Source of the DNA: Rhodopila globiformis
Lineage (GTDB): Bacteria > Pseudomonadota > Alphaproteobacteria > Acetobacterales > Acetobacteraceae
NCBI RefSeq assembly: GCF_002937115.1
Contig: NZ_NHRY01000250.1
Location: 1-64,000 of the forward strand
DNA: 64,000 nucleotides
Direction: 5' to 3'
The position numbers and the translations under genes are program-made. Numbering within the stretch: the stretch's first letter is position 1; each line of letters starts with the position of its first letter. Shown piece by piece: positions 1 to 64,000 of this stretch. The notes under the pieces were generated by a model that was not told where the DNA came from, did no database searches, and saw nothing but the letters and a program-made list of their open reading frames with translations.

Positions 1-39
1 GGGGAGGGCCAAGGGGGCGGCCCAGGGTCGAGGGCGGCT

Positions 40-1533
40 TTACCGGGTCTTCAGCACGGTCATCCCCGGCTGCGGCATCGACTCGGCCAGCAGGTCGATC
101 TGCATCAGCCGCCCGCCCCAGCTGCGGATCAAATCGGCGCCGGCGACCGCCCCGCGCGCATGGTTGGCGCCCTTGATCAGCACCTCGGGGCGCAGCGCCT
201 CGATCAGCGACTCGGGCGTGTCCTCGTCGAACAGGCACACCTGGTCGACGCAGGCGAAGCTGGCCAGCACGGCGGCGCGGGCGGCCTCCGGCTGCACCGG
301 ATGCGGCAGACCCTTGCTCCGCCGCACGCTGCTGTCGCTGTTGACCCCGACGATCAGCCGATCGCAGGCGGCGCGGGCCTGCTCCAGCAGGTGGATGTCG
401 CCCGGCTGCAGCAGGTCGAAATAGCCGTTGGTGAAGCCGACGCGCCAGCCGCGGTGGCGCCAGCGCTCGGCCTGCTCCACCGCCTGCTCACGGGTGACGA
501 CCTTGCGCAGGGCACTGCGCTGCGGCGTCAGCGCCGCCATCAGGTCAGCCTCCCGCACCACCGAGGCGCCGACCTTGCCGACGGAGATGCCGGCGGCCAG
601 GTTGGCCAGGCGCGCGGCAATCGGCAGGTCCAGCTTCGCCGCCAGGGCGGCGGCGAGCATCGCCAGCGCCGTGTCCCCGGCCCCGGAGGTGTCATAGACC
701 TCAGCCGCCTCGGCGGGGAAATGCTGCGAGCGGGTGGCGTCGACCAGCGTCATGCCGGCGTTGCCCAGCGTCACGACCACGGCGCCGAAGCCGTGCTGCG
801 CGCGCAGGGCCTGTGCCGCGGCAACGACCGCAACCTCGTTGTCCACCGGCATGTGCGTGGCGGCGGCGAGTTCCTGGCGGTTGGGCATGACTACGTCGGC
901 GCCGGCATAGCGGGCGAAATCGCTGCCACGCGGATCGACGATCAGCTTGCGGCCGGCCTTGCGGGCGGCCGCCACGAGTTGCATCGGCACGTCGCCCGAC
1001 AGCACGCCCTTGCCGTAGTCCGACAGCACGGTGACCGAGGTCGCCGCCATGGCATCCAGCGCGATGCGCACCATCCGTTCGGCCAGCCGCGGCTGGATCG
1101 GGTCGGTCTGCTCGCGATCGGCGCGCAGCAGGTGCTGGCCGGCGGCGATCAGCCGGGTCTTCTGGGTTGTGGTCCGCCCGCCCTGCACCATCAGCCAGGG
1201 CTCGACATTCGGCTGTCCGCCGATCAGCCCGGTCAGGTCCGACCCGGCCTGGTCGTCGCCGACGACCGAGATGAAGGCGGTTGCCGCCCCCAGGGCGGTA
1301 AGGTTGCGTACGACATTGCCGGCGCCGCCCGGCAGCGCCACTTCCCGCTCGATGGAAAGGACCGGAACCGGCGCTTCCTGGCTGATCCGCGTGACCTCGC
1401 CATAGGTGTAGCGGTCGAGCATGACGTCGCCGATGACCAGGACGCTGGTCCGCGCCAGGCGCCGGACGGCGCCCGCAAGGTCCGGCTGAGGCTCATCACC
1501 GCGCGATGCGGCTCCAGGGGTAATCTGGTTCAT
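40..1533 (-). CDS. hldE: Bifunctional heptose 7-phosphate kinase / heptose 1-phosphate adenylyltransferase
   Basis: This 497-aa protein has the two-domain HldE (RfaE) layout, which supplies ADP-heptose for the LPS inner core. The N-terminal ribokinase-fold kinase (about residues 28-335) shows DVMLDRY near 36, GGAGN near 69-73 and the catalytic GAGD at 284-287. The C-terminal nucleotidyltransferase-like domain (about 345-497) contains FTNGYFD near 367. However, the HxGH nucleotide-binding motif reads QPGD (376-379), and the usual C-terminal S-T-T nucleotide motif is replaced by ESMP near 484-487. The kinase half therefore looks intact and the adenylyltransferase half looks degenerate or diverged. 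Length is normal for the fused family. It is not in an obvious operon here, and the window edge hides what lies downstream. Confidence 0.9.
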   Translation of the reverse strand: MNQITPGAASRGDEPQPDLAGAVRRLARTSVLVIGDVMLDRYTYGEVTRISQEAPVPVLSIEREVALPGGAGNVVRNLTALGAATAFISVVGDDQAGSDLTGLIGGQPNVEPWLMVQGGRTTTQKTRLIAAGQHLLRADREQTDPIQPRLAERMVRIALDAMAATSVTVLSDYGKGVLSGDVPMQLVAAARKAGRKLIVDPRGSDFARYAGADVVMPNRQELAAATHMPVDNEVAVVAAAQALRAQHGFGAVVVTLGNAGMTLVDATRSQHFPAEAAEVYDTSGAGDTALAMLAAALAAKLDLPIAARLANLAAGISVGKVGASVVREADLMAALTPQRSALRKVVTREQAVEQAERWRHRGWRVGFTNGYFDLLQPGDIHLLEQARAACDRLIVGVNSDSSVRRSKGLPHPVQPEAARAAVLASFACVDQVCLFDEDTPESLIEALRPEVLIKGANHARGAVAGADLIRSWGGRLMQIDLLAESMPQPGMTVLKTR

Positions 1534-2451
1534 TCATTCTGCCGTAACGGGACTGTCGCACTGGCGCAACCCATCTTCGCGTGGAGCGCGCGCAAGAAGC
1601 AAGCGATGATGAAGAAACCGTATAGTTCCTGGTATCATACCAGAAACGGATCGGCCGGGCCCGTCGGCCACGGCGGGCGCGGAGCCTTGTCGCGGCCATT
1701 GCTGGGATGCATTCACAGGGAGAAAGTTCGGATATTTGAGGGGTTGAGGGAGGGAAGTATCAGCCACAGGTCGGCGTTGGCCCACTGGCGTGGGCGGGGG
1801 TTGCCCGGGTTTCGGCTGATGAGCGTCACCGGCGGCGGGCGTGCGGTGGATTGTCGGGAAATGTAACCACAGAGAATAAGTAGAGGTTCGTGGAGGGCCA
1901 CAGGGAAAAGCCCATGCCGCCGCGCGCGAGGCGCATGACGCACTGTACTGCCGGACGATGCGATGCCAGGCACCGTTGCCTGGCCGGGCGGATCAACCTG
2001 CCTGCTCCTGTGAACATGCGACCCCACACGCGCCAATGGCAGGGCAGAGCAAGGTCGTCTCCCTATCGTCATGGCCGGGCGTGTCCCGGCCATCCCCCCA
2101 ACCGTCGAAGCGCAGATGGCCGGGACACGCCCCATACGCGCTAACTTAGGCGGATGGTGGCACGGCCGTTGCCCCAACGTCATGGTGGGCGAAGGCCCAC
2201 CATCGACGCCTTCTGCTGATATCAGCACCGCAAGGCATGGATGGCGGCCCTGCGGCCGCCATGACGACGGGACGGTGCCGCGCATACGGCCGCGCGACGC
2301 CCCCCCTGATTCTCCGGGGCCCTCCGCAATTCTCAGCCTTTCTCTGTGTGAACAGAAATGCGTGATCGGCCACGCGACCGCCACCGGGGACGCACCGCCC
2401 CGTATCAAACCGCGGCCGTCCCGCCCCAGGCAAACACCGACGCTCACCTCC
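1534..2451. other. Gene-free gap with palindromic repeats
   Basis: I see no convincing gene in these 918 bases. Open frames here run through palindromic repeats and give Arg/Pro/Gly-rich translations. The part before about 2040 holds nothing I recognise. The part from 2067 to 2266 holds two palindromic elements that are listed separately. Confidence 0.6.
2067..2266. repeat. Two adjacent palindromic elements (GTCATGGCCGGGC type and GTCATGGTGGGCG type)
   Basis: The first element (about 2067-2133) begins CGTCATGGCCGGGCGTGTC and is answered by the inverted arm ATGGCCGGGACACGCCC. The second (about 2178-2266) begins CGTCATGGTGGGCGAAGG and ends in CCATGACG after a central GGCATGGATGGCGG. Both types recur across the window. 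Confidence 0.8.
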
Positions 2452-3204
2452 TCACGCTTGCAGGAAGGCCAGCTTGTCCTCTTCCAGCACGACGCAGGTC
2501 AGGGCGCCGCCCAGCACCGCCCCGGTGTCGATGGCGATCCGGTTGGGCTGGATCACCGGCTCCCGCTTCGGGGTATGGCCGTGGACGATCACCGCGCCGT
2601 GGTCCGCCCGCGACGACAGGAACGGCTCCCGGATCCAGATCATGTCGTGCCGGGTCTGCCGGTCCAGCGGCAGGCCGGGCAGGATGCCGGCATGGACGAA
2701 CAGGTAGGGGCCGGCGCGGTGGCTGATCGACAGGTCGCGCAGGAACAGCAGATGTTGCGGCGGTATATGGCTGGCCCACGCCTGCGGCGGCACGAGGCGG
2801 GAGATCCCCCAGCTGAGCAGCGAATCGGCCCCGCCGTTGGCCAGCCACAGCGAGGCCGCCTCCTTGTCCGCCCCGGCGATCGCGGCGAGCATCATTTCCT
2901 CGTGGTTTCCCATCAGGTTGATGATCTCGTCCGCCGGCACCGGCGGGCCGTTGATCAGCCAGTCCACCACCTGTGCGCTGTCCAGGCCGCGATCGACATA
3001 GTCGCCAAGATGTACCAGGGTCGTTTGCTCCGCCGGACGGGTGGCGATGTCCTCGGCGACCAGTTCGTGCAGGGCCGCGAGCCGGTCCATGCAGCCATGG
3101 ATGTCGCCGATGGCATAGATGCGCTGTCCAGGCGGCAAGGTCGCGGGGGCGGCGGCGAATTCAAGCATGGAGGCCAGACTAAGCCTGTCGGCGGATTTGG
3201 CCAA
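2452..3204 (-). CDS. Metallophosphoesterase, PPP-type serine/threonine phosphatase-like
   Basis: This 250-aa protein carries the three PPP metallophosphatase signatures: GDIHG at 33-37, GDYVDRG at 67-73 and GNHE at 99-102. Downstream metal-ligand histidines sit in HAGILPG and VHGHTP. Length and motif order match bacterial PrpA/PrpE-like or diadenosine-tetraphosphatase-like cytosolic phosphatases, so it hydrolyses phosphomonoesters with a dinuclear metal centre. The substrate cannot be told from sequence. The start is uncertain: position 3204 is a TTG, an in-frame ATG lies at 3168, and neither has a clear ribosome binding site. It is divergent from the ABC-2 transporter genes that follow, with about 60 bp between them. 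Confidence 0.85.
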   Translation of the reverse strand: MAKSADRLSLASMLEFAAAPATLPPGQRIYAIGDIHGCMDRLAALHELVAEDIATRPAEQTTLVHLGDYVDRGLDSAQVVDWLINGPPVPADEIINLMGNHEEMMLAAIAGADKEAASLWLANGGADSLLSWGISRLVPPQAWASHIPPQHLLFLRDLSISHRAGPYLFVHAGILPGLPLDRQTRHDMIWIREPFLSSRADHGAVIVHGHTPKREPVIQPNRIAIDTGAVLGGALTCVVLEEDKLAFLQA

Positions 3205-3266
3205 TCACCACTTGTTCGCCCAATCGTCGCTTGGCGGATGGCGGATGGGACACTATCCGAAGGGTC

Positions 3267-4007
3267 ATGGAAGCAATTCAGGTCGAACACCTCGTTAAAC
3301 GCTACGACAGCGTGCTGGCCGTCGACGACATCGGCTTCACCGTCCCGGCCGGCGGCACAGTCGGTCTGCTGGGCGGCAACGGCGCCGGCAAGACCACCAC
3401 CATCGCCATGCTGCTGGGGCTGATCGTCCCGACGTCCGGACGCATCACCGTGCTCGGGCACGACATGGCGAAAGACCGCTTCGCGGCGCTGGAGCGGATG
3501 AACTTCTCGTCGCCCTACGTTGCCCTGCCGCATCGGCTGACCGTCAGGGAGAACCTGCGGGTCTATGGCCACCTGTACAACGTGGCGCATCTCGATGACC
3601 GGATCGCCACGCTGGCGCGCGACCTCGACCTCGGGCAGATCCTGGATCGTCCCGCCGGCCAGTTGTCGGCCGGGCAGAAGACCCGCGTCGCCCTGGCCAA
3701 GTCGCTGATCAACCAGCCGGAGGTGCTGCTGCTGGACGAGCCCACCGCCAGCCTCGATCCCGACACCGGCGACATGGTCCGCACCTGGCTGGAACAGTAT
3801 CGCGCGCAAAGCGGCTGCACCATCCTGCTCGCCAGCCACAACATGGCGGAGGTCGAGCGGCTGTGCCACCAGGTCATCATGCTCAAGCAGGGCCGCGTGG
3901 TCGACCGCGGCACGCCGGACGAGTTGCTCGCCCGCTACGGGCGGCAGGACCTGGAGGACGTGTTCCTCGACATCGCCCGCGATCGCCGGCAGGCGGTGGC
4001 GGCATGA
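3267..4007 (+). CDS. ABC-2 type exporter, ATP-binding protein
   Basis: This 246-aa ABC ATPase has Walker A GGNGAGKTTT, signature LSAGQKTRVALAKSL (one residue off the classic LSGGQ) and Walker B VLLLDEPTASLDP. I start it at the ATG beginning MEAIQVEHLVKRYD because the upstream extension is non-conserved. It overlaps the permease gene by four bases (ATGA), so the two are translationally coupled and form one export complex. The DrrA/NodI-like architecture is used for export of drugs, polysaccharides or lipids; no substrate is visible here. Confidence 0.93.
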   Translation: MEAIQVEHLVKRYDSVLAVDDIGFTVPAGGTVGLLGGNGAGKTTTIAMLLGLIVPTSGRITVLGHDMAKDRFAALERMNFSSPYVALPHRLTVRENLRVYGHLYNVAHLDDRIATLARDLDLGQILDRPAGQLSAGQKTRVALAKSLINQPEVLLLDEPTASLDPDTGDMVRTWLEQYRAQSGCTILLASHNMAEVERLCHQVIMLKQGRVVDRGTPDELLARYGRQDLEDVFLDIARDRRQAVAA

Positions 4008-4846
4008 AGATCCGCTCCCTGCCCATGGTGCAGCCGCCCCAATGGCAACCGATGGCCCGCCGCATCTGGGGGCTGATGTACCGGCACCTGGCGCTGTACC
4101 GCCGCTCCTGGCCGCGGCTGCTGGAGCTGATGTACTGGCCGATCCTGCAGATGTGCATCTGGGGCTTCACCGCGCGGTTCCTGGCGACGCGGATGGGCAG
4201 CAACCCGGCGATCATGGCCGGCGGCCTGCTGCTGAGCGGCGTGCTGCTGTGGGAGGTGACGCTGCGCAGCCAGATGGGCATGTCGATCTCGTTCCTGGAG
4301 GAGATGTGGTCGCGCAACCTGGGCCACGTCTTCGTCAGCCCGCTGCGCCCGTTCGAGATGGTCGCGGCGCTGATTGCCATGTCGGTCATCCGGATGTTGA
4401 CCGGCGTGCTGCCGGCGATCCTGCTGGCCTGGGCGTTCTATGCCTTCAACCTGTTCAGCCTCGGCCCTGTGCTGGTGCTGTTCTTCGTCAACCTGATGAT
4501 CTTCGGCTGGGCGATCGCGCTGGGGGTGGTGTCGCTGGTGCTGCGGCACGGCGCCGGGGCGGAGCCGCTGGCCTGGGGCATCCTGTTCGGCCTGGCGCCG
4601 TTCTCGGCGGTGTTCTACCCGGTCTCGGTGCTGCCGGCGGCCCTGCAGCCGCTGGCATTGACGCTGCCGACGACCCATGTGTTCGAGGGCATGCGCGCGG
4701 TGCTGATGCACGGCACGGTGCGCTGGGACCATTTGGCGGCGGCCTTCGTCCTGAACCTCGTCTGGATTGCCGGCGCGGCGGTGTTGTTTGCGTGGCAGTT
4801 CCATCAGGCCCGGGTGCGGGGCGCGCTGATGAGCATTGGTGAGTAA
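4004..4846 (+). CDS. ABC-2 type exporter, permease protein
   Basis: This 280-aa integral membrane protein begins at the ATG overlapping the ATPase stop codon and starts MKIRSLPMVQPPQW. It shows about six hydrophobic segments spread over the ABC-2 membrane domain, for example around SVIRMLTGVLPAILLAWAF. It pairs with the preceding ATPase to make an exporter, probably as a dimer of each subunit. The earlier in-frame start (3863) lies inside the ATPase gene and translates to low-complexity residues, so I rejected it. Confidence 0.9.
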   Translation: MKIRSLPMVQPPQWQPMARRIWGLMYRHLALYRRSWPRLLELMYWPILQMCIWGFTARFLATRMGSNPAIMAGGLLLSGVLLWEVTLRSQMGMSISFLEEMWSRNLGHVFVSPLRPFEMVAALIAMSVIRMLTGVLPAILLAWAFYAFNLFSLGPVLVLFFVNLMIFGWAIALGVVSLVLRHGAGAEPLAWGILFGLAPFSAVFYPVSVLPAALQPLALTLPTTHVFEGMRAVLMHGTVRWDHLAAAFVLNLVWIAGAAVLFAWQFHQARVRGALMSIGE

Positions 4847-5463
4847 TGGAAACAGGTTTTTGGCTGATCCGCCACGCCCTGGTGGCGGAAAACGCGCGCG
4901 CTTTCCTGTATGGCGTGATGGACGTGCCGCTGTGCGAGCCGACATTGCTGGAGCAGGCGCCGATGTACCGCTCGCTGGCGGCACGGCTGCCGCGCCCGGC
5001 CGACTGGCTGGTGACGCCGCTGTCGCGCACCCGGCGCACCGCCGAGACGCTGTTCGCCCACGGCTATCCGCGCGCCGGACTGACGGTCGAGCCCGGTCTG
5101 ACCGAGCAGTCCCTGGGCGAGTGGCAGGGCCTGCCGCACGCCGAATTGCCCGCCCGGCTGGCGCTGCCCAAGCACGCCTTCTGGCCGCTGGGCGGGCATG
5201 AGAAGCCGCCGGGCGGCGAAAGCATGGCCGAGGTGATCACCCGCGTCGGCGCAACGATAGAGCGCCTGGCGGAAACCCATGCCGGGCGGGACGTGGTGGT
5301 CGTCTCGCACGGCGGGGCGATCCGCGGCGCCGTCGCCCATGCGCTGTCCATCGGCCCGGACAATGCGCTGCACCTGTCGATCCAGAACCTGTCGCTGACG
5401 CGGCTGGAGCGGACGCCGGACGGCTGGCGGGTGGTGTGCGTCAACGAGATGCCGGGCTACTGA
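4846..5463 (+). CDS. Histidine phosphatase (phosphoglycerate mutase superfamily)
   Basis: This 205-aa protein opens with WLIRHALVAEN, a variant of the LIRHGE motif with the catalytic His at about residue 10 but Ala for the usual Gly. It ends the core with VVVVSHGGAIRG, which supplies the second catalytic His. TPLSRTRRTAET gives the conserved Arg. The ATG overlaps the permease stop (TAATG), so the three genes form one operon. The fold suits a small-molecule phosphatase similar to CobC/alpha-ribazole phosphatase or GpmB, but no cobalamin genes lie nearby. The specific substrate is unknown. Confidence 0.88.
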   Translation: METGFWLIRHALVAENARAFLYGVMDVPLCEPTLLEQAPMYRSLAARLPRPADWLVTPLSRTRRTAETLFAHGYPRAGLTVEPGLTEQSLGEWQGLPHAELPARLALPKHAFWPLGGHEKPPGGESMAEVITRVGATIERLAETHAGRDVVVVSHGGAIRGAVAHALSIGPDNALHLSIQNLSLTRLERTPDGWRVVCVNEMPGY

Positions 5464-6024
5464 GGCATTGGCGCCACGGTAACCGCAAGCTGGTCAGAGC
5501 GTCCCTCGAGGGAAGGCAGGTCTCCCGAATCGTCTCGGCCCGGCGAGATCGTCTCCTTATCGTCATGGCCGGGCGTATCCCTGTCGCATGCGCATATCTC
5601 GGAAACGGCCTGCCGCGGCCCTGGCCCCTGTCGTCATGGCCAGCATGCCGAGGCTTGCCGCGATCAGGCGCGTGACACGGGGCCGGACGGCGACGGGGAC
5701 CCCCGGTATCTTGGCGTCTTGGCGTTGAACGGGAACCGTGCCACCGCGCCCGGCGCTGATGGGTGCGCTGCGCCGCTGGCCCGTGCGGTTGCTTCCACCG
5801 ATAAAACGCCAAGACGCCAAGATACCGGAGCATGCGTCACTGTCCGGGGTGGCGGCACCTGTCATGCCTTCGATCGCCCCTTGCCGATCCGTACCGGCGC
5901 GGGATCGGCACGAAGGCATTCCCACGGTATCCGGCCAAGGCGGCCCGGGTTGTTCCCGGGATGTGTGCACGCCGTAGGGCGTGTCCCGGCCATGACACGC
6001 CCGGCCATGACGGAAGGGTGCTCC
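5464..6024. other. Gene-free gap with repeats
   Basis: These 561 bases carry no supported gene. They hold partial GTCATGGCCGGGC-type palindromic fragments (around 5560-5640 and 5940-6015) and one long hairpin element at 5703-5828, listed separately. Confidence 0.55.
5703..5828. repeat. 126-bp hairpin element with 24-bp perfect inverted arms
   Basis: The arms at 5703-5726 and 5805-5828 are perfect inverted copies built on TCTTGGCGTCTTGGCGTT. The interior is itself imperfectly self-complementary, so the whole element can fold into one long hairpin. It carries no ORF of its own. It may be a MITE-like or REP-like element. I could not see a target-site duplication. Confidence 0.75.
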
Positions 6025-7491
6025 CTATCCTGCCAGCACCGGCAGCTTCCGCTGCAGCCGCCGGCGCAGCGCCCGCTGGCCGATGGACCGCACCTTGCCG
6101 ACATCCAGCACGACGGCGCTGACGCCGTAGATCGCCCCGCCCATCATCACGGCCCCGACCAGGCCCAGCCAGTCCATCGGCAGCGGGATCAGGACCAGTG
6201 CCGCCGCCATCGGCACGATGGCCAGGAGGCACCGCACCACCTGGCCCGGCGGCAGCCAGACCGGGAACTGCCGGTTGGCCAGATACCAGCACCCAGCGGC
6301 CGCGGCGCCATGGCAGACCACGGCGACCCAGGCCGCGCCGAACATGCCATAGTGTGGTACGGCCCACAGGTTCAGCAGGATACTCAGCACCGTGGCCGGC
6401 CCATAGCTCCAGAGCATGGTCAGCGGCTTGCCCGACAAATGGAAGGCATGGTCGATGAAGTGCGCCCGCACGCCGCGGATCAGGGACGCGAAGCAAATGA
6501 TCGGGATCAGCGCCGCGACTCCGTCGCGGAACGCCGGGCCCACCAGGACGGTAGCGATGTTGTGGGCGGTCAGCGACAGGCCGACACAGGCGGGCAAGGC
6601 CAGCGCCAGCAGCGCGATGCCGTTGCGCCCCGCCTGGATTCGCGCCGCTTCCCGGCCCTGCCGCTCCAGCACCTGCATCGCCAGCGCGAAGGTCGTGGTG
6701 GTGATCGACAGGCAGATCAGCGTCATCGGCCGGTCCACCAGGTTGTACGCGACGGCGTAGATGCCCAGCGCGCCGGCGCCGACCAGCGAGCCGAGCAGGA
6801 ACCGGTCGGCGTTCTGCATGACGATCTCGGTCGCCTGCGCAGCCACCAGCGGCCAGGCGTAATCAACCAGCTGGCGCAGTTCCTGACGCCGGAAGGCGCC
6901 GGCGGCCGGGCGGAACGGCGCGCCGAGCAGCCGGAAATCCACCGCGGCGCAGACGACCGCGGCGACCAGCAGCCCGAGAATGATCGATTCAGGCCCGTGG
7001 CCGAGCACGAACAGCGCCCCCAGACCAAGACCGAAGCCGAGGGCGGCATGCAGTCCCTCGATCAGATTGTACCGCCCCATCCGGTTGGTGGAGCGGTTGA
7101 CCGATTGGTTGAGCTGGACCAGGGCCCGGACCAGCAGCAGCGGCAGGCCCAGCCAGGCGGCCCAGCGGTAATCCGCGGGCAGGTGCACCAGCAGGCCGGC
7201 GGCAACGCCCAGCATGGCCGTCACGCCGGCCAGGGCGTAGAACAAGGCGTAGGCCTGCTTGAGGAAGCGGTCCTGCCAGCCGCCGACCGCGGCTTGCGGA
7301 TAGAAGCGCATCACCGTGATCGGCAACGCGAAGAACAGTGACGTCTGTAGGACGAGAACGCCGGAAAAGACGAACGTATAGCTGCCGAGCGCTGCCGGCG
7401 TCAGCAGTCGCGTATAGGCAAAGACCATCGCCATCGAGACGAAGGCCGGAACGATGACCGAAGGAATATAGCCGATGATCTGACGGTACAC
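6025..7491 (-). CDS. Lipopolysaccharide/polysaccharide flippase (Wzx/MOP family)
   Basis: This 488-aa very hydrophobic protein has about 12-14 predicted membrane segments. It begins with the typical Wzx start (PSVIVPAFVSMAMVFAYTRLL followed by a short loop and a second helix). MOP-family flippases move lipid-linked sugars across the inner membrane. The adjacent region does not contain glycosyltransferases or a polymerase, so this is an isolated flippase and its cargo is unknown. The residue pattern LPADYRW and the charged loops suit the RfbX/polysaccharide biosynthesis group better than a MATE drug exporter. Confidence 0.85.
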   Translation of the reverse strand: MYRQIIGYIPSVIVPAFVSMAMVFAYTRLLTPAALGSYTFVFSGVLVLQTSLFFALPITVMRFYPQAAVGGWQDRFLKQAYALFYALAGVTAMLGVAAGLLVHLPADYRWAAWLGLPLLLVRALVQLNQSVNRSTNRMGRYNLIEGLHAALGFGLGLGALFVLGHGPESIILGLLVAAVVCAAVDFRLLGAPFRPAAGAFRRQELRQLVDYAWPLVAAQATEIVMQNADRFLLGSLVGAGALGIYAVAYNLVDRPMTLICLSITTTTFALAMQVLERQGREAARIQAGRNGIALLALALPACVGLSLTAHNIATVLVGPAFRDGVAALIPIICFASLIRGVRAHFIDHAFHLSGKPLTMLWSYGPATVLSILLNLWAVPHYGMFGAAWVAVVCHGAAAAGCWYLANRQFPVWLPPGQVVRCLLAIVPMAAALVLIPLPMDWLGLVGAVMMGGAIYGVSAVVLDVGKVRSIGQRALRRRLQRKLPVLAG

Positions 7492-8208
7492 GGATGAGCT
7501 GCCTCGTCGATTAGGATCAATGCATGAATGTGATGCGCGGGGGCAGGAGCCCGGGAGTCGTCGGCGTCCGGCAGAAAGGGTGGAACCCGGAAATAATCAA
7601 CGATGCGACCATTGCCCGCAAGTCGCGAGCGCCGCAAATCACGTTGCTCGGGCGGAAGTGAACTATTTTTGATTTCACAACAAGAACGGGCTGTCTGGCG
7701 CGCGGCTGGCATCACCTGGCGCAAAGTCGCCGGGCAAGACTGGCCCGTTACGCCGCCGCGAGCGGCGATGCGCCGAGCGGAAACGATCTGCGCGTGGTGT
7801 GATAACGCAATGTTTATTGCCCTCGACGCCAGACGGAAGCGGCCGCGCACCTCCATATCGTGTAGGAACGCTGCCATCCTTGTTTCGCGGCCAATTTCAC
7901 CACCCGGGAATGCGTTGCATGATCGGCGCCGGACGACGCCGTCATGGCGGGTACCCGGGGCCAGGCCCGGGCACGAACCGGGCATCCCGATACTGGGAGG
8001 CTGTTCGCTGCGATTTCGATCCGAGATGGGTATGTGTCCTGCGTCAAAGGCTGGGGTCGGAACCCGCGGCGGGTGGTACCAGGGGTCATCCGGAATCGCC
8101 CGTGCTTGTTGATCCTTCCGAAATGCTACAGACCCGGCCCTCAATATCCTGGCGATGGCAGCGCAGTGATCAACGCACGGCCACCCCGCCCGCAGGGCAT
8201 CCGAATCG

Positions 8209-8379
8209 CTTCTCTGCGTGCTCTGCGCCCCGCTATGCGATCTCTGCGTTGCAAAAATGCGGTGCCGCAACAAAAGCCAGCGTTGCCGGTGAGTCGCCGA
8301 ACCTCCAACGCCGGTGGCGCCCCGCCCACCGCGATTCAACGCAGAGCACGCAGAGCGGGGCGCAGAGCACGCAGAGAAG
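8209..8379. repeat. 171-bp element with 26-bp perfect terminal inverted repeats
   Basis: Arms at 8209-8234 and 8354-8379 are perfect inverted copies containing CTCTGCGTGCTCTGCG. The inner stretch (about 8245-8340), with GCAAAAATGCGGTG and GGTGAGTCGCC, reappears in inverted orientation at 25959-26074. It therefore belongs to a dispersed repeat family and is not unique sequence. Confidence 0.75.
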
Positions 8380-8618
8380 ATTTCATTGCGGCCTGCGGCC
8401 GCGATGGCTCGAACGCGGCCTGGCTGTTCCTGCTGCGACTCGCGGCCCGGCATTCAGGACAATCAGGGCCAGATCCGTAACGCCGTATGGGGAGCGGTCG
8501 TCCGTCCAGGCTCCGCCGTTGCCCCGGGCCGCCCCTACGCAATGCACACATCCTGGAAACGAGTCGGAAATGACCGTAAAATCAAGTGCTTGCCTGGGCG
8601 CCAAGAGCGTTCCACCAT

Positions 8619-8698
8619 CGTCATGGCCCGGCTTGTCCGGGCCACCTATTCCAGCACTTGTGCCGCGACAGGTGACCCGGACAAGCCGGGCCATGACG
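8619..8698. repeat. Palindromic element, GTCATGGCCCGGCTTGTCC type
   Basis: The arms of about 29 bp (8619-8647 and 8670-8698) pair with one mismatch. The same arm sequence is found at 19007-19084 and 51976-52053. Confidence 0.85.
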
Positions 8699-9001
8699 AA
8701 AGGGAAACGCAGCGGCGGACCGTTTCCGAGATGTGTGCATCCCGTAGGGGCCGCCCGGGACGACCTTGAATCCCACGGCCGCCTTTCACAAGCGCCCCAG
8801 CACGAAGGCCTTGACCGGTTGAGCATCGGCGGAGCCGTTTGCCGCCGCGAGACCGATCCGATACGGTTCCGATCTCAACACGGAGTCGCGGCGAACGCTG
8901 GTGGAGGCCCCTTTTTCCCAGGTTTACCCGGCTGTTGCCGATCCAACGCCATATGCAACGAAGCCGCCTGCCCAGCCGGTCAGGATCACTGCACGGAGGG
9001 A

Positions 9002-9739
9002 CTAGACCTGAAGCGCCTTCACATAGGCCGCAACCGTCGCCGTGAAGCCGTTTTCCAGCGCGTCGGCGGTCAGCTCATGGCCGATGGAGGCCTCGGCCAG
9101 GAACGGCACGGCGGCCATCAGCGGCGGGATGTTGTGCAGGTTCAAGTCGTGGCCGGCGTTGACGACGAGGCCGGCCTCCCGGGCACGCGCCGCCGTCGCG
9201 GCGATCCGCTCCAGCACCGGCTGGTGCGTGCCGGCGCGGAATGCCTCGGCATAGGGGCCAGTGTAGATCTCCACGCCGTCGGCGCCGCTCGTTCGCACCC
9301 GGTCGATCACCGCGGGATCGGCGTCGATGAACAGGATCGCCCGGCCGCCCTGCGCCTTGATCGCCTGGATCGCCGGGCCGGTCACCTGCACCTGCGCCGG
9401 GGTGAGCTTCCAGCCTTCATCCGAGGTGAAGGCACCCGGCGCGTCCGGCACCAGCGTCACCTGCTCCGGCCGGTTGGCGCGCACGATGTGCATCAGCCGC
9501 GCGTCCGGGTAGCCCTCGATATTGAACTCGATTCCCGGACGGAGCGGACGCATCAGGTCCGCCAGCATGGGCACGTCGCTGCCACGGATGTGCCGCTCGT
9601 CCGGCCGCGGATGCACCGTCAGGCCATGCGCGCCGGCCTCCAGCGCCAGATGGGCGAAGCGCCGCAGGTCCGGCACGCCGGTGTGGCGGGAGTTGCGCAG
9701 CAGGGCGATCTTGTTGAGGTTGACGCTGAGGTGAGCCAT
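9002..9739 (-). CDS. pdxJ: Pyridoxine 5'-phosphate synthase
   Basis: This 245-aa TIM-barrel enzyme makes pyridoxine 5'-phosphate from 1-deoxyxylulose 5-phosphate and 3-amino-1-hydroxyacetone phosphate, the last ring-forming step of DXP-dependent vitamin B6 synthesis. Diagnostic residues are all present: VHPRPDERHI at 42-51, FNIEG near 72-76, VNAGHDLN near 193-200 and GHELTADAL near 220. I start it at the ATG encoding MAHLSVNLNKIALLRN. The much longer open frame that continues upstream runs antisense through the kinase gene and is an artefact of high GC. Length is normal. Confidence 0.95.
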   Translation of the reverse strand: MAHLSVNLNKIALLRNSRHTGVPDLRRFAHLALEAGAHGLTVHPRPDERHIRGSDVPMLADLMRPLRPGIEFNIEGYPDARLMHIVRANRPEQVTLVPDAPGAFTSDEGWKLTPAQVQVTGPAIQAIKAQGGRAILFIDADPAVIDRVRTSGADGVEIYTGPYAEAFRAGTHQPVLERIAATAARAREAGLVVNAGHDLNLHNIPPLMAAVPFLAEASIGHELTADALENGFTATVAAYVKALQV

Positions 9740-9907
9740 GCCGGCACGATACCGTGTGCGGCCCGGCAACTCAACGCGGATACCGGCCGGCGCGCTCAAG
9801 GTATTGACTGGACCTGGGCAGAACCCGACCCAGATTGCCCGCCCAGGCCCCGTCCGATTTATCGGCACGATGGCAGGGAATGAGGCTTTTCGCCGGGGGA
9901 CCGTCAC

Positions 9908-12130
<2,223 letters not shown>

Positions 12131-12298
12131 GGCAGACAGCCTGGCTGGGCGTTGCCATGCGTATCAGGATAGGGAGGTGGATGGGGAAGGATCTGGCGCC
12201 AGGTCTGTTGCCCCACCGTCGTGGCCGGACGTGTCCCCATGGCTACCGGGATAGGGCGGCGATTGGAGAAGGATCTCGGGGCCGGTCCGTTGTCTTAC

Positions 12299-12330
12299 CG
12301 TCATGGCCGGGCGTGTCCCGGCCATGACGG
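12299..12330. repeat. Compact palindrome, GTCATGGCCGGGC type
   Basis: CGTCATGGCCGGG and CCCGGCCATGACG face each other with only about five bases between them. This is the shortest copy of the family and lies just downstream of two convergent genes, where it could also act as a transcription-terminating hairpin. Confidence 0.8.
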
Positions 12331-12349
12331 GGAGGCAACGGACCCGCGC

Positions 12350-13981
12350 CTACTCGATCGCCGAACTCGACTTCGCAAGCTCCCGCAGCACGAACTTCTG
12401 GATCTTGCCGGTCGAGGTCTTCGGAATCTCCCGGAAGACAAACGTCTTCGGCACCTTGAACCGGGCCATGTGCTCGCGGCAGAAGTCACGCAGTTCCTCG
12501 GCCGTGGCCGTCGCCCCCAGCTTCAGTTCGATGAACGCGCAGGGCGTCTCGCCCCATTTCTCGTCCGGCTGCGCCACCACCGCGGCGCTCAGCACCGCCG
12601 GGTGGCGGTACAGCGTCTCCTCCACCTCCAGCGAGGAGATGTTCTCGCCGCCGGAGATGATGATGTCCTTCGACCGGTCGCGGATCTTGACGTAGCCGTC
12701 CGGCTGCATCACCGCGAGGTCGCCGGTATGGAACCAGCCGCCGGCGAACGCCTTGTCAGTGGCGGACGGGTTCTTCAGGTAGCCCTTCATGGTGATGTTG
12801 CCGCGGAACATGATCTCGCCCATGGTCTCGCCGTCCCACGGCACCGGCTGCATGGTCTCGGGATCGAGCACGGTCATGCCGTCCTGCAACGGCGTCCGCA
12901 CCCCTTGCCGCCCGTTGCGCTCCGCCCGGCGGTCGATCGGCATGAAGGCCCAGGATTCCTGCTTGTCGCAGACGCTGGCCGGACCATAGACCTCGGTCAG
13001 GCCATAGACGTGCGTCAGGTCGATGCCGATGGCCTCGGCGCCTTCGATGATCGCCGCGGGCGGGGCGGCGCCGGCGACCTGGCCGTAAATGCGATGGGAG
13101 ATGCCGGCGCGCAGGTCCTTCGGCGCGTTGATCAGCATGGAATAGACGATCGGGGCGCCGCACATGTGCGTCACCTCGTTGTCGCGGATGGCGTCCAGCA
13201 CCGACTGCGCGTCCACCCGGCGCAGGCAGACGTTCACCCCGGCGCGCTCGGCCACCGTCCAGGGGAAGCACCAGCCGTTGCAGTGGAACATCGGCAGCGT
13301 CCACAGGTACACCGCGAAGCGCGGCATGTCCCAGTTCAGGATGTTGCTGACCGCGTTCAGGTGCGCGCCGCGGTGATGATACACCACCCCCTTCGGGTCG
13401 CCGGTGGTGCCGGACGTGTAGTTCAGCGCGATCGCATCCCACTCGTCGCCCGGGGGCTGCCAGTCGTACTCCGGGTCGCCCTCGGCCAGCAGCGCCTCAT
13501 AGGTCACCTCCCCCAGCAGCTTGCCGCCGGAGAAGGCGGGATCGTCGATGTCGATGACCAGCGGCTTTTCGTCCAGCAGCGCCAGGGCGGGCTCGATCAC
13601 GGCAGCATACTCCCGGTCGGTGATCAGCGCCCTGGCGCCGCCGTGCCTCAGCATGAAGGCGATGGTGTCGGCGTCCAGGCGGGTGTTCAGCGTGTTCAGC
13701 ACCCCGCCGCACATCGGCACGCCGAACGCGGCCTCATACATCGGCGGCGTGTTGGGGGCCATGATGGCGACGGTGTCGTTCTTGCCGATGCCGCGGCGCG
13801 ACAGGGCGGAGGCAAGGCGGCGGCAGCGGGCGTAGGTCTGCTTCCAGGTCCAGCGGTCGGTGCCGTGCACGACGGCCAGCCTGTCGGGATAGACATAAGC
13901 CGCCCGCTCGATGAAGGTCAGCGGAGTCAGCGGGGCGTGGTTGGCCTGGTTCCTGGGCAGATCGTCGAAGGGGCTGGTCAT
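12350..13981 (-). CDS. Acyl-CoA synthetase (AMP-forming, medium/long-chain type)
   Basis: This 543-aa ANL-superfamily ligase activates a carboxylic acid to its acyl-CoA through an acyl-adenylate. The P-loop YTSGTTGDPKG is at 188-198, the hinge-region motif is GRSKDIIISGGENIS, and the C-terminal catalytic Lys lies in TSTGKIQKF about 17 residues from the end. Sequence style matches the AlkK/FadK/DmdB-like group, which takes medium-chain fatty acids or methylmercaptopropionate; I cannot separate these by eye. It stands alone, with no beta-oxidation genes beside it. The start is the ATG giving MTSPFDDLPRNQ. Confidence 0.92.
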   Translation of the reverse strand: MTSPFDDLPRNQANHAPLTPLTFIERAAYVYPDRLAVVHGTDRWTWKQTYARCRRLASALSRRGIGKNDTVAIMAPNTPPMYEAAFGVPMCGGVLNTLNTRLDADTIAFMLRHGGARALITDREYAAVIEPALALLDEKPLVIDIDDPAFSGGKLLGEVTYEALLAEGDPEYDWQPPGDEWDAIALNYTSGTTGDPKGVVYHHRGAHLNAVSNILNWDMPRFAVYLWTLPMFHCNGWCFPWTVAERAGVNVCLRRVDAQSVLDAIRDNEVTHMCGAPIVYSMLINAPKDLRAGISHRIYGQVAGAAPPAAIIEGAEAIGIDLTHVYGLTEVYGPASVCDKQESWAFMPIDRRAERNGRQGVRTPLQDGMTVLDPETMQPVPWDGETMGEIMFRGNITMKGYLKNPSATDKAFAGGWFHTGDLAVMQPDGYVKIRDRSKDIIISGGENISSLEVEETLYRHPAVLSAAVVAQPDEKWGETPCAFIELKLGATATAEELRDFCREHMARFKVPKTFVFREIPKTSTGKIQKFVLRELAKSSSAIE

Positions 13982-14122
13982 CGTGGGCGTCTCCCTGACA
14001 GGCGGTCCGGTGGAGCCGGGCCTTTAACCACCTGACATACCGCCGAAAGGCGGAAGGCGGCAATCGGAGTCGTTGCACATCGACGCCTGGTGAACGGAGC
14101 GGGACCGGCGCTGCCGCCCGGG

Positions 14123-14512
14123 TCAGGGCACCATCACGGTGACCTGGCCGGGCACGGTGACACTGATCACGCCGGCGTAGGCACACATGCATTTGCAGTT
14201 GTTGTCGAGCGCCGGCATGCTGCCCAGCAGGACCGTCGGCGCGCCCGGCACCCACGGCGCCACGGTCGCGGGAATACACGGCATCGGCGTCAGCACGCCC
14301 AGCGCTGCCGCGGTCGCCGAGGCGACGGTGGGGTTGGCGATGCTCATGCACATGCCGAACGGCATGATGTTCACCATCGGCGCGAAGTCCATGATGGTCG
14401 CCGCCGGCATGCCACCGGCCATGGTGCGGTTGGTCGGCAGCACGACCAGGGATGACGGCGCCGCCCCCATCGTGCAGGCGAGCATGGCTCCATTCACGAC
14501 CTGGATCGCCAT
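14123..14512 (-). CDS. PAAR-like protein (DUF4280 type)
   Basis: This 129-aa protein starts MAIQVVNGAMLACTMGAAPS and continues with PAATIMDFAPMVNI, PFGMCMSIANP, LTPMPCIP and CKCMCAYAGVI. This is the DUF4280/PAAR-like pattern with conserved cysteines and short Gly/Pro-rich turns. Family members cap spikes of contractile injection systems or carry effector toxins. No vgrG, tss or effector gene is visible in this window, so it is an orphan. The upstream extension (36 more residues) is low-complexity and was dropped in favour of the ATG at 14512. Confidence 0.85.
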   Translation of the reverse strand: MAIQVVNGAMLACTMGAAPSSLVVLPTNRTMAGGMPAATIMDFAPMVNIMPFGMCMSIANPTVASATAAALGVLTPMPCIPATVAPWVPGAPTVLLGSMPALDNNCKCMCAYAGVISVTVPGQVTVMVP

Positions 14513-14718
14513 CTGGGTTTCCCGTTGCGGCTGGTGGGTCGCCGGCAGGATGCGCGTTTCGGTGTTGATTGACAATAATGATGTGAGCGCCCCGGGGTGG
14601 CATGGCAGAGCGGGAACCATGCCGGATCATGCGGGAAGACGGGTCCGCCAGGCGGCCGCCGGGACGGATGTCCGGCTTGCGCCATTCGGCGCCGCTGACG
14701 ATCGCACGGCGGTGCGCG

Positions 14719-15753
14719 TCAGGCCGGGCCATTCACCGACTCCTCGGACAGGCGTACGACATCCGGCGACAGCCTGGCGTCGCGGACCAGGCTGGCGACG
14801 TCCGCCTGTATCCGCTTGCGCGTCTCCGCCAGCACCGCAGGCGCCGGATCGACGAAGCGGACGCCGTTGTCTGCCATCATCCGCCGGGCGCGCGCCTGCG
14901 CCGCCAGGGCGTCGGCGCGATAGCCGCTGATGTTGGTGATCCAGAGATCAGCCATGATCTTCTGCACGTCGGGCGTCAACTTCGCCCAGAAGGCCCGGCT
15001 GATCATTGGAATATACTGGCCGGCGGACTGGTGGTCCTGGTACGAATACCGGACCCCGGCCTCCCACAACCTGGCGCTGGCGCAGCTTTCATTGGTCGAG
15101 ACCAGGCCGTCGAAGCGACCCCGCGACAGCGCCGTCGGCGCGCCGGGCCAGGCGGTGGCGACTGGAATGCCGCCGCAGAAACCGATGCGCCAGCTGACGC
15201 CGGCGCCGCCGGCACTGCGGATCCGCAGGCCGCGGATGTCGTCGAGGCTGCCGATGGGCCGTTTCGTCGTGTACCAGTTCTGCAGGCCCAGGTCGATCCA
15301 CGGGCCGATGACGTGCACCCGCAGCGCGCTTTCGATCTGCCGCACGATCAATGCGCCGGGCTTGCCGTCGGAGGCGCGGTCCGTCACCGCGACCCTCTGG
15401 CCGTAGAACACCGGCAACTGGCAGAAATCGCAGTCGGGCACGATGCCCGTCTGGGTCCAGGCACCCGGCGCGGCCATGTCGATCCGCCCTTGCAGCAGCG
15501 CCGTGGCGACGTCCAGGTCCGCATAGAGCTGGCCGGAGTGGAACACCTGGCTGCTGACCTGGCCCCCCGTGGCATCCTCGACCCTGCGCAGGTAGTCGAC
15601 GATCGCGCGGTTGCGGGCATGGGACGGGGCGGTGTCGAGGGAACAGCGGATCGTCAGCGCCTCCTGCCCGCGGGGGTGGCGCAGGATGGCGCATGTTCCG
15701 GCCGTGGCGGCGGCCGAGCGGGCGAATGCCCGGCGAGACAAGCCTTGCCGCAT
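14719..15753 (-). CDS. TRAP transporter substrate-binding protein (DctP family)
   Basis: This 344-aa periplasmic binding protein has a Tat-like N-terminus (SRRAFARSAAATAGT). It carries DctP landmarks: the LDTAPSHARNRAIVDYL helix, FHSGQLYADLDVATALLQG, and the conserved central region PIGSLDDIRGLRIRSAG containing the substrate-carboxylate Arg. Such proteins capture carboxylates for DctQ/DctM symporters. Neither membrane component lies nearby, so the transporter partner must be elsewhere or the protein has another role. A candidate structured RNA lies upstream in the same orientation (15900-16041). Confidence 0.88.
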   Translation of the reverse strand: MRQGLSRRAFARSAAATAGTCAILRHPRGQEALTIRCSLDTAPSHARNRAIVDYLRRVEDATGGQVSSQVFHSGQLYADLDVATALLQGRIDMAAPGAWTQTGIVPDCDFCQLPVFYGQRVAVTDRASDGKPGALIVRQIESALRVHVIGPWIDLGLQNWYTTKRPIGSLDDIRGLRIRSAGGAGVSWRIGFCGGIPVATAWPGAPTALSRGRFDGLVSTNESCASARLWEAGVRYSYQDHQSAGQYIPMISRAFWAKLTPDVQKIMADLWITNISGYRADALAAQARARRMMADNGVRFVDPAPAVLAETRKRIQADVASLVRDARLSPDVVRLSEESVNGPA

Positions 15754-15899
15754 GGGCTGACCCTTCCTGGCCCCCCGGTTGACCGGGATGGCGCGACTGT
15801 TTGCCGTTCAATCCATGTGCGTCAAGAGGGCGAGGCTACGCTGCCCGCCACCGGGACAACGCCTTGCGGGACCGCTTCCCTTCGTGGCGCCGCGGCGGC

Positions 15900-16041
15900 G
15901 GCAAGCAAAGGGCGCCGGAGGGCGCCCTTGAAGTTTCGACCAGCATCCACTCGGCTTGCGCCTTGGCCACCGTTGCTGGTGGCACGGAACCGAAGTTCCG
16001 CCAGGAGGTGCTATCTCAGCCGGTGTCACCTCGTTAAATCC
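15900..16041 (-). ncRNA. Candidate structured small RNA or leader RNA
   Basis: Four perfect hairpins lie in a row: 16005-16032 (GAGGTG/CACCTC), 15985-16000 (CGGAAC/GTTCCG with a tetraloop), 15966-15983 (GCCACC/GGTGGC) and 15908-15929 (AAGGGCGCC/GGCGCCCTT). Read on the minus strand, the last is followed by TTTGCTTG and looks like a terminator, and a loop-flanking ACCTCCT could mask a Shine-Dalgarno site. It matches no riboswitch consensus I know. It may be a free small RNA or the leader of the downstream DctP gene. Confidence 0.4.
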
Positions 16042-16069
16042 AGCGTAACACGTTGCGGGCGACGCGCAA
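16042..16069 (-). promoter_or_regulatory. Possible promoter of the candidate RNA
   Basis: On the minus strand TTGCGC (16064-16069) and TACGCT (16042-16047) are separated by 16 bases, a reasonable -35/-10 spacing just upstream of the first hairpin. The match to consensus is weak. Confidence 0.25.
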
Positions 16070-16291
16070 GGTCCGGCATATCACATGTCAAGTACGCCGC
16101 AGGCGGCCGCCGGCAGCGCGGTCACGATGCCGGTCCCCGGCCGCCGGCGTGGCCGCAGCCGAGGACGGGCGGACACCGGACCGATGGCGGTGGCGGGCCA
16201 GCCGCCCCGCTCGGCCCCGGACCGCGCCCCTATACAGCCGGTGAAATCCGCCTAGACTTGCCGCCGCGCGACAACGAACAGGAGGAACGTC

Positions 16292-16720
16292 TTGAGCGAT
16301 TCATATTCCGGAGCATGTTTTTGCGGCGCGGTGGAGATCCGCGTGACCGGCAAGCCCAATGCCATGGGCTACTGCCACTGCCGGTCATGCCGTTCCTGGT
16401 CCGGCGGGCCGGTCAACGCCTTCAGCCTGTGGCCGCCCGAGGCCGTGCAGGTGACCAAGGGCGCCGAGCACATCGCCACCTTCGCCAAGACGGAAATGAG
16501 CCATCGCCAGTTCTGCCGCCTGTGCGGCGGCCACCTGATGGCGCGGCACCCGCCGCTGAACATGGTCGACGTGTTTTCCGCAACCATTCCAGACCTACGG
16601 TTCGAGCCGGCGGTGCACGTGAATTACGCCGAAACGGTGCTGCCGATCCGCGACGGGCTGCCGAAGCTGAAGGATTTTCCGGCCGAGTTCGGTGGCTCCG
16701 GGGAGGCGGTGCCGGAATAG
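16292..16720 (+). CDS. GFA family protein (glutathione-dependent formaldehyde-activating enzyme-like, CENP-V fold)
   Basis: This 142-aa protein shows the zinc cysteine pattern of the Gfa/CENP-V family: CFCGAVEIRV near residues 9-18, GYCHCRSCRSWSG near 27-39 and FCRLCGGH near 72-79. Members bind zinc and often glutathione adducts, but only a few are proven formaldehyde-activating enzymes, so function is open. The start is a TTG at 16292. It is supported by a strong AGGAGG at 16280-16285 with six-base spacing, and no in-frame ATG lies before the first Cys motif. Confidence 0.9.
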   Translation: MSDSYSGACFCGAVEIRVTGKPNAMGYCHCRSCRSWSGGPVNAFSLWPPEAVQVTKGAEHIATFAKTEMSHRQFCRLCGGHLMARHPPLNMVDVFSATIPDLRFEPAVHVNYAETVLPIRDGLPKLKDFPAEFGGSGEAVPE

Positions 16721-16795
16721 GCCGGCGCCACCCCCGCCAGGGCCGGCCGCCAGCACCGCCCGGCATGCCGACGCGCGTGCCGGGCGGTTCGGCGT

Positions 16796-17200
16796 TCAGG
16801 TCCCGGCCGGAGGCGCGAAGCACTGCACCAGGCCATGGTACAGCCACAGAATCGGGCTGCCGGTCGGGTTGGCGCCGACGATGATCTTTTCGTCCGGAAC
16901 GATGATCCAGTGATCCGGCTGCCCGGGGAAATGCGCCGGCGTCACATGTGCCCGCCAGTGCGTCCGCCTGACGTGATCGGCATCGATCATCGTGATCATG
17001 TCGGCGTCCACCGGCCGGCCGTCGCCGATGTCGCAGCACGGAATCTGATACTGGTCGTGTTGCGTCGTGATCCATGCCTTGTACGGCGCCATGAACCGGG
17101 CGTCGTCGCTGCCCGGCGTGGGGGGCGCCGCCAGCGCCGTCCGCAGCAACAATGCCGCTGCGATCAGGCCGTACCGGCCGGCGGCCAGGCGGTTGCTCAT
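16796..17200 (-). CDS. Small secreted protein of unknown function
   Basis: This 134-aa protein has a clear signal peptide (residues 1-25, LIAAALLLRTALA followed by APP). The mature part is rich in Trp, His and Pro and contains two paired cysteines (IPCCDIGDG) and one near the C-terminus (VQCFAPP). The motifs HWRAHVTPAHFP and DHWIIVPDEKI look like those of a periplasmic protein family common in Rhizobiales and Acetobacteraceae, with no assigned function that I know. It is convergent with the GFA gene. Confidence 0.75.
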   Translation of the reverse strand: MSNRLAAGRYGLIAAALLLRTALAAPPTPGSDDARFMAPYKAWITTQHDQYQIPCCDIGDGRPVDADMITMIDADHVRRTHWRAHVTPAHFPGQPDHWIIVPDEKIIVGANPTGSPILWLYHGLVQCFAPPAGT

Positions 17201-17557
17201 GGCGGTGCCTCGTGCCTATCGTTCATGCCACCTCGATGCGTCCCGGCGGGACTGTGGAAAGCGCCGGCAAATGGCCCGCAATTTCCGTGCCACGCCCTCT
17301 GCAGCCCAAGAAACGGTCGCTTGCCTGGCAGCATATGTCCTGTAGAGACGGATGTTCCCAAGAAAAAGCGGCGCCTGGTGGCGCGCGGGAGAAGACTTCA
17401 ACGGGACGCCTGAAGTCCACAATTTTCGCGTGTTCATTTGTTGCGGATGTGGCGCGCGGCCCGCGGCCAGGCAGCACGGCCGCCGCCGGAGCCGCGCTGC
17501 CCGCCAACGGCGGGGCCATGCCGCACGGCGCCGATCGGCAGGACCGTGCGGCGAAGC
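17201..17557. other. Gap without recognised content
   Basis: I see no gene, palindrome of the common families or clear regulatory site in these 357 bases. Confidence 0.4.
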
Positions 17558-18868
17558 TCAGTGCATCAGGGTGCCGCTTTCCAGCGCCACGCCGCGCGGC
17601 ATGTGCTTGCGGATGCCCGAGGCCAGGATCAGCCCGGCGCCGGCCAGCATGACGGCGCCGGCGACCAGCATCGGCACCGTGTAGCCGCCGGTGGCGTCGC
17701 GCAGCGCGCCGGTCACCTGCGGCGCGAGATAGCCCGAGATGTTGCCGATGGAATTGATGAAGGCGATGCCGCCGGCCGCCGCGCCGACGCCCAGGTACGC
17801 CGTCGGCAGGTTCCAGAACACCGGCAGGCTGGCGGCGATGCCGCAGAACGCGACGCAGAAGGCGCTGATGGCCAGGTAGATATTGCCCAGCAACAATCCG
17901 GCGGCCATGGCGCCGAACCCGGCGACGACGGTAGGCAGCACGACGTGCCAGATCCGCTCGCCGGTGCGGTCGGAGCTGCGCGAGCACAGGATCATGCCGA
18001 TGCTGCCGCAGATGTTGGGCAGCACCAGGATATAGCCGATGGCGGTGTTCGACAGGCCGAGCGACTTGACGATCAGCGGCAGGAAGAAGGCCATGGCGTA
18101 GATGCCGTAGGCCATCGCGACATAGGCCACGGTCAGGATCAGCAGCTGCGGGCTGGCGATCGAGCTGAGCACGCCCTTGCCGTGGCCGGCTTTGGCGGCG
18201 GCCTCGCTGTCAAGCTGGCCCTGCAGCCAGGTGCGCTGCCCGGCGGTCAGCCAGTGGGCATCCGCCGGCCGGTTGCTCAGGGTGATCAGGCCATAGCAGG
18301 CGAGCATGACGGCGGGGACGCCCTCGACCAGGAAGATCCATTGCCACCCCCGGACGCCGAACGCGCCGTCGAGCTGCAGCAGCGCGCCGCCGAGCGGGCC
18401 GCCGATGACGCCGGCGAAGGCGCCGAAGGCGAAGAAGATGCCCATCATCTGGCCGCGGTAGCGGGCGGGGAACCAGCAGGTCAGGAAATAAGCGACGCCG
18501 GGGAAGAAGCCCGCCTCGGCAATGCCCAGCAGGAAGCGGGCGGCGACGAAACTGGTTTCTCCTGTGACCAGTGCGGTGCCGGCCGAGAAGACGCCCCACA
18601 TGGCCATGATGGCGCTGATCCAGACGCGGGCGCCAACGCGGTTGAGCATCATGTTCGCGGGAAGCTGGAACAGGATATAGGTCCAGAAGAAAGCGCCGGC
18701 GCCGAAGCCATAGGCGCTGGCGGTCAGGCCAAGGTCCTTGTTCATGGTCAGCGCGGCCATCGAGACGTTGAAGCGGTCGAGCGCGTTGATCATGTAGCCG
18801 ATGCTGAGAAACGGTATCAGGCGCCATGCGACCTTGCGCATGACGGCGCGTTCGAAATCGGGCGTCAT
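17558..18868 (-). CDS. MFS transporter, anion:cation symporter type
   Basis: This 436-aa protein has 12 hydrophobic segments. The ACS-family signature region follows the first helix: MINALDRFNVSMAALTMNKD, then SAYGFGAGAFFWTY. Family members import organic acids such as tartrate, phthalate, glucarate or 4-hydroxyphenylacetate. I place the start at the ATG at 18868, which has CAGGAGG directly upstream; the longer frame reaches into a palindromic repeat. A close paralogue lies at 38830-40134. No catabolic gene is adjacent, so the substrate is unknown. Confidence 0.9.
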   Translation of the reverse strand: MTPDFERAVMRKVAWRLIPFLSIGYMINALDRFNVSMAALTMNKDLGLTASAYGFGAGAFFWTYILFQLPANMMLNRVGARVWISAIMAMWGVFSAGTALVTGETSFVAARFLLGIAEAGFFPGVAYFLTCWFPARYRGQMMGIFFAFGAFAGVIGGPLGGALLQLDGAFGVRGWQWIFLVEGVPAVMLACYGLITLSNRPADAHWLTAGQRTWLQGQLDSEAAAKAGHGKGVLSSIASPQLLILTVAYVAMAYGIYAMAFFLPLIVKSLGLSNTAIGYILVLPNICGSIGMILCSRSSDRTGERIWHVVLPTVVAGFGAMAAGLLLGNIYLAISAFCVAFCGIAASLPVFWNLPTAYLGVGAAAGGIAFINSIGNISGYLAPQVTGALRDATGGYTVPMLVAGAVMLAGAGLILASGIRKHMPRGVALESGTLMH

Positions 18869-19258
18869 TGTTTCCTCCTGCGAACTCTGTCGGTCCCGCG
18901 GGAAGGCTAAAGCAGTTTCGCGCGACAGGGAAATGGGAAGGCGGCTTATTGGTTCGAATTCGTAACGTATCGATGCCGCGGGCTGGCGGCACGCCATTGC
19001 CTCCTCGTCATGGCCCGGCTTGTCCGGGCCACCTGTCGCGATGCACGTGCTGGAATAGGTGGCCCGGACAAGCCGGGCCATGACGGATCGGCAAAGTTCT
19101 TCGCTATGTTAACGCCTATGGTGCGTGTCCCGGGCCATGACGGTGAGGGACAAGCCCTTGCTCGCTGTTTCGCTTACCCTGGTGCGCATGGGGACACGCC
19201 CAGCCATGACAAAGGGAGAACAATCGCGGCAGTCAAAACGCTCTTCGACCCGCACCAG
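18869..19258. other. Gap with palindromes, between the MFS gene and the hydrogenase operon
   Basis: Contents are one full palindrome (19007-19084) and partial GTCATGG/CCATGAC copies at about 19125-19215. No gene is seen. Confidence 0.5.
19007..19084. repeat. Palindromic element, GTCATGGCCCGGCTTGTCC type
   Basis: Perfect 28-bp arms at 19007-19034 and 19057-19084 are separated by 22 bases. It has the same arm as the copies at 8619 and 51976. Confidence 0.88.
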
Positions 19259-19723
19259 TCACGCCGCCGTCAGCTCCGTAACGATCAATCGCGCGGCCTC
19301 CTGCGCGGCAGACACGACCTCACCCGACATCGCCCCGCCTACCGCGAACGAGCCCCCCTCGATCACATACGCTACGCACACGCGCGGCATGCACGACAAC
19401 GCGGCCGCCAGGGCGACCGCCTGCGCCACGCCGAACCCGTGCGACGAGGCGCCGCCGCTCTCCGGCACCACGTCCCCGGCCCGGCAGTCCAACCGCCGGA
19501 TCGTGCCCGGCGGCGCGCCCGACACCGCGGCATCCACCAGGATCACGCAATCCGCCTGCTGCAGCAGGTCGACCAGCTCCGCCGCGCCGCCGGCCTGTTC
19601 CTCGATCCGCACGTCCGCCGGCAGCCGCCCGCGCAGCAGGCGCGCGACCAGGCGGCCCACGCCGTCGTCGCCACGGTCCGGATTGCCGACGCCGACCACC
19701 AGCCGGCGTGGCGGTTCAGACAC
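19259..19723 (-). CDS. Hydrogenase maturation endopeptidase
   Basis: This 154-aa member of the HyaD/HycI/HoxW family opens with [16 protein letters not shown] (nickel-sensing Asp) and continues with [12 protein letters not shown] and a His in [10 protein letters not shown]. These proteases clip the C-terminus of the hydrogenase large subunit after nickel insertion. The gene overlaps the end of the large-subunit gene by eight bases and is the last gene of the operon, so it very probably processes that subunit. Length is typical. Confidence 0.93.
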
Positions 19724-21005
19724 GCACGATGTCCAGCTTCAGGAAATGCACCGAGCAGGAAATGCACGGATCATGGTTACGAATCGTTTGTTCACACAAA
19801 TGACGCAGCCGGTTGGTGTCCTGCTGCAGCCAGGCCGGCGCGAACGTGCGCAGGTCGTCCTCGATGCTCGGCAGGTTCTGCGATGTCGGCGGCACGATCT
19901 TGGCATCCAGGATGGCGCCATCCTCGGCAATGCTGTAGCGGTGATACAGCATGCCGCGCGGCGCCTCGGTGCAGGCATAGCCGGTGCCGGCGCGCAGCGC
20001 CACGTCCTCGAACGGACGGTCCGGCGGTTCGTAGGCGTCGATGACCCGTAGCGCTTCCTCGAACGCGAAGATCACCTCCACCGCGCGGACGACGATGCTG
20101 CGGAACGGATTGTTGCAGGTCGCCTCCAGTCCCGCCTCGCGCGCCGCCTGTTTCGCCAGCGGCGACAGCAGCGCCGAGTTCAGGCTGTAGCGGGCAATCG
20201 GCCCGGTCAGGTACGACCCGGCGCCAACGCGGCGCGAATGCAGCGCGTTCGAGTGCTCGACGTGGTATTCCTCGAAATGCGCGTCGTATTCCTGCGGCGT
20301 GATGTCGACGCCCTTGCTGCTGACGACGCGCCCGGCGTTGAACGGATACTCGCCGGCCTTGCCGAGCGAAACCATCTCGTAGTCGCGGGTGCAGTCGGGG
20401 AATTCGAAGCCGGCTATCAGCCTGACCGCGTTCAGGGACATCTCCAGCGCGCGTTGCAGTTCTTCCCGCAGCGGCGCGAGTTCCCGCTTGGTCGGCACGC
20501 GGTAGAAGCCGCCGACGCGCACGTTGATCGGGTGGATCTCCCGCCCGCCCAGCAGCTTCAGGATGGCGTTGCCCGCCTTCTTGATGCGCAGGCCGGTCTG
20601 CACGATGTCGGGATAGTCCTTCGCCATCTCGACGGCGCCCTCGTACCCAAGGAAGTCCGGCGCGTGCAGCATGTACATGTGCAGAACGTGGCTTTCCACC
20701 CACTCGCCGCAGTACAGCAGCCGCCGCAGCTCCCGGATCGGGTGCGAAACGGTGATGCCGAGCGCATCCTCCATCGCGTGCACCGCGCTCATCTGGTACG
20801 CGACCGGACAGATGCCGCAGATCCGCGCGGTGATGTCAGGCACCTCGGTGTAGTTCCGGCCGCGCAGGAACGCCTCGAAGAAGCGCGGCGGCTCGAAGAT
20901 CTTCAGTTCGGCCTCGCGCAGCGTGTTCCCGTCGATGACGAGACGCAGGCCGCCCTCGCCTTCCACCCGGGCCAGAACATCGACCTTGATCGTCTTACGC
21001 GTCAT
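19716..21005 (-). CDS. hydA: [NiFe] hydrogenase large (alpha) subunit, group 3b type
   Basis: This 429-aa catalytic subunit binds the Ni-Fe centre through RICGICP (Cys63, Cys66) and the C-terminal DPCISC (Cys414, Cys417). A nine-residue tail after His420 is expected to be removed by the protease encoded next. I start at the ATG giving [19 protein letters not shown], which overlaps the small-subunit stop by 11 bases. Upstream residues in the longer frame lie inside that gene and are not conserved. Neighbouring diaphorase and ferredoxin-like subunits identify a soluble NAD(P)-linked sulfhydrogenase-type enzyme instead of a membrane uptake enzyme. Confidence 0.95.
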
Positions 21006-21777
21006 GACGTTCGCTTTCCTTCTGGAAGGCCTCGGCCGTTGCGTTGAACGTGCGATAGACGCGTTGCAGCGCACGTTCATCCAAACCCCGATCGGCCAGC
21101 CTTGGGCTCAGCGACTGCGGATTCGGCGTCTCCTTCGGGCCGAAGCAGCCGTAGCAGCCGCGGTTGTAGGCCGGGCAGATCGCGCCGCAGCCGGCATGAG
21201 TCACCGGCCCCAGGCACGCCGCCGCGCCGCGCACCAGCACGCACACCGTGCCGCGCAGCTTGCATTCCATGCAGACGCTGTGCGACGGGATGTTGGGCTT
21301 TCGGCCGTGCAGATACGCCGTCAGCACCTCCAGCAACTGGTGCTTGTTGATCGGGCAGCCGCGCAGTTCGTAATCCACCTCGACATGCGCGCCGATCGGC
21401 GTCGATTTCTCCAGCGTGGAGATGTATTCCGGATGCGCATAGACGATGTTGGTGAATTCCTTCACGTCCTTGAAGTTGCGCAAGGCCTGGATGCCACCGG
21501 CGGTGGCGCAGGCGCCGATGGTGATCAGGCTGCGCGACTGCCGGCGGACGTCCTTCAGCCGCTCCAGGTCATGCGGCGTGGTGACAGACCCTTCCACCAG
21601 GGAAACGTCGTACGGCCCCTTCAGAACGCCGCGCGTGGCCTCGGGGAAATAGGCGATTTCCACCGCGCCGGCGACCGCCAGCAGTTCGTCCTCGCAATCC
21701 AGCAGCGACAACTGGCAGCCGTCGCAGGATGCGAACTTCCAGACTGCGAGTTTCGGCTTGCCTGGTGCCTTGGCCAT
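20995..21777 (-). CDS. hydD: [NiFe] hydrogenase small (delta) subunit, group 3b type
   Basis: This 260-aa subunit carries the iron-sulfur clusters that take electrons from the Ni-Fe site. The proximal-cluster motif is [19 protein letters not shown] (Cys18, Cys21), followed by [10 protein letters not shown] and [12 protein letters not shown] Cys-rich C-terminal region ([33 protein letters not shown]) is suited to additional [4Fe-4S] clusters. It has no Tat signal, in keeping with a cytosolic enzyme. It sits 12 bases after the diaphorase gene and overlaps hydA. Confidence 0.95.
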
Positions 21778-21789
21778 GCCGGTTCTCCT

Positions 21790-22644
21790 CTAGAATTCCC
21801 GGACCGAGTACAGGTGCTCGATCTGGTCGTAGCGGTACACCGGCCCGTCCTTGCAGACGAAAGTGGTGCCGATCTGGCAATGACCACACAGGCCAATGGC
21901 GCACTGCATGTTGCGCTCCAGCGTGACCCAGACACGATCCTTGGTCACCCCAAGCTCGCCCAGCGTATCCACCGCCTGCCGTGTGAGCGCCTCCGATCGG
22001 CAGACAAAGGCAGTCGTCGCCGACCAGTCGGGACGCGCCGCGCGGATCGCCGCATTGACGCTGCCGACGCGGCCGCGATAGCCGCTCGGCGCGGAATGCA
22101 CGGTCAGGTGCACATTGGTGTCGAACCGCGCCCGCCAGCGATGCAGGTCCTGCTCATACATGATGTCGTCGACGCCACGAGTGCCGTAGCAGATGATCAC
22201 CTTGCCGAAGTCCTGGCGGCGGTGCAGCACCTCGTAGATCAGCCCGCGCAGCGGCGCCAGGCCGATGGTGCTGGTGACGAACACGATGTCGGAGCCGACC
22301 ACCTCGTCGATCGGCCAGGGCCGGCCGAACGGGCCGCGGATGCCGACGACGGCGCCGGCGTGCAGTTCCTGCATGGCGTTGGTCACCGGCCCGACGGCGC
22401 GGATGGTGTGCACCAGGGTATCCGGCTCGCGCGAGTCGCCGCTGATCGAGACCGGGATTTCGCCGACCCCGAACTGATACACCATGTTGAACTGGCCGGG
22501 CCGGTAGTGGAACGGCTTGCCGTCGAGCGGTTTCAGGTGCCAGGTGTAGACGCCGGGAATCTCCCGGATCACCCGGGTGATCCGGAACGGCATCGGCACC
22601 ATGGGATCCGTTGTCGCGACGACGTTGGCGGCGATCACATCCAC
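21790..22644 (-). CDS. hydG: Hydrogenase diaphorase (gamma) subunit, copy proximal to hydDA
   Basis: This 284-aa protein belongs to the ferredoxin-NADP reductase/dihydroorotate dehydrogenase electron-transfer group. The FAD-binding RPGQFNMVYQFGVGEIPVSI is near residues 48-67, the NAD(P)-binding region is IVFVTSTIGLAPLRGLIYEV, and a C-terminal [2Fe-2S] site is C-A-I-G-L-C-G-H-C followed by VCKDGPVY. It would pass electrons between NAD(P)H and the small subunit. Four bases separate it from the upstream cNMP-like gene. A paralogue with the same plan lies at 23189-24049. Confidence 0.92.
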   Translation of the reverse strand: MDVIAANVVATTDPMVPMPFRITRVIREIPGVYTWHLKPLDGKPFHYRPGQFNMVYQFGVGEIPVSISGDSREPDTLVHTIRAVGPVTNAMQELHAGAVVGIRGPFGRPWPIDEVVGSDIVFVTSTIGLAPLRGLIYEVLHRRQDFGKVIICYGTRGVDDIMYEQDLHRWRARFDTNVHLTVHSAPSGYRGRVGSVNAAIRAARPDWSATTAFVCRSEALTRQAVDTLGELGVTKDRVWVTLERNMQCAIGLCGHCQIGTTFVCKDGPVYRYDQIEHLYSVREF

Positions 22645-22648
22645 GGGT

Positions 22649-23140
22649 TCAGCCCTTGTGCCTGGGAGTGACCGCCGGCTCCGTCGCCAGTTCGACGATC
22701 CGCATGCGAGTGCTCGCCAGCCGGCGTGCCATGATCGGCACGAAACGTTTATAGATCTCGTAGCCCAGCGACCGGTCGCTCTCCATCTTGCCGCGCAGGC
22801 AGGCGCCGTCGAGCTTCAGCAGGCGCACCTGCTCGCTCGCACGGGCGTCGCTGGTCCAGCGATACGGCGGGATCAGCCAGCTCCAGCCGAAGATGTCGCC
22901 CGCCTCCAGGGTTTCGACGACAATGGGCGGGCCTTGCGGCACGTGGATCTCCAGCGCCACCAGGCCGTGGCGGATCAGGTAGAAATTGTCCGCGGCCTCG
23001 CCTTCCCGGAAGATATAGTCGCCCGGGTGATAGACCGCATTGGCACAGCAGCCGACAATCGTGCGCAGTGCATCCGGGTCCATGCCCTCGGCAAACGGGT
23101 GGCTGCCCAATGTGTCTTCCAACCCGACGATATGGACCAC
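22649..23140 (-). CDS. Stand-alone cyclic nucleotide-binding-like domain protein (second copy)
   Basis: This 163-aa protein is one cNMP-binding fold (about residues 10-130) without the helix-turn-helix of Crp/Fnr regulators. Visible landmarks are YHPGDYIFREGEAADNFYLI, LEAGDIFGW and PPYRWTSDARASE. In the phosphate-binding cassette the usual FGE is FGW, and the nucleotide-contacting Arg-Ala region is altered, so binding of cAMP is doubtful. Its position directly before a diaphorase gene, repeated at 24033-24494, suggests it works on that subunit as an allosteric or assembly partner. Confidence 0.85.
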   Translation of the reverse strand: MVHIVGLEDTLGSHPFAEGMDPDALRTIVGCCANAVYHPGDYIFREGEAADNFYLIRHGLVALEIHVPQGPPIVVETLEAGDIFGWSWLIPPYRWTSDARASEQVRLLKLDGACLRGKMESDRSLGYEIYKRFVPIMARRLASTRMRIVELATEPAVTPRHKG

Positions 23141-23188
23141 AGCGATCTCCTTCTGGTTAATTCACGAAATGGCTGAATGGCCGTCGCA

Positions 23189-24049
23189 TCACAGCTCCTT
23201 CACGCCCATGAGCCGGCGCACGCGGTCGTAGCGCAGCACCGGGCCGTCCTTGCAGACGAACAGCCCCTCGACCTGGCAATGGCCGCACAGCCCGATGGCG
23301 CATTCCATGTTCCGTTCGAGCGAAACCCAGATGCTGGAGTCGGGGATGCCAGTGTCGCTCAGGCCCGCGGCGACGAAACGCATCATCACCTCGGGGCCGC
23401 AGACCAGCGCGGTGGCCCGCGCCGCATCCACCGCCAGGCGCGGCAGCAGCAGGGTCACGGCGCCGACGCGGCCGTGCCATGACGAGTCGGCGTGATCCAC
23501 CATGACGTCAAGCTGCACATCCAGCCGCTTGCGCCACATCTCCAGCTGGCTGCGGAACAGGATGTCCGCCGGATTGCGCGCGCCATACAGCAGCGCGACG
23601 TTGCCGAAGCGCGCGCGGTTCGCCAGCACGTGGTAGATCACCGATCGCAGCGGCGCGAGGCCGAGGCCGCCGGCGACGATGACCACGTCGCGGCCGTTCA
23701 GGTCCTCCAGCGGCCAGGCGGTGCCGAACGGCCTGCGCAGCCCCAGGGTGTCGCCCGGCTGCAGCTCCGTCACCGCCTGGCTGACCGCGCCGACAGCGCG
23801 CACGGTCTGCACCAGGCAGGTTTCGTCGGCGGCGTCGCCGCTGATGCTGACCGGGATTTCGCCGACGCCGAAGACATACAGCATGGTGAACTGGCCTGGC
23901 CGGAACGTCGGCAGCGGCATCTCGTCCGCCGATTCGAGGGTCAGGGTGACCGTTCCGTTGTGGTCGCGCGCGCGCTTGCCGACCCGCACGATCCGCGGCA
24001 GCATGGGATCGCCTTCCGCCGGGGCGAGCGGTTCAGTAATGGCGGGCAT
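23189..24049 (-). CDS. hydG: Hydrogenase diaphorase (gamma) subunit, second paralogue
   Basis: This 286-aa paralogue of the product of 21790-22644 has matching RPGQFTMLYVFGVGEIPVSI, IVAGGLGLAPLRSVIYHV and the C-terminal cluster C-A-I-G-L-C-G-H-C with VCKDGPVL. All FAD, NAD(P) and [2Fe-2S] landmarks are intact, so it appears functional. It overlaps the preceding cNMP-like gene by 17 bases. Two gamma subunits in one group 3b operon would allow two alternative electron inlets, for instance NADH and NADPH. That division of labour is my inference. Confidence 0.92.
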   Translation of the reverse strand: MPAITEPLAPAEGDPMLPRIVRVGKRARDHNGTVTLTLESADEMPLPTFRPGQFTMLYVFGVGEIPVSISGDAADETCLVQTVRAVGAVSQAVTELQPGDTLGLRRPFGTAWPLEDLNGRDVVIVAGGLGLAPLRSVIYHVLANRARFGNVALLYGARNPADILFRSQLEMWRKRLDVQLDVMVDHADSSWHGRVGAVTLLLPRLAVDAARATALVCGPEVMMRFVAAGLSDTGIPDSSIWVSLERNMECAIGLCGHCQVEGLFVCKDGPVLRYDRVRRLMGVKEL

Positions 24050-24480
24050 AGATGTCCAGCACCTGGAACCGGGCGGCGTTGACCTTCTGGACCAGCAGCC
24101 CGAGGAAGCGCTTCAGCACCTCGCAGCCCAGGTCGTGGTCCGTCTCCCACTTGTTGCGAAGACAGGTTGCATCGAGCGCGAGCGCGCGGGTCGGCTCGAT
24201 GGCGCGGGCGTCGTGATCCCAGCGATACGGCGGCAGCAGCCAGGTCAGGCCGGCGACGTCGCCCTCGCTGACGGTTTCGAACATGACCGCCCCGCGGCCC
24301 GGCACCGCGGCCTCCAGCGCCACGTGGCCATGCCGGACCAGATAGATCCAGTCGGCCGGATCGCCGCTGCGGAACAGGTAGTCGCCGGCGTTGAACGCCA
24401 CGTTCCGTGCGCAGCCGGCGGCCAGCGCCACGAACGGCTGCGGCAGGCCGACGAACAGCCGGTGCTCGCCGAGGATGCGT

Positions 24481-24494
<14 letters not shown>
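24033..24494 (-). CDS. Stand-alone cyclic nucleotide-binding-like domain protein (first copy)
   Basis: This 153-aa single-domain cNMP-binding fold lacks a DNA-binding domain. Shared with the copy at 22649-23140 are [20 protein letters not shown], a G-D-V turn and [13 protein letters not shown], and the C-terminal KRFL. The canonical Glu of the binding cassette is absent here too (AGL in place of FGE). It overlaps hydB by 14 bases and the following diaphorase by 17 bases, which implies co-translation and a partner role in the hydrogenase complex. Confidence 0.85.
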
Positions 24495-25611
<1,117 letters not shown>

Positions 25612-25646
25612 CGGGGCAATGCTTCCAAATCAGCGAGGGCGGTGCA

Positions 25647-25660
25647 TTGATGCATGTCAA
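25647..25660 (-). promoter_or_regulatory. FNR/FixK (FnrL)-type binding site upstream of hydB
   Basis: TTGATGCATGTCAA matches the TTGA-N6-TCAA consensus of FNR, FnrL and FixK exactly. Its centre lies about 42 bases upstream of the hydB ATG. If it activates from the usual -41.5 position, transcription would start at or next to the start codon. Confidence 0.6.
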
Positions 25661-25958
25661 CGGCCTGTGATTCAAGCATTCGTGCGCGAGGGGCGGCAGG
25701 TTTTTTCGTGAAGTTTTTTGTATGTCTGGCGCCTGGCTGGTCGCGGATAAATGTACAGGCTTGAGGCGTGCGACGTGTGCGGTCCCGGCAAGGCGATCAC
25801 AAGAATCTGATCAACGAGATCGTGCGGTTACCGTATTGTTCAGCCATTTGCATGGACATCTGTCATGACATCCAGCCATGCGCGGCGCGCGGTCGCACGG
25901 CAACCAGGGCATGAAGCCGCCGTTGCCTCTCCGTCATGGCCGCGCGCGGCCAGGGCGA

Positions 25959-26074
25959 CTGCGTTGAATCGCGGTGGACGGGGCGCCACCGGCGTTTCCG
26001 GTTGGGTGACTCACCGGCCACGCCGATCTTTACTGCGCCACCGCATTTTTGAAGCGCAGAGCGCGTAGAGAAGA
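25959..26074. repeat. Second copy of the CTCTGCG-type dispersed repeat, inverted relative to 8209-8379
   Basis: Reverse-complemented, this stretch aligns with 8240-8350: it shares GCGGTGG, GGTGAGTCACC, ACGCCGGTGGCGCC and CCGCGATTCAACGCAG in the same order. Only one CTCTGCG arm is kept, so the copy is partial. Confidence 0.65.
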
Positions 26075-26254
26075 ATTTGTTGCGACCTGCGGTCGCGGTG
26101 GGCCAGGGGCAATCGGCCTGCCGGGCCGCCGCTGCCGGCCAGCGCGACGGAATTCCAGCGAGTGGCGACCGCATCAATACCATTCAATTCATGCCGCTCG
26201 TTGTGGGTTCGTTATGCACGGGCGCCGACAGGTTGATATCCGCGGGCGGCCTGC

Positions 26255-26370
26255 TGATCGTCATGGCGGCGACCCCGGACATGCCGGAACACGGCCTCCG
26301 GGCCGCCACCCACGTCTCGTGCCGACATCAGCAGAAGGCGTGGATGGCGCGCCTCCGCCGATGATGACGT
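26255..26370. repeat. Degenerate palindromic element, GTCATGG...AAGGCGTGGATGG type
   Basis: It starts CGTCATGGCGG and contains AGAAGGCGTGGATGGC followed by GATGATGACG. It is a decayed relative of the elements at 2178, 38322 and 59211. Confidence 0.5.
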
Positions 26371-26507
26371 GCGAGGCGACGGCCGAGCCACTCAGCCGGG
26401 TATTCCATGCCTATGTGCGCCTGCGTCCGGCATGACGTAACTGCAACAACCACCGCTTCTTAATCGAAACAAAATCGGACTTTCCGGCGGCTCGGGATGG
26501 AAATCGC

Positions 26508-29321
26508 CTACCCAAACGCCCCAACCTCGTGCGTGATGGCCGTCGCGATCTCCCGCACCATGGCGAACAACCGGCGCATCGGCTCGAAGATCTCCTCGTG
26601 CTCCCGCGCATACGCCGCCGTGCGCCGCGGCGCCGCCGGCTCGCCATAGTCGCACTCCGCCGCCGGATCGGCGCCGGAGGGAAAGATCTCCGCCAGCAGC
26701 GTCAGCGACGCCTCGATATCCAGCCGCAGGATCGCCGCCTCCATCGCCAGCCGCGTGACGTTGTGGCGCGGCGAGAAATCACGGATCTCCGTCGCCAGCA
26801 GCCAGATGCGGTGGATCAGCGCCAGCCGCAGCGCGTGCAGCAGCACCTCCCGCGTCGCCATGTGCGGCATGTCCGGCCAGATCACCCGCAGCGCCAGATG
26901 ATCCGCCTCGATCCGCCGGAACATCGACTGCACCGACGCCCAGATGTCCAGCCGCTCCAGCGCCCGCGCCACCGACACCAGCGCCTCGCGCCGCCCGGGC
27001 CGCTTGCTGTGGGCCGAGCGGTCGAGCCAGGTGCCCGGGTCGAGCGTCGCGATCACCCCCCGCAGCACCTCCAGGTCGGAGTGCGCCAGGGCATGGCTCG
27101 CCAGGTCCATGGCACGCCTGAACCGCCGGCTGGTCTGGCGCAGTTCGGCGAAGGTTTCGGGATGCCGCGCCGCCGCGGCGCCCAGGCCCTGCAGCGTGTT
27201 CGCGCACCACCCGAGCTGCTGCAGGATCGCGTTGTTCGGAATCGCCCGCAATTCCCGCGGGTGGCGGATGCGCGCCACCCCGGTCATGCCGTCCGACTGC
27301 CGCGCGGCGGGGCGGGAGCCGGTGGGATCCAGCAGCGCCGGTCCGAACGCGCCCAGCAGCGCGGCGTAGCCCTGGTCCTCCACCAGCCCGGCCATGCCGG
27401 TGCGGATCGTGGCGAAGAAATCGGCGGCAAAGTCCGGATCGGCATAGACCGGGTCCTCGATCGGCCCGGCCGCCGGGTGATAGGTCTGCTCGGCGATGCG
27501 GGTGATGGTCGCCAGCGCCAGTTCCGGCGTGCCGAACAGCAGGTAGCCGTCGCCGCCCTGGAATGCCGTTTCCTCGCGCACCTTCACCCCCGCCCGCCCC
27601 AGCGCCTGCCGCGACGCCGTCGGCGACAGATACTTCAGCCGATCGGCCAGCGAGCCGGGATGGGCGCCGCGGCCGATGCTTTCGCCGTGGGTGTCGAACA
27701 GGATCACCTCGACATTGGTGATGCCGTGATGATGCAGCGTGTGGGCGATCTTCATCCGCAGCCGCTCGATCAGGTAGCTGGCGGCAAGCTGGCCGACATA
27801 GCGGCCGGAGTCGGAGTAGCCGAACTGCAGGGCCAGCCGCCCGGTGTTCCTGAGGTATTCGCGATAGTGCGGGCTGCGCAGCGCCTCCTCCAGCACCGAC
27901 GCGCCCTGTTCCAGCGCGTCGGCGGTCTCGAACAGCGGGCTGATTTCGACATGCCGCTCGACCCCGAACAGCTTCGCCAGGTACAGCGCGGCGAGCAGGG
28001 TGTAGCCGGTCTCGGTCTCGGCGATCAGGAAGCGGATAGGGATCGAGCCGTCCACGTGCTTGATGATCTGCGCCACCGTCATCATCAGCTTGGCGGCCGA
28101 GGCCTGCTCGACCAGCAGCGCGCCGAAATCGACCGGGATCGGCTGCACGGTGTCCAGCGCGGCGTTGATCGCGGCGAACAGTACGCGCCGGCGGGACAGG
28201 TCCTCGGGCGGATCGACGATGTTCAGCCGCTGGCGGGTCACGTTGTGGATCTGCGCCGCGTTCAGCCGCGTGTGGGTGTGCGCCAGCGCCAGGCCGTGCG
28301 ACACCAGGCCGGCGCGGGCCACCGTCAGGGCCAGCTTGGCACGCTCGTCGGCGCCGGCGATCGCCTCCTGGAACAGCGGCAGCAGCGGCGCCGGGCTGGT
28401 CAGGGCGGCCTCGCGCCCGCCGACGAGCGCATGCGCGAAGGCGGCGACCTTCGGCGGGTTCGGATAGTCGGGGCACAGCTCGATCTGCCGGTCGACGACG
28501 TCGCGCGCCTCGGCGATGCGCTCGGCGAGGGCGGTGGCGGTGGGCAGGACGGACACCTGGCCGTGCAGGCGGTTGAGCTGCAGCCGCTTCATCTCCAGCC
28601 GCAGGCGCAGCGTGTGCCACCAGCCGATATCGGTCCGGCCGTCGGTGTCGTAGCCGACCCAGGAGGACAGGACGACGGGGCTTGGGTTCAGCTCGGTCCA
28701 GCGGTCGGGCCAGGCGGTCTTGGCGACCGAGATCAGCGCGGCGTTGAAGCGGTCGATCGAGTCGCGGCCGTTGGCGATGGCGGCGGCGGCCTGGTCGAAC
28801 TCGCTGCGCAGGGTGATGGGCGGCGGGCGGTGGGAGTCGAAGGACGGCGCCGGCCGCCCGCAGGCCGTCTCGGCCAACGCCTTGCCGACTGCCAGCGGCA
28901 AGGAGAAGGTGGGATGCGCGGTGAACACCGCGGCGAAGCGGGTGCGCTCGGTCAGCGCCCGGTATTCCGCCCAGCGCACCGGGCTGTCGTTCGGGTCCGG
29001 GCGCAGCAGGGTGTGCGCCAGTTTCGCCAGGCAGGCGTCGTTGACGGCGGTATCGGTGCCGCCGACATACGCCGCCAGGCGCGCCGCCCGATCGGCGAAG
29101 GCGGCGTCGCGCAAATAGCGGACCAGCGCCGCGACGTCGCTTTCGGCGAGGATCTCGCTGTCCATCTGGCGGGTGATCGCCAGCGAGGTCAGCAGCACGG
29201 GATTGCCGAACGGATCCTCGTCCGCCCGGGCCGTCAGGCGTGCGGTCAGGTCGAGAAGGTTCCGCGCGAGCGTGGCGATCGCGTCGGGTTCGGTAGCGGG
29301 GGCGGTTGGCGCATCGGGCAT
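26508..29321 (-). CDS. Divergent phosphoenolpyruvate carboxylase
   Basis: This 937-aa protein has the PEPC length and motif order: VFTAHPTF (the TAHPT catalytic His), SSWVGYDTDGRTDIGWW (normally GGDRDGNP), RFLIAETETGY, GYSDSGRYVG, HGESIGRGAHPG, FQGGDGYLLFG (normally QGE) and LRAIPNNAILQQLG. PEPC fixes bicarbonate onto PEP to give oxaloacetate. Several active-site loops differ from textbook PEPC. In particular, the FHGRGG loop is replaced by DTHGESIGRG, losing the usual first Arg, so either this is an atypical subfamily or catalysis has changed. It is not in an operon. Confidence 0.8.
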   Translation of the reverse strand: MPDAPTAPATEPDAIATLARNLLDLTARLTARADEDPFGNPVLLTSLAITRQMDSEILAESDVAALVRYLRDAAFADRAARLAAYVGGTDTAVNDACLAKLAHTLLRPDPNDSPVRWAEYRALTERTRFAAVFTAHPTFSLPLAVGKALAETACGRPAPSFDSHRPPPITLRSEFDQAAAAIANGRDSIDRFNAALISVAKTAWPDRWTELNPSPVVLSSWVGYDTDGRTDIGWWHTLRLRLEMKRLQLNRLHGQVSVLPTATALAERIAEARDVVDRQIELCPDYPNPPKVAAFAHALVGGREAALTSPAPLLPLFQEAIAGADERAKLALTVARAGLVSHGLALAHTHTRLNAAQIHNVTRQRLNIVDPPEDLSRRRVLFAAINAALDTVQPIPVDFGALLVEQASAAKLMMTVAQIIKHVDGSIPIRFLIAETETGYTLLAALYLAKLFGVERHVEISPLFETADALEQGASVLEEALRSPHYREYLRNTGRLALQFGYSDSGRYVGQLAASYLIERLRMKIAHTLHHHGITNVEVILFDTHGESIGRGAHPGSLADRLKYLSPTASRQALGRAGVKVREETAFQGGDGYLLFGTPELALATITRIAEQTYHPAAGPIEDPVYADPDFAADFFATIRTGMAGLVEDQGYAALLGAFGPALLDPTGSRPAARQSDGMTGVARIRHPRELRAIPNNAILQQLGWCANTLQGLGAAAARHPETFAELRQTSRRFRRAMDLASHALAHSDLEVLRGVIATLDPGTWLDRSAHSKRPGRREALVSVARALERLDIWASVQSMFRRIEADHLALRVIWPDMPHMATREVLLHALRLALIHRIWLLATEIRDFSPRHNVTRLAMEAAILRLDIEASLTLLAEIFPSGADPAAECDYGEPAAPRRTAAYAREHEEIFEPMRRLFAMVREIATAITHEVGAFG

Positions 29322-29657
29322 GCGGGAAGTTTGACGGCCTCTGTGCGGCGCAGCAAGTACTTACCGCATCCCAACGGCCGGCGCCTCACCGTCATGGCCG
29401 GACGTGCCTCCATGCGTATCAGGATAAGCGGACCGGGGGAGCAAGGTCTTCTCCCTCACCGTCATGGCCGGGCATGTCCCGGCCATCTGCGCTTCGACGA
29501 CGCGGGGTGGATGGCCGAGACACGCCCGACCATGACGATGGGGCGACGATTTGGCGCCAGGTCCTTCTTCGTCCTCCGCCTTAGCCTCATGCCGATGGGG
29601 CCAGGCTCGGCCATGACGAAGATGCAACAGCCCAGTCGCCAGCGCGCCATGAAGAGG
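29322..29657. other. Gap filled by palindromic repeats
   Basis: The stretch from about 29388 to 29630 holds several GTCATGGCCGGGC-type arms and the accessory tract GCGTATCAGGATAAG. I see no gene. Confidence 0.5.
29388..29630. repeat. Tandem run of GTCATGGCCGG-type palindromic elements
   Basis: Arms begin at about 29390, 29459 and 29525 (GTCATGGCCGGACGTGCC, GTCATGGCCGGGCATGTC, then inverted CCGACCATGAC). The GCGTATCAGGATAAG tract here also occurs near 12159 and 59552, so it is a conserved accessory part of the repeat. Confidence 0.7.
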
Positions 29658-30074
29658 CTATGCGGCCATCCCGGGCGGCGGGTCACACACGACCGTCTTC
29701 ATCTCGGCCGGCACGGACACCTCCAGCAATTCCAGCTCATCCGCCGTCCCGGTTTCGTTGTGCCGCATGCCGCCGGGGATCATCAGCGAATCGCCGGGCA
29801 TCAGGCGCACCTTGGTGCCGTCCTCGAACACCAGGTCCACCCAGCCCTTCATCATATAGACGAACTGGTGCTCGCAGACGTGATAGTGCCAGCCCGTCGG
29901 CTTGCCCATGCCCTGGGTCGCCGAGGTCACCTGCGCCCGCATCTTCCCGGCGGTGGCATCGGTGACGCCAAGGTCGCGGTACTTGAAAAAGGCGCGCCGC
30001 CCTTCGACGTATCTGGCGTTGTCCACGGTGGCGTGCGCGAGTTTGCCGGTGGGCGGTGCCACGGTATCGTTCAT
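29658..30074 (-). CDS. Cupin-fold protein
   Basis: This 138-aa single-cupin protein has a first metal motif in GWHYHVCEHQFVYMMKG and a second in PGDSLMIPGGMRHNET, so two His of the HxH pair and a late His are present. Small cupins of this kind may be dioxygenases, isomerases or ligand-binding proteins; the substrate cannot be told. The start is the ATG at 30074, backed by CAGGAGGAG just upstream. It is divergent from the MlaF-like ATPase. Confidence 0.85.
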   Translation of the reverse strand: MNDTVAPPTGKLAHATVDNARYVEGRRAFFKYRDLGVTDATAGKMRAQVTSATQGMGKPTGWHYHVCEHQFVYMMKGWVDLVFEDGTKVRLMPGDSLMIPGGMRHNETGTADELELLEVSVPAEMKTVVCDPPPGMAA

Positions 30075-30206
30075 GGTCGTTCTCCTCCTGTGCGGGCGCG
30101 GGCCTTCCTGGCCGGCGCCACAGGCAGCTAACACCCGATCGCAGGTGGGCCGCAATTCGCGACAGGCAGCCTTGTCGAAATCCCTCCCGCACGGCATCTA
30201 CCCGGC

Positions 30207-30983
30207 ATGAGCGAGACGACACCCAAAATCCGCATCCGCGGGCTGTACAAGAGCTTCGGCAACAAGCTCGTGCTGGACGGCGTGGACCTCGACGTCATGC
30301 CCGGAACGTCGATGGTGGTTATCGGCGGCTCCGGCTCGGGCAAGTCGGTGCTGCTGAAATGCGTCCTGGGCCTGCTGGAGCCGGATGACGGGCTGATCGA
30401 GATCGACGGCGTGAACCTCGCCCGGCTGCCACGGCAGGAGAGGGAGGAGATGCGCGCCCGCATCGGCATGCTGTTCCAGAACGGCGCGCTGTTCGACAGC
30501 CTGTCGGTGTGGGAGAACGTCGCCTTCGGCCTGCTGGCCCGGCGCAAGCTGCCACGCGCCGAGGCCCGCGCCCGCGCCAACAGCTTCCTGGAGCAGGTCG
30601 GCCTGGCCGCCAGCGTCGGCGACCTGTCACCGGCGGAGCTGTCGGGCGGCATGCAGAAGCGCGTCGCCCTGGCCCGGGCGATCGCGGCGCACCCCGACAT
30701 CATGTTCTTCGACGAGCCGACGACCGGGCTGGACCCGATCATGGGCGCGGTGATCGACGGCCTGATCGTGGATTGCGTCAAGAGCCTGGGCAGCACGGCC
30801 GTGGCGATCACGCATGACATGGCGAGCGCGCGGCGCATCGGCGACCAGGCGGCGATGCTGCACCACGGGCGCATCATCTGGCACGGCCCGGCCTCGCACC
30901 TGATGGACAGCGGCAACCCGGAGGTCGACCAGTTCACCCACGGACGGCGCGAGGGGCCGATCCAGATGGAGTTGCGGCGCTGA
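30207..30983 (+). CDS. ABC transporter ATP-binding protein, MlaF type
   Basis: This 258-aa ATPase has Walker A GGSGSGKS (40-47), signature AELSGGMQKRVALARAI (about 143-159) and Walker B DIMFFDEPTTGLDP (Asp169, Glu170). The MQKR form of the signature and the C-terminal HGP and GREGPIQMELR tail are typical of MlaF/Ttg2A, the ATPase of the phospholipid transport system between inner and outer membranes. An MlaE-like permease is encoded about 16 kb away (47078-47863). The gene directly downstream encodes a small exported protein and appears coupled. Confidence 0.9.
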   Translation: MSETTPKIRIRGLYKSFGNKLVLDGVDLDVMPGTSMVVIGGSGSGKSVLLKCVLGLLEPDDGLIEIDGVNLARLPRQEREEMRARIGMLFQNGALFDSLSVWENVAFGLLARRKLPRAEARARANSFLEQVGLAASVGDLSPAELSGGMQKRVALARAIAAHPDIMFFDEPTTGLDPIMGAVIDGLIVDCVKSLGSTAVAITHDMASARRIGDQAAMLHHGRIIWHGPASHLMDSGNPEVDQFTHGRREGPIQMELRR

Positions 30984-31495
30984 GGCGGGCGGGCTGGCTG
31001 CTGCTGGCGGCGGCGCTGCTGGCGGCGCCATCGGTGGCGCGGGCGGATGCCGCGCAGCAGATGGTCGGGCTGTTCATCCAGGGATGCGTAGCGTTCGCCG
31101 GCAATCCGCCGGACCTGCGGGCGTGGGCGAAGCGCAACGGACTGCCCTCCGTGCCGGAGCAGGCGCGGGCCGTGTTCCTGCATGGCGCGCCCGGCCAGGT
31201 GTTCGATGGCTCGACGCCGGATGGCAAGCTGGTGCTGGTGTCGTCGGACGACGGGCAGTGCTCGGTGGTGGCCGACAAGATTGTCGACCAAGCGGCCGCC
31301 GACAGCCTGGAGGCAGGATTCCGCCAGGCCGGGCTGAAGTTCCGGCTGGTGATCGAACGGGATGATCTCCATCAGAGCGGCATCCATCATCGCGAGTACC
31401 TGGCGGCGAAGGACGGCCGGGGCTGGCGGGTCCTGCTGGAGACCGTGAAGGATCCGGATGGTGGCGAAGCAATGTTGACGGCGGCGCCGGAGTAG
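30980..31495 (+). CDS. Exported protein of unknown function following mlaF
   Basis: The reading frame starting at CTG (30980) encodes a signal peptide, LRRAGWLLLAAALLAAPSVARA, cut before DAAQQ, and then about 145 residues of a soluble domain (VGLFIQGCVAFAGNPPDL, SSDDGQCSVVADKI). No ATG, GTG or TTG exists upstream in frame before the mlaF gene core. The first GTG (31034) would delete the signal peptide. I therefore propose the CTG that overlaps the mlaF stop (CTGA). The mature domain pattern, with a Cys pair, resembles NMCC_0638-like exported proteins. Function is unknown. Confidence 0.65.
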   Translation: MRRAGWLLLAAALLAAPSVARADAAQQMVGLFIQGCVAFAGNPPDLRAWAKRNGLPSVPEQARAVFLHGAPGQVFDGSTPDGKLVLVSSDDGQCSVVADKIVDQAAADSLEAGFRQAGLKFRLVIERDDLHQSGIHHREYLAAKDGRGWRVLLETVKDPDGGEAMLTAAPE

Positions 31496-31553
31496 CCGGC
31501 GGTGATCGTGGCCGGCACCCCATTGGCGCTGAAATAGCGGCGAGCATTGCTAT

Positions 31554-31646
31554 CCCGTCATGCCGGGCGCAGGCCCGGCATCCACGCCTGGCAGTGCTGA
31601 AACCAAGGAAAGGCGTGGATGGTGGGCCTTCGCCCACCATGACGGG
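31554..31646. repeat. Palindromic element, GTCATGCCGGGC...AAGGCGTGGATGGTGGG type
   Basis: Outer arms CCCGTCATG and CATGACGGG enclose two inner inverted pairs (CGGGCGCAGGCCCGG and GTGGGCCTTCGCCCAC) and a central ACGCC/GGCGT pair. The hybrid structure joins two arm types. Confidence 0.75.
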
Positions 31647-31704
31647 GTGGGAACAGTCGTGCGCCTATCCCGCTATTTTCACCCCAATGGGCCGGGACCC
31701 GGTC

Positions 31705-32013
31705 TCAGGCCGCCGGCAGCGTGTTCCGGAAGCTGTCGGCGCGTTCAATCGCCGCAGGCGAGACGCGGCTCTTGGCCACGTCGAGTTCGTAGCGGCTTTG
31801 CAGGTTCAGCCAGAACGCCGGCGTGGTACCAAAGGCATGCGCCAGCAGCAGCGCCGTTTCCCCGGTGATGCCGCGGGTGCCGTTGATGATCGCGGTGATC
31901 CGGTTTGCCGGCACGTCGAGCGCGTTGGCCAGGCGGTTGGCGCTCAACCCGTACGGCTTCATGAATTCCTCGGCCAAGACCTCACCGGGGTGTATCAACA
32001 GATCAGCGTCCAT
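31705..32013 (-). CDS. higA: HigA-family antitoxin (XRE helix-turn-helix)
   Basis: This 102-aa protein begins LIHPGEVLAEEFMKPYGLSA, the HigA opening, and has an XRE-type HTH at about residues 22-75 (LANALDVPANRITAIING, then ETALLLAHAFGTTPAFWLNLQ). It binds and neutralises the HigB toxin and represses the operon. It lies 14 bases after higB, in the toxin-first order typical of higBA. Complete and of normal length. Confidence 0.93.
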   Translation of the reverse strand: MDADLLIHPGEVLAEEFMKPYGLSANRLANALDVPANRITAIINGTRGITGETALLLAHAFGTTPAFWLNLQSRYELDVAKSRVSPAAIERADSFRNTLPAA

Positions 32014-32027
32014 GCCGGGTCCTCATC

Positions 32028-32309
32028 CTAATGATAGTCCGTGATTTCGACACGTGTTGCATTCCCGTCCTCCCAGACAAAGCAGATCCGGTACTGATCA
32101 TTGACCCGGATCGCGTGCTGGCCAAGCCGATCGGCTTTCAGGGCCTCAAGCTTGTTGTTCGGCGGTGACTTCAGATCGTGCAGGCTGGTTGCTGCATCGA
32201 GCAACAGCAACTTGCGCCGCGCGACTCGCAGGAAGCTTAGCCACCTCCTGTCGCCGCGGCCGCCGTTGAAAAGGTCCTCGGTCTCTTTGTCGTAGAAACT
32301 CAGGATCAT
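32028..32309 (-). CDS. higB: HigB-type toxin (RelE/ParE superfamily mRNA interferase)
   Basis: This 93-aa toxin has the HigB signature: an N-terminal F-x-D-x-E-T-E-D-L-F, then KLLLLDAATSLHDLKSPPNN, LGQHAIRVNDQYRICFVWED and the C-terminal VEITDYH with the conserved His. HigB cleaves mRNA on the ribosome. The perfect inverted repeat at 32325-32352 immediately upstream is the likely operator for autoregulation by HigA. Confidence 0.92.
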   Translation of the reverse strand: MILSFYDKETEDLFNGGRGDRRWLSFLRVARRKLLLLDAATSLHDLKSPPNNKLEALKADRLGQHAIRVNDQYRICFVWEDGNATRVEITDYH

Positions 32310-32324
32310 CGGGGTTGATAACAG

Positions 32325-32352
32325 CTATTATGCATTACGTCAAGCATAATAG
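32325..32352 (-). promoter_or_regulatory. Probable higBA operator
   Basis: CTATTATGC (32325-32333) and GCATAATAG (32344-32352) form a perfect 9-bp inverted repeat with a 10-base spacer. It starts 16 bases upstream of the higB ATG and overlaps the AT-rich promoter zone. Confidence 0.6.
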
Positions 32353-32454
32353 AGCCGTTACGCCCCTCTTGGCATGGATCCCGTTGGTCCCGGGCCGAAG
32401 CCTGTCGCTCAGAGACGCCATATGCGACACTGGGATGAGGATTTCAGGGAAATC

Positions 32455-32919
32455 ATGATGAAAACGATCGGCCTATCCGGATTGGTTGCAGTTCTGGCAC
32501 TCCTCGCGGGCGCCACGTTGGCCGCCGCCTCAGGGATCGAGGTCACGGATGCCTGGACGACAGCCGGCGGCACGAGCGGGGGTGAGGCTCCACTGTACAT
32601 GACCGTCATCAATCATGGCAGCACCCCGGACGCACTGACCCGAGTACGATGCCCGGTCGCCTGGGCCGCCGAGCCACGCACCACCGACATCGGCGAGGGG
32701 GCGCCGATCAGCCGACTCGTGAAGTCGATCGCGATCCCGGCAGACACGCAAGTGAAGCTGGCGCCCGGCCGGTTCCACGTGGCTCTGCTGCAACTGAAGG
32801 AGCCGTTGCGCGAGGGCGATACATTCACCTGCGCTGTGACCTTCAAAGGCGGTCCCACGAACGTATCCGTCCGGGTGAAGGCGGCGGCCGGCATGGCGCA
32901 CGACAGCAAGTCGTCCTGA
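32455..32919 (+). CDS. PCu(A)C-like copper chaperone domain protein lacking most metal ligands
   Basis: This 154-aa protein has a signal peptide (MMKTIG then LVAVLALLAGATLAAAS) and a PCu(A)C fold: APLYMTVINHGSTPDALTRV, SIAIPADTQVKLAPGRFHVALLQLKEPLREGD, then CAVTFKGG. Family members carry Cu(I) to cytochrome oxidase using an H-x-M pair and a distant M-x21-H-x-M motif. Here those Met positions read as other residues and only single His residues remain, while two Cys are present. The fold is clear, but copper binding by the usual site is doubtful. The start is the ATG at 32455, with CAGGGA upstream. Confidence 0.75.
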   Translation: MMKTIGLSGLVAVLALLAGATLAAASGIEVTDAWTTAGGTSGGEAPLYMTVINHGSTPDALTRVRCPVAWAAEPRTTDIGEGAPISRLVKSIAIPADTQVKLAPGRFHVALLQLKEPLREGDTFTCAVTFKGGPTNVSVRVKAAAGMAHDSKSS

Positions 32920-33162
32920 ATTCAGCTTGGCCGGCAGCGCGCCTTTCTCTCACCAACCCAGAGGCGGATAGCGGCGCAAGACGAGGATAGCCAGGCCCCG
33001 TGGCTTCGGCAGGCTAACCGCTGGCGGCTGGATCGTTCTCGTCAACATGGCATTGCGCGATCCCCGGTACGGTTCTTCGGCCTTGCCGGGCATATCCGAT
33101 CAGAACCCTGCGCAAGGTTTTCGGAAGCGACCGGCTGATGCCCCTCCCGCCCGATGCAGAAA

Positions 33163-33193
33163 GTGTGTATATAGTTGGCGACTTTATACACAC
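33163..33193 (+). promoter_or_regulatory. Probable vapBC operator/promoter
   Basis: GTGTGTATA (33163-33171) and TATACACAC (33185-33193) form a perfect 9-bp inverted repeat with a 13-base spacer, 24 bases upstream of the vapB ATG. The AT-rich arms could overlap the -10 element. This arrangement fits autorepression by VapB/VapC. Confidence 0.65.
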
Positions 33194-33217
33194 CAAGGCA
33201 CATTCAAAGGCACACTC

Positions 33218-33415
33218 ATGAGAACAAATATCGATCTCGACGACAGGCTCCTCAAACATGCCATGGCCGCAGCCGGACAAAGGACCAAGAAGGGAGTGAT
33301 CGAGGAAGCCCTGCGACGCCTGATACGGGCGCACGAACAGAAGCAGGCCATCGAGGACCTGCGTGGTCTCGGGTGGGAAGGTAACCTCGACGAAATGCGC
33401 GCCGATCGGCCGTGA
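33218..33415 (+). CDS. vapB: VapB-family antitoxin (DUF2191 type)
   Basis: This 65-aa protein has a ribbon-helix-helix-like N-terminus, MRTNIDLDDRLLKHAMAAAG, then KKGVIEEALRRLIRAHEQ. The C-terminal tail, GLGWEGNLDEMRADRP, has the W-x-G-(D/N)-L-x-x-M-R pattern that wraps around the VapC active site. I chose the ATG at 33218 over a longer frame because the longer part is upstream of the operator. Its stop overlaps the vapC start (GTGATG). Confidence 0.92.
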   Translation: MRTNIDLDDRLLKHAMAAAGQRTKKGVIEEALRRLIRAHEQKQAIEDLRGLGWEGNLDEMRADRP

Positions 33416-33810
33416 TGGTTGTTGTCGATAGTTCGGTCTGGATCGGCGACCTGCGGAATGATGAAACGGCTGCCGTCGTGAAGCTCCGGACCCTGGACCC
33501 GATGCTGGCCGACATCGTGGTGCCTGATCTGGTATTGCTCGAGGTTCTTCGCGGCGCGCTTGACGAGGCCTATGCCGCCCGCATCGAGCGCGCATTGTCC
33601 AGGTTCGATATCGTTGATCTCGGCGGCAGGTCACTCGCCGTCGCTGCGGCGCGTCATTATCGGCACCTGCGCGGCCTTGGCATTACCATTCGCAGCGGCA
33701 TCGATGTGCTGATCGGCACGTTCTGCATACAGCATGGTGCGTGGCTGCTGCGTCATGATCGGGGCGACTTCCTGCCGATGGAAAGACACCTTGGCTTGCG
33801 GTGCCTTTGA
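33415..33810 (+). CDS. vapC: VapC-family toxin (PIN-domain ribonuclease)
   Basis: This 131-aa PIN-domain RNase starts MVVVDSSVWI with the first catalytic Asp at residue 5. It has Glu in LLEVLRG (about 43), an Asp in SGIDVLIGTFC (about 103) and a late Asp in HDRGDF. These four acids bind Mg/Mn for cleavage of tRNA or rRNA. It is translationally coupled to vapB. The toxin-antitoxin pair appears complete. Confidence 0.92.
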   Translation: MVVVDSSVWIGDLRNDETAAVVKLRTLDPMLADIVVPDLVLLEVLRGALDEAYAARIERALSRFDIVDLGGRSLAVAAARHYRHLRGLGITIRSGIDVLIGTFCIQHGAWLLRHDRGDFLPMERHLGLRCL

Positions 33811-33936
33811 TGCCGGCCGAAAACCGACCCGTCGACGGACGGCTATGACGCGGAATGGCCACAAGCCGGAATTGCATCGTTGACCGCCACCACCAACGTT
33901 AATACCCACTGCCCAGTTCCGAGGTCAAACAGCACA

Positions 33937-35328
<1,392 letters not shown>

Positions 35329-35389
35329 TCTGCTTGGCGACAGGGGGTGGCATGAACCATAAGAGCCCCTTCCTGACGGCGGCAAACGT

Positions 35390-35974
35390 ATGACATGGGT
35401 TGACCTGGCAGTCTTCGGCTTCATGGCGGTCTCGGGTCTGGTGGCTTTTGTGCGTGGCCTGGTGCGCGAAGTCCTGGGCATCGGCGCCTGGGCCGGTGCC
35501 GTCGCCGCCGCCTTCCTCTTCCTGCCGACGATGCGCCCCATCGTGCGCAACTGGTTCCAGGGCACGGAAGTGGTGGACATCGTCAGCTTCGTCGTCGTCT
35601 TCCTGGGCTCGGTGATCATCCTGACCCTGATCGCCAGCAGCATCGGCCGCTATGTCCGGCGCTCCGCGCTGGGCGGCATTGATCGCACGTTGGGTCTGGT
35701 ATTCGGCCTCGCCCGGGGTGCGGCGGTGGTCGTCGTCGCCTATATCCTGGGACAGATGGTCTTCCCGATCGAACGCTGGCCGGATGTGGTGCTGCACGCC
35801 CGCAGCCTGGGTCCGACGTATGAGGCGGCGCGCTGGGTGCGGGATCAGTTGCCGGAGAACTTCCGTCCGCACCGTCTTGATCCGCCGCCGGCGGGGCGCG
35901 AAACCAGCGCGGAGGCCCTGCTGCACCTCAACCCGCAGGGCCGCGCCACCGGCAAGCAACCTGTCCGCGAGTAG
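35390..35974 (+). CDS. CvpA family membrane protein
   Basis: This 194-aa protein with four hydrophobic segments starts MTWVDLAVFGFMAVSGLVAFVRG, the CvpA/colicin V production signature, and contains GIDRTLGLVFGLARGAAVV. The exact role of CvpA is unsettled. It is often located directly upstream of purF, as here, with 12 bases between the genes, which are co-directional and probably co-transcribed. Confidence 0.92.
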   Translation: MTWVDLAVFGFMAVSGLVAFVRGLVREVLGIGAWAGAVAAAFLFLPTMRPIVRNWFQGTEVVDIVSFVVVFLGSVIILTLIASSIGRYVRRSALGGIDRTLGLVFGLARGAAVVVVAYILGQMVFPIERWPDVVLHARSLGPTYEAARWVRDQLPENFRPHRLDPPPAGRETSAEALLHLNPQGRATGKQPVRE

Positions 35975-35986
35975 GAGTTGGTACAG

Positions 35987-37453
35987 ATGGCATTCAACGG
36001 CCGCCACAGCGAAGAGGACTCCCTGCACGAGGAGTGCGGCGTCTTCGGCGTCTGGAACGTGCCAAGCGCGGCGGCCGTGACCGCTCTCGGCCTGCACGCG
36101 CTGCAGCACCGCGGGCAGGAGGCGACCGGCATCACCAGTTTCGACGGCAGCCGCTTCCACTCGCATCGCGGCATGGGGCTGGTGGGCGACAATTTTGGCG
36201 ACGCCCGCGTCATTGAAAAGCTGCCCGGCCGCATCGCCATCGGCCATAACCGCTACGCCACCACCGGCGACACGATCCTGCGCAACGTGCAGCCGTTGTA
36301 CGCGGATTTCGAGTTCGGCGGGTTCGCGGTGGCGCACAACGGCAACCTGACCAACGCGCACCTGCTGCACCGGCAACTGGTGCGCCGCGGCTGCCTGTTC
36401 CAGTCCACCACGGACTCGGAAGTCTTTATCCACCTGATCGCCATCAGCCTGTATTCCACCGTCGTCGATCGGCTGATCGACGCGCTGAAGCAGGTCGTCG
36501 GCGCCTATTCGCTGGTCGCACTGTCGAACGAGGCGCTGATGGGTGTGCGCGACCCGCTGGGCGTGCGGCCGCTGATCCTGGGGCGCATCGGCTCGGAAGG
36601 TACCGGCGGCTGGGTGCTGGCGAGCGAAAGCTGCGCGCTGGACATCGTCGGCGCCGACTTCATCCGCGACGTCGAGCCGGGCGAGATCGTCATCATCAAC
36701 GACCAGGGCGTGCGCAGCATCAAGCCGTTCACCCGCATGCGGGAGCGGTTCTGCGTCTTCGAATACATCTACTTCGCCCGTCCCGACTCGATCGTCGAGG
36801 GCACGCCGGTGTATGAGGCGCGCAAGCGCATCGGCGCCGAACTGGCGCAGGAGGCGGCGGTGCCGGCCGACGTGATCGTCCCGGTGCCGGATTCCGGTGT
36901 GCCGGCGGCGATGGGCTATTCCATGCAAAGCGGCATCCCGTTCGAGCTTGGCATCATCCGCAACCACTATGTCGGCCGCACCTTCATCGAGCCGACGGAC
37001 CACATCCGCCACCTCGGGGTGAAGCTGAAGCACTCGGCCAACAAGCCGGTGCTGGACGGCAAGCGGGTCGTGCTCGTGGACGATTCGATTGTCCGCGGCA
37101 CCACCAGCAAGAAGATCGTCGAGATGGTCCGCGCCGCCGGAGCGAAGGAGGTGCACATGCGCATCTCCTCGCCGCCGACGACGCATTCCTGCTTCTATGG
37201 CATCGACACGCCGCAGCGCAGCAAGCTGCTGGCCTCGACCCATACTGTCGATGAAATGGCCGCGCTGATTGGCGCCGACAGCCTGGCGTTCATCTCGATC
37301 GATGGCCTGTATCGCGCGCTGGGCCAGCCCGGCCGCGACCCGGAGAAGCCGCATTACTGCGACGCCTGCTTCACCGGCGACTACCCCATCCCCCTGCCCG
37401 ACCAGCACGAACTGGCCGATCGGCAGTTGAGTTTGTTGAGTGCGGGAAACTGA
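35987..37453 (+). CDS. purF: Amidophosphoribosyltransferase
   Basis: This 488-aa enzyme performs the first committed step of purine synthesis (PRPP plus glutamine to phosphoribosylamine). The N-terminal glutaminase nucleophile Cys17 in EECGVFG is exposed after removal of a short propeptide. The PRPP-binding loop is VVLVDDSIVRGTTSKK. The start is the ATG at 35987, with AGGAG overlapping the cvpA stop. Complete and of normal length. Confidence 0.96.
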   Translation: MAFNGRHSEEDSLHEECGVFGVWNVPSAAAVTALGLHALQHRGQEATGITSFDGSRFHSHRGMGLVGDNFGDARVIEKLPGRIAIGHNRYATTGDTILRNVQPLYADFEFGGFAVAHNGNLTNAHLLHRQLVRRGCLFQSTTDSEVFIHLIAISLYSTVVDRLIDALKQVVGAYSLVALSNEALMGVRDPLGVRPLILGRIGSEGTGGWVLASESCALDIVGADFIRDVEPGEIVIINDQGVRSIKPFTRMRERFCVFEYIYFARPDSIVEGTPVYEARKRIGAELAQEAAVPADVIVPVPDSGVPAAMGYSMQSGIPFELGIIRNHYVGRTFIEPTDHIRHLGVKLKHSANKPVLDGKRVVLVDDSIVRGTTSKKIVEMVRAAGAKEVHMRISSPPTTHSCFYGIDTPQRSKLLASTHTVDEMAALIGADSLAFISIDGLYRALGQPGRDPEKPHYCDACFTGDYPIPLPDQHELADRQLSLLSAGN

Positions 37454-37456
37454 TGG

Positions 37457-38185
37457 ATGACGAAGGAACTTGAGGGCGCGGTGGCGCTGGTCACCGGCGC
37501 CAGCCGCGGCATTGGCGCGGCGGTGGCGGCGGAACTGGCCCGGCACGGCGCGCATGTGGTGATCACCGGACGGACCCAGGGCGGGCTGGAGGAAACCGAC
37601 GACGCGATCCGCGCCGCCGGCAGCAGCGCGACCTTGCTGCCGCTCGACCTGAAGGAGGTGGACCAGATCGACGCCATCGGGCCGACGCTGTTCCAGCGCT
37701 TCGGGCGGCTGGACATCCTGGTGCACAATGCCGGAACGCTCGGGAAGCTGACCCCGGTGGGCCATATCCAGCCGAAGGACTGGGCCGAGGTGGTCGCGGT
37801 GCACATGACCGCAAGCTGGCGGCTGATCCGCACCTGCGATCCGCTGCTGCGCCAGGCGCCGGCGGGCCGGGCGGTGTTCGTGACGGAAAGCCGGGCACGG
37901 GAGCCGCGGGCGTACTGGGGCGCGATGGGCGCGACCAAGGCGGGCATGGAGCACCTGGTGCTGACCTGGGCGCAGGAGCTGGCGAACACGCCGCTGCGGG
38001 TGAACCTGTTCGATCCGGGCCCGGTGGCGACCCGCATGCGGCTGAACGCCTTCCCCGGCGAGGACCGCTCCGCGCTGCCCCTGCCCGAGGCGGTGGCGCC
38101 GGCGCTGGCGGCGCTGTGCCTGCCGTCGGAACAGCGGCACGCAATGCTGGCCGTGGCTGATCAGGCGGCGCCGGCAACGGTTTAG
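37457..38185 (+). CDS. Short-chain dehydrogenase/reductase (SDR)
   Basis: This 242-aa classical-type SDR has the NAD(P) motif VTGASRGIGAAVAAELA (TGxxxGIG), LVHNAGTLG (NAG) and Ser in VFVTESRA. However, the usual Tyr-x3-Lys appears as YWGAMGATKAG, with the Tyr six residues before the Lys position, so the active site is off consensus. It begins four bases after purF and is probably co-transcribed. Members of this group are often YciK-like oxidoreductases with no known substrate. Confidence 0.88.
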   Translation: MTKELEGAVALVTGASRGIGAAVAAELARHGAHVVITGRTQGGLEETDDAIRAAGSSATLLPLDLKEVDQIDAIGPTLFQRFGRLDILVHNAGTLGKLTPVGHIQPKDWAEVVAVHMTASWRLIRTCDPLLRQAPAGRAVFVTESRAREPRAYWGAMGATKAGMEHLVLTWAQELANTPLRVNLFDPGPVATRMRLNAFPGEDRSALPLPEAVAPALAALCLPSEQRHAMLAVADQAAPATV

Positions 38186-38225
38186 GCCGGGCGGCCGCGG
38201 GCGCAACGCCTATAGGCACCAGAGC

Positions 38226-38409
38226 AGGCCACAGGTGTGTTGGGACGCAGAGGCGGCCTGTCTCAACCGACCCGCGGTTTGCTCCGGGACAGCAGGGTGC
38301 GAAGCACGGTCGTTCCCACCCCGTCATGGTGGGCGAAGGCCCACCATCCACGCCTTTGTCTGAACCTGCACCGTAAGGCGTGGATGGCGGGCCTTCCCCT
38401 GCCATGACG
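38226..38409. repeat. Palindromic element and associated TTGGGACGCA repeat
   Basis: The element at 38322-38409 pairs GTCATGGTGGGCGAAGG with the inverted GCCATGACG end and has AAGGCGTGGATGGCGG inside. Just upstream (38226-38290) lies a second repeat with GTTGGGACGCAGAGGCGG and CTCAACCGACCCGCGG, which reappears at 51911-52095 and about 52620-52670. Confidence 0.7.
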
Positions 38410-38441
38410 CAAGGGGCGGTTAGCGCCGTCGGCCACGCGCC

Positions 38442-38669
38442 TTACTCCTTTGGGTACTGGATGCTCATGATCGCGCCGCCGATGGCGGCCGAGCCGAATG
38501 TCACCACCATCCCAAAGGTCAGCAGCGCGAAGGCCAGCCATCCGCCCTGGGTGTGCATCATCAGGTCACGCAACGAGCCGAGGTTGGTCATCACCAGCCC
38601 GACCGACGCCACGACGCCGCCGAGGCAGCCGGCCAGCATATGCGGGAGGACGTAGCGGATGACTTCCAT
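38442..38669 (-). CDS. Small membrane protein of unknown function
   Basis: This 75-aa protein starts MEVIRYVLPHMLAGCLGG and has two or three hydrophobic stretches (GGVVASVGLVMTNLG and AFALLTFGMVVTFGSAAIGG). It ends IQYPKE. No family is recognised. It stands alone with repeats on its downstream side. I chose the ATG at 38669 because the eight extra residues upstream look random. Confidence 0.6.
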   Translation of the reverse strand: MEVIRYVLPHMLAGCLGGVVASVGLVMTNLGSLRDLMMHTQGGWLAFALLTFGMVVTFGSAAIGGAIMSIQYPKE

Positions 38670-38829
38670 ACGGCTGGAAACGGCTGTACGCACCCGGGTT
38701 TCTCGCTATCGCGCATTTGTCTGAACAGCTGCCGGTCAACCCGAGGCGCGGCAGGCGGCGGCGGCATGAACGGATTGGCCGCATCCGGGCGGCCTGGCCT
38801 GCACCGGCCAGGCCGCCCGCGTGCCGCCC

Positions 38830-40134
38830 CTACTCCGCCGCCGGCATCGCGTGCGGCGGCGCCTTCTCCAGGTGCGTGTCGTGCCGCAGCAGCAGCACGA
38901 TCACCATGCCCATCACCGCGCAGGCGGCGATGGCCCACAGGCCGGAGGCGAAATTGCCGGTCAGGTCCTTCAGCCAGCCCATGATGAACGGCCCGAAGAA
39001 CCCGGCCAGGTTGCCGACGGAGTTGATCACCGCGATGCCCGCTGCCGCGGCGGCGCCGTGCAGGAACGCGGTCGGGAAGGTCCAGAACACCGGCAGCACC
39101 GCGAACACCCCGAACGCGCCGATGGACAGGGCGACCATTTTTAGCGTCGGGTCGCTCACCAGCGTCGATCCGGCGATGCCGGCGGCGGCGATCAGGAAGG
39201 CGACGGCAGTATGCCCCTTCCGCTCCATCCTTTCATCGGAGCTGCGGCTCCACAGCACCATGCCGATGGCGCCGACGACATAGGGAACGGCCGAGACGAA
39301 ACCGGTCGCCGCATTTGACAGGCCAAATCCCTTGACGATCTGCGGCAGCCAGAAGGCGATGCCGTAGTTCGCCGCCACCGCGCCGAAATACACCAGCGAC
39401 AGCGCCAGCACCTTCGGGTTGAACAGCGCCTGCGCGACGCTGATGCCATGGACCTCTTGCTTCTGCTGCGCTTCCTGGGCCAGGCGGCGGGCCAGCCAGG
39501 TGCGCTCCTCCGGGTCCAGCCAGTGCGCGTCCTCCGGCCGATCGGTCAGGTAGAACCAGACGGCGCCGGCCAGGATCAGCGCCGGCGCCGCCTCGATGAC
39601 GAACAGCCATTGCCACCCGGCGAGGCCGCCAAGGCCGTGCATGCCCAGGATCAGGCCGGAAATCGGCAGGCCCAGCACCGAGGACAGCGGGATGGCCGCC
39701 ATGAACCAACCGACGATGCGGGCGCGGTAGGAGCCGGGGAACCACAGCGTCAGGTAGAAGATGATGCCGGGGAAGAAGCCGGCCTCGGCAGCGCCCAGCA
39801 GCACCCGGACCAGGTAGAAGCTGTACTCGCCGCGGACCAGTGCCATCGCGCCGGACAGCAGGCCCCAGGTCAGCATGATCCGCGCAATCCACCGGCGCGC
39901 CCCGAAGCGCTCCAGCGCGAGGTTCGACGGCACCTCGAAGATGAAGTAGCTGAAGAAGAAGACGCCGGCGCCGAAGCCATAGGCGGTCGCCGAGATGGCC
40001 AGGTCCTTGTTCATGGTCAACGCGGCGACGCTGACGTTGACCCGGTCGAGGTAGGCGATGAAATAGCACAGCATCAGGAACGGCACGAGCCGCCAGGAAA
40101 CCTTGGCCAGCGTGCGTTTTTCAATCGTATCCAT
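38830..40134 (-). CDS. MFS transporter, anion:cation symporter type (paralogue)
   Basis: This 434-aa transporter closely resembles 17558-18868: CYFIAYLDRVNVSVAALTMN follows helix 1 and SATAYGFGAGVFFFSY starts helix 2. It has 12 hydrophobic segments, a central charged loop (DAHWLDPEERTWLARRL) and a normal length. ACS members import organic acid anions with protons. No substrate genes lie beside it. Confidence 0.9.
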   Translation of the reverse strand: MDTIEKRTLAKVSWRLVPFLMLCYFIAYLDRVNVSVAALTMNKDLAISATAYGFGAGVFFFSYFIFEVPSNLALERFGARRWIARIMLTWGLLSGAMALVRGEYSFYLVRVLLGAAEAGFFPGIIFYLTLWFPGSYRARIVGWFMAAIPLSSVLGLPISGLILGMHGLGGLAGWQWLFVIEAAPALILAGAVWFYLTDRPEDAHWLDPEERTWLARRLAQEAQQKQEVHGISVAQALFNPKVLALSLVYFGAVAANYGIAFWLPQIVKGFGLSNAATGFVSAVPYVVGAIGMVLWSRSSDERMERKGHTAVAFLIAAAGIAGSTLVSDPTLKMVALSIGAFGVFAVLPVFWTFPTAFLHGAAAAAGIAVINSVGNLAGFFGPFIMGWLKDLTGNFASGLWAIAACAVMGMVIVLLLRHDTHLEKAPPHAMPAAE

Positions 40135-40360
40135 GAACCCGTTTCCCCCGGGCGACTACGGTCCGGTATCCGCCGCTACCCGGCAATAGACAGCGGCAAC
40201 CCGCCGGTCAATCGCCCGGGATAACGGTTACGCCGGAGAGGTGGATCATTTGAGCTTGAGCTGCATCGAATAGGGTTGCCATCGTGCATCCGCGGCCACC
40301 TGTGGCATGATGCGTTGTGATGGCGAGCCGTAATGCCACCCGAGGCCAGCGCCGCCGCGG

Positions 40361-41461
40361 TCAGTCCGGGCGGCCGTGCGGCGAGGCGGACTGCAGGGCC
40401 CGCCAGCGGACAACGGCGCTGTCATGCGCCTCGTAGGTCCGGGAGAACACATGCCCGCCGGTACCGTCGGCAACGAAATACAGGTCGCCGCTGCTCATCG
40501 GATGGGTCACCGCCCACAGGCTGGCCTCGCCCGGCGCGCAGATTGGCCCCGGCGGCAGGCCGGGATTGCGGTAGGTGTTGTAGGGATTGTCGAGTTCCAG
40601 GTCCGACCGGGTCAGCGGGTGATCCAGCACGCCGGACCCGCCGCTGGCCGCATAGGCCACGGTGGGATCCGCCTGGAGCCGCATCCCCAGCCGCAGCCGG
40701 TTCAGATAGACCGCCGCGACATGCGCCCGCTCGTCCGGTTTCGCGGTTTCCCGCTCCACGATGCTGGCCAGGATCAGCGCGTCGCGCGGGCTCGACAGCG
40801 GCAGGTCCGGCGCGCGATCGGACCATATCGCCGCCAGGGCCTTGTCAAGCGCCGCCTGGGCACGGGCAATCAGGCCGGCACGGTCGGCCCCATAGGTGTA
40901 GTCGTAGGTCTGCGGCAGGATGCTGCCTTCCGGGACGGACGGCACGCTGCCGGTCAGCGCGTCGGCGCGCTGCAGCACGCCGGCGATCTGCTGTGCGGTC
41001 AGGCCCTCGGCGATCGTCAGGTGATGTTCAACCGGATGCCCGAACCGCAGGATGCCCAGCACCTGGCGCAGCGACGCATGCCGGGGAAAGGCAAACTCGG
41101 CGGCGTGCAGCGTTCCCCGGCCCTGGGTCAGGAAGGCGACGGCACGAAACAACAACGGCTCGCGGATCACCTGGCTGGCAGCGAGGGCCCTGCCAAGCTG
41201 GGCGCTGCTGCCGTGCTGCACGACCACCGCGCGGGCTTCCGGCAGGGGACCGGGCGCATCCATCACAATGCGCCATCCATAGGCGCTCCCGGCCGTTACC
41301 ACGCCGAGCGCGCCAACCGTCAGGGCGACAGCACGGAACGCCCGGGCCAGCCGCCCGGACCGCCCACCGCCGCGCGAGCCGGTGTCCCCCGGGCTGGTGT
41401 CCTCCGGGCTGGTGTCCTCCGGGCTGGTGTCCCCTGGACCAGTGCCCCCTGGACCCATGCC
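40361..41461 (-). CDS. mltG: Endolytic murein transglycosylase MltG (YceG-like)
   Basis: MltG cleaves nascent peptidoglycan and helps end glycan chains. After an unusual Pro/Gly/Thr/Ser-rich cytoplasmic tail come one membrane helix (AVALTVGALGVVTAGSAYGW), a LysM-like region and the YceG domain. The catalytic Glu sits in ILASIVERET, and other landmarks are VPEGSILPQTYDY and the DNPYNTY motif. The frame stays open to a GTG at 41560, which would overlap fabF by 41 bases. I prefer the ATG at 41461, which has a GAGG five bases upstream. It is the last gene of the fab cluster. Confidence 0.85.
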   Translation of the reverse strand, partial: GMGPGGTGPGDTSPEDTSPEDTSPGDTGSRGGGRSGRLARAFRAVALTVGALGVVTAGSAYGWRIVMDAPGPLPEARAVVVQHGSSAQLGRALAASQVIREPLLFRAVAFLTQGRGTLHAAEFAFPRHASLRQVLGILRFGHPVEHHLTIAEGLTAQQIAGVLQRADALTGSVPSVPEGSILPQTYDYTYGADRAGLIARAQAALDKALAAIWSDRAPDLPLSSPRDALILASIVERETAKPDERAHVAAVYLNRLRLGMRLQADPTVAYAASGGSGVLDHPLTRSDLELDNPYNTYRNPGLPPGPICAPGEASLWAVTHPMSSGDLYFVADGTGGHVFSRTYEAHDSAVVRWRALQSASPHGRPD

Positions 41462-41519
41462 CTCTGGACCCGTGCCCCCGGGACTGGTGCCCTCTGGGGG
41501 AACCTCCGGGGGGCCAGGC

Positions 41520-42782
41520 TCAGCCAGGGGCGCGGAAGATGACAGAGGCGTTCGTGCCACCGAACCCGAAGCTGTTCGACAGGGCGACCCGGATGCGCCG
41601 CTGCTGCGCTTCCTTCGCCACCCGGTCGATCACGCTCTGCCGGCTCGGCTCATCGAGGTTCAGTGTCGGCGGCGCCACGCTGTCGCGGATCGCCAGGATC
41701 GAGAAAATCGCCTCGATCGCGCCAGCCGCGCCCAGCAGGTGGCCGGTGGCCGACTTGGTGGACGACATGGCGAGGCCATGCGCCGCGTCGCCGAACAGCC
41801 GCTCGACCGCTTCCAGCTCCAGGTCGTCGCCCAGCGGGGTGGAGGTGCCATGCGCGTTGACGTACTGGATGTCGCCCGGGCCATAGCCGCCGCTGCGCAT
41901 CGCCGCCTTCATCGAGCGGAAGGCGCCGTCATGGCCCTCGGCCGGCGCGGTGATGTGGTAGGCGTCGCCCGACATGCCGTAGCCGGAGATCTCGGAATAG
42001 ATCTTCGCGCCGCGCTTGCGGGCGTGTTCGTACTCTTCCAGCACGAGGCACCCCGCGCCCTCGCCCATCACGAAGCCATCGCGATTCTTGTCCCAGGGAC
42101 GCGAGGCCGCCTGCGGACGGTCGTTGAAGCCGGTGGACAGCGCGCGGGAGGCGCAGAAGCCGGCGATGCCCAGGGCGCAGACGGTCGCTTCCGCGCCGCC
42201 GGCGACCATGACGTCGGCATCGCCCAGGGCGATCAGGCGGGAGGCGTCGCCGATGGCGTGCACGCCGGTGGCGCAGGCCGTCACGACCGAATGGTTCGGC
42301 CCCTTGAACCCGTACTTGATGGAAACGTGGCCCGAGGCGAGGTTGCCCAGCGCCGACGGGATGAAGAACGGCGACAGCCGCTTCGCCTTGCCCTCGTGCA
42401 CCTGGATCGAGGCGTTGAAGATCGTCTCGAGCCCGCCGATGCCGGAGCCGATCATCACGCCGGTGGCGCAACGGTCGTCTTCGGTTTCAGGGGTCCAGCC
42501 GGAGTCCTCGACGGCTTCCGTGGCGGCAACCAGACCGAGATGGATGAAGCGATCCATCTTCTTCTGGTCCTTGACCGGAACCCATTCGTTGACGTCCAGA
42601 CCGCCAGTGGCCCTGGTGCCAGCGGGCACCTGGCCCGCCACCTGGCAGGACAGATCCTTGGCATCGAACGCCGTGATGGCGCTGATGCCGGACTCGGCGT
42701 TGATCAGGCGGCGCCAGACATGCTCGACGCCCACACCAAGGGGACAGGCGATCCCCATGCCCGTCACCACTACTCGACGCAT
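41520..42782 (-). CDS. fabF: Beta-ketoacyl-ACP synthase II
   Basis: This 420-aa condensing enzyme of type II fatty-acid synthesis extends acyl-ACP with malonyl-ACP. The catalytic triad is visible: Cys170 in VTACATGVHAIGDA, His in NAHGTSTPLGD and His in KSATGHLLGAAG. Length and start (MRRVVVTGMGIACPLG) are typical. It lies downstream of acpP in the usual fabD-fabG-acpP-fabF order. Confidence 0.96.
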   Translation of the reverse strand: MRRVVVTGMGIACPLGVGVEHVWRRLINAESGISAITAFDAKDLSCQVAGQVPAGTRATGGLDVNEWVPVKDQKKMDRFIHLGLVAATEAVEDSGWTPETEDDRCATGVMIGSGIGGLETIFNASIQVHEGKAKRLSPFFIPSALGNLASGHVSIKYGFKGPNHSVVTACATGVHAIGDASRLIALGDADVMVAGGAEATVCALGIAGFCASRALSTGFNDRPQAASRPWDKNRDGFVMGEGAGCLVLEEYEHARKRGAKIYSEISGYGMSGDAYHITAPAEGHDGAFRSMKAAMRSGGYGPGDIQYVNAHGTSTPLGDDLELEAVERLFGDAAHGLAMSSTKSATGHLLGAAGAIEAIFSILAIRDSVAPPTLNLDEPSRQSVIDRVAKEAQQRRIRVALSNSFGFGGTNASVIFRAPG

Positions 42783-42818
42783 CGCAGCACGCCCTTTCGC
42801 AACTGTCGCAAGCGGCTC

Positions 42819-43055
42819 TTACTTGCTCTGCTTGGTGATGTAATCGATGGCATCCTGAACGGTTGCGATCTTCTCGGCCGCATCCTCAGGGATTTCCACG
42901 TTGAAGGCTTCCTCGAACGCCATCACCAGCTCGACGGTGTCGAGGCTGTCGGCGCCCAGGTCGTCGATGAAGGACGCTTCCGGCGTCACCTTGGCTTCGT
43001 CCACACCCAGGTGTTCAACGACGATCTGCTTGATCTTTGCGGCAACATCGCTCAT
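42819..43055 (-). CDS. acpP: Acyl carrier protein
   Basis: This 78-aa acidic four-helix carrier has the phosphopantetheine attachment site Ser37 in [15 protein letters not shown]. It carries growing acyl chains for FabD, FabG and FabF encoded around it. Complete; start [17 protein letters not shown]. Confidence 0.97.
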
Positions 43056-43224
43056 CGGCTCGGCAACTCCTGAACTATTGTCTCGACAGTGGTTTTACGT
43101 CCGGTTTTTGTTCGCAACCGGCGCCTTGTCCCGGTGCACGAAGCGATCCCGCGCCAGACGTGGCCCGGGGCGCTTAGCATGGTTTCCCGCGAACGGGAAA
43201 GGTCAGCGCATCGTGGCGCCGGGA

Positions 43225-43962
43225 CTAGATCATCGCCATCCCGCCATTCACGTGCAGTGTGGCGCCAGTGACCCACCCGGCCTCCTCAGACGCCAGATAG
43301 GCGACCGCGGCGGCGATGTCAGCAGGCTGGCCCAGCCGCCGCAGCGGAATGGACTCGGACAGCTTGGTGCGTTGCGCCTCGCCCAGCGCGTCGGTCATCG
43401 CGGTGACCACGAAGCCCGGGGCGACGACGTTGATGGTGATCCCGCGGGAGGCGACTTCCTGCGCCAGGGCCTTGGTCATGCCGACCATGCCGGCCTTGGC
43501 GGCGGCATAGTTGGCCTGGCCGGCATTGCCGGTGGCGCCGACGATGGAGGAAATGTTGATAATGCGGCCGGCGCGGCGGCGCACCATGCCGCGCAGCGCG
43601 GCGCGGGCCAGGCGGAACGGCGCCGACAGGTCCACGTCCAGCACCGCCTGCCAGTCCTCGTCGGACATGCGCAGCGCCAGCATGTCCTTGGTCATGCCGG
43701 CGTTGTTGACCAGGATGTGCAGCGGGCCCATGGCGGCTTCCGCGGCCTCGACCAGCTTTTCGGCCTCGGCCGGGTCGCGCAGGTCCGCCGGGCAGACATG
43801 CGCACGTTCCCGCAATTCGATCGCCAGAGCCCCCAGGGCGTCGCGGCGGGTGCCCGACAGGGCGACGGTGGCGCCCTGGGCGTGCAGCGCACGGGCGATG
43901 GCGGCGCCGATGCCGCCGGAGGCGCCGGTGACCAGGGCGGTCTTGCCGTCCAAACGAAACAT
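43225..43962 (-). CDS. fabG: 3-oxoacyl-ACP reductase
   Basis: This 245-aa SDR enzyme reduces beta-ketoacyl-ACP with NADPH. TGASGGIGAAIA is at 13-24, NNAGMTKD near 86, and the catalytic Ser139-Tyr152-Lys156 triad lies in INISSIVG and NYAAAKAG. It starts 15 bases after fabD and precedes acpP. Confidence 0.96.
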   Translation of the reverse strand: MFRLDGKTALVTGASGGIGAAIARALHAQGATVALSGTRRDALGALAIELRERAHVCPADLRDPAEAEKLVEAAEAAMGPLHILVNNAGMTKDMLALRMSDEDWQAVLDVDLSAPFRLARAALRGMVRRRAGRIINISSIVGATGNAGQANYAAAKAGMVGMTKALAQEVASRGITINVVAPGFVVTAMTDALGEAQRTKLSESIPLRRLGQPADIAAAVAYLASEEAGWVTGATLHVNGGMAMI

Positions 43963-43977
43963 GGGGGATTCCTTCCC

Positions 43978-44940
43978 TCAGAAGCTCTTCAGGACCGCCT
44001 CGATGTCCGCCGGGGTGCCGGCGGCAATGCCGGCGGCGTCAGGCGCGATGCGCTTGATCAGCCCGCTCAGCACCTTGCCGGCGCCAAGCTCGACGAAGCG
44101 GTCGATGCCCATCTCGGTCATCGCGGCGACGCTCTCGCGCCAGCGGACGGTGGCGGTGACCTGTTGCACCAGCAGCGAGCGGATGCGGTCGGGATCGGAT
44201 TCGCGCTCCGCCGAGACATTGGCGACCACCGGCACGGACGGCACGTGCGGACGGGTCTTGTCCAGGGCTTCCGCCATGGCGTCGGCGGCGGGCGCCATCA
44301 GCGCGCAATGGAACGGGGCGGAGACCGGCAGAAGCATGGCGCGCTTGATGCCCTTGGCCTTGGCGATCTCGATCGCGCGCTCGATGGCGCCGCGATGGCC
44401 GGAGATCACCACCTGGCCGCCGCCGTTGTCGTTGGCGGGCTGAATGACTTCGCTGCCCTCGGCGTCGGGCAGCGGGGCGGCCTCGGCGCAGATTTCGTGG
44501 GCCTGGTTCATGTCGGCGCCCAGCAGGGCGGCCATGGCGCCCTCGCCGGCCGGCACCGCCTTCTGCATCGACTGGCCGCGCAGCTTCAGCAGCCGCGCGG
44601 CGTCGGCGACGCTGAACGCGCCGGCGGCGGCAAGCGCGGTGTATTCGCCCAGCGAATGGCCGGCGACGACGAAGGCCTTATTCGGGATGGTGATCCCGCC
44701 TTCCTTTTCCAGCACGCGCAGCACGGCCAGCGAATGCGCCATCAGCGCGGGCTGGGTGTTCTCGGTCAGGGTCAGTTCCTCGCCCGGGCCTTCGAACATC
44801 AGCTTGGACAGCTTCTGGTTCAGGGTGTCGTCGACTTCCTGAAACAGTTCCCGGGCGATGGGGAAGGCCGCGGCAAGGTCGCGGCCCATGCCGACGGCCT
44901 GGCTGCCCTGGCCCGGGAAGATGAACGCGTAAACCGGCAT
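43978..44940 (-). CDS. fabD: Malonyl-CoA:ACP transacylase
   Basis: This 320-aa enzyme loads malonate onto ACP. It has the oxyanion motif PGQGSQ near residues 9-14, the nucleophile Ser95 in AGHSLGEY and the catalytic His in APFHCALM. It is the first gene of the fabD-fabG-acpP-fabF-mltG cluster on the minus strand. Confidence 0.96.
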   Translation of the reverse strand: MPVYAFIFPGQGSQAVGMGRDLAAAFPIARELFQEVDDTLNQKLSKLMFEGPGEELTLTENTQPALMAHSLAVLRVLEKEGGITIPNKAFVVAGHSLGEYTALAAAGAFSVADAARLLKLRGQSMQKAVPAGEGAMAALLGADMNQAHEICAEAAPLPDAEGSEVIQPANDNGGGQVVISGHRGAIERAIEIAKAKGIKRAMLLPVSAPFHCALMAPAADAMAEALDKTRPHVPSVPVVANVSAERESDPDRIRSLLVQQVTATVRWRESVAAMTEMGIDRFVELGAGKVLSGLIKRIAPDAAGIAAGTPADIEAVLKSF

Positions 44941-45489
44941 GCGCGATGACTCTCGGAGACGTTGGCGCGGGGGCGTAGCGGCGGGTTACGGGACTGTCAA
45001 GGAATACGCGGCGGTTTTTGGCCGGAGGTGGGGCCGGTTCATGCCTCCGCGAGCGGAAATCCTGAGGAAAAGGCATCATGCAGGCAGGAATGACCGGACC
45101 GGCGAGCCGGCGAGGCTGATCCGCTGCCGCGCGGCCTGCTGCTGGACGGTGGTATTGCCGCCGGAATGGCTTTGCTTGCCGCCACACCGGGCCAGATCCG
45201 CCCGACTCGGTTCCAGGTCGATGCGGAACCGTGGGTTCTGCACGGGCGGCCGCTGCCTGGGCCGCCGGATCGCTCGGCCGGTCCGGTGAGCGCCGGGCGC
45301 GGCCCTGCCCTGATGAAAAGGTCACGGTCGTCACCGGGGCGAAGTACGGCATCGGGCGATCGCGGTGGCCATCGACATTACCAGGCCGGCGAGCGGCCGG
45401 ACTCGACGCAACGACGAGATCCGCTGATCTCGTTGTATAGTCGCCTCATGCCATCATCTGAGCGGTGTGCGAGCGAAGGGGCGTAATGC
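44941..45489. other. Gap with gene relics
   Basis: These 549 bases hold a frameshifted SDR-like fragment (45315-45430). Before it, at about 45120-45290, lies an open stretch (GGIAAGMALLAATPGQIRP and on) that may be another relic but matches nothing I know. Confidence 0.45.
45315..45430 (+). pseudogene. Relic of a short-chain dehydrogenase N-terminus
   Basis: One frame reads EKVTVVTGAKYGIG, the start of an SDR Rossmann fold. After a one-base shift near 45356 the next frame continues IAVAIDIT. Nothing of the catalytic part follows. It is a truncated, frameshifted fragment. Confidence 0.45.
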
Positions 45490-46148
45490 ATGACCAGGAT
45501 ACTTGACGCCACAAATGGTTCGCCCCCCTTCGGGTGCCACGGTCGGTTAGGATGTCGATGTCCTGTCCTGGTCCGAACCGCAGGCAGCCCTGCTGCGACG
45601 CGTCGCGGCCGGCGGGAGTAATAGGGGCAAAACCCCGGGCACGCATGTGCAGCATACGCTCGAAACTGGGACGACAGGCACGGAATTCCGCCATTTTTTT
45701 GGCATCCAACTGCGGAACGATATGGGCAATCACCAAATTCGCCCGGGGTTTTGCCCCTATTACCGGCGGGATGGTCAACGACCTGATCGATTGGGAGAAT
45801 GTTGCCTCGGCGGTCGAGAGCGTGGGCCAGTCTGAACGCCGCAGTCTGGCGGGCCATGTCAGGACCATTCTCGAACATTTCGCCAGGCTGGAAACCTCTC
45901 CGGCTGTCGCTCGGCGTGCCGGGTGGCAGGACACGGTATCACGCGCCCGGGCCGACATTCAGGATCTGCTGCAGAGCAGCCCGAGCCTGAGGCCGACGCT
46001 TGAGACAGCCGTCGCTGAGCAGTTGCCGCGGGCGCTGAAACTGGCCGCGTCTGCCCTGGCGCGCCACAGTGAGACGCCGTGCGTGCCGCTGGACGGGCTG
46101 CGATATGACGTCAATCAGGTGGTCAACGACTGGTTTCCGCAACTCTGA
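45490..46148 (+). pseudogene. DUF29 family gene, disrupted by a small TIR element and a frameshift
   Basis: The N-terminal piece (DVDVLSWSEPQAALLRRVAA, about 45551-45610) and the C-terminal piece (NDLIDWENVASAVESVGQSE onward to 46148) are the two halves of a DUF29 protein, a family of unknown function often scattered near mobile DNA. A 146-bp element (45618-45763) with an 8-bp target duplication lies exactly between them. Removing element plus one duplication joins the halves in frame as VAAGGMVNDLIDWEN. A TAG directly before the N-terminal piece (45548) also requires a frameshift to reach the ATG at 45490, so the gene has decayed in two places. Confidence 0.8.
45618..45763. mobile_element. 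MITE-like element, 146 bp, with 23-bp perfect terminal inverted repeats
   Basis: Ends at 45618-45640 (starting GTAATAGGGGCAAAACC) and 45741-45763 (ending CCCCTATTAC) are perfect inverted copies. CGGCGGGA flanks both sides (45610-45617 and 45764-45771) as an 8-bp target-site duplication. The interior codes for nothing, so movement would need a transposase from elsewhere in the genome. Confidence 0.88.
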
Positions 46149-46159
46149 CGATCATGCCA

Positions 46160-46290
46160 GGCGACGCATGTCCCCGGCGAAGGCGGGAAACCCGCCATTT
46201 GCGCCTGACGGTTTTGATGCCGCGGAAAGGCGTGGATGGCGGCCCGGAACCTGTGCCCGGGCTTTTCCCGGGTAGCCACCCTGAGGCTGA
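46160..46290. repeat. Degenerate palindromic element with AAGGCGTGGATGGCGG arm
   Basis: The AAAGGCGTGGATGGCGGCCC arm around 46226-46245 is the same as in the elements at 2178, 38322 and 59211, but the partner arm (GCATGTCCCCGGCG, 46166 onward) is diverged. The tumE start codon lies inside it. Confidence 0.55.
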
Positions 46291-46514
46291 GATGCCGGCC
46301 GCCCAACGGTCAGTGTAAAGCATGCACACATCGGTACAAATACCGGCTCTATTACCGCCCCACCGGGGGACGGATCGTAGGTTTCGACAACGAACGAGGC
46401 AAAGGCGACCACTTTCATCTTGGGGACGAGGAGTTCCCCTACGATTTCAAAATTCTTGACAAGTTACTGGGGGATTTCGAAATCCTCTCACATATGAGGG
46501 AAATCCCGAGATGA
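46236..46514 (+). CDS. TumE-type toxin (DUF6516)
   Basis: This 92-aa protein has the conserved core in the C-terminal two thirds: THRYKYRLYYRPTGG, IVGFDNERGKGDHFHLG, EEFPYDFKILDKLLGDFE. This matches TumE-family toxins of the TumE/TumA (HTH) type II toxin-antitoxin system. The only in-frame start is the ATG at 46236, which is part of a repeat element, so the first 20-25 residues may be repeat-derived. The stop overlaps the next start (ATGA), as expected for a toxin-antitoxin pair. Confidence 0.75.
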   Translation: MAARNLCPGFSRVATLRLRCRPPNGQCKACTHRYKYRLYYRPTGGRIVGFDNERGKGDHFHLGDEEFPYDFKILDKLLGDFEILSHMREIPR

Positions 46515-46906
46515 GCAAGTTGCTCTTTCGCATCGGTGGCCTGGGTATCCCCGACGACCTGCGCCTGCAATATGCGCTGGAACGAGCTGAACGCGGCGAG
46601 GATGCGGACACGCATATCACGTTCACGGATGCCGGCGCGTTTTTCGGAATCATGACCGCCGCCCGCATGAGGCTGATGCAGTATATCCATGATCGCCGCA
46701 CCGTCCCGAGCATACGCGCCCTCGCGGAAGGGCTTGAACGCAGCTACGCGAACATGCACCACGATGTGCAGGCCCTGCTGGATGCCGGCCTGCTGGAGCA
46801 ACGGGGCACCACGTTGATGGTAAGCTGGGACGGCGAGGATGACCCCAGCCAGGAAGAGTGTGGTGCTCCAGATCCCCACGCCGACACCGTGGTCAACCAG
46901 GTCTGA
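46511..46906 (+). CDS. TumA-type antitoxin (winged helix-turn-helix)
   Basis: This 131-aa protein has a winged-helix DNA-binding region (ARMRLMQYIHD, SIRALAEGLERSYANMHHDVQALLDAGLLE) preceded by an N-terminal RIGGLGIPDD segment. It matches the COG4190-type regulators paired with TumE toxins. It should neutralise the toxin and repress the pair. Overlap with the toxin gene by four bases implies coupled translation. Confidence 0.78.
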   Translation: MSKLLFRIGGLGIPDDLRLQYALERAERGEDADTHITFTDAGAFFGIMTAARMRLMQYIHDRRTVPSIRALAEGLERSYANMHHDVQALLDAGLLEQRGTTLMVSWDGEDDPSQEECGAPDPHADTVVNQV

Positions 46907-47077
46907 TGGCGATCAGCGACTTGACTGTTGCTGCCACCTGGCCGGGTCAACCCAAATCGATCATGCTCCGATCGTGACACGCAGGCATCGCCCAATGCGG
47001 GCGTCGCAAACCCGTGCCGCGACAAGTGGCCCGGACGATCCCCCGAACAAGTCGGGGGAAAGCCATGGCGGCGGAGA

Positions 47078-47863
47078 CTACCGCGCGAAGAACATCTCGG
47101 TCAGCACGTAGTCGAACGCCAGGATCAGGATCGACGCGCTCACCACCGCCGAGGTGGTCGCCGACCCCACGCCCTGGGCGCCGCCCTTGCTGTTGTAGCC
47201 CTGGAAGCAGCCCATCAGCGCGATGATGAAGCCGAACACCGCCGCCTTCACCAGGCCCGACACCACGTCCTGGGTCTCGAGGAAGTTGATCGTGTTGATC
47301 AGGTAGGTCTCGGCGTTGAAGCCCAGCTTCAGGGTGGAGACGATGAAGCCGCCCAGCACGCCCAGGATGTCGGCTACCACGACCAGTGCCGGCAGGGCGA
47401 TGACCCCGGCCAGCAGCCGCGGCGCCACCAGGTATTTCATCGGGTTTGTGGACAGGGTGGACAGTGCGTCGATCTGGTCGGTGACGCGCATGGTGCCGAT
47501 CTCGGCGGCCATGGCGGCGCCAACGCGGCCGGCGACCATCAGGCCGGCCAGCACCGGCCCCAGTTCGCGGGTCATCGACAGCACCACCAGGTTGGCGACC
47601 GCGCCCTGGGCGGAGAACCGGGCGAACCCGGTATAGGATTGCAGCGCCAGCACCATGCCGGTGAACACTGCGGTCAGCGCCACCACCGGCAGGCTGAAAT
47701 AGCCGATGTCGAACAGCGAGCGGATGAACAGGCGCCAGTACAGCGGCGGGCGAAACAGGTGCGACAGCCCGTTCAGCGCGAACAGCGCCAGCGCGCCAGC
47801 CGCGCGGCTGACGGCGATGACCGGTCGGCCGATCGCGGCCAGGAAATCCAAGGTTGCAATCAC
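47078..47863 (-). CDS. MlaE family ABC transporter permease
   Basis: This 261-aa protein has five or six membrane segments and MlaE landmarks: FDIGYFSLPVVALTAVFTGM, LQSYTGFARFSAQGAVA, TRELGPVLAGLMVAGRVGAA and EIGTMRVTDQIDALSTL. MlaE with MlaF moves phospholipids between membranes. The ATPase candidate is encoded at 30207-30983 and not beside it. The gene overlaps the end of alr by four bases. Confidence 0.93.
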   Translation of the reverse strand: MIATLDFLAAIGRPVIAVSRAAGALALFALNGLSHLFRPPLYWRLFIRSLFDIGYFSLPVVALTAVFTGMVLALQSYTGFARFSAQGAVANLVVLSMTRELGPVLAGLMVAGRVGAAMAAEIGTMRVTDQIDALSTLSTNPMKYLVAPRLLAGVIALPALVVVADILGVLGGFIVSTLKLGFNAETYLINTINFLETQDVVSGLVKAAVFGFIIALMGCFQGYNSKGGAQGVGSATTSAVVSASILILAFDYVLTEMFFAR

Positions 47864-49047
47864 GCTGTTCGATACACCCGTTGAAAGCGGCGGCCGAGGG
47901 ATGTCAGCACCTCATACCCGTTCGTGCCGGCCGCGGCGGCGACATCATCGGGCGACAGATGCGGGCCAAGAACCTCCAGCCAGCAACCGGGTTGCACGGC
48001 GGGGTGGTCGGTCACGTCGAATGTGGTCAGGTCCATGGAGATGCGGCCTACCAGCGGAACGGGGGTGCCGTCAAAGCACGCCGATGCGCGACCGGACAGA
48101 CTGCGGTGGTAGCCGTCGGCGTAGCCCAGCGCCGCGGTGGCGATTCGCGTCGGCCGCGCAGCGGTCCAGGTGGCGTTGTAGCCGACGGTGGCGCCGGCCG
48201 GCACCTGCCGCACGGCCAGCACCCGCACATGCAGGCGCACGACGCTCTGCATCGGATTCGGCCACCCGGGCGTCGGATTGATCCCGTACAGCGCCGCTCC
48301 CGGCCGGGCGAGGTCGGAGGCGAACTCCGACCCGAGGAAAATGCCTGAGGAATTCGCCAGGCTCAGCGGCGCCGGCGGCAGCATCGCCCGTGCCTCCGCC
48401 AGGCGTCGGCGTTGCAACTGGTTCAGTGGATCGTCCGCCACCTCGGAGGCGATCAGGTGCGACATCACATAGCGGATGGCCACCCCGTTGAGACGGCCCG
48501 GGTCGGCCGCCAGCGCCGCCATCGCCTCGGCATCCAGGCCCAGGCGGCTCATGCCGGTATCGACGTGCAGGATCGCCGGGTGAGGTCCCCGTCCCCTCGT
48601 CATGGCCGGGCGTGTCCCGGCCATCCGCCCCCCGCCGTTGACGCGCGGATGGCCGGGACAAGCCCGGCCATGACGAGGGGATGGGGCGCGCTCTGCGGCC
48701 ACCCGCCGCCAGCGGTCGATGTCGTCCAGGGAGCACAGCACCGGCGTGAGGTCGTTGGCGACATACGTCGCCTCGGTGCCGGGGATCGGGCCATTCAGCA
48801 CGGCGATCATGGCGCCGGGCAGCAGGTCGCGGACCTCCAGCGCTTCCTCCAGGTAGGCCACGAAGAAGTGCCGGCAGCCGGCTTCATACAGCGCCGCGGC
48901 GACCGGGCGGGCGCCCAGGCCGTAGGCGTCCGCCTTGATCACGCCGGCGACGCGACCCGACGGATGCCGCGCCGCCAGCGACCGCCAGTTGGCAACGACC
49001 GCAGCCAGGTCGATGTCGAGAACGGCGTGCGCCGTGTCAGCCGGCAT
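47860..49047 (-). CDS. alr: Alanine racemase with an in-frame palindromic insert
   Basis: This 395-aa PLP enzyme makes D-alanine for peptidoglycan. The PLP Lys38 is in IKADAYGLG, the HVDTGMSRLG motif is near 161-170, and the catalytic Tyr is in VGYNATWT with MDLTTFDVTD after it. Residues about 122-155 (APSPRHGRACPGHP through RPAMTRGRG) are not part of the family. They are translated from a palindromic repeat at 48593-48680 and make the protein about 30 residues longer than usual. All catalytic regions are intact, so the enzyme is likely active. It overlaps dnaB by 11 bases. Confidence 0.92.
   Translation of the reverse strand: MPADTAHAVLDIDLAAVVANWRSLAARHPSGRVAGVIKADAYGLGARPVAAALYEAGCRHFFVAYLEEALEVRDLLPGAMIAVLNGPIPGTEATYVANDLTPVLCSLDDIDRWRRVAAERAPSPRHGRACPGHPRVNGGGRMAGTRPAMTRGRGPHPAILHVDTGMSRLGLDAEAMAALAADPGRLNGVAIRYVMSHLIASEVADDPLNQLQRRRLAEARAMLPPAPLSLANSSGIFLGSEFASDLARPGAALYGINPTPGWPNPMQSVVRLHVRVLAVRQVPAGATVGYNATWTAARPTRIATAALGYADGYHRSLSGRASACFDGTPVPLVGRISMDLTTFDVTDHPAVQPGCWLEVLGPHLSPDDVAAAAGTNGYEVLTSLGRRFQRVYRTA
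48593..48680. repeat. Palindromic element inside alr, GTCATGGCCGGGC type
   Basis: The 36-bp arms at 48593-48628 and 48645-48680 pair with a single mismatch. The insert lies between the helix after LDDIDRWRRVAAER and the strand before HVDTG, where a loop can absorb extra residues. Confidence 0.92.
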
Positions 49048-50536
49048 AGTCTGTGTGGACGAGGTCGAGGTCGCCGAAGCGGGTGAACTCGCCCTCGAAC
49101 AGCAGCGGGATCGTGCCGGTGGGCCCGTGGCGCTGCTTGGCGATGATCAGGTCCGCCCGGTTGTGCGCCTTCGACATGCGCTGCTGCCAGTCTTCCATTG
49201 CGGCGTTGAACTTCTCCGCGCTGCCCTCGAAGCCGACCTCCTTGGGCATCTTCTGTTCGAGGTAATACTCGTCGCGATAGACGAACATCACCGCGTCGGC
49301 GTCCTGCTCGATCGAGCCCGATTCGCGCAAGTCGGCAAGCTGCGGCCGCTTGTCCTCGCGGTTTTCCACCTGGCGGGAGAGCTGCGACAGGGCGATGACC
49401 GGCACCTCCATTTCCTTCGCCAGCGCCTTCAGGCCCTGGGTGATCATGCTGATTTCCAGCACGCGGTTCTCGGGCCTTGTGCCGGCGGCGGGGCGCATCA
49501 GTTGGAGGTAGTCCACCACCACCAGCGCCAAGCCCTTGGTCCGCTTCAGCCGGCGGCAGCGGGTGCGCAGCGCCGACATGGTGATCGCCGGCGTGTCGTC
49601 GATCTGGATCGGCAGGGAGGCGATGTCCCGCGAGACCTGGACGAACTTGTCGAAGTCCTTCTGGCCGATGTCGCCGCGGCGGATGCGGTCGCCGGAGATG
49701 CGCGCTTCCTCGCTGAGCAGACGGGTGGCGAGCTGCTCGGCGCTCATTTCCAGCGAGAAGATGGCGACGCTGGCCTTGGGCATGCCGTTTGGATCTGCGG
49801 CCCGCCCCTCGGCCTGCAGCGCCTTGGCGGCGCCGAATGCGATCTTGGTCGCCAGGGCCGTCTTGCCCATGCCGGGGCGGCCGGCGAGGATGATCAGGTC
49901 CGACGGATGCAGGCCGCCCATCTTGGTGTCAAGGTCGCGCAGTCCGGTGGTCAGGCCGGAGACGCCGCCGGGCTTGCGGAAGGCGCGCTCGGCGCCGAGG
50001 ATCGCCTCGGTCAGCGCGCGCTCGAAGGCGACGAAGCCGCCGGTGCTGCCGCCCTCGGTGGCGAGCTGGAACAGCGCCTGCTCGGCCGCCTCGATCTGCT
50101 GCGGGGCGTCCAGCTCGGCGTCGGCGCCGAAGGCGTTGTTGACGACGGTCTCGCCGACGTCGATCAACTGGCGCCGCAGCCAGGCGTCGTGCACCGCGCG
50201 TCCGTAGTCGCCGGCATTGATGATGCCGACCATGGCGGTGAGCAGTTGCGTCAGGTAGGCGGTACCCCCGACTTCCTCGAGGATGCCGGCGTGTTCGAAC
50301 TCGGCCTTCAGCGTTACCGCGTCGGCGAGTTGTCCAGCCTCCACCCGTCGCTGGATCGCCTGGAAGATCCGACCGTGGATCGGATCGGCGAAGTGCTCGG
50401 GCGCCAGGAATTCAGAGACCCGCTCGTAGGCCTTGTTGTTGGCGAGCAGGGCGCCGAGCAGCGCCTGTTCCGCCTGAAGGTTGGAGGGCGGGAGACGGTG
50501 GGAGAGGCCAAACAGGGGCGGGTCGATGGTGTTCAC
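49037..50536 (-). CDS. dnaB: Replicative DNA helicase
   Basis: This 499-aa helicase has the N-terminal DnaB domain (PSNLQAEQALLGALL, FADPIHGRIFQ) and the RecA-like domain with Walker A AGRPGMGKTALA, Walker B VVVDYLQLM and SRQVENREDKRPQLADLRES. It unwinds DNA at the fork. Upstream sit two DnaA-type boxes (50583-50601). Length is typical. Confidence 0.96.
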   Translation of the reverse strand: MNTIDPPLFGLSHRLPPSNLQAEQALLGALLANNKAYERVSEFLAPEHFADPIHGRIFQAIQRRVEAGQLADAVTLKAEFEHAGILEEVGGTAYLTQLLTAMVGIINAGDYGRAVHDAWLRRQLIDVGETVVNNAFGADAELDAPQQIEAAEQALFQLATEGGSTGGFVAFERALTEAILGAERAFRKPGGVSGLTTGLRDLDTKMGGLHPSDLIILAGRPGMGKTALATKIAFGAAKALQAEGRAADPNGMPKASVAIFSLEMSAEQLATRLLSEEARISGDRIRRGDIGQKDFDKFVQVSRDIASLPIQIDDTPAITMSALRTRCRRLKRTKGLALVVVDYLQLMRPAAGTRPENRVLEISMITQGLKALAKEMEVPVIALSQLSRQVENREDKRPQLADLRESGSIEQDADAVMFVYRDEYYLEQKMPKEVGFEGSAEKFNAAMEDWQQRMSKAHNRADLIIAKQRHGPTGTIPLLFEGEFTRFGDLDLVHTDYAG

Positions 50537-51091
50537 GCAGGCACATTAGCGCAGCCCGCGATCGTGTGCAGCGGCCTCGGCCTGTGGACAACTGTGGATA
50601 ACGGGGAGCAACGCGGGCGGAAAAACAAGCTGGAAAATGCTGGAATTCAGCCGCGGCGAGGTTCGCTTTTTGCCCTCCGCTCCCGGATCACAAGATACCG
50701 ATAAGGCACTCCTGCTGGGCGGGCCGCGGTTGCCGCCGGCACGTCAGACGCTTCCGCCGAATTCGTCCTGGCCCATGGCAACGACCAGGTCGCCGCCGCA
50801 GCCATGGCATGCGCGCTGTTTCGGATGATGGAGATCAAACCGATGGCTGGTGCCGGAGTGGCGGGGGTTTGGCCCGGCCGTCCCACACTTTCATGCAGGG
50901 TGGGTCGGCCGCGCCGGCCATGCAGGGTGGGCCGGCCGCACCGGCCGGTGGCGAACTATCGCGGAGAACTATGAGCGATGCCGGACGTCGATTTCGTCGG
51001 CGGCAAGCGCGTCGTGTACCCGGTCTGCCAGGGCGGGGGCAGGATCATGCTCCGGCTGCAGGACAAGGCGCCCGTTACGGCATAACGCGAG
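50537..51091. other. Gap upstream of dnaB, mostly without recognised genes
   Basis: Besides the DnaA boxes it holds a tandem direct repeat (CAGGGTGGGTCGGCCGCGCC and CAGGGTGGGCCGGCCGCACC, about 50895-50945). A 36-codon open frame near 50978-51088 (MPDVDFVGGKRVVYPVC) has no family I recognise. No supported gene. Confidence 0.4.
50583..50601 (-). promoter_or_regulatory. Paired DnaA boxes upstream of dnaB
   Basis: On the minus strand TTATCCACA (50593-50601) is a perfect DnaA box and TTGTCCACA (50583-50591) is one mismatch away. They are ten bases apart, about 50 bases upstream of the dnaB ATG. Confidence 0.5.
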
Positions 51092-51418
51092 CTATTCAAA
51101 AAGCGTGGCGACCCTGGCGAGCACTTCGAACACGACCTCATCCGGAACCGTTTCAAGGAGCCGGCCGCCGCGATCCTGCAAATCCAGTACGCGCGGCTGA
51201 TCGCAGCGGACAACGCCGGTCGTCTGGGTGCCGGCCAGCGGCACAGCAAACCTGATCCGGCGCGCGAACTCACCGCCATTGGTGATTGGCAGGACGACGG
51301 GCAGCCGTGTTACCGCGTTGAATGCGTCGGGTGACACAATCAGTACTGGCCGGTGCCCGCGCCGTTCGCGACCGCACGTCGGCTCAAGCGCCACCATCCA
51401 GATTTCGCCGCGGTTCAC
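51092..51418 (-). CDS. mazF: MazF/PemK-family toxin (mRNA interferase)
   Basis: This 108-aa toxin starts VNRGEIWMVALEPTCGRERRGHRPVLIVS, the MazF/ChpB opening with the RGHRPVLIVSPDAFN loop. It contains VVLPITNGG and GVVRCDQPRVLDLQDR. It cleaves mRNA at short sequences. I start it at the GTG at 51418, which overlaps the antitoxin stop (GTGA); the longer frame lies in the antitoxin gene. Confidence 0.92.
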   Translation of the reverse strand: MNRGEIWMVALEPTCGRERRGHRPVLIVSPDAFNAVTRLPVVLPITNGGEFARRIRFAVPLAGTQTTGVVRCDQPRVLDLQDRGGRLLETVPDEVVFEVLARVATLFE

Positions 51419-51669
51419 AGTTCCTCCAGTCCTCTTGGAGGCGAATCCAGCCATTCGTCGTCTCGCGTATCCCGCGCATAATCGGAACCATCCAGAAGGG
51501 CCTGAAGCGTGTAGCGTGGCCGGGACGCCTTGATCTCGATGACGTCGCCGACGAGCGTGATCTCGACTTCCGATCCCGCGTGCAGGCGGGCTTGATCCAG
51601 CAGGGCGGGCGGCACCGGAAGCATGATCGATCCGCCTACCTTCCGCAACCGCGTGACGGACATGGGCAT
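51415..51669 (-). CDS. mazE: MazE/AbrB-family antitoxin
   Basis: This 84-aa protein has an AbrB-type swapped-hairpin domain in its first 50 residues (VTRLRKVGGSIMLPVPPALLD, GSEVEITLVGDVIEIKA). The acidic tail (YARDTRDDEWLDSPPRGLEEL) binds MazF. A second ATG two codons later (51663) could be the true start. It is the first gene of the mazEF pair. Confidence 0.9.
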   Translation of the reverse strand: MPMSVTRLRKVGGSIMLPVPPALLDQARLHAGSEVEITLVGDVIEIKASRPRYTLQALLDGSDYARDTRDDEWLDSPPRGLEEL

Positions 51670-51676
51670 CTCTCTA

Positions 51677-51682
51677 ATTATA
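51677..51682 (-). promoter_or_regulatory. Probable -10 element of mazEF
   Basis: TATAAT on the minus strand lies seven bases upstream of the first mazE ATG, inside the AT-rich tract 51675-51695. The -35 region is poor. The message would have an almost absent leader. Confidence 0.35.
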
Positions 51683-51756
51683 CTTTTATATAACTACCCG
51701 CGACCTTGATGTAAAGGGCCTGAGCCAAAATTACCGCTTCAATTGGCGCTCGAGCG

Positions 51757-51832
51757 CCCTTGCCCGATAGGGGTCGGGAAGTTTCCTCCCCGCCCTCCGA
51801 ACCGTGCTGGCGGATCACCCGCACACGGCTCT
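51757..51832 (-). mobile_element. Possible group II intron remnant
   Basis: On the minus strand GAGCCGTGTGCGG, then CGCCAGCACGGTTC, followed by GGAGGGCGGGGAGG, resembles the conserved stem found next to the reverse-transcriptase ORF of bacterial group II introns. No reverse transcriptase ORF follows. It touches the end of the hypothetical gene at 51831. Confidence 0.45.
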
Positions 51833-52364
51833 AGTTGCTGGTTTCCTCATCGGGAGTGTCTGGCTGCTGCATGAGCTTCTGAAAGGGTGACCCGTCCATG
51901 CTTTGCCGAGAACTACAGCAGACCGCAGGTCGGTTGGGACGCACAGGCGGCCTGTCTTCGCGGCCTGTCTTCACCGTCATGGCCCGGCTTGTCCGGGCCA
52001 CCTGTCGCGGCATCGGTGCTTGAACAGGTGGCCCGGACAAGCCGGGCCATGACGCTGTCGGTGCACCGTCGCCCTGTCCCAACCTACCTGCGGTTTGCTG
52101 CAGCAGGCGATCCCTGATGGCTTCCCTGACGCCGTTGCCCAGCGCCAACACCATGCAATTGATGCCGATCAAAAGCTTCGTCCACCACAGTTCGTGGGGC
52201 TCCCCACCGGTGGCTTTCGTAACCCTCAGCAAGGTGCCCAGCAGCGGGACGACCACCGCTGGGACCTCATACGCAGCCGTCAGAGCAGCAGGACGATCGC
52301 CAATGCGACCATTGCCCCGCCAAAGGCTGAATTTTCCGGCTTCGGCTTCGGGGTGTCCTTGCAT
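51831..52364 (-). CDS. Hypothetical membrane protein carrying an in-frame palindromic repeat
   Basis: This 177-aa open frame has hydrophobic segments at residues 30-50 (VPAVVVPLLGTLLRVTKATG) and 60-85 (LLIGINCMVLALGNGVREAI). It continues through a palindromic repeat (residues about 103-130, translated as SWPGLSGPPVQAPMPRQVAR) and ends in a short polar tail (SPFQKLMQQPDTPDEETSN). No family is recognised. It may be a real small membrane protein extended by the insert, or a decaying fragment. Confidence 0.4.
   Translation of the reverse strand: MQGHPEAEAGKFSLWRGNGRIGDRPAALTAAYEVPAVVVPLLGTLLRVTKATGGEPHELWWTKLLIGINCMVLALGNGVREAIRDRLLQQTAGRLGQGDGAPTASWPGLSGPPVQAPMPRQVARTSRAMTVKTGREDRPPVRPNRPAVCCSSRQSMDGSPFQKLMQQPDTPDEETSN
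51911..52095. repeat. Nested repeat: palindrome within TTGGGAC-type inverted arms
   Basis: Outer arms (about 51911-51942, AGCAGACCGCAGGTCGG, and 52077-52102, with CCTGCGGTTTGCTGC) are imperfect inverted copies. Inside them the 30-bp perfect arms at 51976-52005 and 52024-52053 (GTCATGGCCCGGCTTGTCC) form the common palindrome. Confidence 0.75.
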
Positions 52365-52654
52365 ACCCCAACACCAGGAAGCGCACCGCCGCCGACCTGG
52401 TCGAGTTCTGCCAAGCTAAGCGCTCGTGGTGACGAAATAACCTTTGATTGCATCATGTTGACCTCTCCCGGCGCTGGATGAAGGCATGCGCCGGTCGCTT
52501 TATTTCAAAGGCAAAGACGATCGTCTGTGGGCCGGGCCACATGGCTGCAGGGTGATTGCCAAACAATCGTCTCCCGACCGCTACCTATCATTCGCGCTTG
52601 GACATGACGGTGACGGCGCGCGGTCGTCCTGTCTCAACCGATCTGTGGCCTGCT

Positions 52655-53506
52655 TCAACCTGTCGCGCGGATCAGCGCCGCCCAGCGGTCCAGGATGGGC
52701 AGCACCACGCCCTCTTTCTCGGCCGGCAGCGCGACCGCCACGCGGTCGATGCCGAGGTCGCGATAGCGCTTCAGCGTGTCGGCATCCTCGGACGCGGCGA
52801 ACACCGAGACCGGACAGGATGCCGGGTCACGGCCGGCTTCCTTCAGCATCTCGCGGAACTTCGGCACGGTTTCGAACACGTCGCCATAGCCCGGGCGTCC
52901 CGCCAGTGGAATCCAGCCGTCGCCGTAGCGGGCGGCGCGGCGGGCGCCGTGCGGGAAGGCGCCGCCGACGATCACCGGCGGATGCGGCTGCTGCACCGGC
53001 TTCGGCCAGGTCATCATCGGGTCGAAGTTCACGAACTCGCCGTGGTATTCGGGCTTGGTTTCGGTCCAGATCGCCTTCATCGCCTCGATCCGTTCGCGCA
53101 CCAGCTTGGCGCGGGTGGTGAAGACGGTGCCGTGGTTCTCCATCTCCTCGGCGTTCCAGCCGACGCCGATGCCGAACAGGAAGCGCCCGGCCGACACCTG
53201 GTCGATCGAGGCGACCAGCTTCGCCGTCTGGATCGGGTCGCGCTGGTTGACCAGGCAGACGCCGGTGCCGACCTTCAGCGTCTTCGTGGCGGCCGCGGCG
53301 GCAGTCAGGGTGACGAACGGGTCCATCACGTCGTAGTACATCTTCGGCAACTCCCCTCCCCCCGGCCACGGCGAGCGCCGCGACAGCGGGATGTGGGAGT
53401 GCTCCGGCGCCCAGACCGACTCGAAGCCGCGTTCCTCCAGCGCTTTCGCCAGCGCGGCCGGGGTCATCGAATAATCGGTGAGGAACATCGAAGCGCCGAA
53501 ATGCAT
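52655..53506 (-). CDS. LLM-class (luciferase-like, F420-type) oxidoreductase
   Basis: This 283-aa TIM-barrel protein has the LLM opening (MHFGASMFLTDYSMTPAALA, with FESVWAPEHSHIPLSR after it). It continues with GTGVCLVNQRDPIQTAKLVA, the flavin-site SAGRFLFGIGVGWNAEEMENHG and PPVIVGGAFPHGARRAARY. Such proteins use FMN or F420; the substrate is unknown and no F420 genes are visible here. The start at 53506 follows AGGAGA at good spacing. Confidence 0.92.
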   Translation of the reverse strand: MHFGASMFLTDYSMTPAALAKALEERGFESVWAPEHSHIPLSRRSPWPGGGELPKMYYDVMDPFVTLTAAAAATKTLKVGTGVCLVNQRDPIQTAKLVASIDQVSAGRFLFGIGVGWNAEEMENHGTVFTTRAKLVRERIEAMKAIWTETKPEYHGEFVNFDPMMTWPKPVQQPHPPVIVGGAFPHGARRAARYGDGWIPLAGRPGYGDVFETVPKFREMLKEAGRDPASCPVSVFAASEDADTLKRYRDLGIDRVAVALPAEKEGVVLPILDRWAALIRATG

Positions 53507-53608
53507 GGCCCGTCTCCTGTTGTTATGCCAGTACTCGTTATGCCGGTACTCTGGCACGATCAGGAGACGCCGTTAATCCTGCCGCCACGGCAGGCCATCA
53601 CCGGCGCG

Positions 53609-54865
53609 CTACCGCTGGAGCGGATTTGAGGCCGCGACAGGGTGCGTTGCCGGCTGCGCGCCTTCCATGGCAGTGACATAATCCCGCGTGATCGGCACCA
53701 CCCCGTGCCGATGGACAAGCTGCGCCTGCCAGACCATGTGGCCGCGGTAGCGGAAGGTCAGTTCCGACACGCAGAAATAGAATTCAAACATACGGCAGAA
53801 ACGTTCGTCGTACAGCGTCGCGATCGCGTCACGGTTGGCGGCGAAGCGGCGGCGCCAGTGACGCAACGTCTCGGCGTAGTGCATCCGCAGGATCTCGATA
53901 TCGGTGGTCATCAGACCACTGCGTTCAATCGGCAGCAGGACCTCGGACAGCGCCGGAGAATAGCCGCCGGGGAAGATATATTTCTGCAACCAGGGGTTAG
54001 TACCACCCGGTCCATCACTACGGCCGATAGCGTGAATCAGGGCAACCCCGCTCTCGTCGAGGCAGCGGGCCACCGTGTTGAAATACTCATGGTAGTGGCT
54101 GATGCCAACGTGCTCGAACATCCCAACCGAGACGATCCGGTCGAACGTTTCATCGACCTGACGATAATCCATCAATTCGAACCGCACGCGGTCCTGCAGC
54201 CCTTCCGCCGCCGCGCGCGCCCGGGATTCGGTCAGTTGTTCCTGCGAGAGGGTGATGCCGGTGACATGTGCGCCATAATCGCGCGCCAGGGTCAGCGCCA
54301 TGCCGCCCCAGCCGCTGCCGATGTCCAGCACGCGCAGCCCCGGACGGTCCAGCAGCAGCTTCGCGGCGATGTGACGTTTCTTCGCCGCCTGCGCTTCCTC
54401 CAGCGTTTCGTCGCCCCTTGGGAAATAGGCGCAGGAATATTGCCGATCACGATCCAGAAAAAGACTGTAGAGCCGGCCGTTGAGATCGTAATGATGCGCG
54501 ACATTCCGTTGCGACCTTGCAATCGGATTGTACTGCCTCAGGCGCCGATCGGCGGCGCTGAGCAGTTCCTGCAGCCGCAGCAGCGGATGGCCGTTGGGAT
54601 TGTCCCCAAGGCTTGCCATCACCACGTCCATCACATCGTAGATACTGCCATCTTCGGGCACCAGCGTGCCATCCATGTAGGCTTCGCCGGTGGCCAGGGC
54701 CGGAGTCGCCGTCAAACGGCGTACCGTTTGCCAGTCCCGCAGGCGCATGGTGGCATGCGGTTCATTATCGGTGCCATAAGTTTTACGGGATCCATCCGGC
54801 CAGATAACTGTCAACCGGCCGGCTGTGATGAGTCCCTGCAGAATGGCGTCAAGAACAACTCGCAT
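53609..54865 (-). CDS. cfa: Cyclopropane-fatty-acyl-phospholipid synthase
   Basis: This 418-aa SAM-dependent methyltransferase adds a methylene bridge to unsaturated phospholipid acyl chains. It has the SAM loop VLDIGSGWGGMAL, SQEQLTESRARAA, SVGMFEHVGISHY, the conserved HYDLNG segment (VAHHYDLNGRLYSLFL) and the C-terminal CVSELTFRYRGHMVWQAQL. The start is the ATG at 54865 encoding MRVVLDAILQG. The inverted repeat at 54974-55007 separates it from rplI. Confidence 0.93.
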   Translation of the reverse strand: MRVVLDAILQGLITAGRLTVIWPDGSRKTYGTDNEPHATMRLRDWQTVRRLTATPALATGEAYMDGTLVPEDGSIYDVMDVVMASLGDNPNGHPLLRLQELLSAADRRLRQYNPIARSQRNVAHHYDLNGRLYSLFLDRDRQYSCAYFPRGDETLEEAQAAKKRHIAAKLLLDRPGLRVLDIGSGWGGMALTLARDYGAHVTGITLSQEQLTESRARAAAEGLQDRVRFELMDYRQVDETFDRIVSVGMFEHVGISHYHEYFNTVARCLDESGVALIHAIGRSDGPGGTNPWLQKYIFPGGYSPALSEVLLPIERSGLMTTDIEILRMHYAETLRHWRRRFAANRDAIATLYDERFCRMFEFYFCVSELTFRYRGHMVWQAQLVHRHGVVPITRDYVTAMEGAQPATHPVAASNPLQR

Positions 54866-54973
54866 CGCACCCGAATCCTGATCTTGACCCGGCGATCGGG
54901 CCAAGCATGGACCAGTAGCGCGATCCTGTCAAACCGGTGACAGCCGTCCAGTGTTCAAGTCTTTGTGCCATGA

Positions 54974-55007
54974 GGCGTTCTGTCCCGTTTCTGGAACAGA
55001 ACGCCTT
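54974..55007. terminator. Strong stem-loop between cfa and rplI
   Basis: AGGCGTTCTGT (54974-54984) and ACAGAACGCCT (54997-55007) pair perfectly over 11 bp with a 12-base loop. It lies just downstream of rplI on the minus strand and probably ends the ribosomal operon, although the minus strand has no T-run. On the plus strand TTCGTTT follows. Confidence 0.6.
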
Positions 55008-55016
55008 CGTTTCGGG

Positions 55017-55580
55017 CTAGGCTTGCGTGTCGCCCTCGAAAATTTGTTCCGCGGTCGGCGCCTGCTCCTCGTCCTCCTCGGCCGGGGCCTCGGCACGCTC
55101 GCCGCGGGCCTGGCGCTCGGCCTCTTCCGGGCTGCGGGCGACGTTGACGGAAACCGGGATCGACACTTCCGGATGCAGCGCGACGCGGACCGCGGCGACG
55201 CCGAGGGTCTTGATCGGGTGCTCCAGCACCACCTGGCTGCGGCTGATGGTCAGGCCGGCGGCGGTGGCGGCGTCGGCGATGTCGCGCGCGGACACCGAGC
55301 CGTACAGGCTGCCCGACTCACCCGCCTGGCGGATGATGACGACGGTCAGCCCGCCGACACGCTCGGCCAGCCGCTCGGCTTCCTCGCGGCGCTTGATGTT
55401 CTGCGCTTCCAGCTGCGCGCGCTGCTGCTCGAACCGGGCGATGTTGTCCTTGCTCGCGCGCAGCGCCTTCTTCTGCGGCAGGAGGCAGTTGCGGGCATAG
55501 CCCGGCTTCACCTTCACCCTGTCGCCCATCTGCCCCAGCTTCTCGACGCGCTGCAGCAGGATCAGTTCAACGGCGGCCAT
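55017..55580 (-). CDS. rplI: 50S ribosomal protein L9
   Basis: This 187-aa protein has the L9 N-terminal domain ([39 protein letters not shown]), the long connecting helix and the C-terminal domain ([17 protein letters not shown]). About 35 residues of Glu/Ala/Gln-rich tail follow, which most bacteria lack. It is the last gene of rpsF-rpsR-rplI. Confidence 0.96.
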
Positions 55581-55592
55581 GTCTCCTGCTCC

Positions 55593-55865
55593 TTACGCGA
55601 CGATGTAGGGCAGCAGCGCCAGGAACCGGGCGCGCTTGATGGCGACCGCGAGTTCGCGCTGCTTCTTGGCCGACACCGCGGTGATGCGGCTCGGCACGAT
55701 CTTGCCGCGCTCGGACAGGAAGCGGGACAGCAGGCGGACATCCTTGTAGTCAATCTTCGGCGCGTTCGGGCCGGAGAACGGGCAGGACTTGCGGCGGCGG
55801 TAGAACGGGCGGCGGGCGCCGACAGCGGTGCGCCGGGCGGCGGGATTGACTTCGGTATCGGACAT
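55593..55865 (-). CDS. rpsR: 30S ribosomal protein S18
   Basis: This 90-aa protein has the S18 core [22 protein letters not shown] and the basic C-terminal motif [17 protein letters not shown]. It binds S6 on the small subunit. It sits between rpsF and rplI, six bases after rpsF. Confidence 0.97.
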
Positions 55866-55871
55866 GGCTGC

Positions 55872-56342
55872 TTACTCCTCGACGGCGCCAGGACGGAATT
55901 CTTCACCCTGGAAGGAGTCGCGGGCACGGAACTCCTCACGGTCGTCGAAGCCGCGGCGGCGGCCGCTTTCGAAGCGCCCGGCGGGCTTCGGACCACGGAA
56001 GGTGCGCTCCCGCTCGTCCGACTTGCGCGACAGGATGGCGGACGGGGCTTCATCGATCTCGTCGACGCGCACGGTCATGAAGCGCAGCACGTCTTCATTG
56101 AGCCCGAGCTTGCGCTCCATCTCGGTGACGAAGGCGGGCTTGGCGTCGAGGCCGAGGAACAGGTAGTGGCCCTTGCGGTTCTTCTTGATCCGGTAGGCCA
56201 GGCTGCGCAGACCCCAGTACTCGCGCTTCTTCACCGCGCCGCCATCGGTTTCCAGCTCGGACCCGATGTCGTCGGCGATCTGCTCGACCTGCTGCTGCGT
56301 GACATCATTCCGTGCGATCAGCACGGTTTCATAAAGCGGCAT
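55872..56342 (-). CDS. rpsF: 30S ribosomal protein S6
   Basis: This 156-aa protein has the S6 fold (MPLYETVLIARNDVTQQQVE, WGLRSLAYRIKKNRKGHYL, NEDVLRFMTVRVDEID). It also has a C-terminal extension of about 50 residues rich in Arg, Glu, Phe and Gly (KPAGRFESGRRRGFDDREEF). It is the first gene of rpsF-rpsR-rplI. Confidence 0.96.
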   Translation of the reverse strand: MPLYETVLIARNDVTQQQVEQIADDIGSELETDGGAVKKREYWGLRSLAYRIKKNRKGHYLFLGLDAKPAFVTEMERKLGLNEDVLRFMTVRVDEIDEAPSAILSRKSDERERTFRGPKPAGRFESGRRRGFDDREEFRARDSFQGEEFRPGAVEE

Positions 56343-56799
56343 GATGAACCCCCTGTGGCTTGTCTCTGCCCATGGCCTGGATCGGGCCGTTTCCGGGATG
56401 GAAACCGGGCATAGCCGGACGCGATGCCGTCGCCTCCGGCAGGGAAGGCGCGGCTTGAAGCACGGATCGGGGGCGAACGCAACAGAAGAACGTGATGGCT
56501 ACGCGGCGCCGGCGGCGGCCGGCCGATGGCAGGGCGGCTTGCGAGCCTGGTCTTTCCGGTCGGAAGGCCGGGGGGTCCCGGTGGTCGGGCCGGCGTTCGG
56601 GCTACCCGCGTAGTCCGCCTCGGGACGCCACGCCCGTTCACGACGCTGTCGATGCCGCTCTCCTGCGGCCTGTCTTATTGTCTTGTACGTATCGTGATGT
56701 TGCCAACCATGTCCCGAGGCTGACGAGGGACACGGCGGCATGCCGCTGGTTTCCAGGTTCGGCGCGCCCCGGGTCGGCGCGATCAACCCATGGCCGGCC
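56343..56799. other. Leader and promoter region of rpsF; no gene
   Basis: These 457 bases separate rpsF from the convergent end of the amidohydrolase gene. I see no gene, repeat of the common families or clear riboregulatory hairpin. Confidence 0.45.
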
Positions 56800-57975
56800 T
56801 CACCCAACCGCCCCCTTCGGCAGCTTCTTCTCGGCGATCCTGGCAAACAGCGCGACGCCATACGGGATGGTTGCGTCATTGAAGTCATACCGGTGATTGT
56901 GCAGCGCCGCGCTGTCGCCGTTGCCCAGGTTGATATGCGCGCCGGGCACCTGTTCCAGCATGAAGCTGAAGTCCTCCGATCCCATGCCGGGCGGCGCGTC
57001 GCGGCGCACATTGTCCTCACCCGCCAGTTCCGCCGCCGCATCGCCGAGGACGATGGCTTCCTGCGCGTTGTTGACCAGCGGTGCGAACAGCAGCCGGAAA
57101 TCCAGTTCCGCCTCGGCGCCGAACCCGGCGGCCAGGCTGGTGGACAGCCGCGCCATGTTATCCCGGATCGCGTCCATCACCTCCGGCTTCAGCGTCCGCA
57201 CCGTGCCGGCCAGGGTCGCGGATTGCGGAATCACGTTGTAGGCGTCGCCGGCCTGGATGCGGGTGATGCTGAGCACCGCGGTGTCCGCCGCGGCGATGTT
57301 ACGGGACACAATCGATTGCAGCGCCGTGCCCAGGTGGCAGGCGACGATCACCGGATCGATGCCATGATGCGGATGGGCGCCGTGCGCGCCCTTGCCGGTG
57401 ATGTGGATGTCGAAGAAAGCCCCGCCCGCCATGCGCGCCCCCGGGCCGATCATGAAGCGGCCAACCGGCAGGCCGGGGCGGTTGTGCATGCCATAGACGT
57501 AGTTGCAGGGGAAACGTTCAAACAGGCCGTCCTTCAGCATCTCCAGCGCGCCGCCGATGCCTTCCTCGGCAGGCTGGAAGATGAAGTTGACGGTGCCGTT
57601 GAAGTTGCGCGTCTCGGCCAGGTATTTCGCCGCCCCCAGCAGCATCGTGGTGTGGCCGTCATGGCCGCAGGCGTGCATCCGCCCCGGAATCCGGCTGGCA
57701 TAGGGCAAATCCGTCGCCTCCAGGATCGGCAGGGCGTCCATGTCGGCGCGCAGGCCGACGGCGTCCTGGCCGTTGCCGCTGCGCAGCACGCCGACGACTC
57801 CGGTCCGGCCGACGCCGCGATGCACCTCGACGCCCCATTCCTCCAGCTTGCGGGCGACCAGATCGGCGGTGCGATACTCCTCCAGGCCCAGTTCCGGATG
57901 CGCGTGGATGTCGCGCCGGATCGCGGCAAGTTCGTCCTGAAACTGGCGGGCACGTTCGAGCGGGTTCTGGGTCAT
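56800..57975 (-). CDS. M20-family amidohydrolase (hippurate hydrolase-like)
   Basis: This 391-aa metallo-amidohydrolase has metal-site residues in LRADMDALPI, ACGHDGHTTMLLGAA, QPAEEGIGGA and MGSEDFSFML, and the dimerisation-domain motif GAHGAHPHHGIDP. Relatives hydrolyse N-acyl amino acids, hippurate or indole-acetyl conjugates. The start is the ATG giving MTQNPLERARQFQDELA; the longer frame adds a Pro-rich, non-conserved stretch. It is divergent from the hydrolase at 58085. Confidence 0.93.
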   Translation of the reverse strand: MTQNPLERARQFQDELAAIRRDIHAHPELGLEEYRTADLVARKLEEWGVEVHRGVGRTGVVGVLRSGNGQDAVGLRADMDALPILEATDLPYASRIPGRMHACGHDGHTTMLLGAAKYLAETRNFNGTVNFIFQPAEEGIGGALEMLKDGLFERFPCNYVYGMHNRPGLPVGRFMIGPGARMAGGAFFDIHITGKGAHGAHPHHGIDPVIVACHLGTALQSIVSRNIAAADTAVLSITRIQAGDAYNVIPQSATLAGTVRTLKPEVMDAIRDNMARLSTSLAAGFGAEAELDFRLLFAPLVNNAQEAIVLGDAAAELAGEDNVRRDAPPGMGSEDFSFMLEQVPGAHINLGNGDSAALHNHRYDFNDATIPYGVALFARIAEKKLPKGAVG

Positions 57976-58084
57976 CAACAGGATCCTGGCTGGTGGCTCG
58001 AGCGGTGACCATAGCCAGCCGTCCCTTGCCAGGCCAGAGCCGGCGGGGTGTTGTTGCGGACCGGCACGGGGAGAACCATCGTCC

Positions 58085-59038
58085 ATGTACCTGAATACCT
58101 TTGCCCAGGACGGGCAACCGCTGGACATGACCGGCACCGACGAGTTCCGCAGCCTGCTGGCCAGCGCAGCCGATCTGGGCATCCCGCATGGGACGGCGGC
58201 GCGCTACCGGTCGTGCAACATCGTGCTGCGGCAGATGCGGTTTCACTTCCTGGAGTGGGGCGAGGCGGATGCGCCGGCGATCGTGCTGCTGCATGGCGGG
58301 CACCAGTCGGCGCATTCCTGGGACCTTGTCAGCCTGCACCTGGCGCAGCGCTACCGGGTGCTGGCGCTGGACCAACGCGGGCACGGCGACAGCGAATGGG
58401 CACGGGACGTCACCTATTCGAACCACGAGATGTCGCTCGACGCCGAGGCGTTCATCCAGGCGATGGGGCTGGTGCGGCCGGTGCTGGTTGGCCACTCGAT
58501 GGGCGGCCGCAACACGATGCTGCTGATGCGGCGCAACGCGATGCCGCTGCGGGGCGCGGTGATCGTCGACGTCGGGCCGGAACTGTCGGATAAGGGGCGC
58601 GCGGCGATCGCCGGGTTCGTGCAAGTGAACCAGGAATTCGATGACCTGGAGGACTTCGTCCGTAACGTGCGCCGCTACGACCCGTACCGCAGCCGGGCGC
58701 ATATCGAGCGCACGGTGAAGTACAACATGCTGCAGCGGGCGGATGGCAAATACATCAGCAAGTGCGATTCCAATCCACGCCGCCTGGGCATCGTGCGGGC
58801 CAGTGGGCCGCAGGAAAACATCACGCTGCAGGACGCCGCGGGGTTCGGCCTGCCGGTGCTGCTGGTGCGCGGAGCGAATTCCAGCATCCTGGCGGCGGAT
58901 GCGGCGGAACGGTTCGCCGCGGCGTTGCCTCGGGGACAGCTGGTGACGGTGCCGGATTGCGGCCACAACGTGCACGGACAGAACACCAAAGGGTTCATTG
59001 CCGTGCTGGACGAGTTCCTGGAGACCCTTGACGGCTGA
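58085..59038 (+). CDS. Alpha/beta-fold hydrolase
   Basis: This 317-aa protein has an alpha/beta hydrolase core: oxyanion LLHGGHQSAHSWD, ALDQRGHGDSEWA, the nucleophile Ser in VGHSMGGRNTML, an Asp region VDVGPELS and the catalytic His in DCGHNVHGQN. It has a 40-residue N-terminal extension. Family members hydrolyse esters or C-C bonds of ring-cleavage products. The neighbour encodes an amidohydrolase on the other strand, which suggests shared catabolism but does not prove it. Confidence 0.92.
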   Translation: MYLNTFAQDGQPLDMTGTDEFRSLLASAADLGIPHGTAARYRSCNIVLRQMRFHFLEWGEADAPAIVLLHGGHQSAHSWDLVSLHLAQRYRVLALDQRGHGDSEWARDVTYSNHEMSLDAEAFIQAMGLVRPVLVGHSMGGRNTMLLMRRNAMPLRGAVIVDVGPELSDKGRAAIAGFVQVNQEFDDLEDFVRNVRRYDPYRSRAHIERTVKYNMLQRADGKYISKCDSNPRRLGIVRASGPQENITLQDAAGFGLPVLLVRGANSSILAADAAERFAAALPRGQLVTVPDCGHNVHGQNTKGFIAVLDEFLETLDG

Positions 59039-59099
59039 TTCCCGCTTCCGCCTCTGTCCCGGTGCGGCAGAAGGCAAATGTGCCACGGGTGGCGTTATG

Positions 59100-59345
59100 A
59101 TACCAACCGCCCGAAATTCTGACACGTCGGCACAGACGATCCCACCCGGCATGGCCAGCGCAGGCCGCATTGGCGTCAGAATAACGTGGAATGGGGCAGG
59201 CAGCCTCTTCCCGTCATGGCGGCCGAAGGGCCACCATCCACGCTGTTCTGCGCTGATTTCAGCACAAGGCGTGGATGCCGGGCCTGCGCCCGGCATGACG
59301 ATGAGAGGCCGGTGCCGACGTGTCAGAATTTCGGGCGCTTGGTAT
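59100..59345. mobile_element. 246-bp composite element with 34-bp terminal inverted repeats and a nested palindrome
   Basis: Arms 59100-59133 and 59312-59345 pair with one mismatch (core CGAAATTCTGACACGTCGG). A GTCATGGCGG...GGCGTGGATGCC...CATGACG palindrome lies inside (about 59211-59300). It looks like a MITE-sized element carrying a REP-type element. It codes for nothing. Confidence 0.75.
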
Positions 59346-59600
59346 GACTTGTCTTCGCCGCATTCGCCTCGCCTTCAAGGCAAAGTTCGGGGCGATGATC
59401 CTCGGCTGGGGGAGCGCCAACGGCGGCGGGCGTGCGGTATGACCGTCCAGACGTGTAACCACAGAGTTGGCCAGCCGGCGGCGCCGGCACCGCGAAGGCG
59501 GAAAATGGGCGAGGCCGGTGCCACCTCGTTATGGCCGGGACACGCCCCATGCGTATCAGGATAAGACGACGGACGGAGAAGGATTAGGCGCCGCGGCCGT

Positions 59601-59698
59601 TCTCTCACCGTCATGGCCGGGCGTGTCCCGGGCCATCTGCGCTTCGACCGGGGGGGGGGGTGGATGGCCGGGACACGTCCGGCCATGACGGTGAGGGA
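59601..59698. repeat. Palindromic element with a poly-G tract in its loop
   Basis: CTCACCGTCATGGCCGGGCG pairs with CCGGCCATGACGGTGAG. The loop holds an 11-base G run. A further decayed arm with ACACACCCGGCCATGGCG follows to about 59775. Confidence 0.75.
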
Positions 59699-59881
59699 GA
59701 AGCCCTTGCTCCGCCGCTTCACTTGTCCTGATACGCATAGGGACACACCCGGCCATGGCGATGGGGAGACGACCGGCACCTGCGAAACCGCATTTTCACA
59801 GGAGAATAAGCGAGCACCGCACCGGGTGGCATATCATTGTGCGCAAGTCACATCCTCGAAATACTTCGTCTCGCATATATT

Positions 59882-59904
59882 CGTAACAAAATAGGTTTGT
59901 TACG
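59882..59904. promoter_or_regulatory. Perfect 9-bp inverted repeat in the AT-rich island
   Basis: CGTAACAAA and TTTGTTACG flank ATAGG. The arms are AT-rich and short, like an operator. The next candidate gene (60154) is about 250 bases downstream. Confidence 0.4.
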
Positions 59905-60153
59905 GTTACTTTATGTCACTGTTTGACCAAGACGTCGCACCTATCCCATCTTATTCACGGCAATGGCCCACTGTAGCCAACATCGTAGGAATCCCAGGGG
60001 TTTCGTCCTTTTGGGCTGTGGCAAGAACCCGCGATAAGGCAATCGCCCGCAAGTTCATGATTCAAAAAGGCTTTCCGTCAACTCCCGACTCACCCGTGAA
60101 TAAGATGGGCTATTTGTTTGCTATGCATGTCGTTGTCAGAAAGGATATCAGCG

Positions 60154-60408
60154 ATGAGCATCTCCGGTGTTTCCTCGACATCCTCGGTTGGCTATCCGCA
60201 GTCCACGGTGACGGCAAACCAAACCGCGGCACAGGCTCAAAGCGGGACAACCAACCAGGCAACCGCCGCCCAGCAAACAGCGTCGACCCAGCAATCCGGA
60301 CAGGTTCACCACCATCATCACGGTGGCGGCAAACCGCCAACGGCTCAATCTGCCGACATCACCCAGTCGGGCACGACGACGGCCGCCGGTGTAGACATTC
60401 TCGCCTGA
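60154..60408 (+). CDS. Small Ser/Thr/Gln-rich protein with a penta-His tract
   Basis: This 84-aa protein starts MSISGVSSTSSVGYPQS, continues with low-complexity Thr/Gln/Ala repeats (TAAQAQSGTTNQATAAQQT), then VHHHHHGGGKPPT and ends GVDILA. The start has AAAGGA a few bases upstream. The opening recalls a family of short unknown proteobacterial proteins with similar MSIS...STSS starts and His tracts. Function is unknown. It is probably disordered and could bind metal. Confidence 0.55.
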   Translation: MSISGVSSTSSVGYPQSTVTANQTAAQAQSGTTNQATAAQQTASTQQSGQVHHHHHGGGKPPTAQSADITQSGTTTAAGVDILA

Positions 60409-60584
60409 CGCCGCGGCTTGCCGTCACAGAGCGGCTCTGCGCGCCCCTGCGCCGGCCGGCCAGCTTACAGCTCCCGGCATGCCGAGGTCGCCACGGGTGG
60501 CCCGGATGCGGCAAGATCAGGCTTTCAAAAGCCGCAGCCCCGGCGCATCCGTTGCCTCAACGCCTGCCGCAACAGGCCGAGGCG

Positions 60585-61511
60585 CTACACCTTCTCAAGT
60601 GCGGCCGTCCTGGCCATCAGCGTATTGATCGCCTCCAGCGCCGCCGCCACCGGCACGACGATCCGGGCCGCGTTCAGGATCAGCCGGAAGGTGGCGGTAT
60701 CCAGGCTTTCGGCGTCGCGGAACTCCACCGACGTGCCGCTTCGGTCGATGGCGCCGAACACGGCGTACTGGCCCAGCGCCTCGGGACCGGCGATCTCGCT
60801 CAGCCGGTCGTAGCTGAACCGCACGCCGGCGCACACCCGATCCGCCTCATTGATCAGCGCCAGCGTCTCGACCGGGCGGGACGTGCGGGCCTGCTCGATC
60901 CAGCCTCCGGGCTGGCTGACGAATGCCCGATCGGCCACGTAGGCGTCGATCTCGGCCAGCTTTCCCGCCTCTGCCAGGCGGCCGAGCTGCCGTTCCATCG
61001 CCAGCACCAGCGCGCCCGATTCCACCAGGCTGCGGGCCGACAGCGTGGCGCCGAGCGGATTCCGCGCCTCCCACATGGCGATCGCGCCCGAGGCCAGGGC
61101 GGTGATGCGATACAGGATCGCCTGTTCGAACACGGCGATCAGCCAGGCGGTCCGCGATGCCTGCAGGTCGCCCTGCCGCATCAGCGTCGCCTTTTTGCGG
61201 TCCTGCAACGCAGCCAGCGCGGTGTTGATGGCCTCCACATCCTCCCACTCCGCGCCGGCGGTGATCACGGCCGAGCGGTTGAACGCAATCGCGGCGCCGG
61301 CGCCGCTGCCGGCGGATGCGACCTGGCGGGGCTTGCTGGCCTGCCCGCCCACGCCGCGGCCGACGTTCATCATGCCAGCCAGCCCGGCCATGCCCACGCG
61401 CATGAAAAACACGGCGATGTAATAAAACGCGATCGCGACGGAAATGACGATCGCGATCCTGGGAATCTGATGCCCGAAAACCGTCGGGATCTGGTAGCCG
61501 AAGATGTCCAT
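60585..61511 (-). CDS. Membrane-anchored protein of unknown function downstream of pucC
   Basis: This 308-aa protein starts MDIFGYQIPTVFGHQIPRIA and has one strong membrane helix (about residues 19-40). A long, mostly helical Ala-rich region follows (NRSAVITAGAEWEDVEAINT, LQDRKKATLMRQGDLQASR), ending in a mildly hydrophobic helix. No recognised domain. It lies 41 bases after pucC on the same strand, so it is probably co-transcribed and could serve the photosynthetic membrane. That role is inference from position only. Confidence 0.6.
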   Translation of the reverse strand: MDIFGYQIPTVFGHQIPRIAIVISVAIAFYYIAVFFMRVGMAGLAGMMNVGRGVGGQASKPRQVASAGSGAGAAIAFNRSAVITAGAEWEDVEAINTALAALQDRKKATLMRQGDLQASRTAWLIAVFEQAILYRITALASGAIAMWEARNPLGATLSARSLVESGALVLAMERQLGRLAEAGKLAEIDAYVADRAFVSQPGGWIEQARTSRPVETLALINEADRVCAGVRFSYDRLSEIAGPEALGQYAVFGAIDRSGTSVEFRDAESLDTATFRLILNAARIVVPVAAALEAINTLMARTAALEKV

Positions 61512-61552
61512 GCGTTTGCTCTTCCAGAAAGAACGCGCGGGTCGCCCGCCCG

Positions 61553-63007
61553 TCAGGCGGCCCGATCGATCGGCGGCGACGAGTCAGCCTGCGCGCCGGC
61601 GCCGGACAGCGCCGCCCGGTGCGCGGTGACCAGCGGCACCAGGGCGACCAGCGTGGCCAGCAACAGCACGATTTCGGTGCCATAGACGACGGCATAGCCG
61701 GTCACCGGCGTGGCCAACGCCTCGCCGAACAGGCCGCGCGTCGCCAGGGCCGAAATCACGTCACGGGTGACGCCGCCCAGCGCGATCGCCGCGCCGGCCG
61801 CCGAGGCCTGCACCGCGCCCCAGGTGCCCAGCGCCAGGCCGTTGTAGCCGCCATGCGCCTCGCCCATCGCCGCCGACAGTGTGCCGACAATGAACAGCGC
61901 GCTGCCGAAGCCGATGAGCATGGTGCCGAAGCCAAATGGAATGATCGAGGCGAGCGGCGCCGCGCCCAGCACGCAACTGAAGGCAACGAGGCCGCCCAGC
62001 ACGCCGAGGCCGGCCAGCCGGTACGGCATGATGCCGCCCTTCAGCAGCCGCGCCGACAGGCCGAAGCCTGCCAGCCCGCCGATGGCGAGGAACGCCGTCA
62101 GCAGCGTCGTGGTGCCGACCGGCAGGTGCAGGATCTGGCCGCCGAACGGCTCCAGCAGGATGTCCTGCGCCTGGAAGCCGAAAGTGCCGAGCCCCACCAC
62201 CACCAGCGCGCGCTTCGACCCGGCCTCCCGCATGATCAACGCCCAGGCCTCGCGGAACGACGGTAGTTTCGGCGGGTTCTTGTCGCGCTTGCTGACGAAG
62301 TAGCTGATGTCGAACGGCTCCTGCTTCCACAACGCGAAGAAGTTGACCACCAGGGTGACCGCCGCGGCGGCCTGCACCACCTGGATCAACTTGACATTGT
62401 CGAAGGGTCGCAGCGCGATGCCGAAGATGACGGCGCTGATCACCATGCCCAGCAGCATCATGCCGCACAGCAGGGTGACCACCTGCGGATGCTTTTCCTT
62501 CGGCGCCAGGTCGGTGGCCAGCGCGAGCCCGATGGTCTGCACCGTGTGCAATCCGGCGCCCACCAGCAGGAAGGCCAGCGCCGCCCCCGCCTCGCCGATC
62601 AGCGTCGGGTCCCGCCCGTCGCCCGACATCGCCAGCAGCGCGAACGGCATGATGGCGAGGCCGCCGAACTGCATCGCCGTGCCCTTCCACAGGTACGGCA
62701 GCCGCCGCCAGCCCATGACCGAGCGGTGCGTGTCCGACTTGTAGCCCACCACCGCGCGGTAGGGCGCGACAATCAGCGGCAGCGAGATCATTACCGCAAC
62801 GAGCCAGGCGGGGACATTGAGTTCGACGATCATCACGCGGTTCAGCGTGCCGACGACCAGCACCACGGCCATGCCGACGGTCAGTTGGAACAACGACAGG
62901 CGCAGCAGGCGGCGCACCGGCAAATCGTCCGATGCCGCCTCGGCGAACGGCTGGAACACGGGGTGATCGAAAATCGTTTTGATAATGCGGATACCGAGCT
63001 TGCTCAT
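61553..63007 (-). CDS. PucC/LhaA/Bch2-family antenna assembly protein
   Basis: This 484-aa MFS-like membrane protein has about 12 helices and the PucC family opening (FQPFAEAASDDLPVRRLLRLSLFQLTVGMAVVLV, split by a short loop). RAVVGYKSDTHRSVMGWRRLPYLWKGT is the typical conserved loop. PucC-type proteins help insert light-harvesting complex polypeptides or pigments into the membrane. LH1 (LhaA) and LH2 (PucC) types cannot be told apart here. No pucBA or puf genes appear inside the window. Confidence 0.92.
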   Translation of the reverse strand: MSKLGIRIIKTIFDHPVFQPFAEAASDDLPVRRLLRLSLFQLTVGMAVVLVVGTLNRVMIVELNVPAWLVAVMISLPLIVAPYRAVVGYKSDTHRSVMGWRRLPYLWKGTAMQFGGLAIMPFALLAMSGDGRDPTLIGEAGAALAFLLVGAGLHTVQTIGLALATDLAPKEKHPQVVTLLCGMMLLGMVISAVIFGIALRPFDNVKLIQVVQAAAAVTLVVNFFALWKQEPFDISYFVSKRDKNPPKLPSFREAWALIMREAGSKRALVVVGLGTFGFQAQDILLEPFGGQILHLPVGTTTLLTAFLAIGGLAGFGLSARLLKGGIMPYRLAGLGVLGGLVAFSCVLGAAPLASIIPFGFGTMLIGFGSALFIVGTLSAAMGEAHGGYNGLALGTWGAVQASAAGAAIALGGVTRDVISALATRGLFGEALATPVTGYAVVYGTEIVLLLATLVALVPLVTAHRAALSGAGAQADSSPPIDRAA

Positions 63008-63508
63008 CGGGGTACTCTTCTCCAGGGCCTGGAAGGTGGTGACGCCCGGCGCAATCGCGCAGACCCGTTCGCCCCGCGTGACGGACGACGGCTGAAATCG
63101 GCCAAACTGTTACAGTGCTGCCTCGTTACGACCTTCGCTCAGACGCTACTGCAATAAGGCGTCTTCATTATTAAATCAATGTGGGATTTCCCGCCCCCGG
63201 CCGTACTTCGCCGCGGGCCGGCAGGCCATGCGTTATCCCGTTATCACAGCAGGGCTTTTCCGGCGATGGGCAGGTCTGTCCATCGTCGCGGCGAGCCGGT
63301 GCGGCACAGCGGTCATTTATGGACCGAAAGTACATGAATAAAGGCCCGCACATGAGCGACATTATATAAATGGTCATGATCGTTATTCCATGCGCGCTCT
63401 CGCAGCGGACTGGTAACAAGGCGGCTGTGGTGACATTGTGGGGATGTTGCGGTTGCCTCGGCGCCGCGGAGACACATCGATGCGTTCCAGATCCACGACA
63501 CCCGTGCG
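63008..63508. other. Divergent promoter region between pucC and the bacteriophytochrome
   Basis: These 501 bases should hold the promoters of both genes. I looked for PpsR (TGT-N12-ACA) and FnrL (TTGA-N6-TCAA) sites and found no exact match. The AT-rich tract at about 63355-63372 could be a -10 region. No gene is supported. Confidence 0.45.
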
Positions 63509-64000
63509 ATGAGCAGCCCTCCGGCCGACGCTGCCGTCGGCGTCCCCGCCTTCGGCGCTGCGGATCTGACCGATTGCGACCGGGAGCCGATCCACATCCC
63601 GGCCGCCATCCAGCCGCATGGCGCGCTGCTGACGCTCGATCCGCAAACATTTTCGATCGTCCAGGCCGGCGGCGACACGGCGCGGATCCTGGGCACGCCG
63701 CCCGGCGCCCTGCCGGGGCAGCCAATGGCGGCTTGGTTCCCGCCGGACTGCGTCGCCCGGCTGCGCTGCCTGCTGGCCATCGAGGGGCCGACGCCGCGCC
63801 CGGTGCACGCCTTCACCATGGCGGCCCGGCGGCATGGCCAGGTGACCGAGGCCGTGGTGCACCGCTCCGGCGGCCTGCTCGTGCTGGAACTGGAACCGCT
63901 GCGCGAGCCCGGTCCCGATGACGCGCTGGGCCAGGTGCAGGCGATGCTGCTGCGCGTGCAGCAGGCCGCCACGCCGCAGGCGTTCTGCCAGAGGCTGGCC
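63509..64000 (+). CDS. Bacteriophytochrome, N-terminal part (runs off the window)
   Basis: These 164 codons encode the phytochrome N-terminal PAS domain. The biliverdin-attaching Cys23 is in LTDCDREPIHIPAAIQPHGAL, the hallmark of bacterial phytochromes. It continues with SIVQAGGDTARILG and the end of the PAS domain, and is cut by the window edge before GAF and PHY. It likely senses red/far-red light. A phytochrome beside pucC fits light control of antenna synthesis, as known in Rhodopseudomonas palustris. The start is the ATG at 63509. Confidence 0.9.
   Translation, partial: MSSPPADAAVGVPAFGAADLTDCDREPIHIPAAIQPHGALLTLDPQTFSIVQAGGDTARILGTPPGALPGQPMAAWFPPDCVARLRCLLAIEGPTPRPVHAFTMAARRHGQVTEAVVHRSGGLLVLELEPLREPGPDDALGQVQAMLLRVQQAATPQAFCQRLA

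Follow-up and report, generated by a model that had tools for sequence, protein, structure and literature searches.

The window, that is, the whole stretch of 64,000 nucleotides of Rhodopila globiformis DNA that was analysed, begins with an HldE-like gene (positions 40–1533, minus strand; 497 aa, ATG start), hereafter hldE copy B or hldE-B, which combines a PfkB kinase half with a nucleotidyltransferase half. Its TAA stop codon occupies positions 40–42, leaving 39 bases before contig C250 ends. The Pfam domains PfkB and CTP_transf_like were found at residues 29–324 and 368–461, respectively. The kinase half (residues 24–335, positions 529–1464, minus strand), with the motifs GG..N, SDYGKG, NRQE and GAGD, matched TIGR02198 with 333.4 bits, just below the cut-off of 345, and the adenylyltransferase half (residues 355–483, positions 85–471, minus strand) matched TIGR02199 with 148.4 bits, below the cut-off of 181.5. 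Both NCBIfam domain cut-offs were missed, and nonetheless the HldE models matched both halves; moreover, HldC (5x9q) matched the second half by sequence. The predicted structure (mean pLDDT 89.4) showed a good fold in both halves, that of the adenylyltransferase half being of high confidence, with poor prediction of the first 14 residues and of residues 484–497, the latter carrying the lost ST block (pLDDT <50 in this C-terminal region). For HldC, a large movement of the C-terminal helix during catalysis has been described (PMC7993394, accessible text). The best structural matches of the model were Burkholderia cenocepacia HldA, the kinase half being 41% identical to 4e84, with a TM of 0.91 to the target.

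An earlier sequence-only reading had held that the HxGH motif of the adenylyltransferase half reads QPGD, that the C-terminal S-T-T block is replaced by ESMP and that the kinase motifs are intact. Codons and alignment to intact copies bore out the first of these, placing Gln376-Pro-Gly-Asp379 at positions 397–408 (minus strand) with the codons CAG CCG GGC GAC; given CAG and GAC, each lost histidine is one base off a His codon. The second was confirmed too, since ESMP (residues 484–487, positions 73–84, minus strand) stands where intact copies carry GHST, residues 484–488 (ESMPQ) being aligned to the GHSTT block. A total of 13 out of 51 strict adenylyltransferase columns (conserved at ≥97% among 97 intact HldE copies) were changed, including H376Q, H379D, S486M and T487P. 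The motifs TNG, NSD, KG and EDTP of this half were kept, as were the sugar-phosphate motifs listed for HldC in the accessible text of PMC7993394. As to the kinase, the core motifs GG..N, SDYxKG, NxxE and GAGD are all there, together making a PfkB-type domain with GxGD and NxxE, and the hallmark of PfkB pseudoenzymes, a kinase domain that has lost ATP-site or catalytic residues, is absent; however, hldE-B has drifted at eight positions where both intact copies are strict (P52Q, K202R, T216M, V282T, T323A and three more). No second case of QPGD was found among 124 B loci, and loss of the ST block is common to the 15-member subclade of hldE-B (the G002 sequence ends before the block), which together argue that the loss of motifs did not arise by chance.

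A PPP-like metallophosphatase (PF00149; positions 2452–3204, minus strand) lies upstream of hldE-B on the same strand, 0.9 kb away in the window. Among the loci for which a verdict was reached (two two-copy loci and one one-copy locus could not be told), such a gene was the immediate upstream neighbour of B at 57 of the 89 two-copy loci and at 10 of the 30 one-copy loci. As the family is multi-copy (three members in this genome, G000) and also occurs where B was not found, e.g. in G007, the link to B can only be called suggestive, and the metallophosphatase was rejected as a fixed partner of B. Between the two genes, a repeat search detected a palindromic intergenic repeat at positions 2077–2132. 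A palindromic intergenic repeat containing CGTCATGGCCGGG with at most one mismatch appeared at 26 sites in the window, where chance would give 0.5; many copies form closely spaced inverted pairs, and the sites include 2067–2079, 5561–5573, 8619–8698 and 48598–48675. Downstream of B, many members of the genus carry a beta-keto acid cleavage enzyme (BKACE, PF05853; e.g. L042:8217–9227), an arrangement seen in no genus but that of the window; the downstream side of hldE-B itself lies past the contig end.

A second, intact HldE in the same genome

That another enzyme may perform the second step of ADP-heptose synthesis had also been proposed, with a separate hldC as the gene to look for. The general idea is supported by a complete second HldE, copy A (G000:C46:20549–21952), which carries HPGH and HSTT and has both sites intact by motif; the part concerning hldC did not hold, since the searches of G000 found no stand-alone hldC, the best stand-alone adenylyltransferase match reaching 22.9 bits. 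An HldA-type split with a separately encoded HldC was thus rejected for this genome, where a whole HldE was found instead. Copy A is 45% identical to hldE-B and clears both domain cut-offs, with 350.4 bits for TIGR02198 (345) and 189.1 bits for TIGR02199 (181.5). Judged by the motifs of this intact copy, G000 is not short of an adenylyltransferase. Copy A adjoins, on C46, a large glycosyltransferase-like frame with a Glyco_transf_9 match, and further Glyco_transf_9 proteins are encoded in the genome, along with a gmhA-like gene on C100 (under its model cut-off) and hldD on C237 (above its model cut-off). Furthermore, C217 (L145:1600–4466) encodes a sugar nucleotidyltransferase fused to a GmhB-like phosphatase, the sole GmhB-like stretch found in G000, beside an HddA-like GHMP kinase; this is likely a GDP-heptose gene set.

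Copies A and B within the genus

The genus-level comparison covered 33 genomes, the relatives including Rhodopila, Acidisphaera sp. S103 and other Acetobacteraceae. Copy B, complete or partial, was present in 31 of them, the exceptions being G007 and G017; the former (99% complete) has A. Conversely, A was not found in G020 and G021 (86% and 77% complete, respectively), which are relatives of the genome bearing hldE-B. Loss of HxGH among the B copies of the genus was observed in the window copy, in G011 and G027, and in G003, and the frame of the G001 copy stops after the kinase half. The B copy of the isolate Acidisphaera sp. S103 retains HQGH and has no ST block. All the A copies of the genus in the motif table were intact. 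On the tree, the divergence between A and B predates the genus, and the A copies form at least two groups, the root of the wider tree being weak.

Conservation of the two halves was compared in 19 same-genus genome pairs, which overlap (two more pairs had no A). The adenylyltransferase half was better conserved in A than in B in 15 of them, the four exceptions being sister pairs with HQGH and without the ST block, and the kinase half was better conserved in B than in A in 17. Sister B copies that had lost only the ST block (G025, G006 and G008; G005 and G018) gave omega values of 0.00–0.04 for the adenylyltransferase half; under such strong purifying selection, a missing ST block cannot by itself be taken to show that the domain is dead. 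For the same half of hldE-B against G025, G006 and G008, omega was 0.16–0.21, relaxed yet not free. The loss of both histidines, rather than that of the ST block, is the stronger evidence for a dead half in hldE-B.

Decay of the adenylyltransferase half across the Acetobacteraceae

A total of 150 Acetobacteraceae genomes were surveyed, 147 of which had an HldE match at E ≤ 1e−40, and the motifs of B were read in one alignment. Of the 124 B loci, seven cut by contig ends (G002, G004, G014, G027, G029, G095 and G165) and those of G020 and G021, with no A found, were left uncounted. Eight genomes with two matches (G060, G113, G145, G149, G155, G158, G188 and G201) were unclassified, as no B was among the matches listed. 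Of the 31 B-only genomes, 29 had a B with intact adenylyltransferase motifs. Among the 84 classifiable two-copy genomes, this half was intact in 13, degraded in 58 and missing in 13; for 28 two-copy genomes, A was called from search matches rather than from motif reading, and some of these matches are contig fragments (G073, G091, G095, G106 and G165). The difference in intact B between B-only and two-copy genomes was pronounced when relatedness was ignored (Fisher's exact test, P = 6e−15). In the tree of the kinase half, an irreversible model gave about 12 losses of the intact adenylyltransferase half of B and 11 losses of HxGH, that of hldE-B being a separate event, and the minimum number of changes with gains permitted was 11. 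The independent-pairs test gave three supported pairs only, with 1.6 on average for the association and none against, too few for significance. The link between a second HldE and the decay of B is strong by count, with few phylogenetically independent comparisons behind it. Copies of A whose motifs were read kept HGH, KG and ST as well as the kinase motifs in 68 cases out of 68.

A TIGR02199 match above the cut-off, namely B itself, was present in 29 of the 31 B-only genomes. The two exceptions, G151 (B locus L185, 100% complete) and G143 (L202, 84% complete), have a degraded B and no other HldE was found in them, so that decay also occurs outside two-copy genomes; these strains may either have given up ADP-heptose or rely on an enzyme that escaped detection. 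Weaker second TIGR02199 matches appeared in G094 and G101, lying within a 544-aa and a 527-aa ORF, respectively, so that 'B only' there means without a second ordinary HldE. The reverse of the situation in hldE-B was seen in G150 (L150) and G063 (L187), where the adenylyltransferase half of B is intact and the kinase motifs are altered.

The kinase half in other B copies

In the PfkB fold, the sugar site and the lid belong to the N-terminal half of the kinase and the ATP site to the C-terminal half; accordingly, the N-half of the copy B kinase (residues 24–180, window numbering) is taken here as the sugar-binding side and the C-half as the ATP side. The kinase motifs of B were altered in 51 two-copy loci (one of them, G106, merely cut short), including 36 of the 58 two-copy copies with a degraded adenylyltransferase half and 11 of the 13 without this half. 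Measured against the columns strictly conserved among B-only genomes, these 47 proteins retained 0.95–0.98 in the N-half but only 0.62–0.78 in the C-half. Asn218 was kept in none of the 47, the catalytic Asp287 in all 47 and GxGD in 31. Within this group, identity reached 0.757 in the N-half and 0.494 in the C-half, compared to 0.716 and 0.692, respectively, within the B-only genomes. Omega for the kinase half ranged from 0.03 to 0.27 in pairs of genomes with an altered B; selection is thus still purifying, and these copies are not pseudogene-like. The retention of the N-half together with the alteration of the C-half suggests that they have been kept for binding rather than for phosphate transfer. 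hldE-B, as judged by its motifs, is not itself at this stage.

Interpretation

The reading that best fits these results, with a probability of about 0.8, is that copy A makes ADP-heptose and that B is a superseded HldE paralogue whose adenylyltransferase half has decayed and become catalytically dead. Copy A would carry out both steps, kinase and adenylyltransferase, and once it supplied ADP-heptose, the second activity of B would have become dispensable and decayed. Other B copies, too, have repeatedly lost this half, almost invariably in genomes with a second HldE. By its residues, the adenylyltransferase half of hldE-B is almost surely dead, and the kinase half, with its core motifs in place, probably still works. 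With less assurance, hldE-B may have been kept because it still acts as a heptose 7-phosphate kinase or, failing that, still binds its sugar phosphate, and its broken half could represent a stage on a path along which other genera have gone on to lose the domain and the ATP site. Against the superseded-copy reading stand the 13 two-copy genomes with an intact B, the degraded B of the B-only genomes G151 and G143, the absence of a detected A in G020 and G021, and the HldC sugar-phosphate motifs kept in hldE-B.

A possible alternative, to which we give clearly less than even odds, is that the B lineage is becoming a non-catalytic, sugar-phosphate-binding pseudoenzyme (a sensor, scaffold or partner subunit), with hldE-B at an early stage in which the adenylyltransferase site alone has gone. 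The contrast between the two kinase halves of the 47 altered copies, the universal loss of Asn218 among them and their low omega are what this would predict, and pfkB-type proteins with regulatory roles exist, as described for plant FLN1/FLN2 in the accessible text of PMC3409070. However, the same copies retain Asp287 throughout and GxGD in most cases, a kinase using a different phosphate donor or substrate would look alike, the sugar side was assigned on what is generally known of PfkB folds, not on a ligand-bound model, and the ATP-side motifs of hldE-B are still there. A more elaborate version is somewhat more doubtful: B would be a repeatedly evolved pseudoenzyme lineage that lost the adenylyltransferase half and then the ATP site after a second HldE took over, its strictly selected sugar-phosphate-binding half, often beside a PPP-type metallophosphatase, serving as a heptose-linked sensor or regulatory subunit, with hldE-B again an early stage.

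It is unlikely that the two copies divide the labour, with kinase activity coming from B and adenylyltransferase activity from A as in a split HldA and HldC, even if the opposite conservation of the two halves in the genus pairs (17 and 15 of 19) is what such a division would leave. The kinase motifs are intact in every motif-read A copy and altered in many two-copy B copies, where A must then do both steps, and the nearly complete G007 has A with no B found. For these reasons, an HldA/HldC-like split was rejected as a general explanation.

That the adenylyltransferase half of hldE-B still works, whether through its changed residues or with a different nucleotide or sugar as substrate, is very improbable. 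Its remaining motifs, the good fold of the predicted model and the strong constraint on ST-less sisters speak for it. Both HxGH histidines are gone, though, at positions conserved in at least 97% of the intact copies, and single changes of this kind abolish activity in enzymes of related fold, which are not HldE: according to the accessible parts of the sources, H28A, H28D, H31A and H31D brought both reactions of a bifunctional FAD synthetase below the detection limit (PMC3509593), and the ATP sulfurylase of human PAPS synthase needs the histidines of its HNGH motif (PMC11697783). An assembly or sequencing error, suggested by the nearby contig end and by the single-base distance of both His codons, is the least credible explanation, as the frame is open throughout, ST loss and other changes are common to 13 relatives from separate assemblies, and two errors falling on exactly the two catalytic histidines are unlikely.

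Annotation pipelines would likely call hldE-B a bifunctional HldE and count two complete ADP-heptose enzymes, where only one of the two copies plausibly does both steps. Within the family, B copies range from intact ones through those lacking a motif or the whole domain to those with an altered ATP site, and the intact paralogue serves as an internal control. In such a series one could directly test how one of two activities is shed by a two-domain enzyme and whether what is left of it assumes a new, non-catalytic role in envelope sugar metabolism.

Comparison with known systems

The open-access library searched yielded nothing on paired hldE copies or on loss of the adenylyltransferase half in Acetobacteraceae. 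The plant proteins FLN1/FLN2 are a possible parallel in that a pfkB fold has been kept for a non-phosphorylating role, but they belong to an unrelated lineage and setting, and no regulatory partner of B is known. The biochemistry of HldE and the occurrence of the split HldA and HldC are treated in PMC10948575 and PMC7993394, as far as their accessible text goes. The split system, found e.g. in Burkholderia and Neisseria, resembles the present case in the likeness of the hldE-B kinase half to HldA 4e84, and the kinase-only B copies of relatives, such as that of G202, share the HldA layout. In contrast to HldA, hldE-B still has an adenylyltransferase domain, predicted to fold although its motifs are lost, and in most of the kinase-only B copies the ATP-site motifs are altered; furthermore, the second step in G000 would be covered by a whole HldE and not by a stand-alone HldC. 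HldE (RfaE) is a bifunctional heptose 7-phosphate kinase/heptose 1-phosphate adenylyltransferase, with which hldE-B shares the two-domain layout, homology over both halves and the core kinase motifs. It differs from HldE in being devoid of HxGH and of the ST block, in scoring under both NCBIfam cut-offs and in coexisting with an intact HldE.
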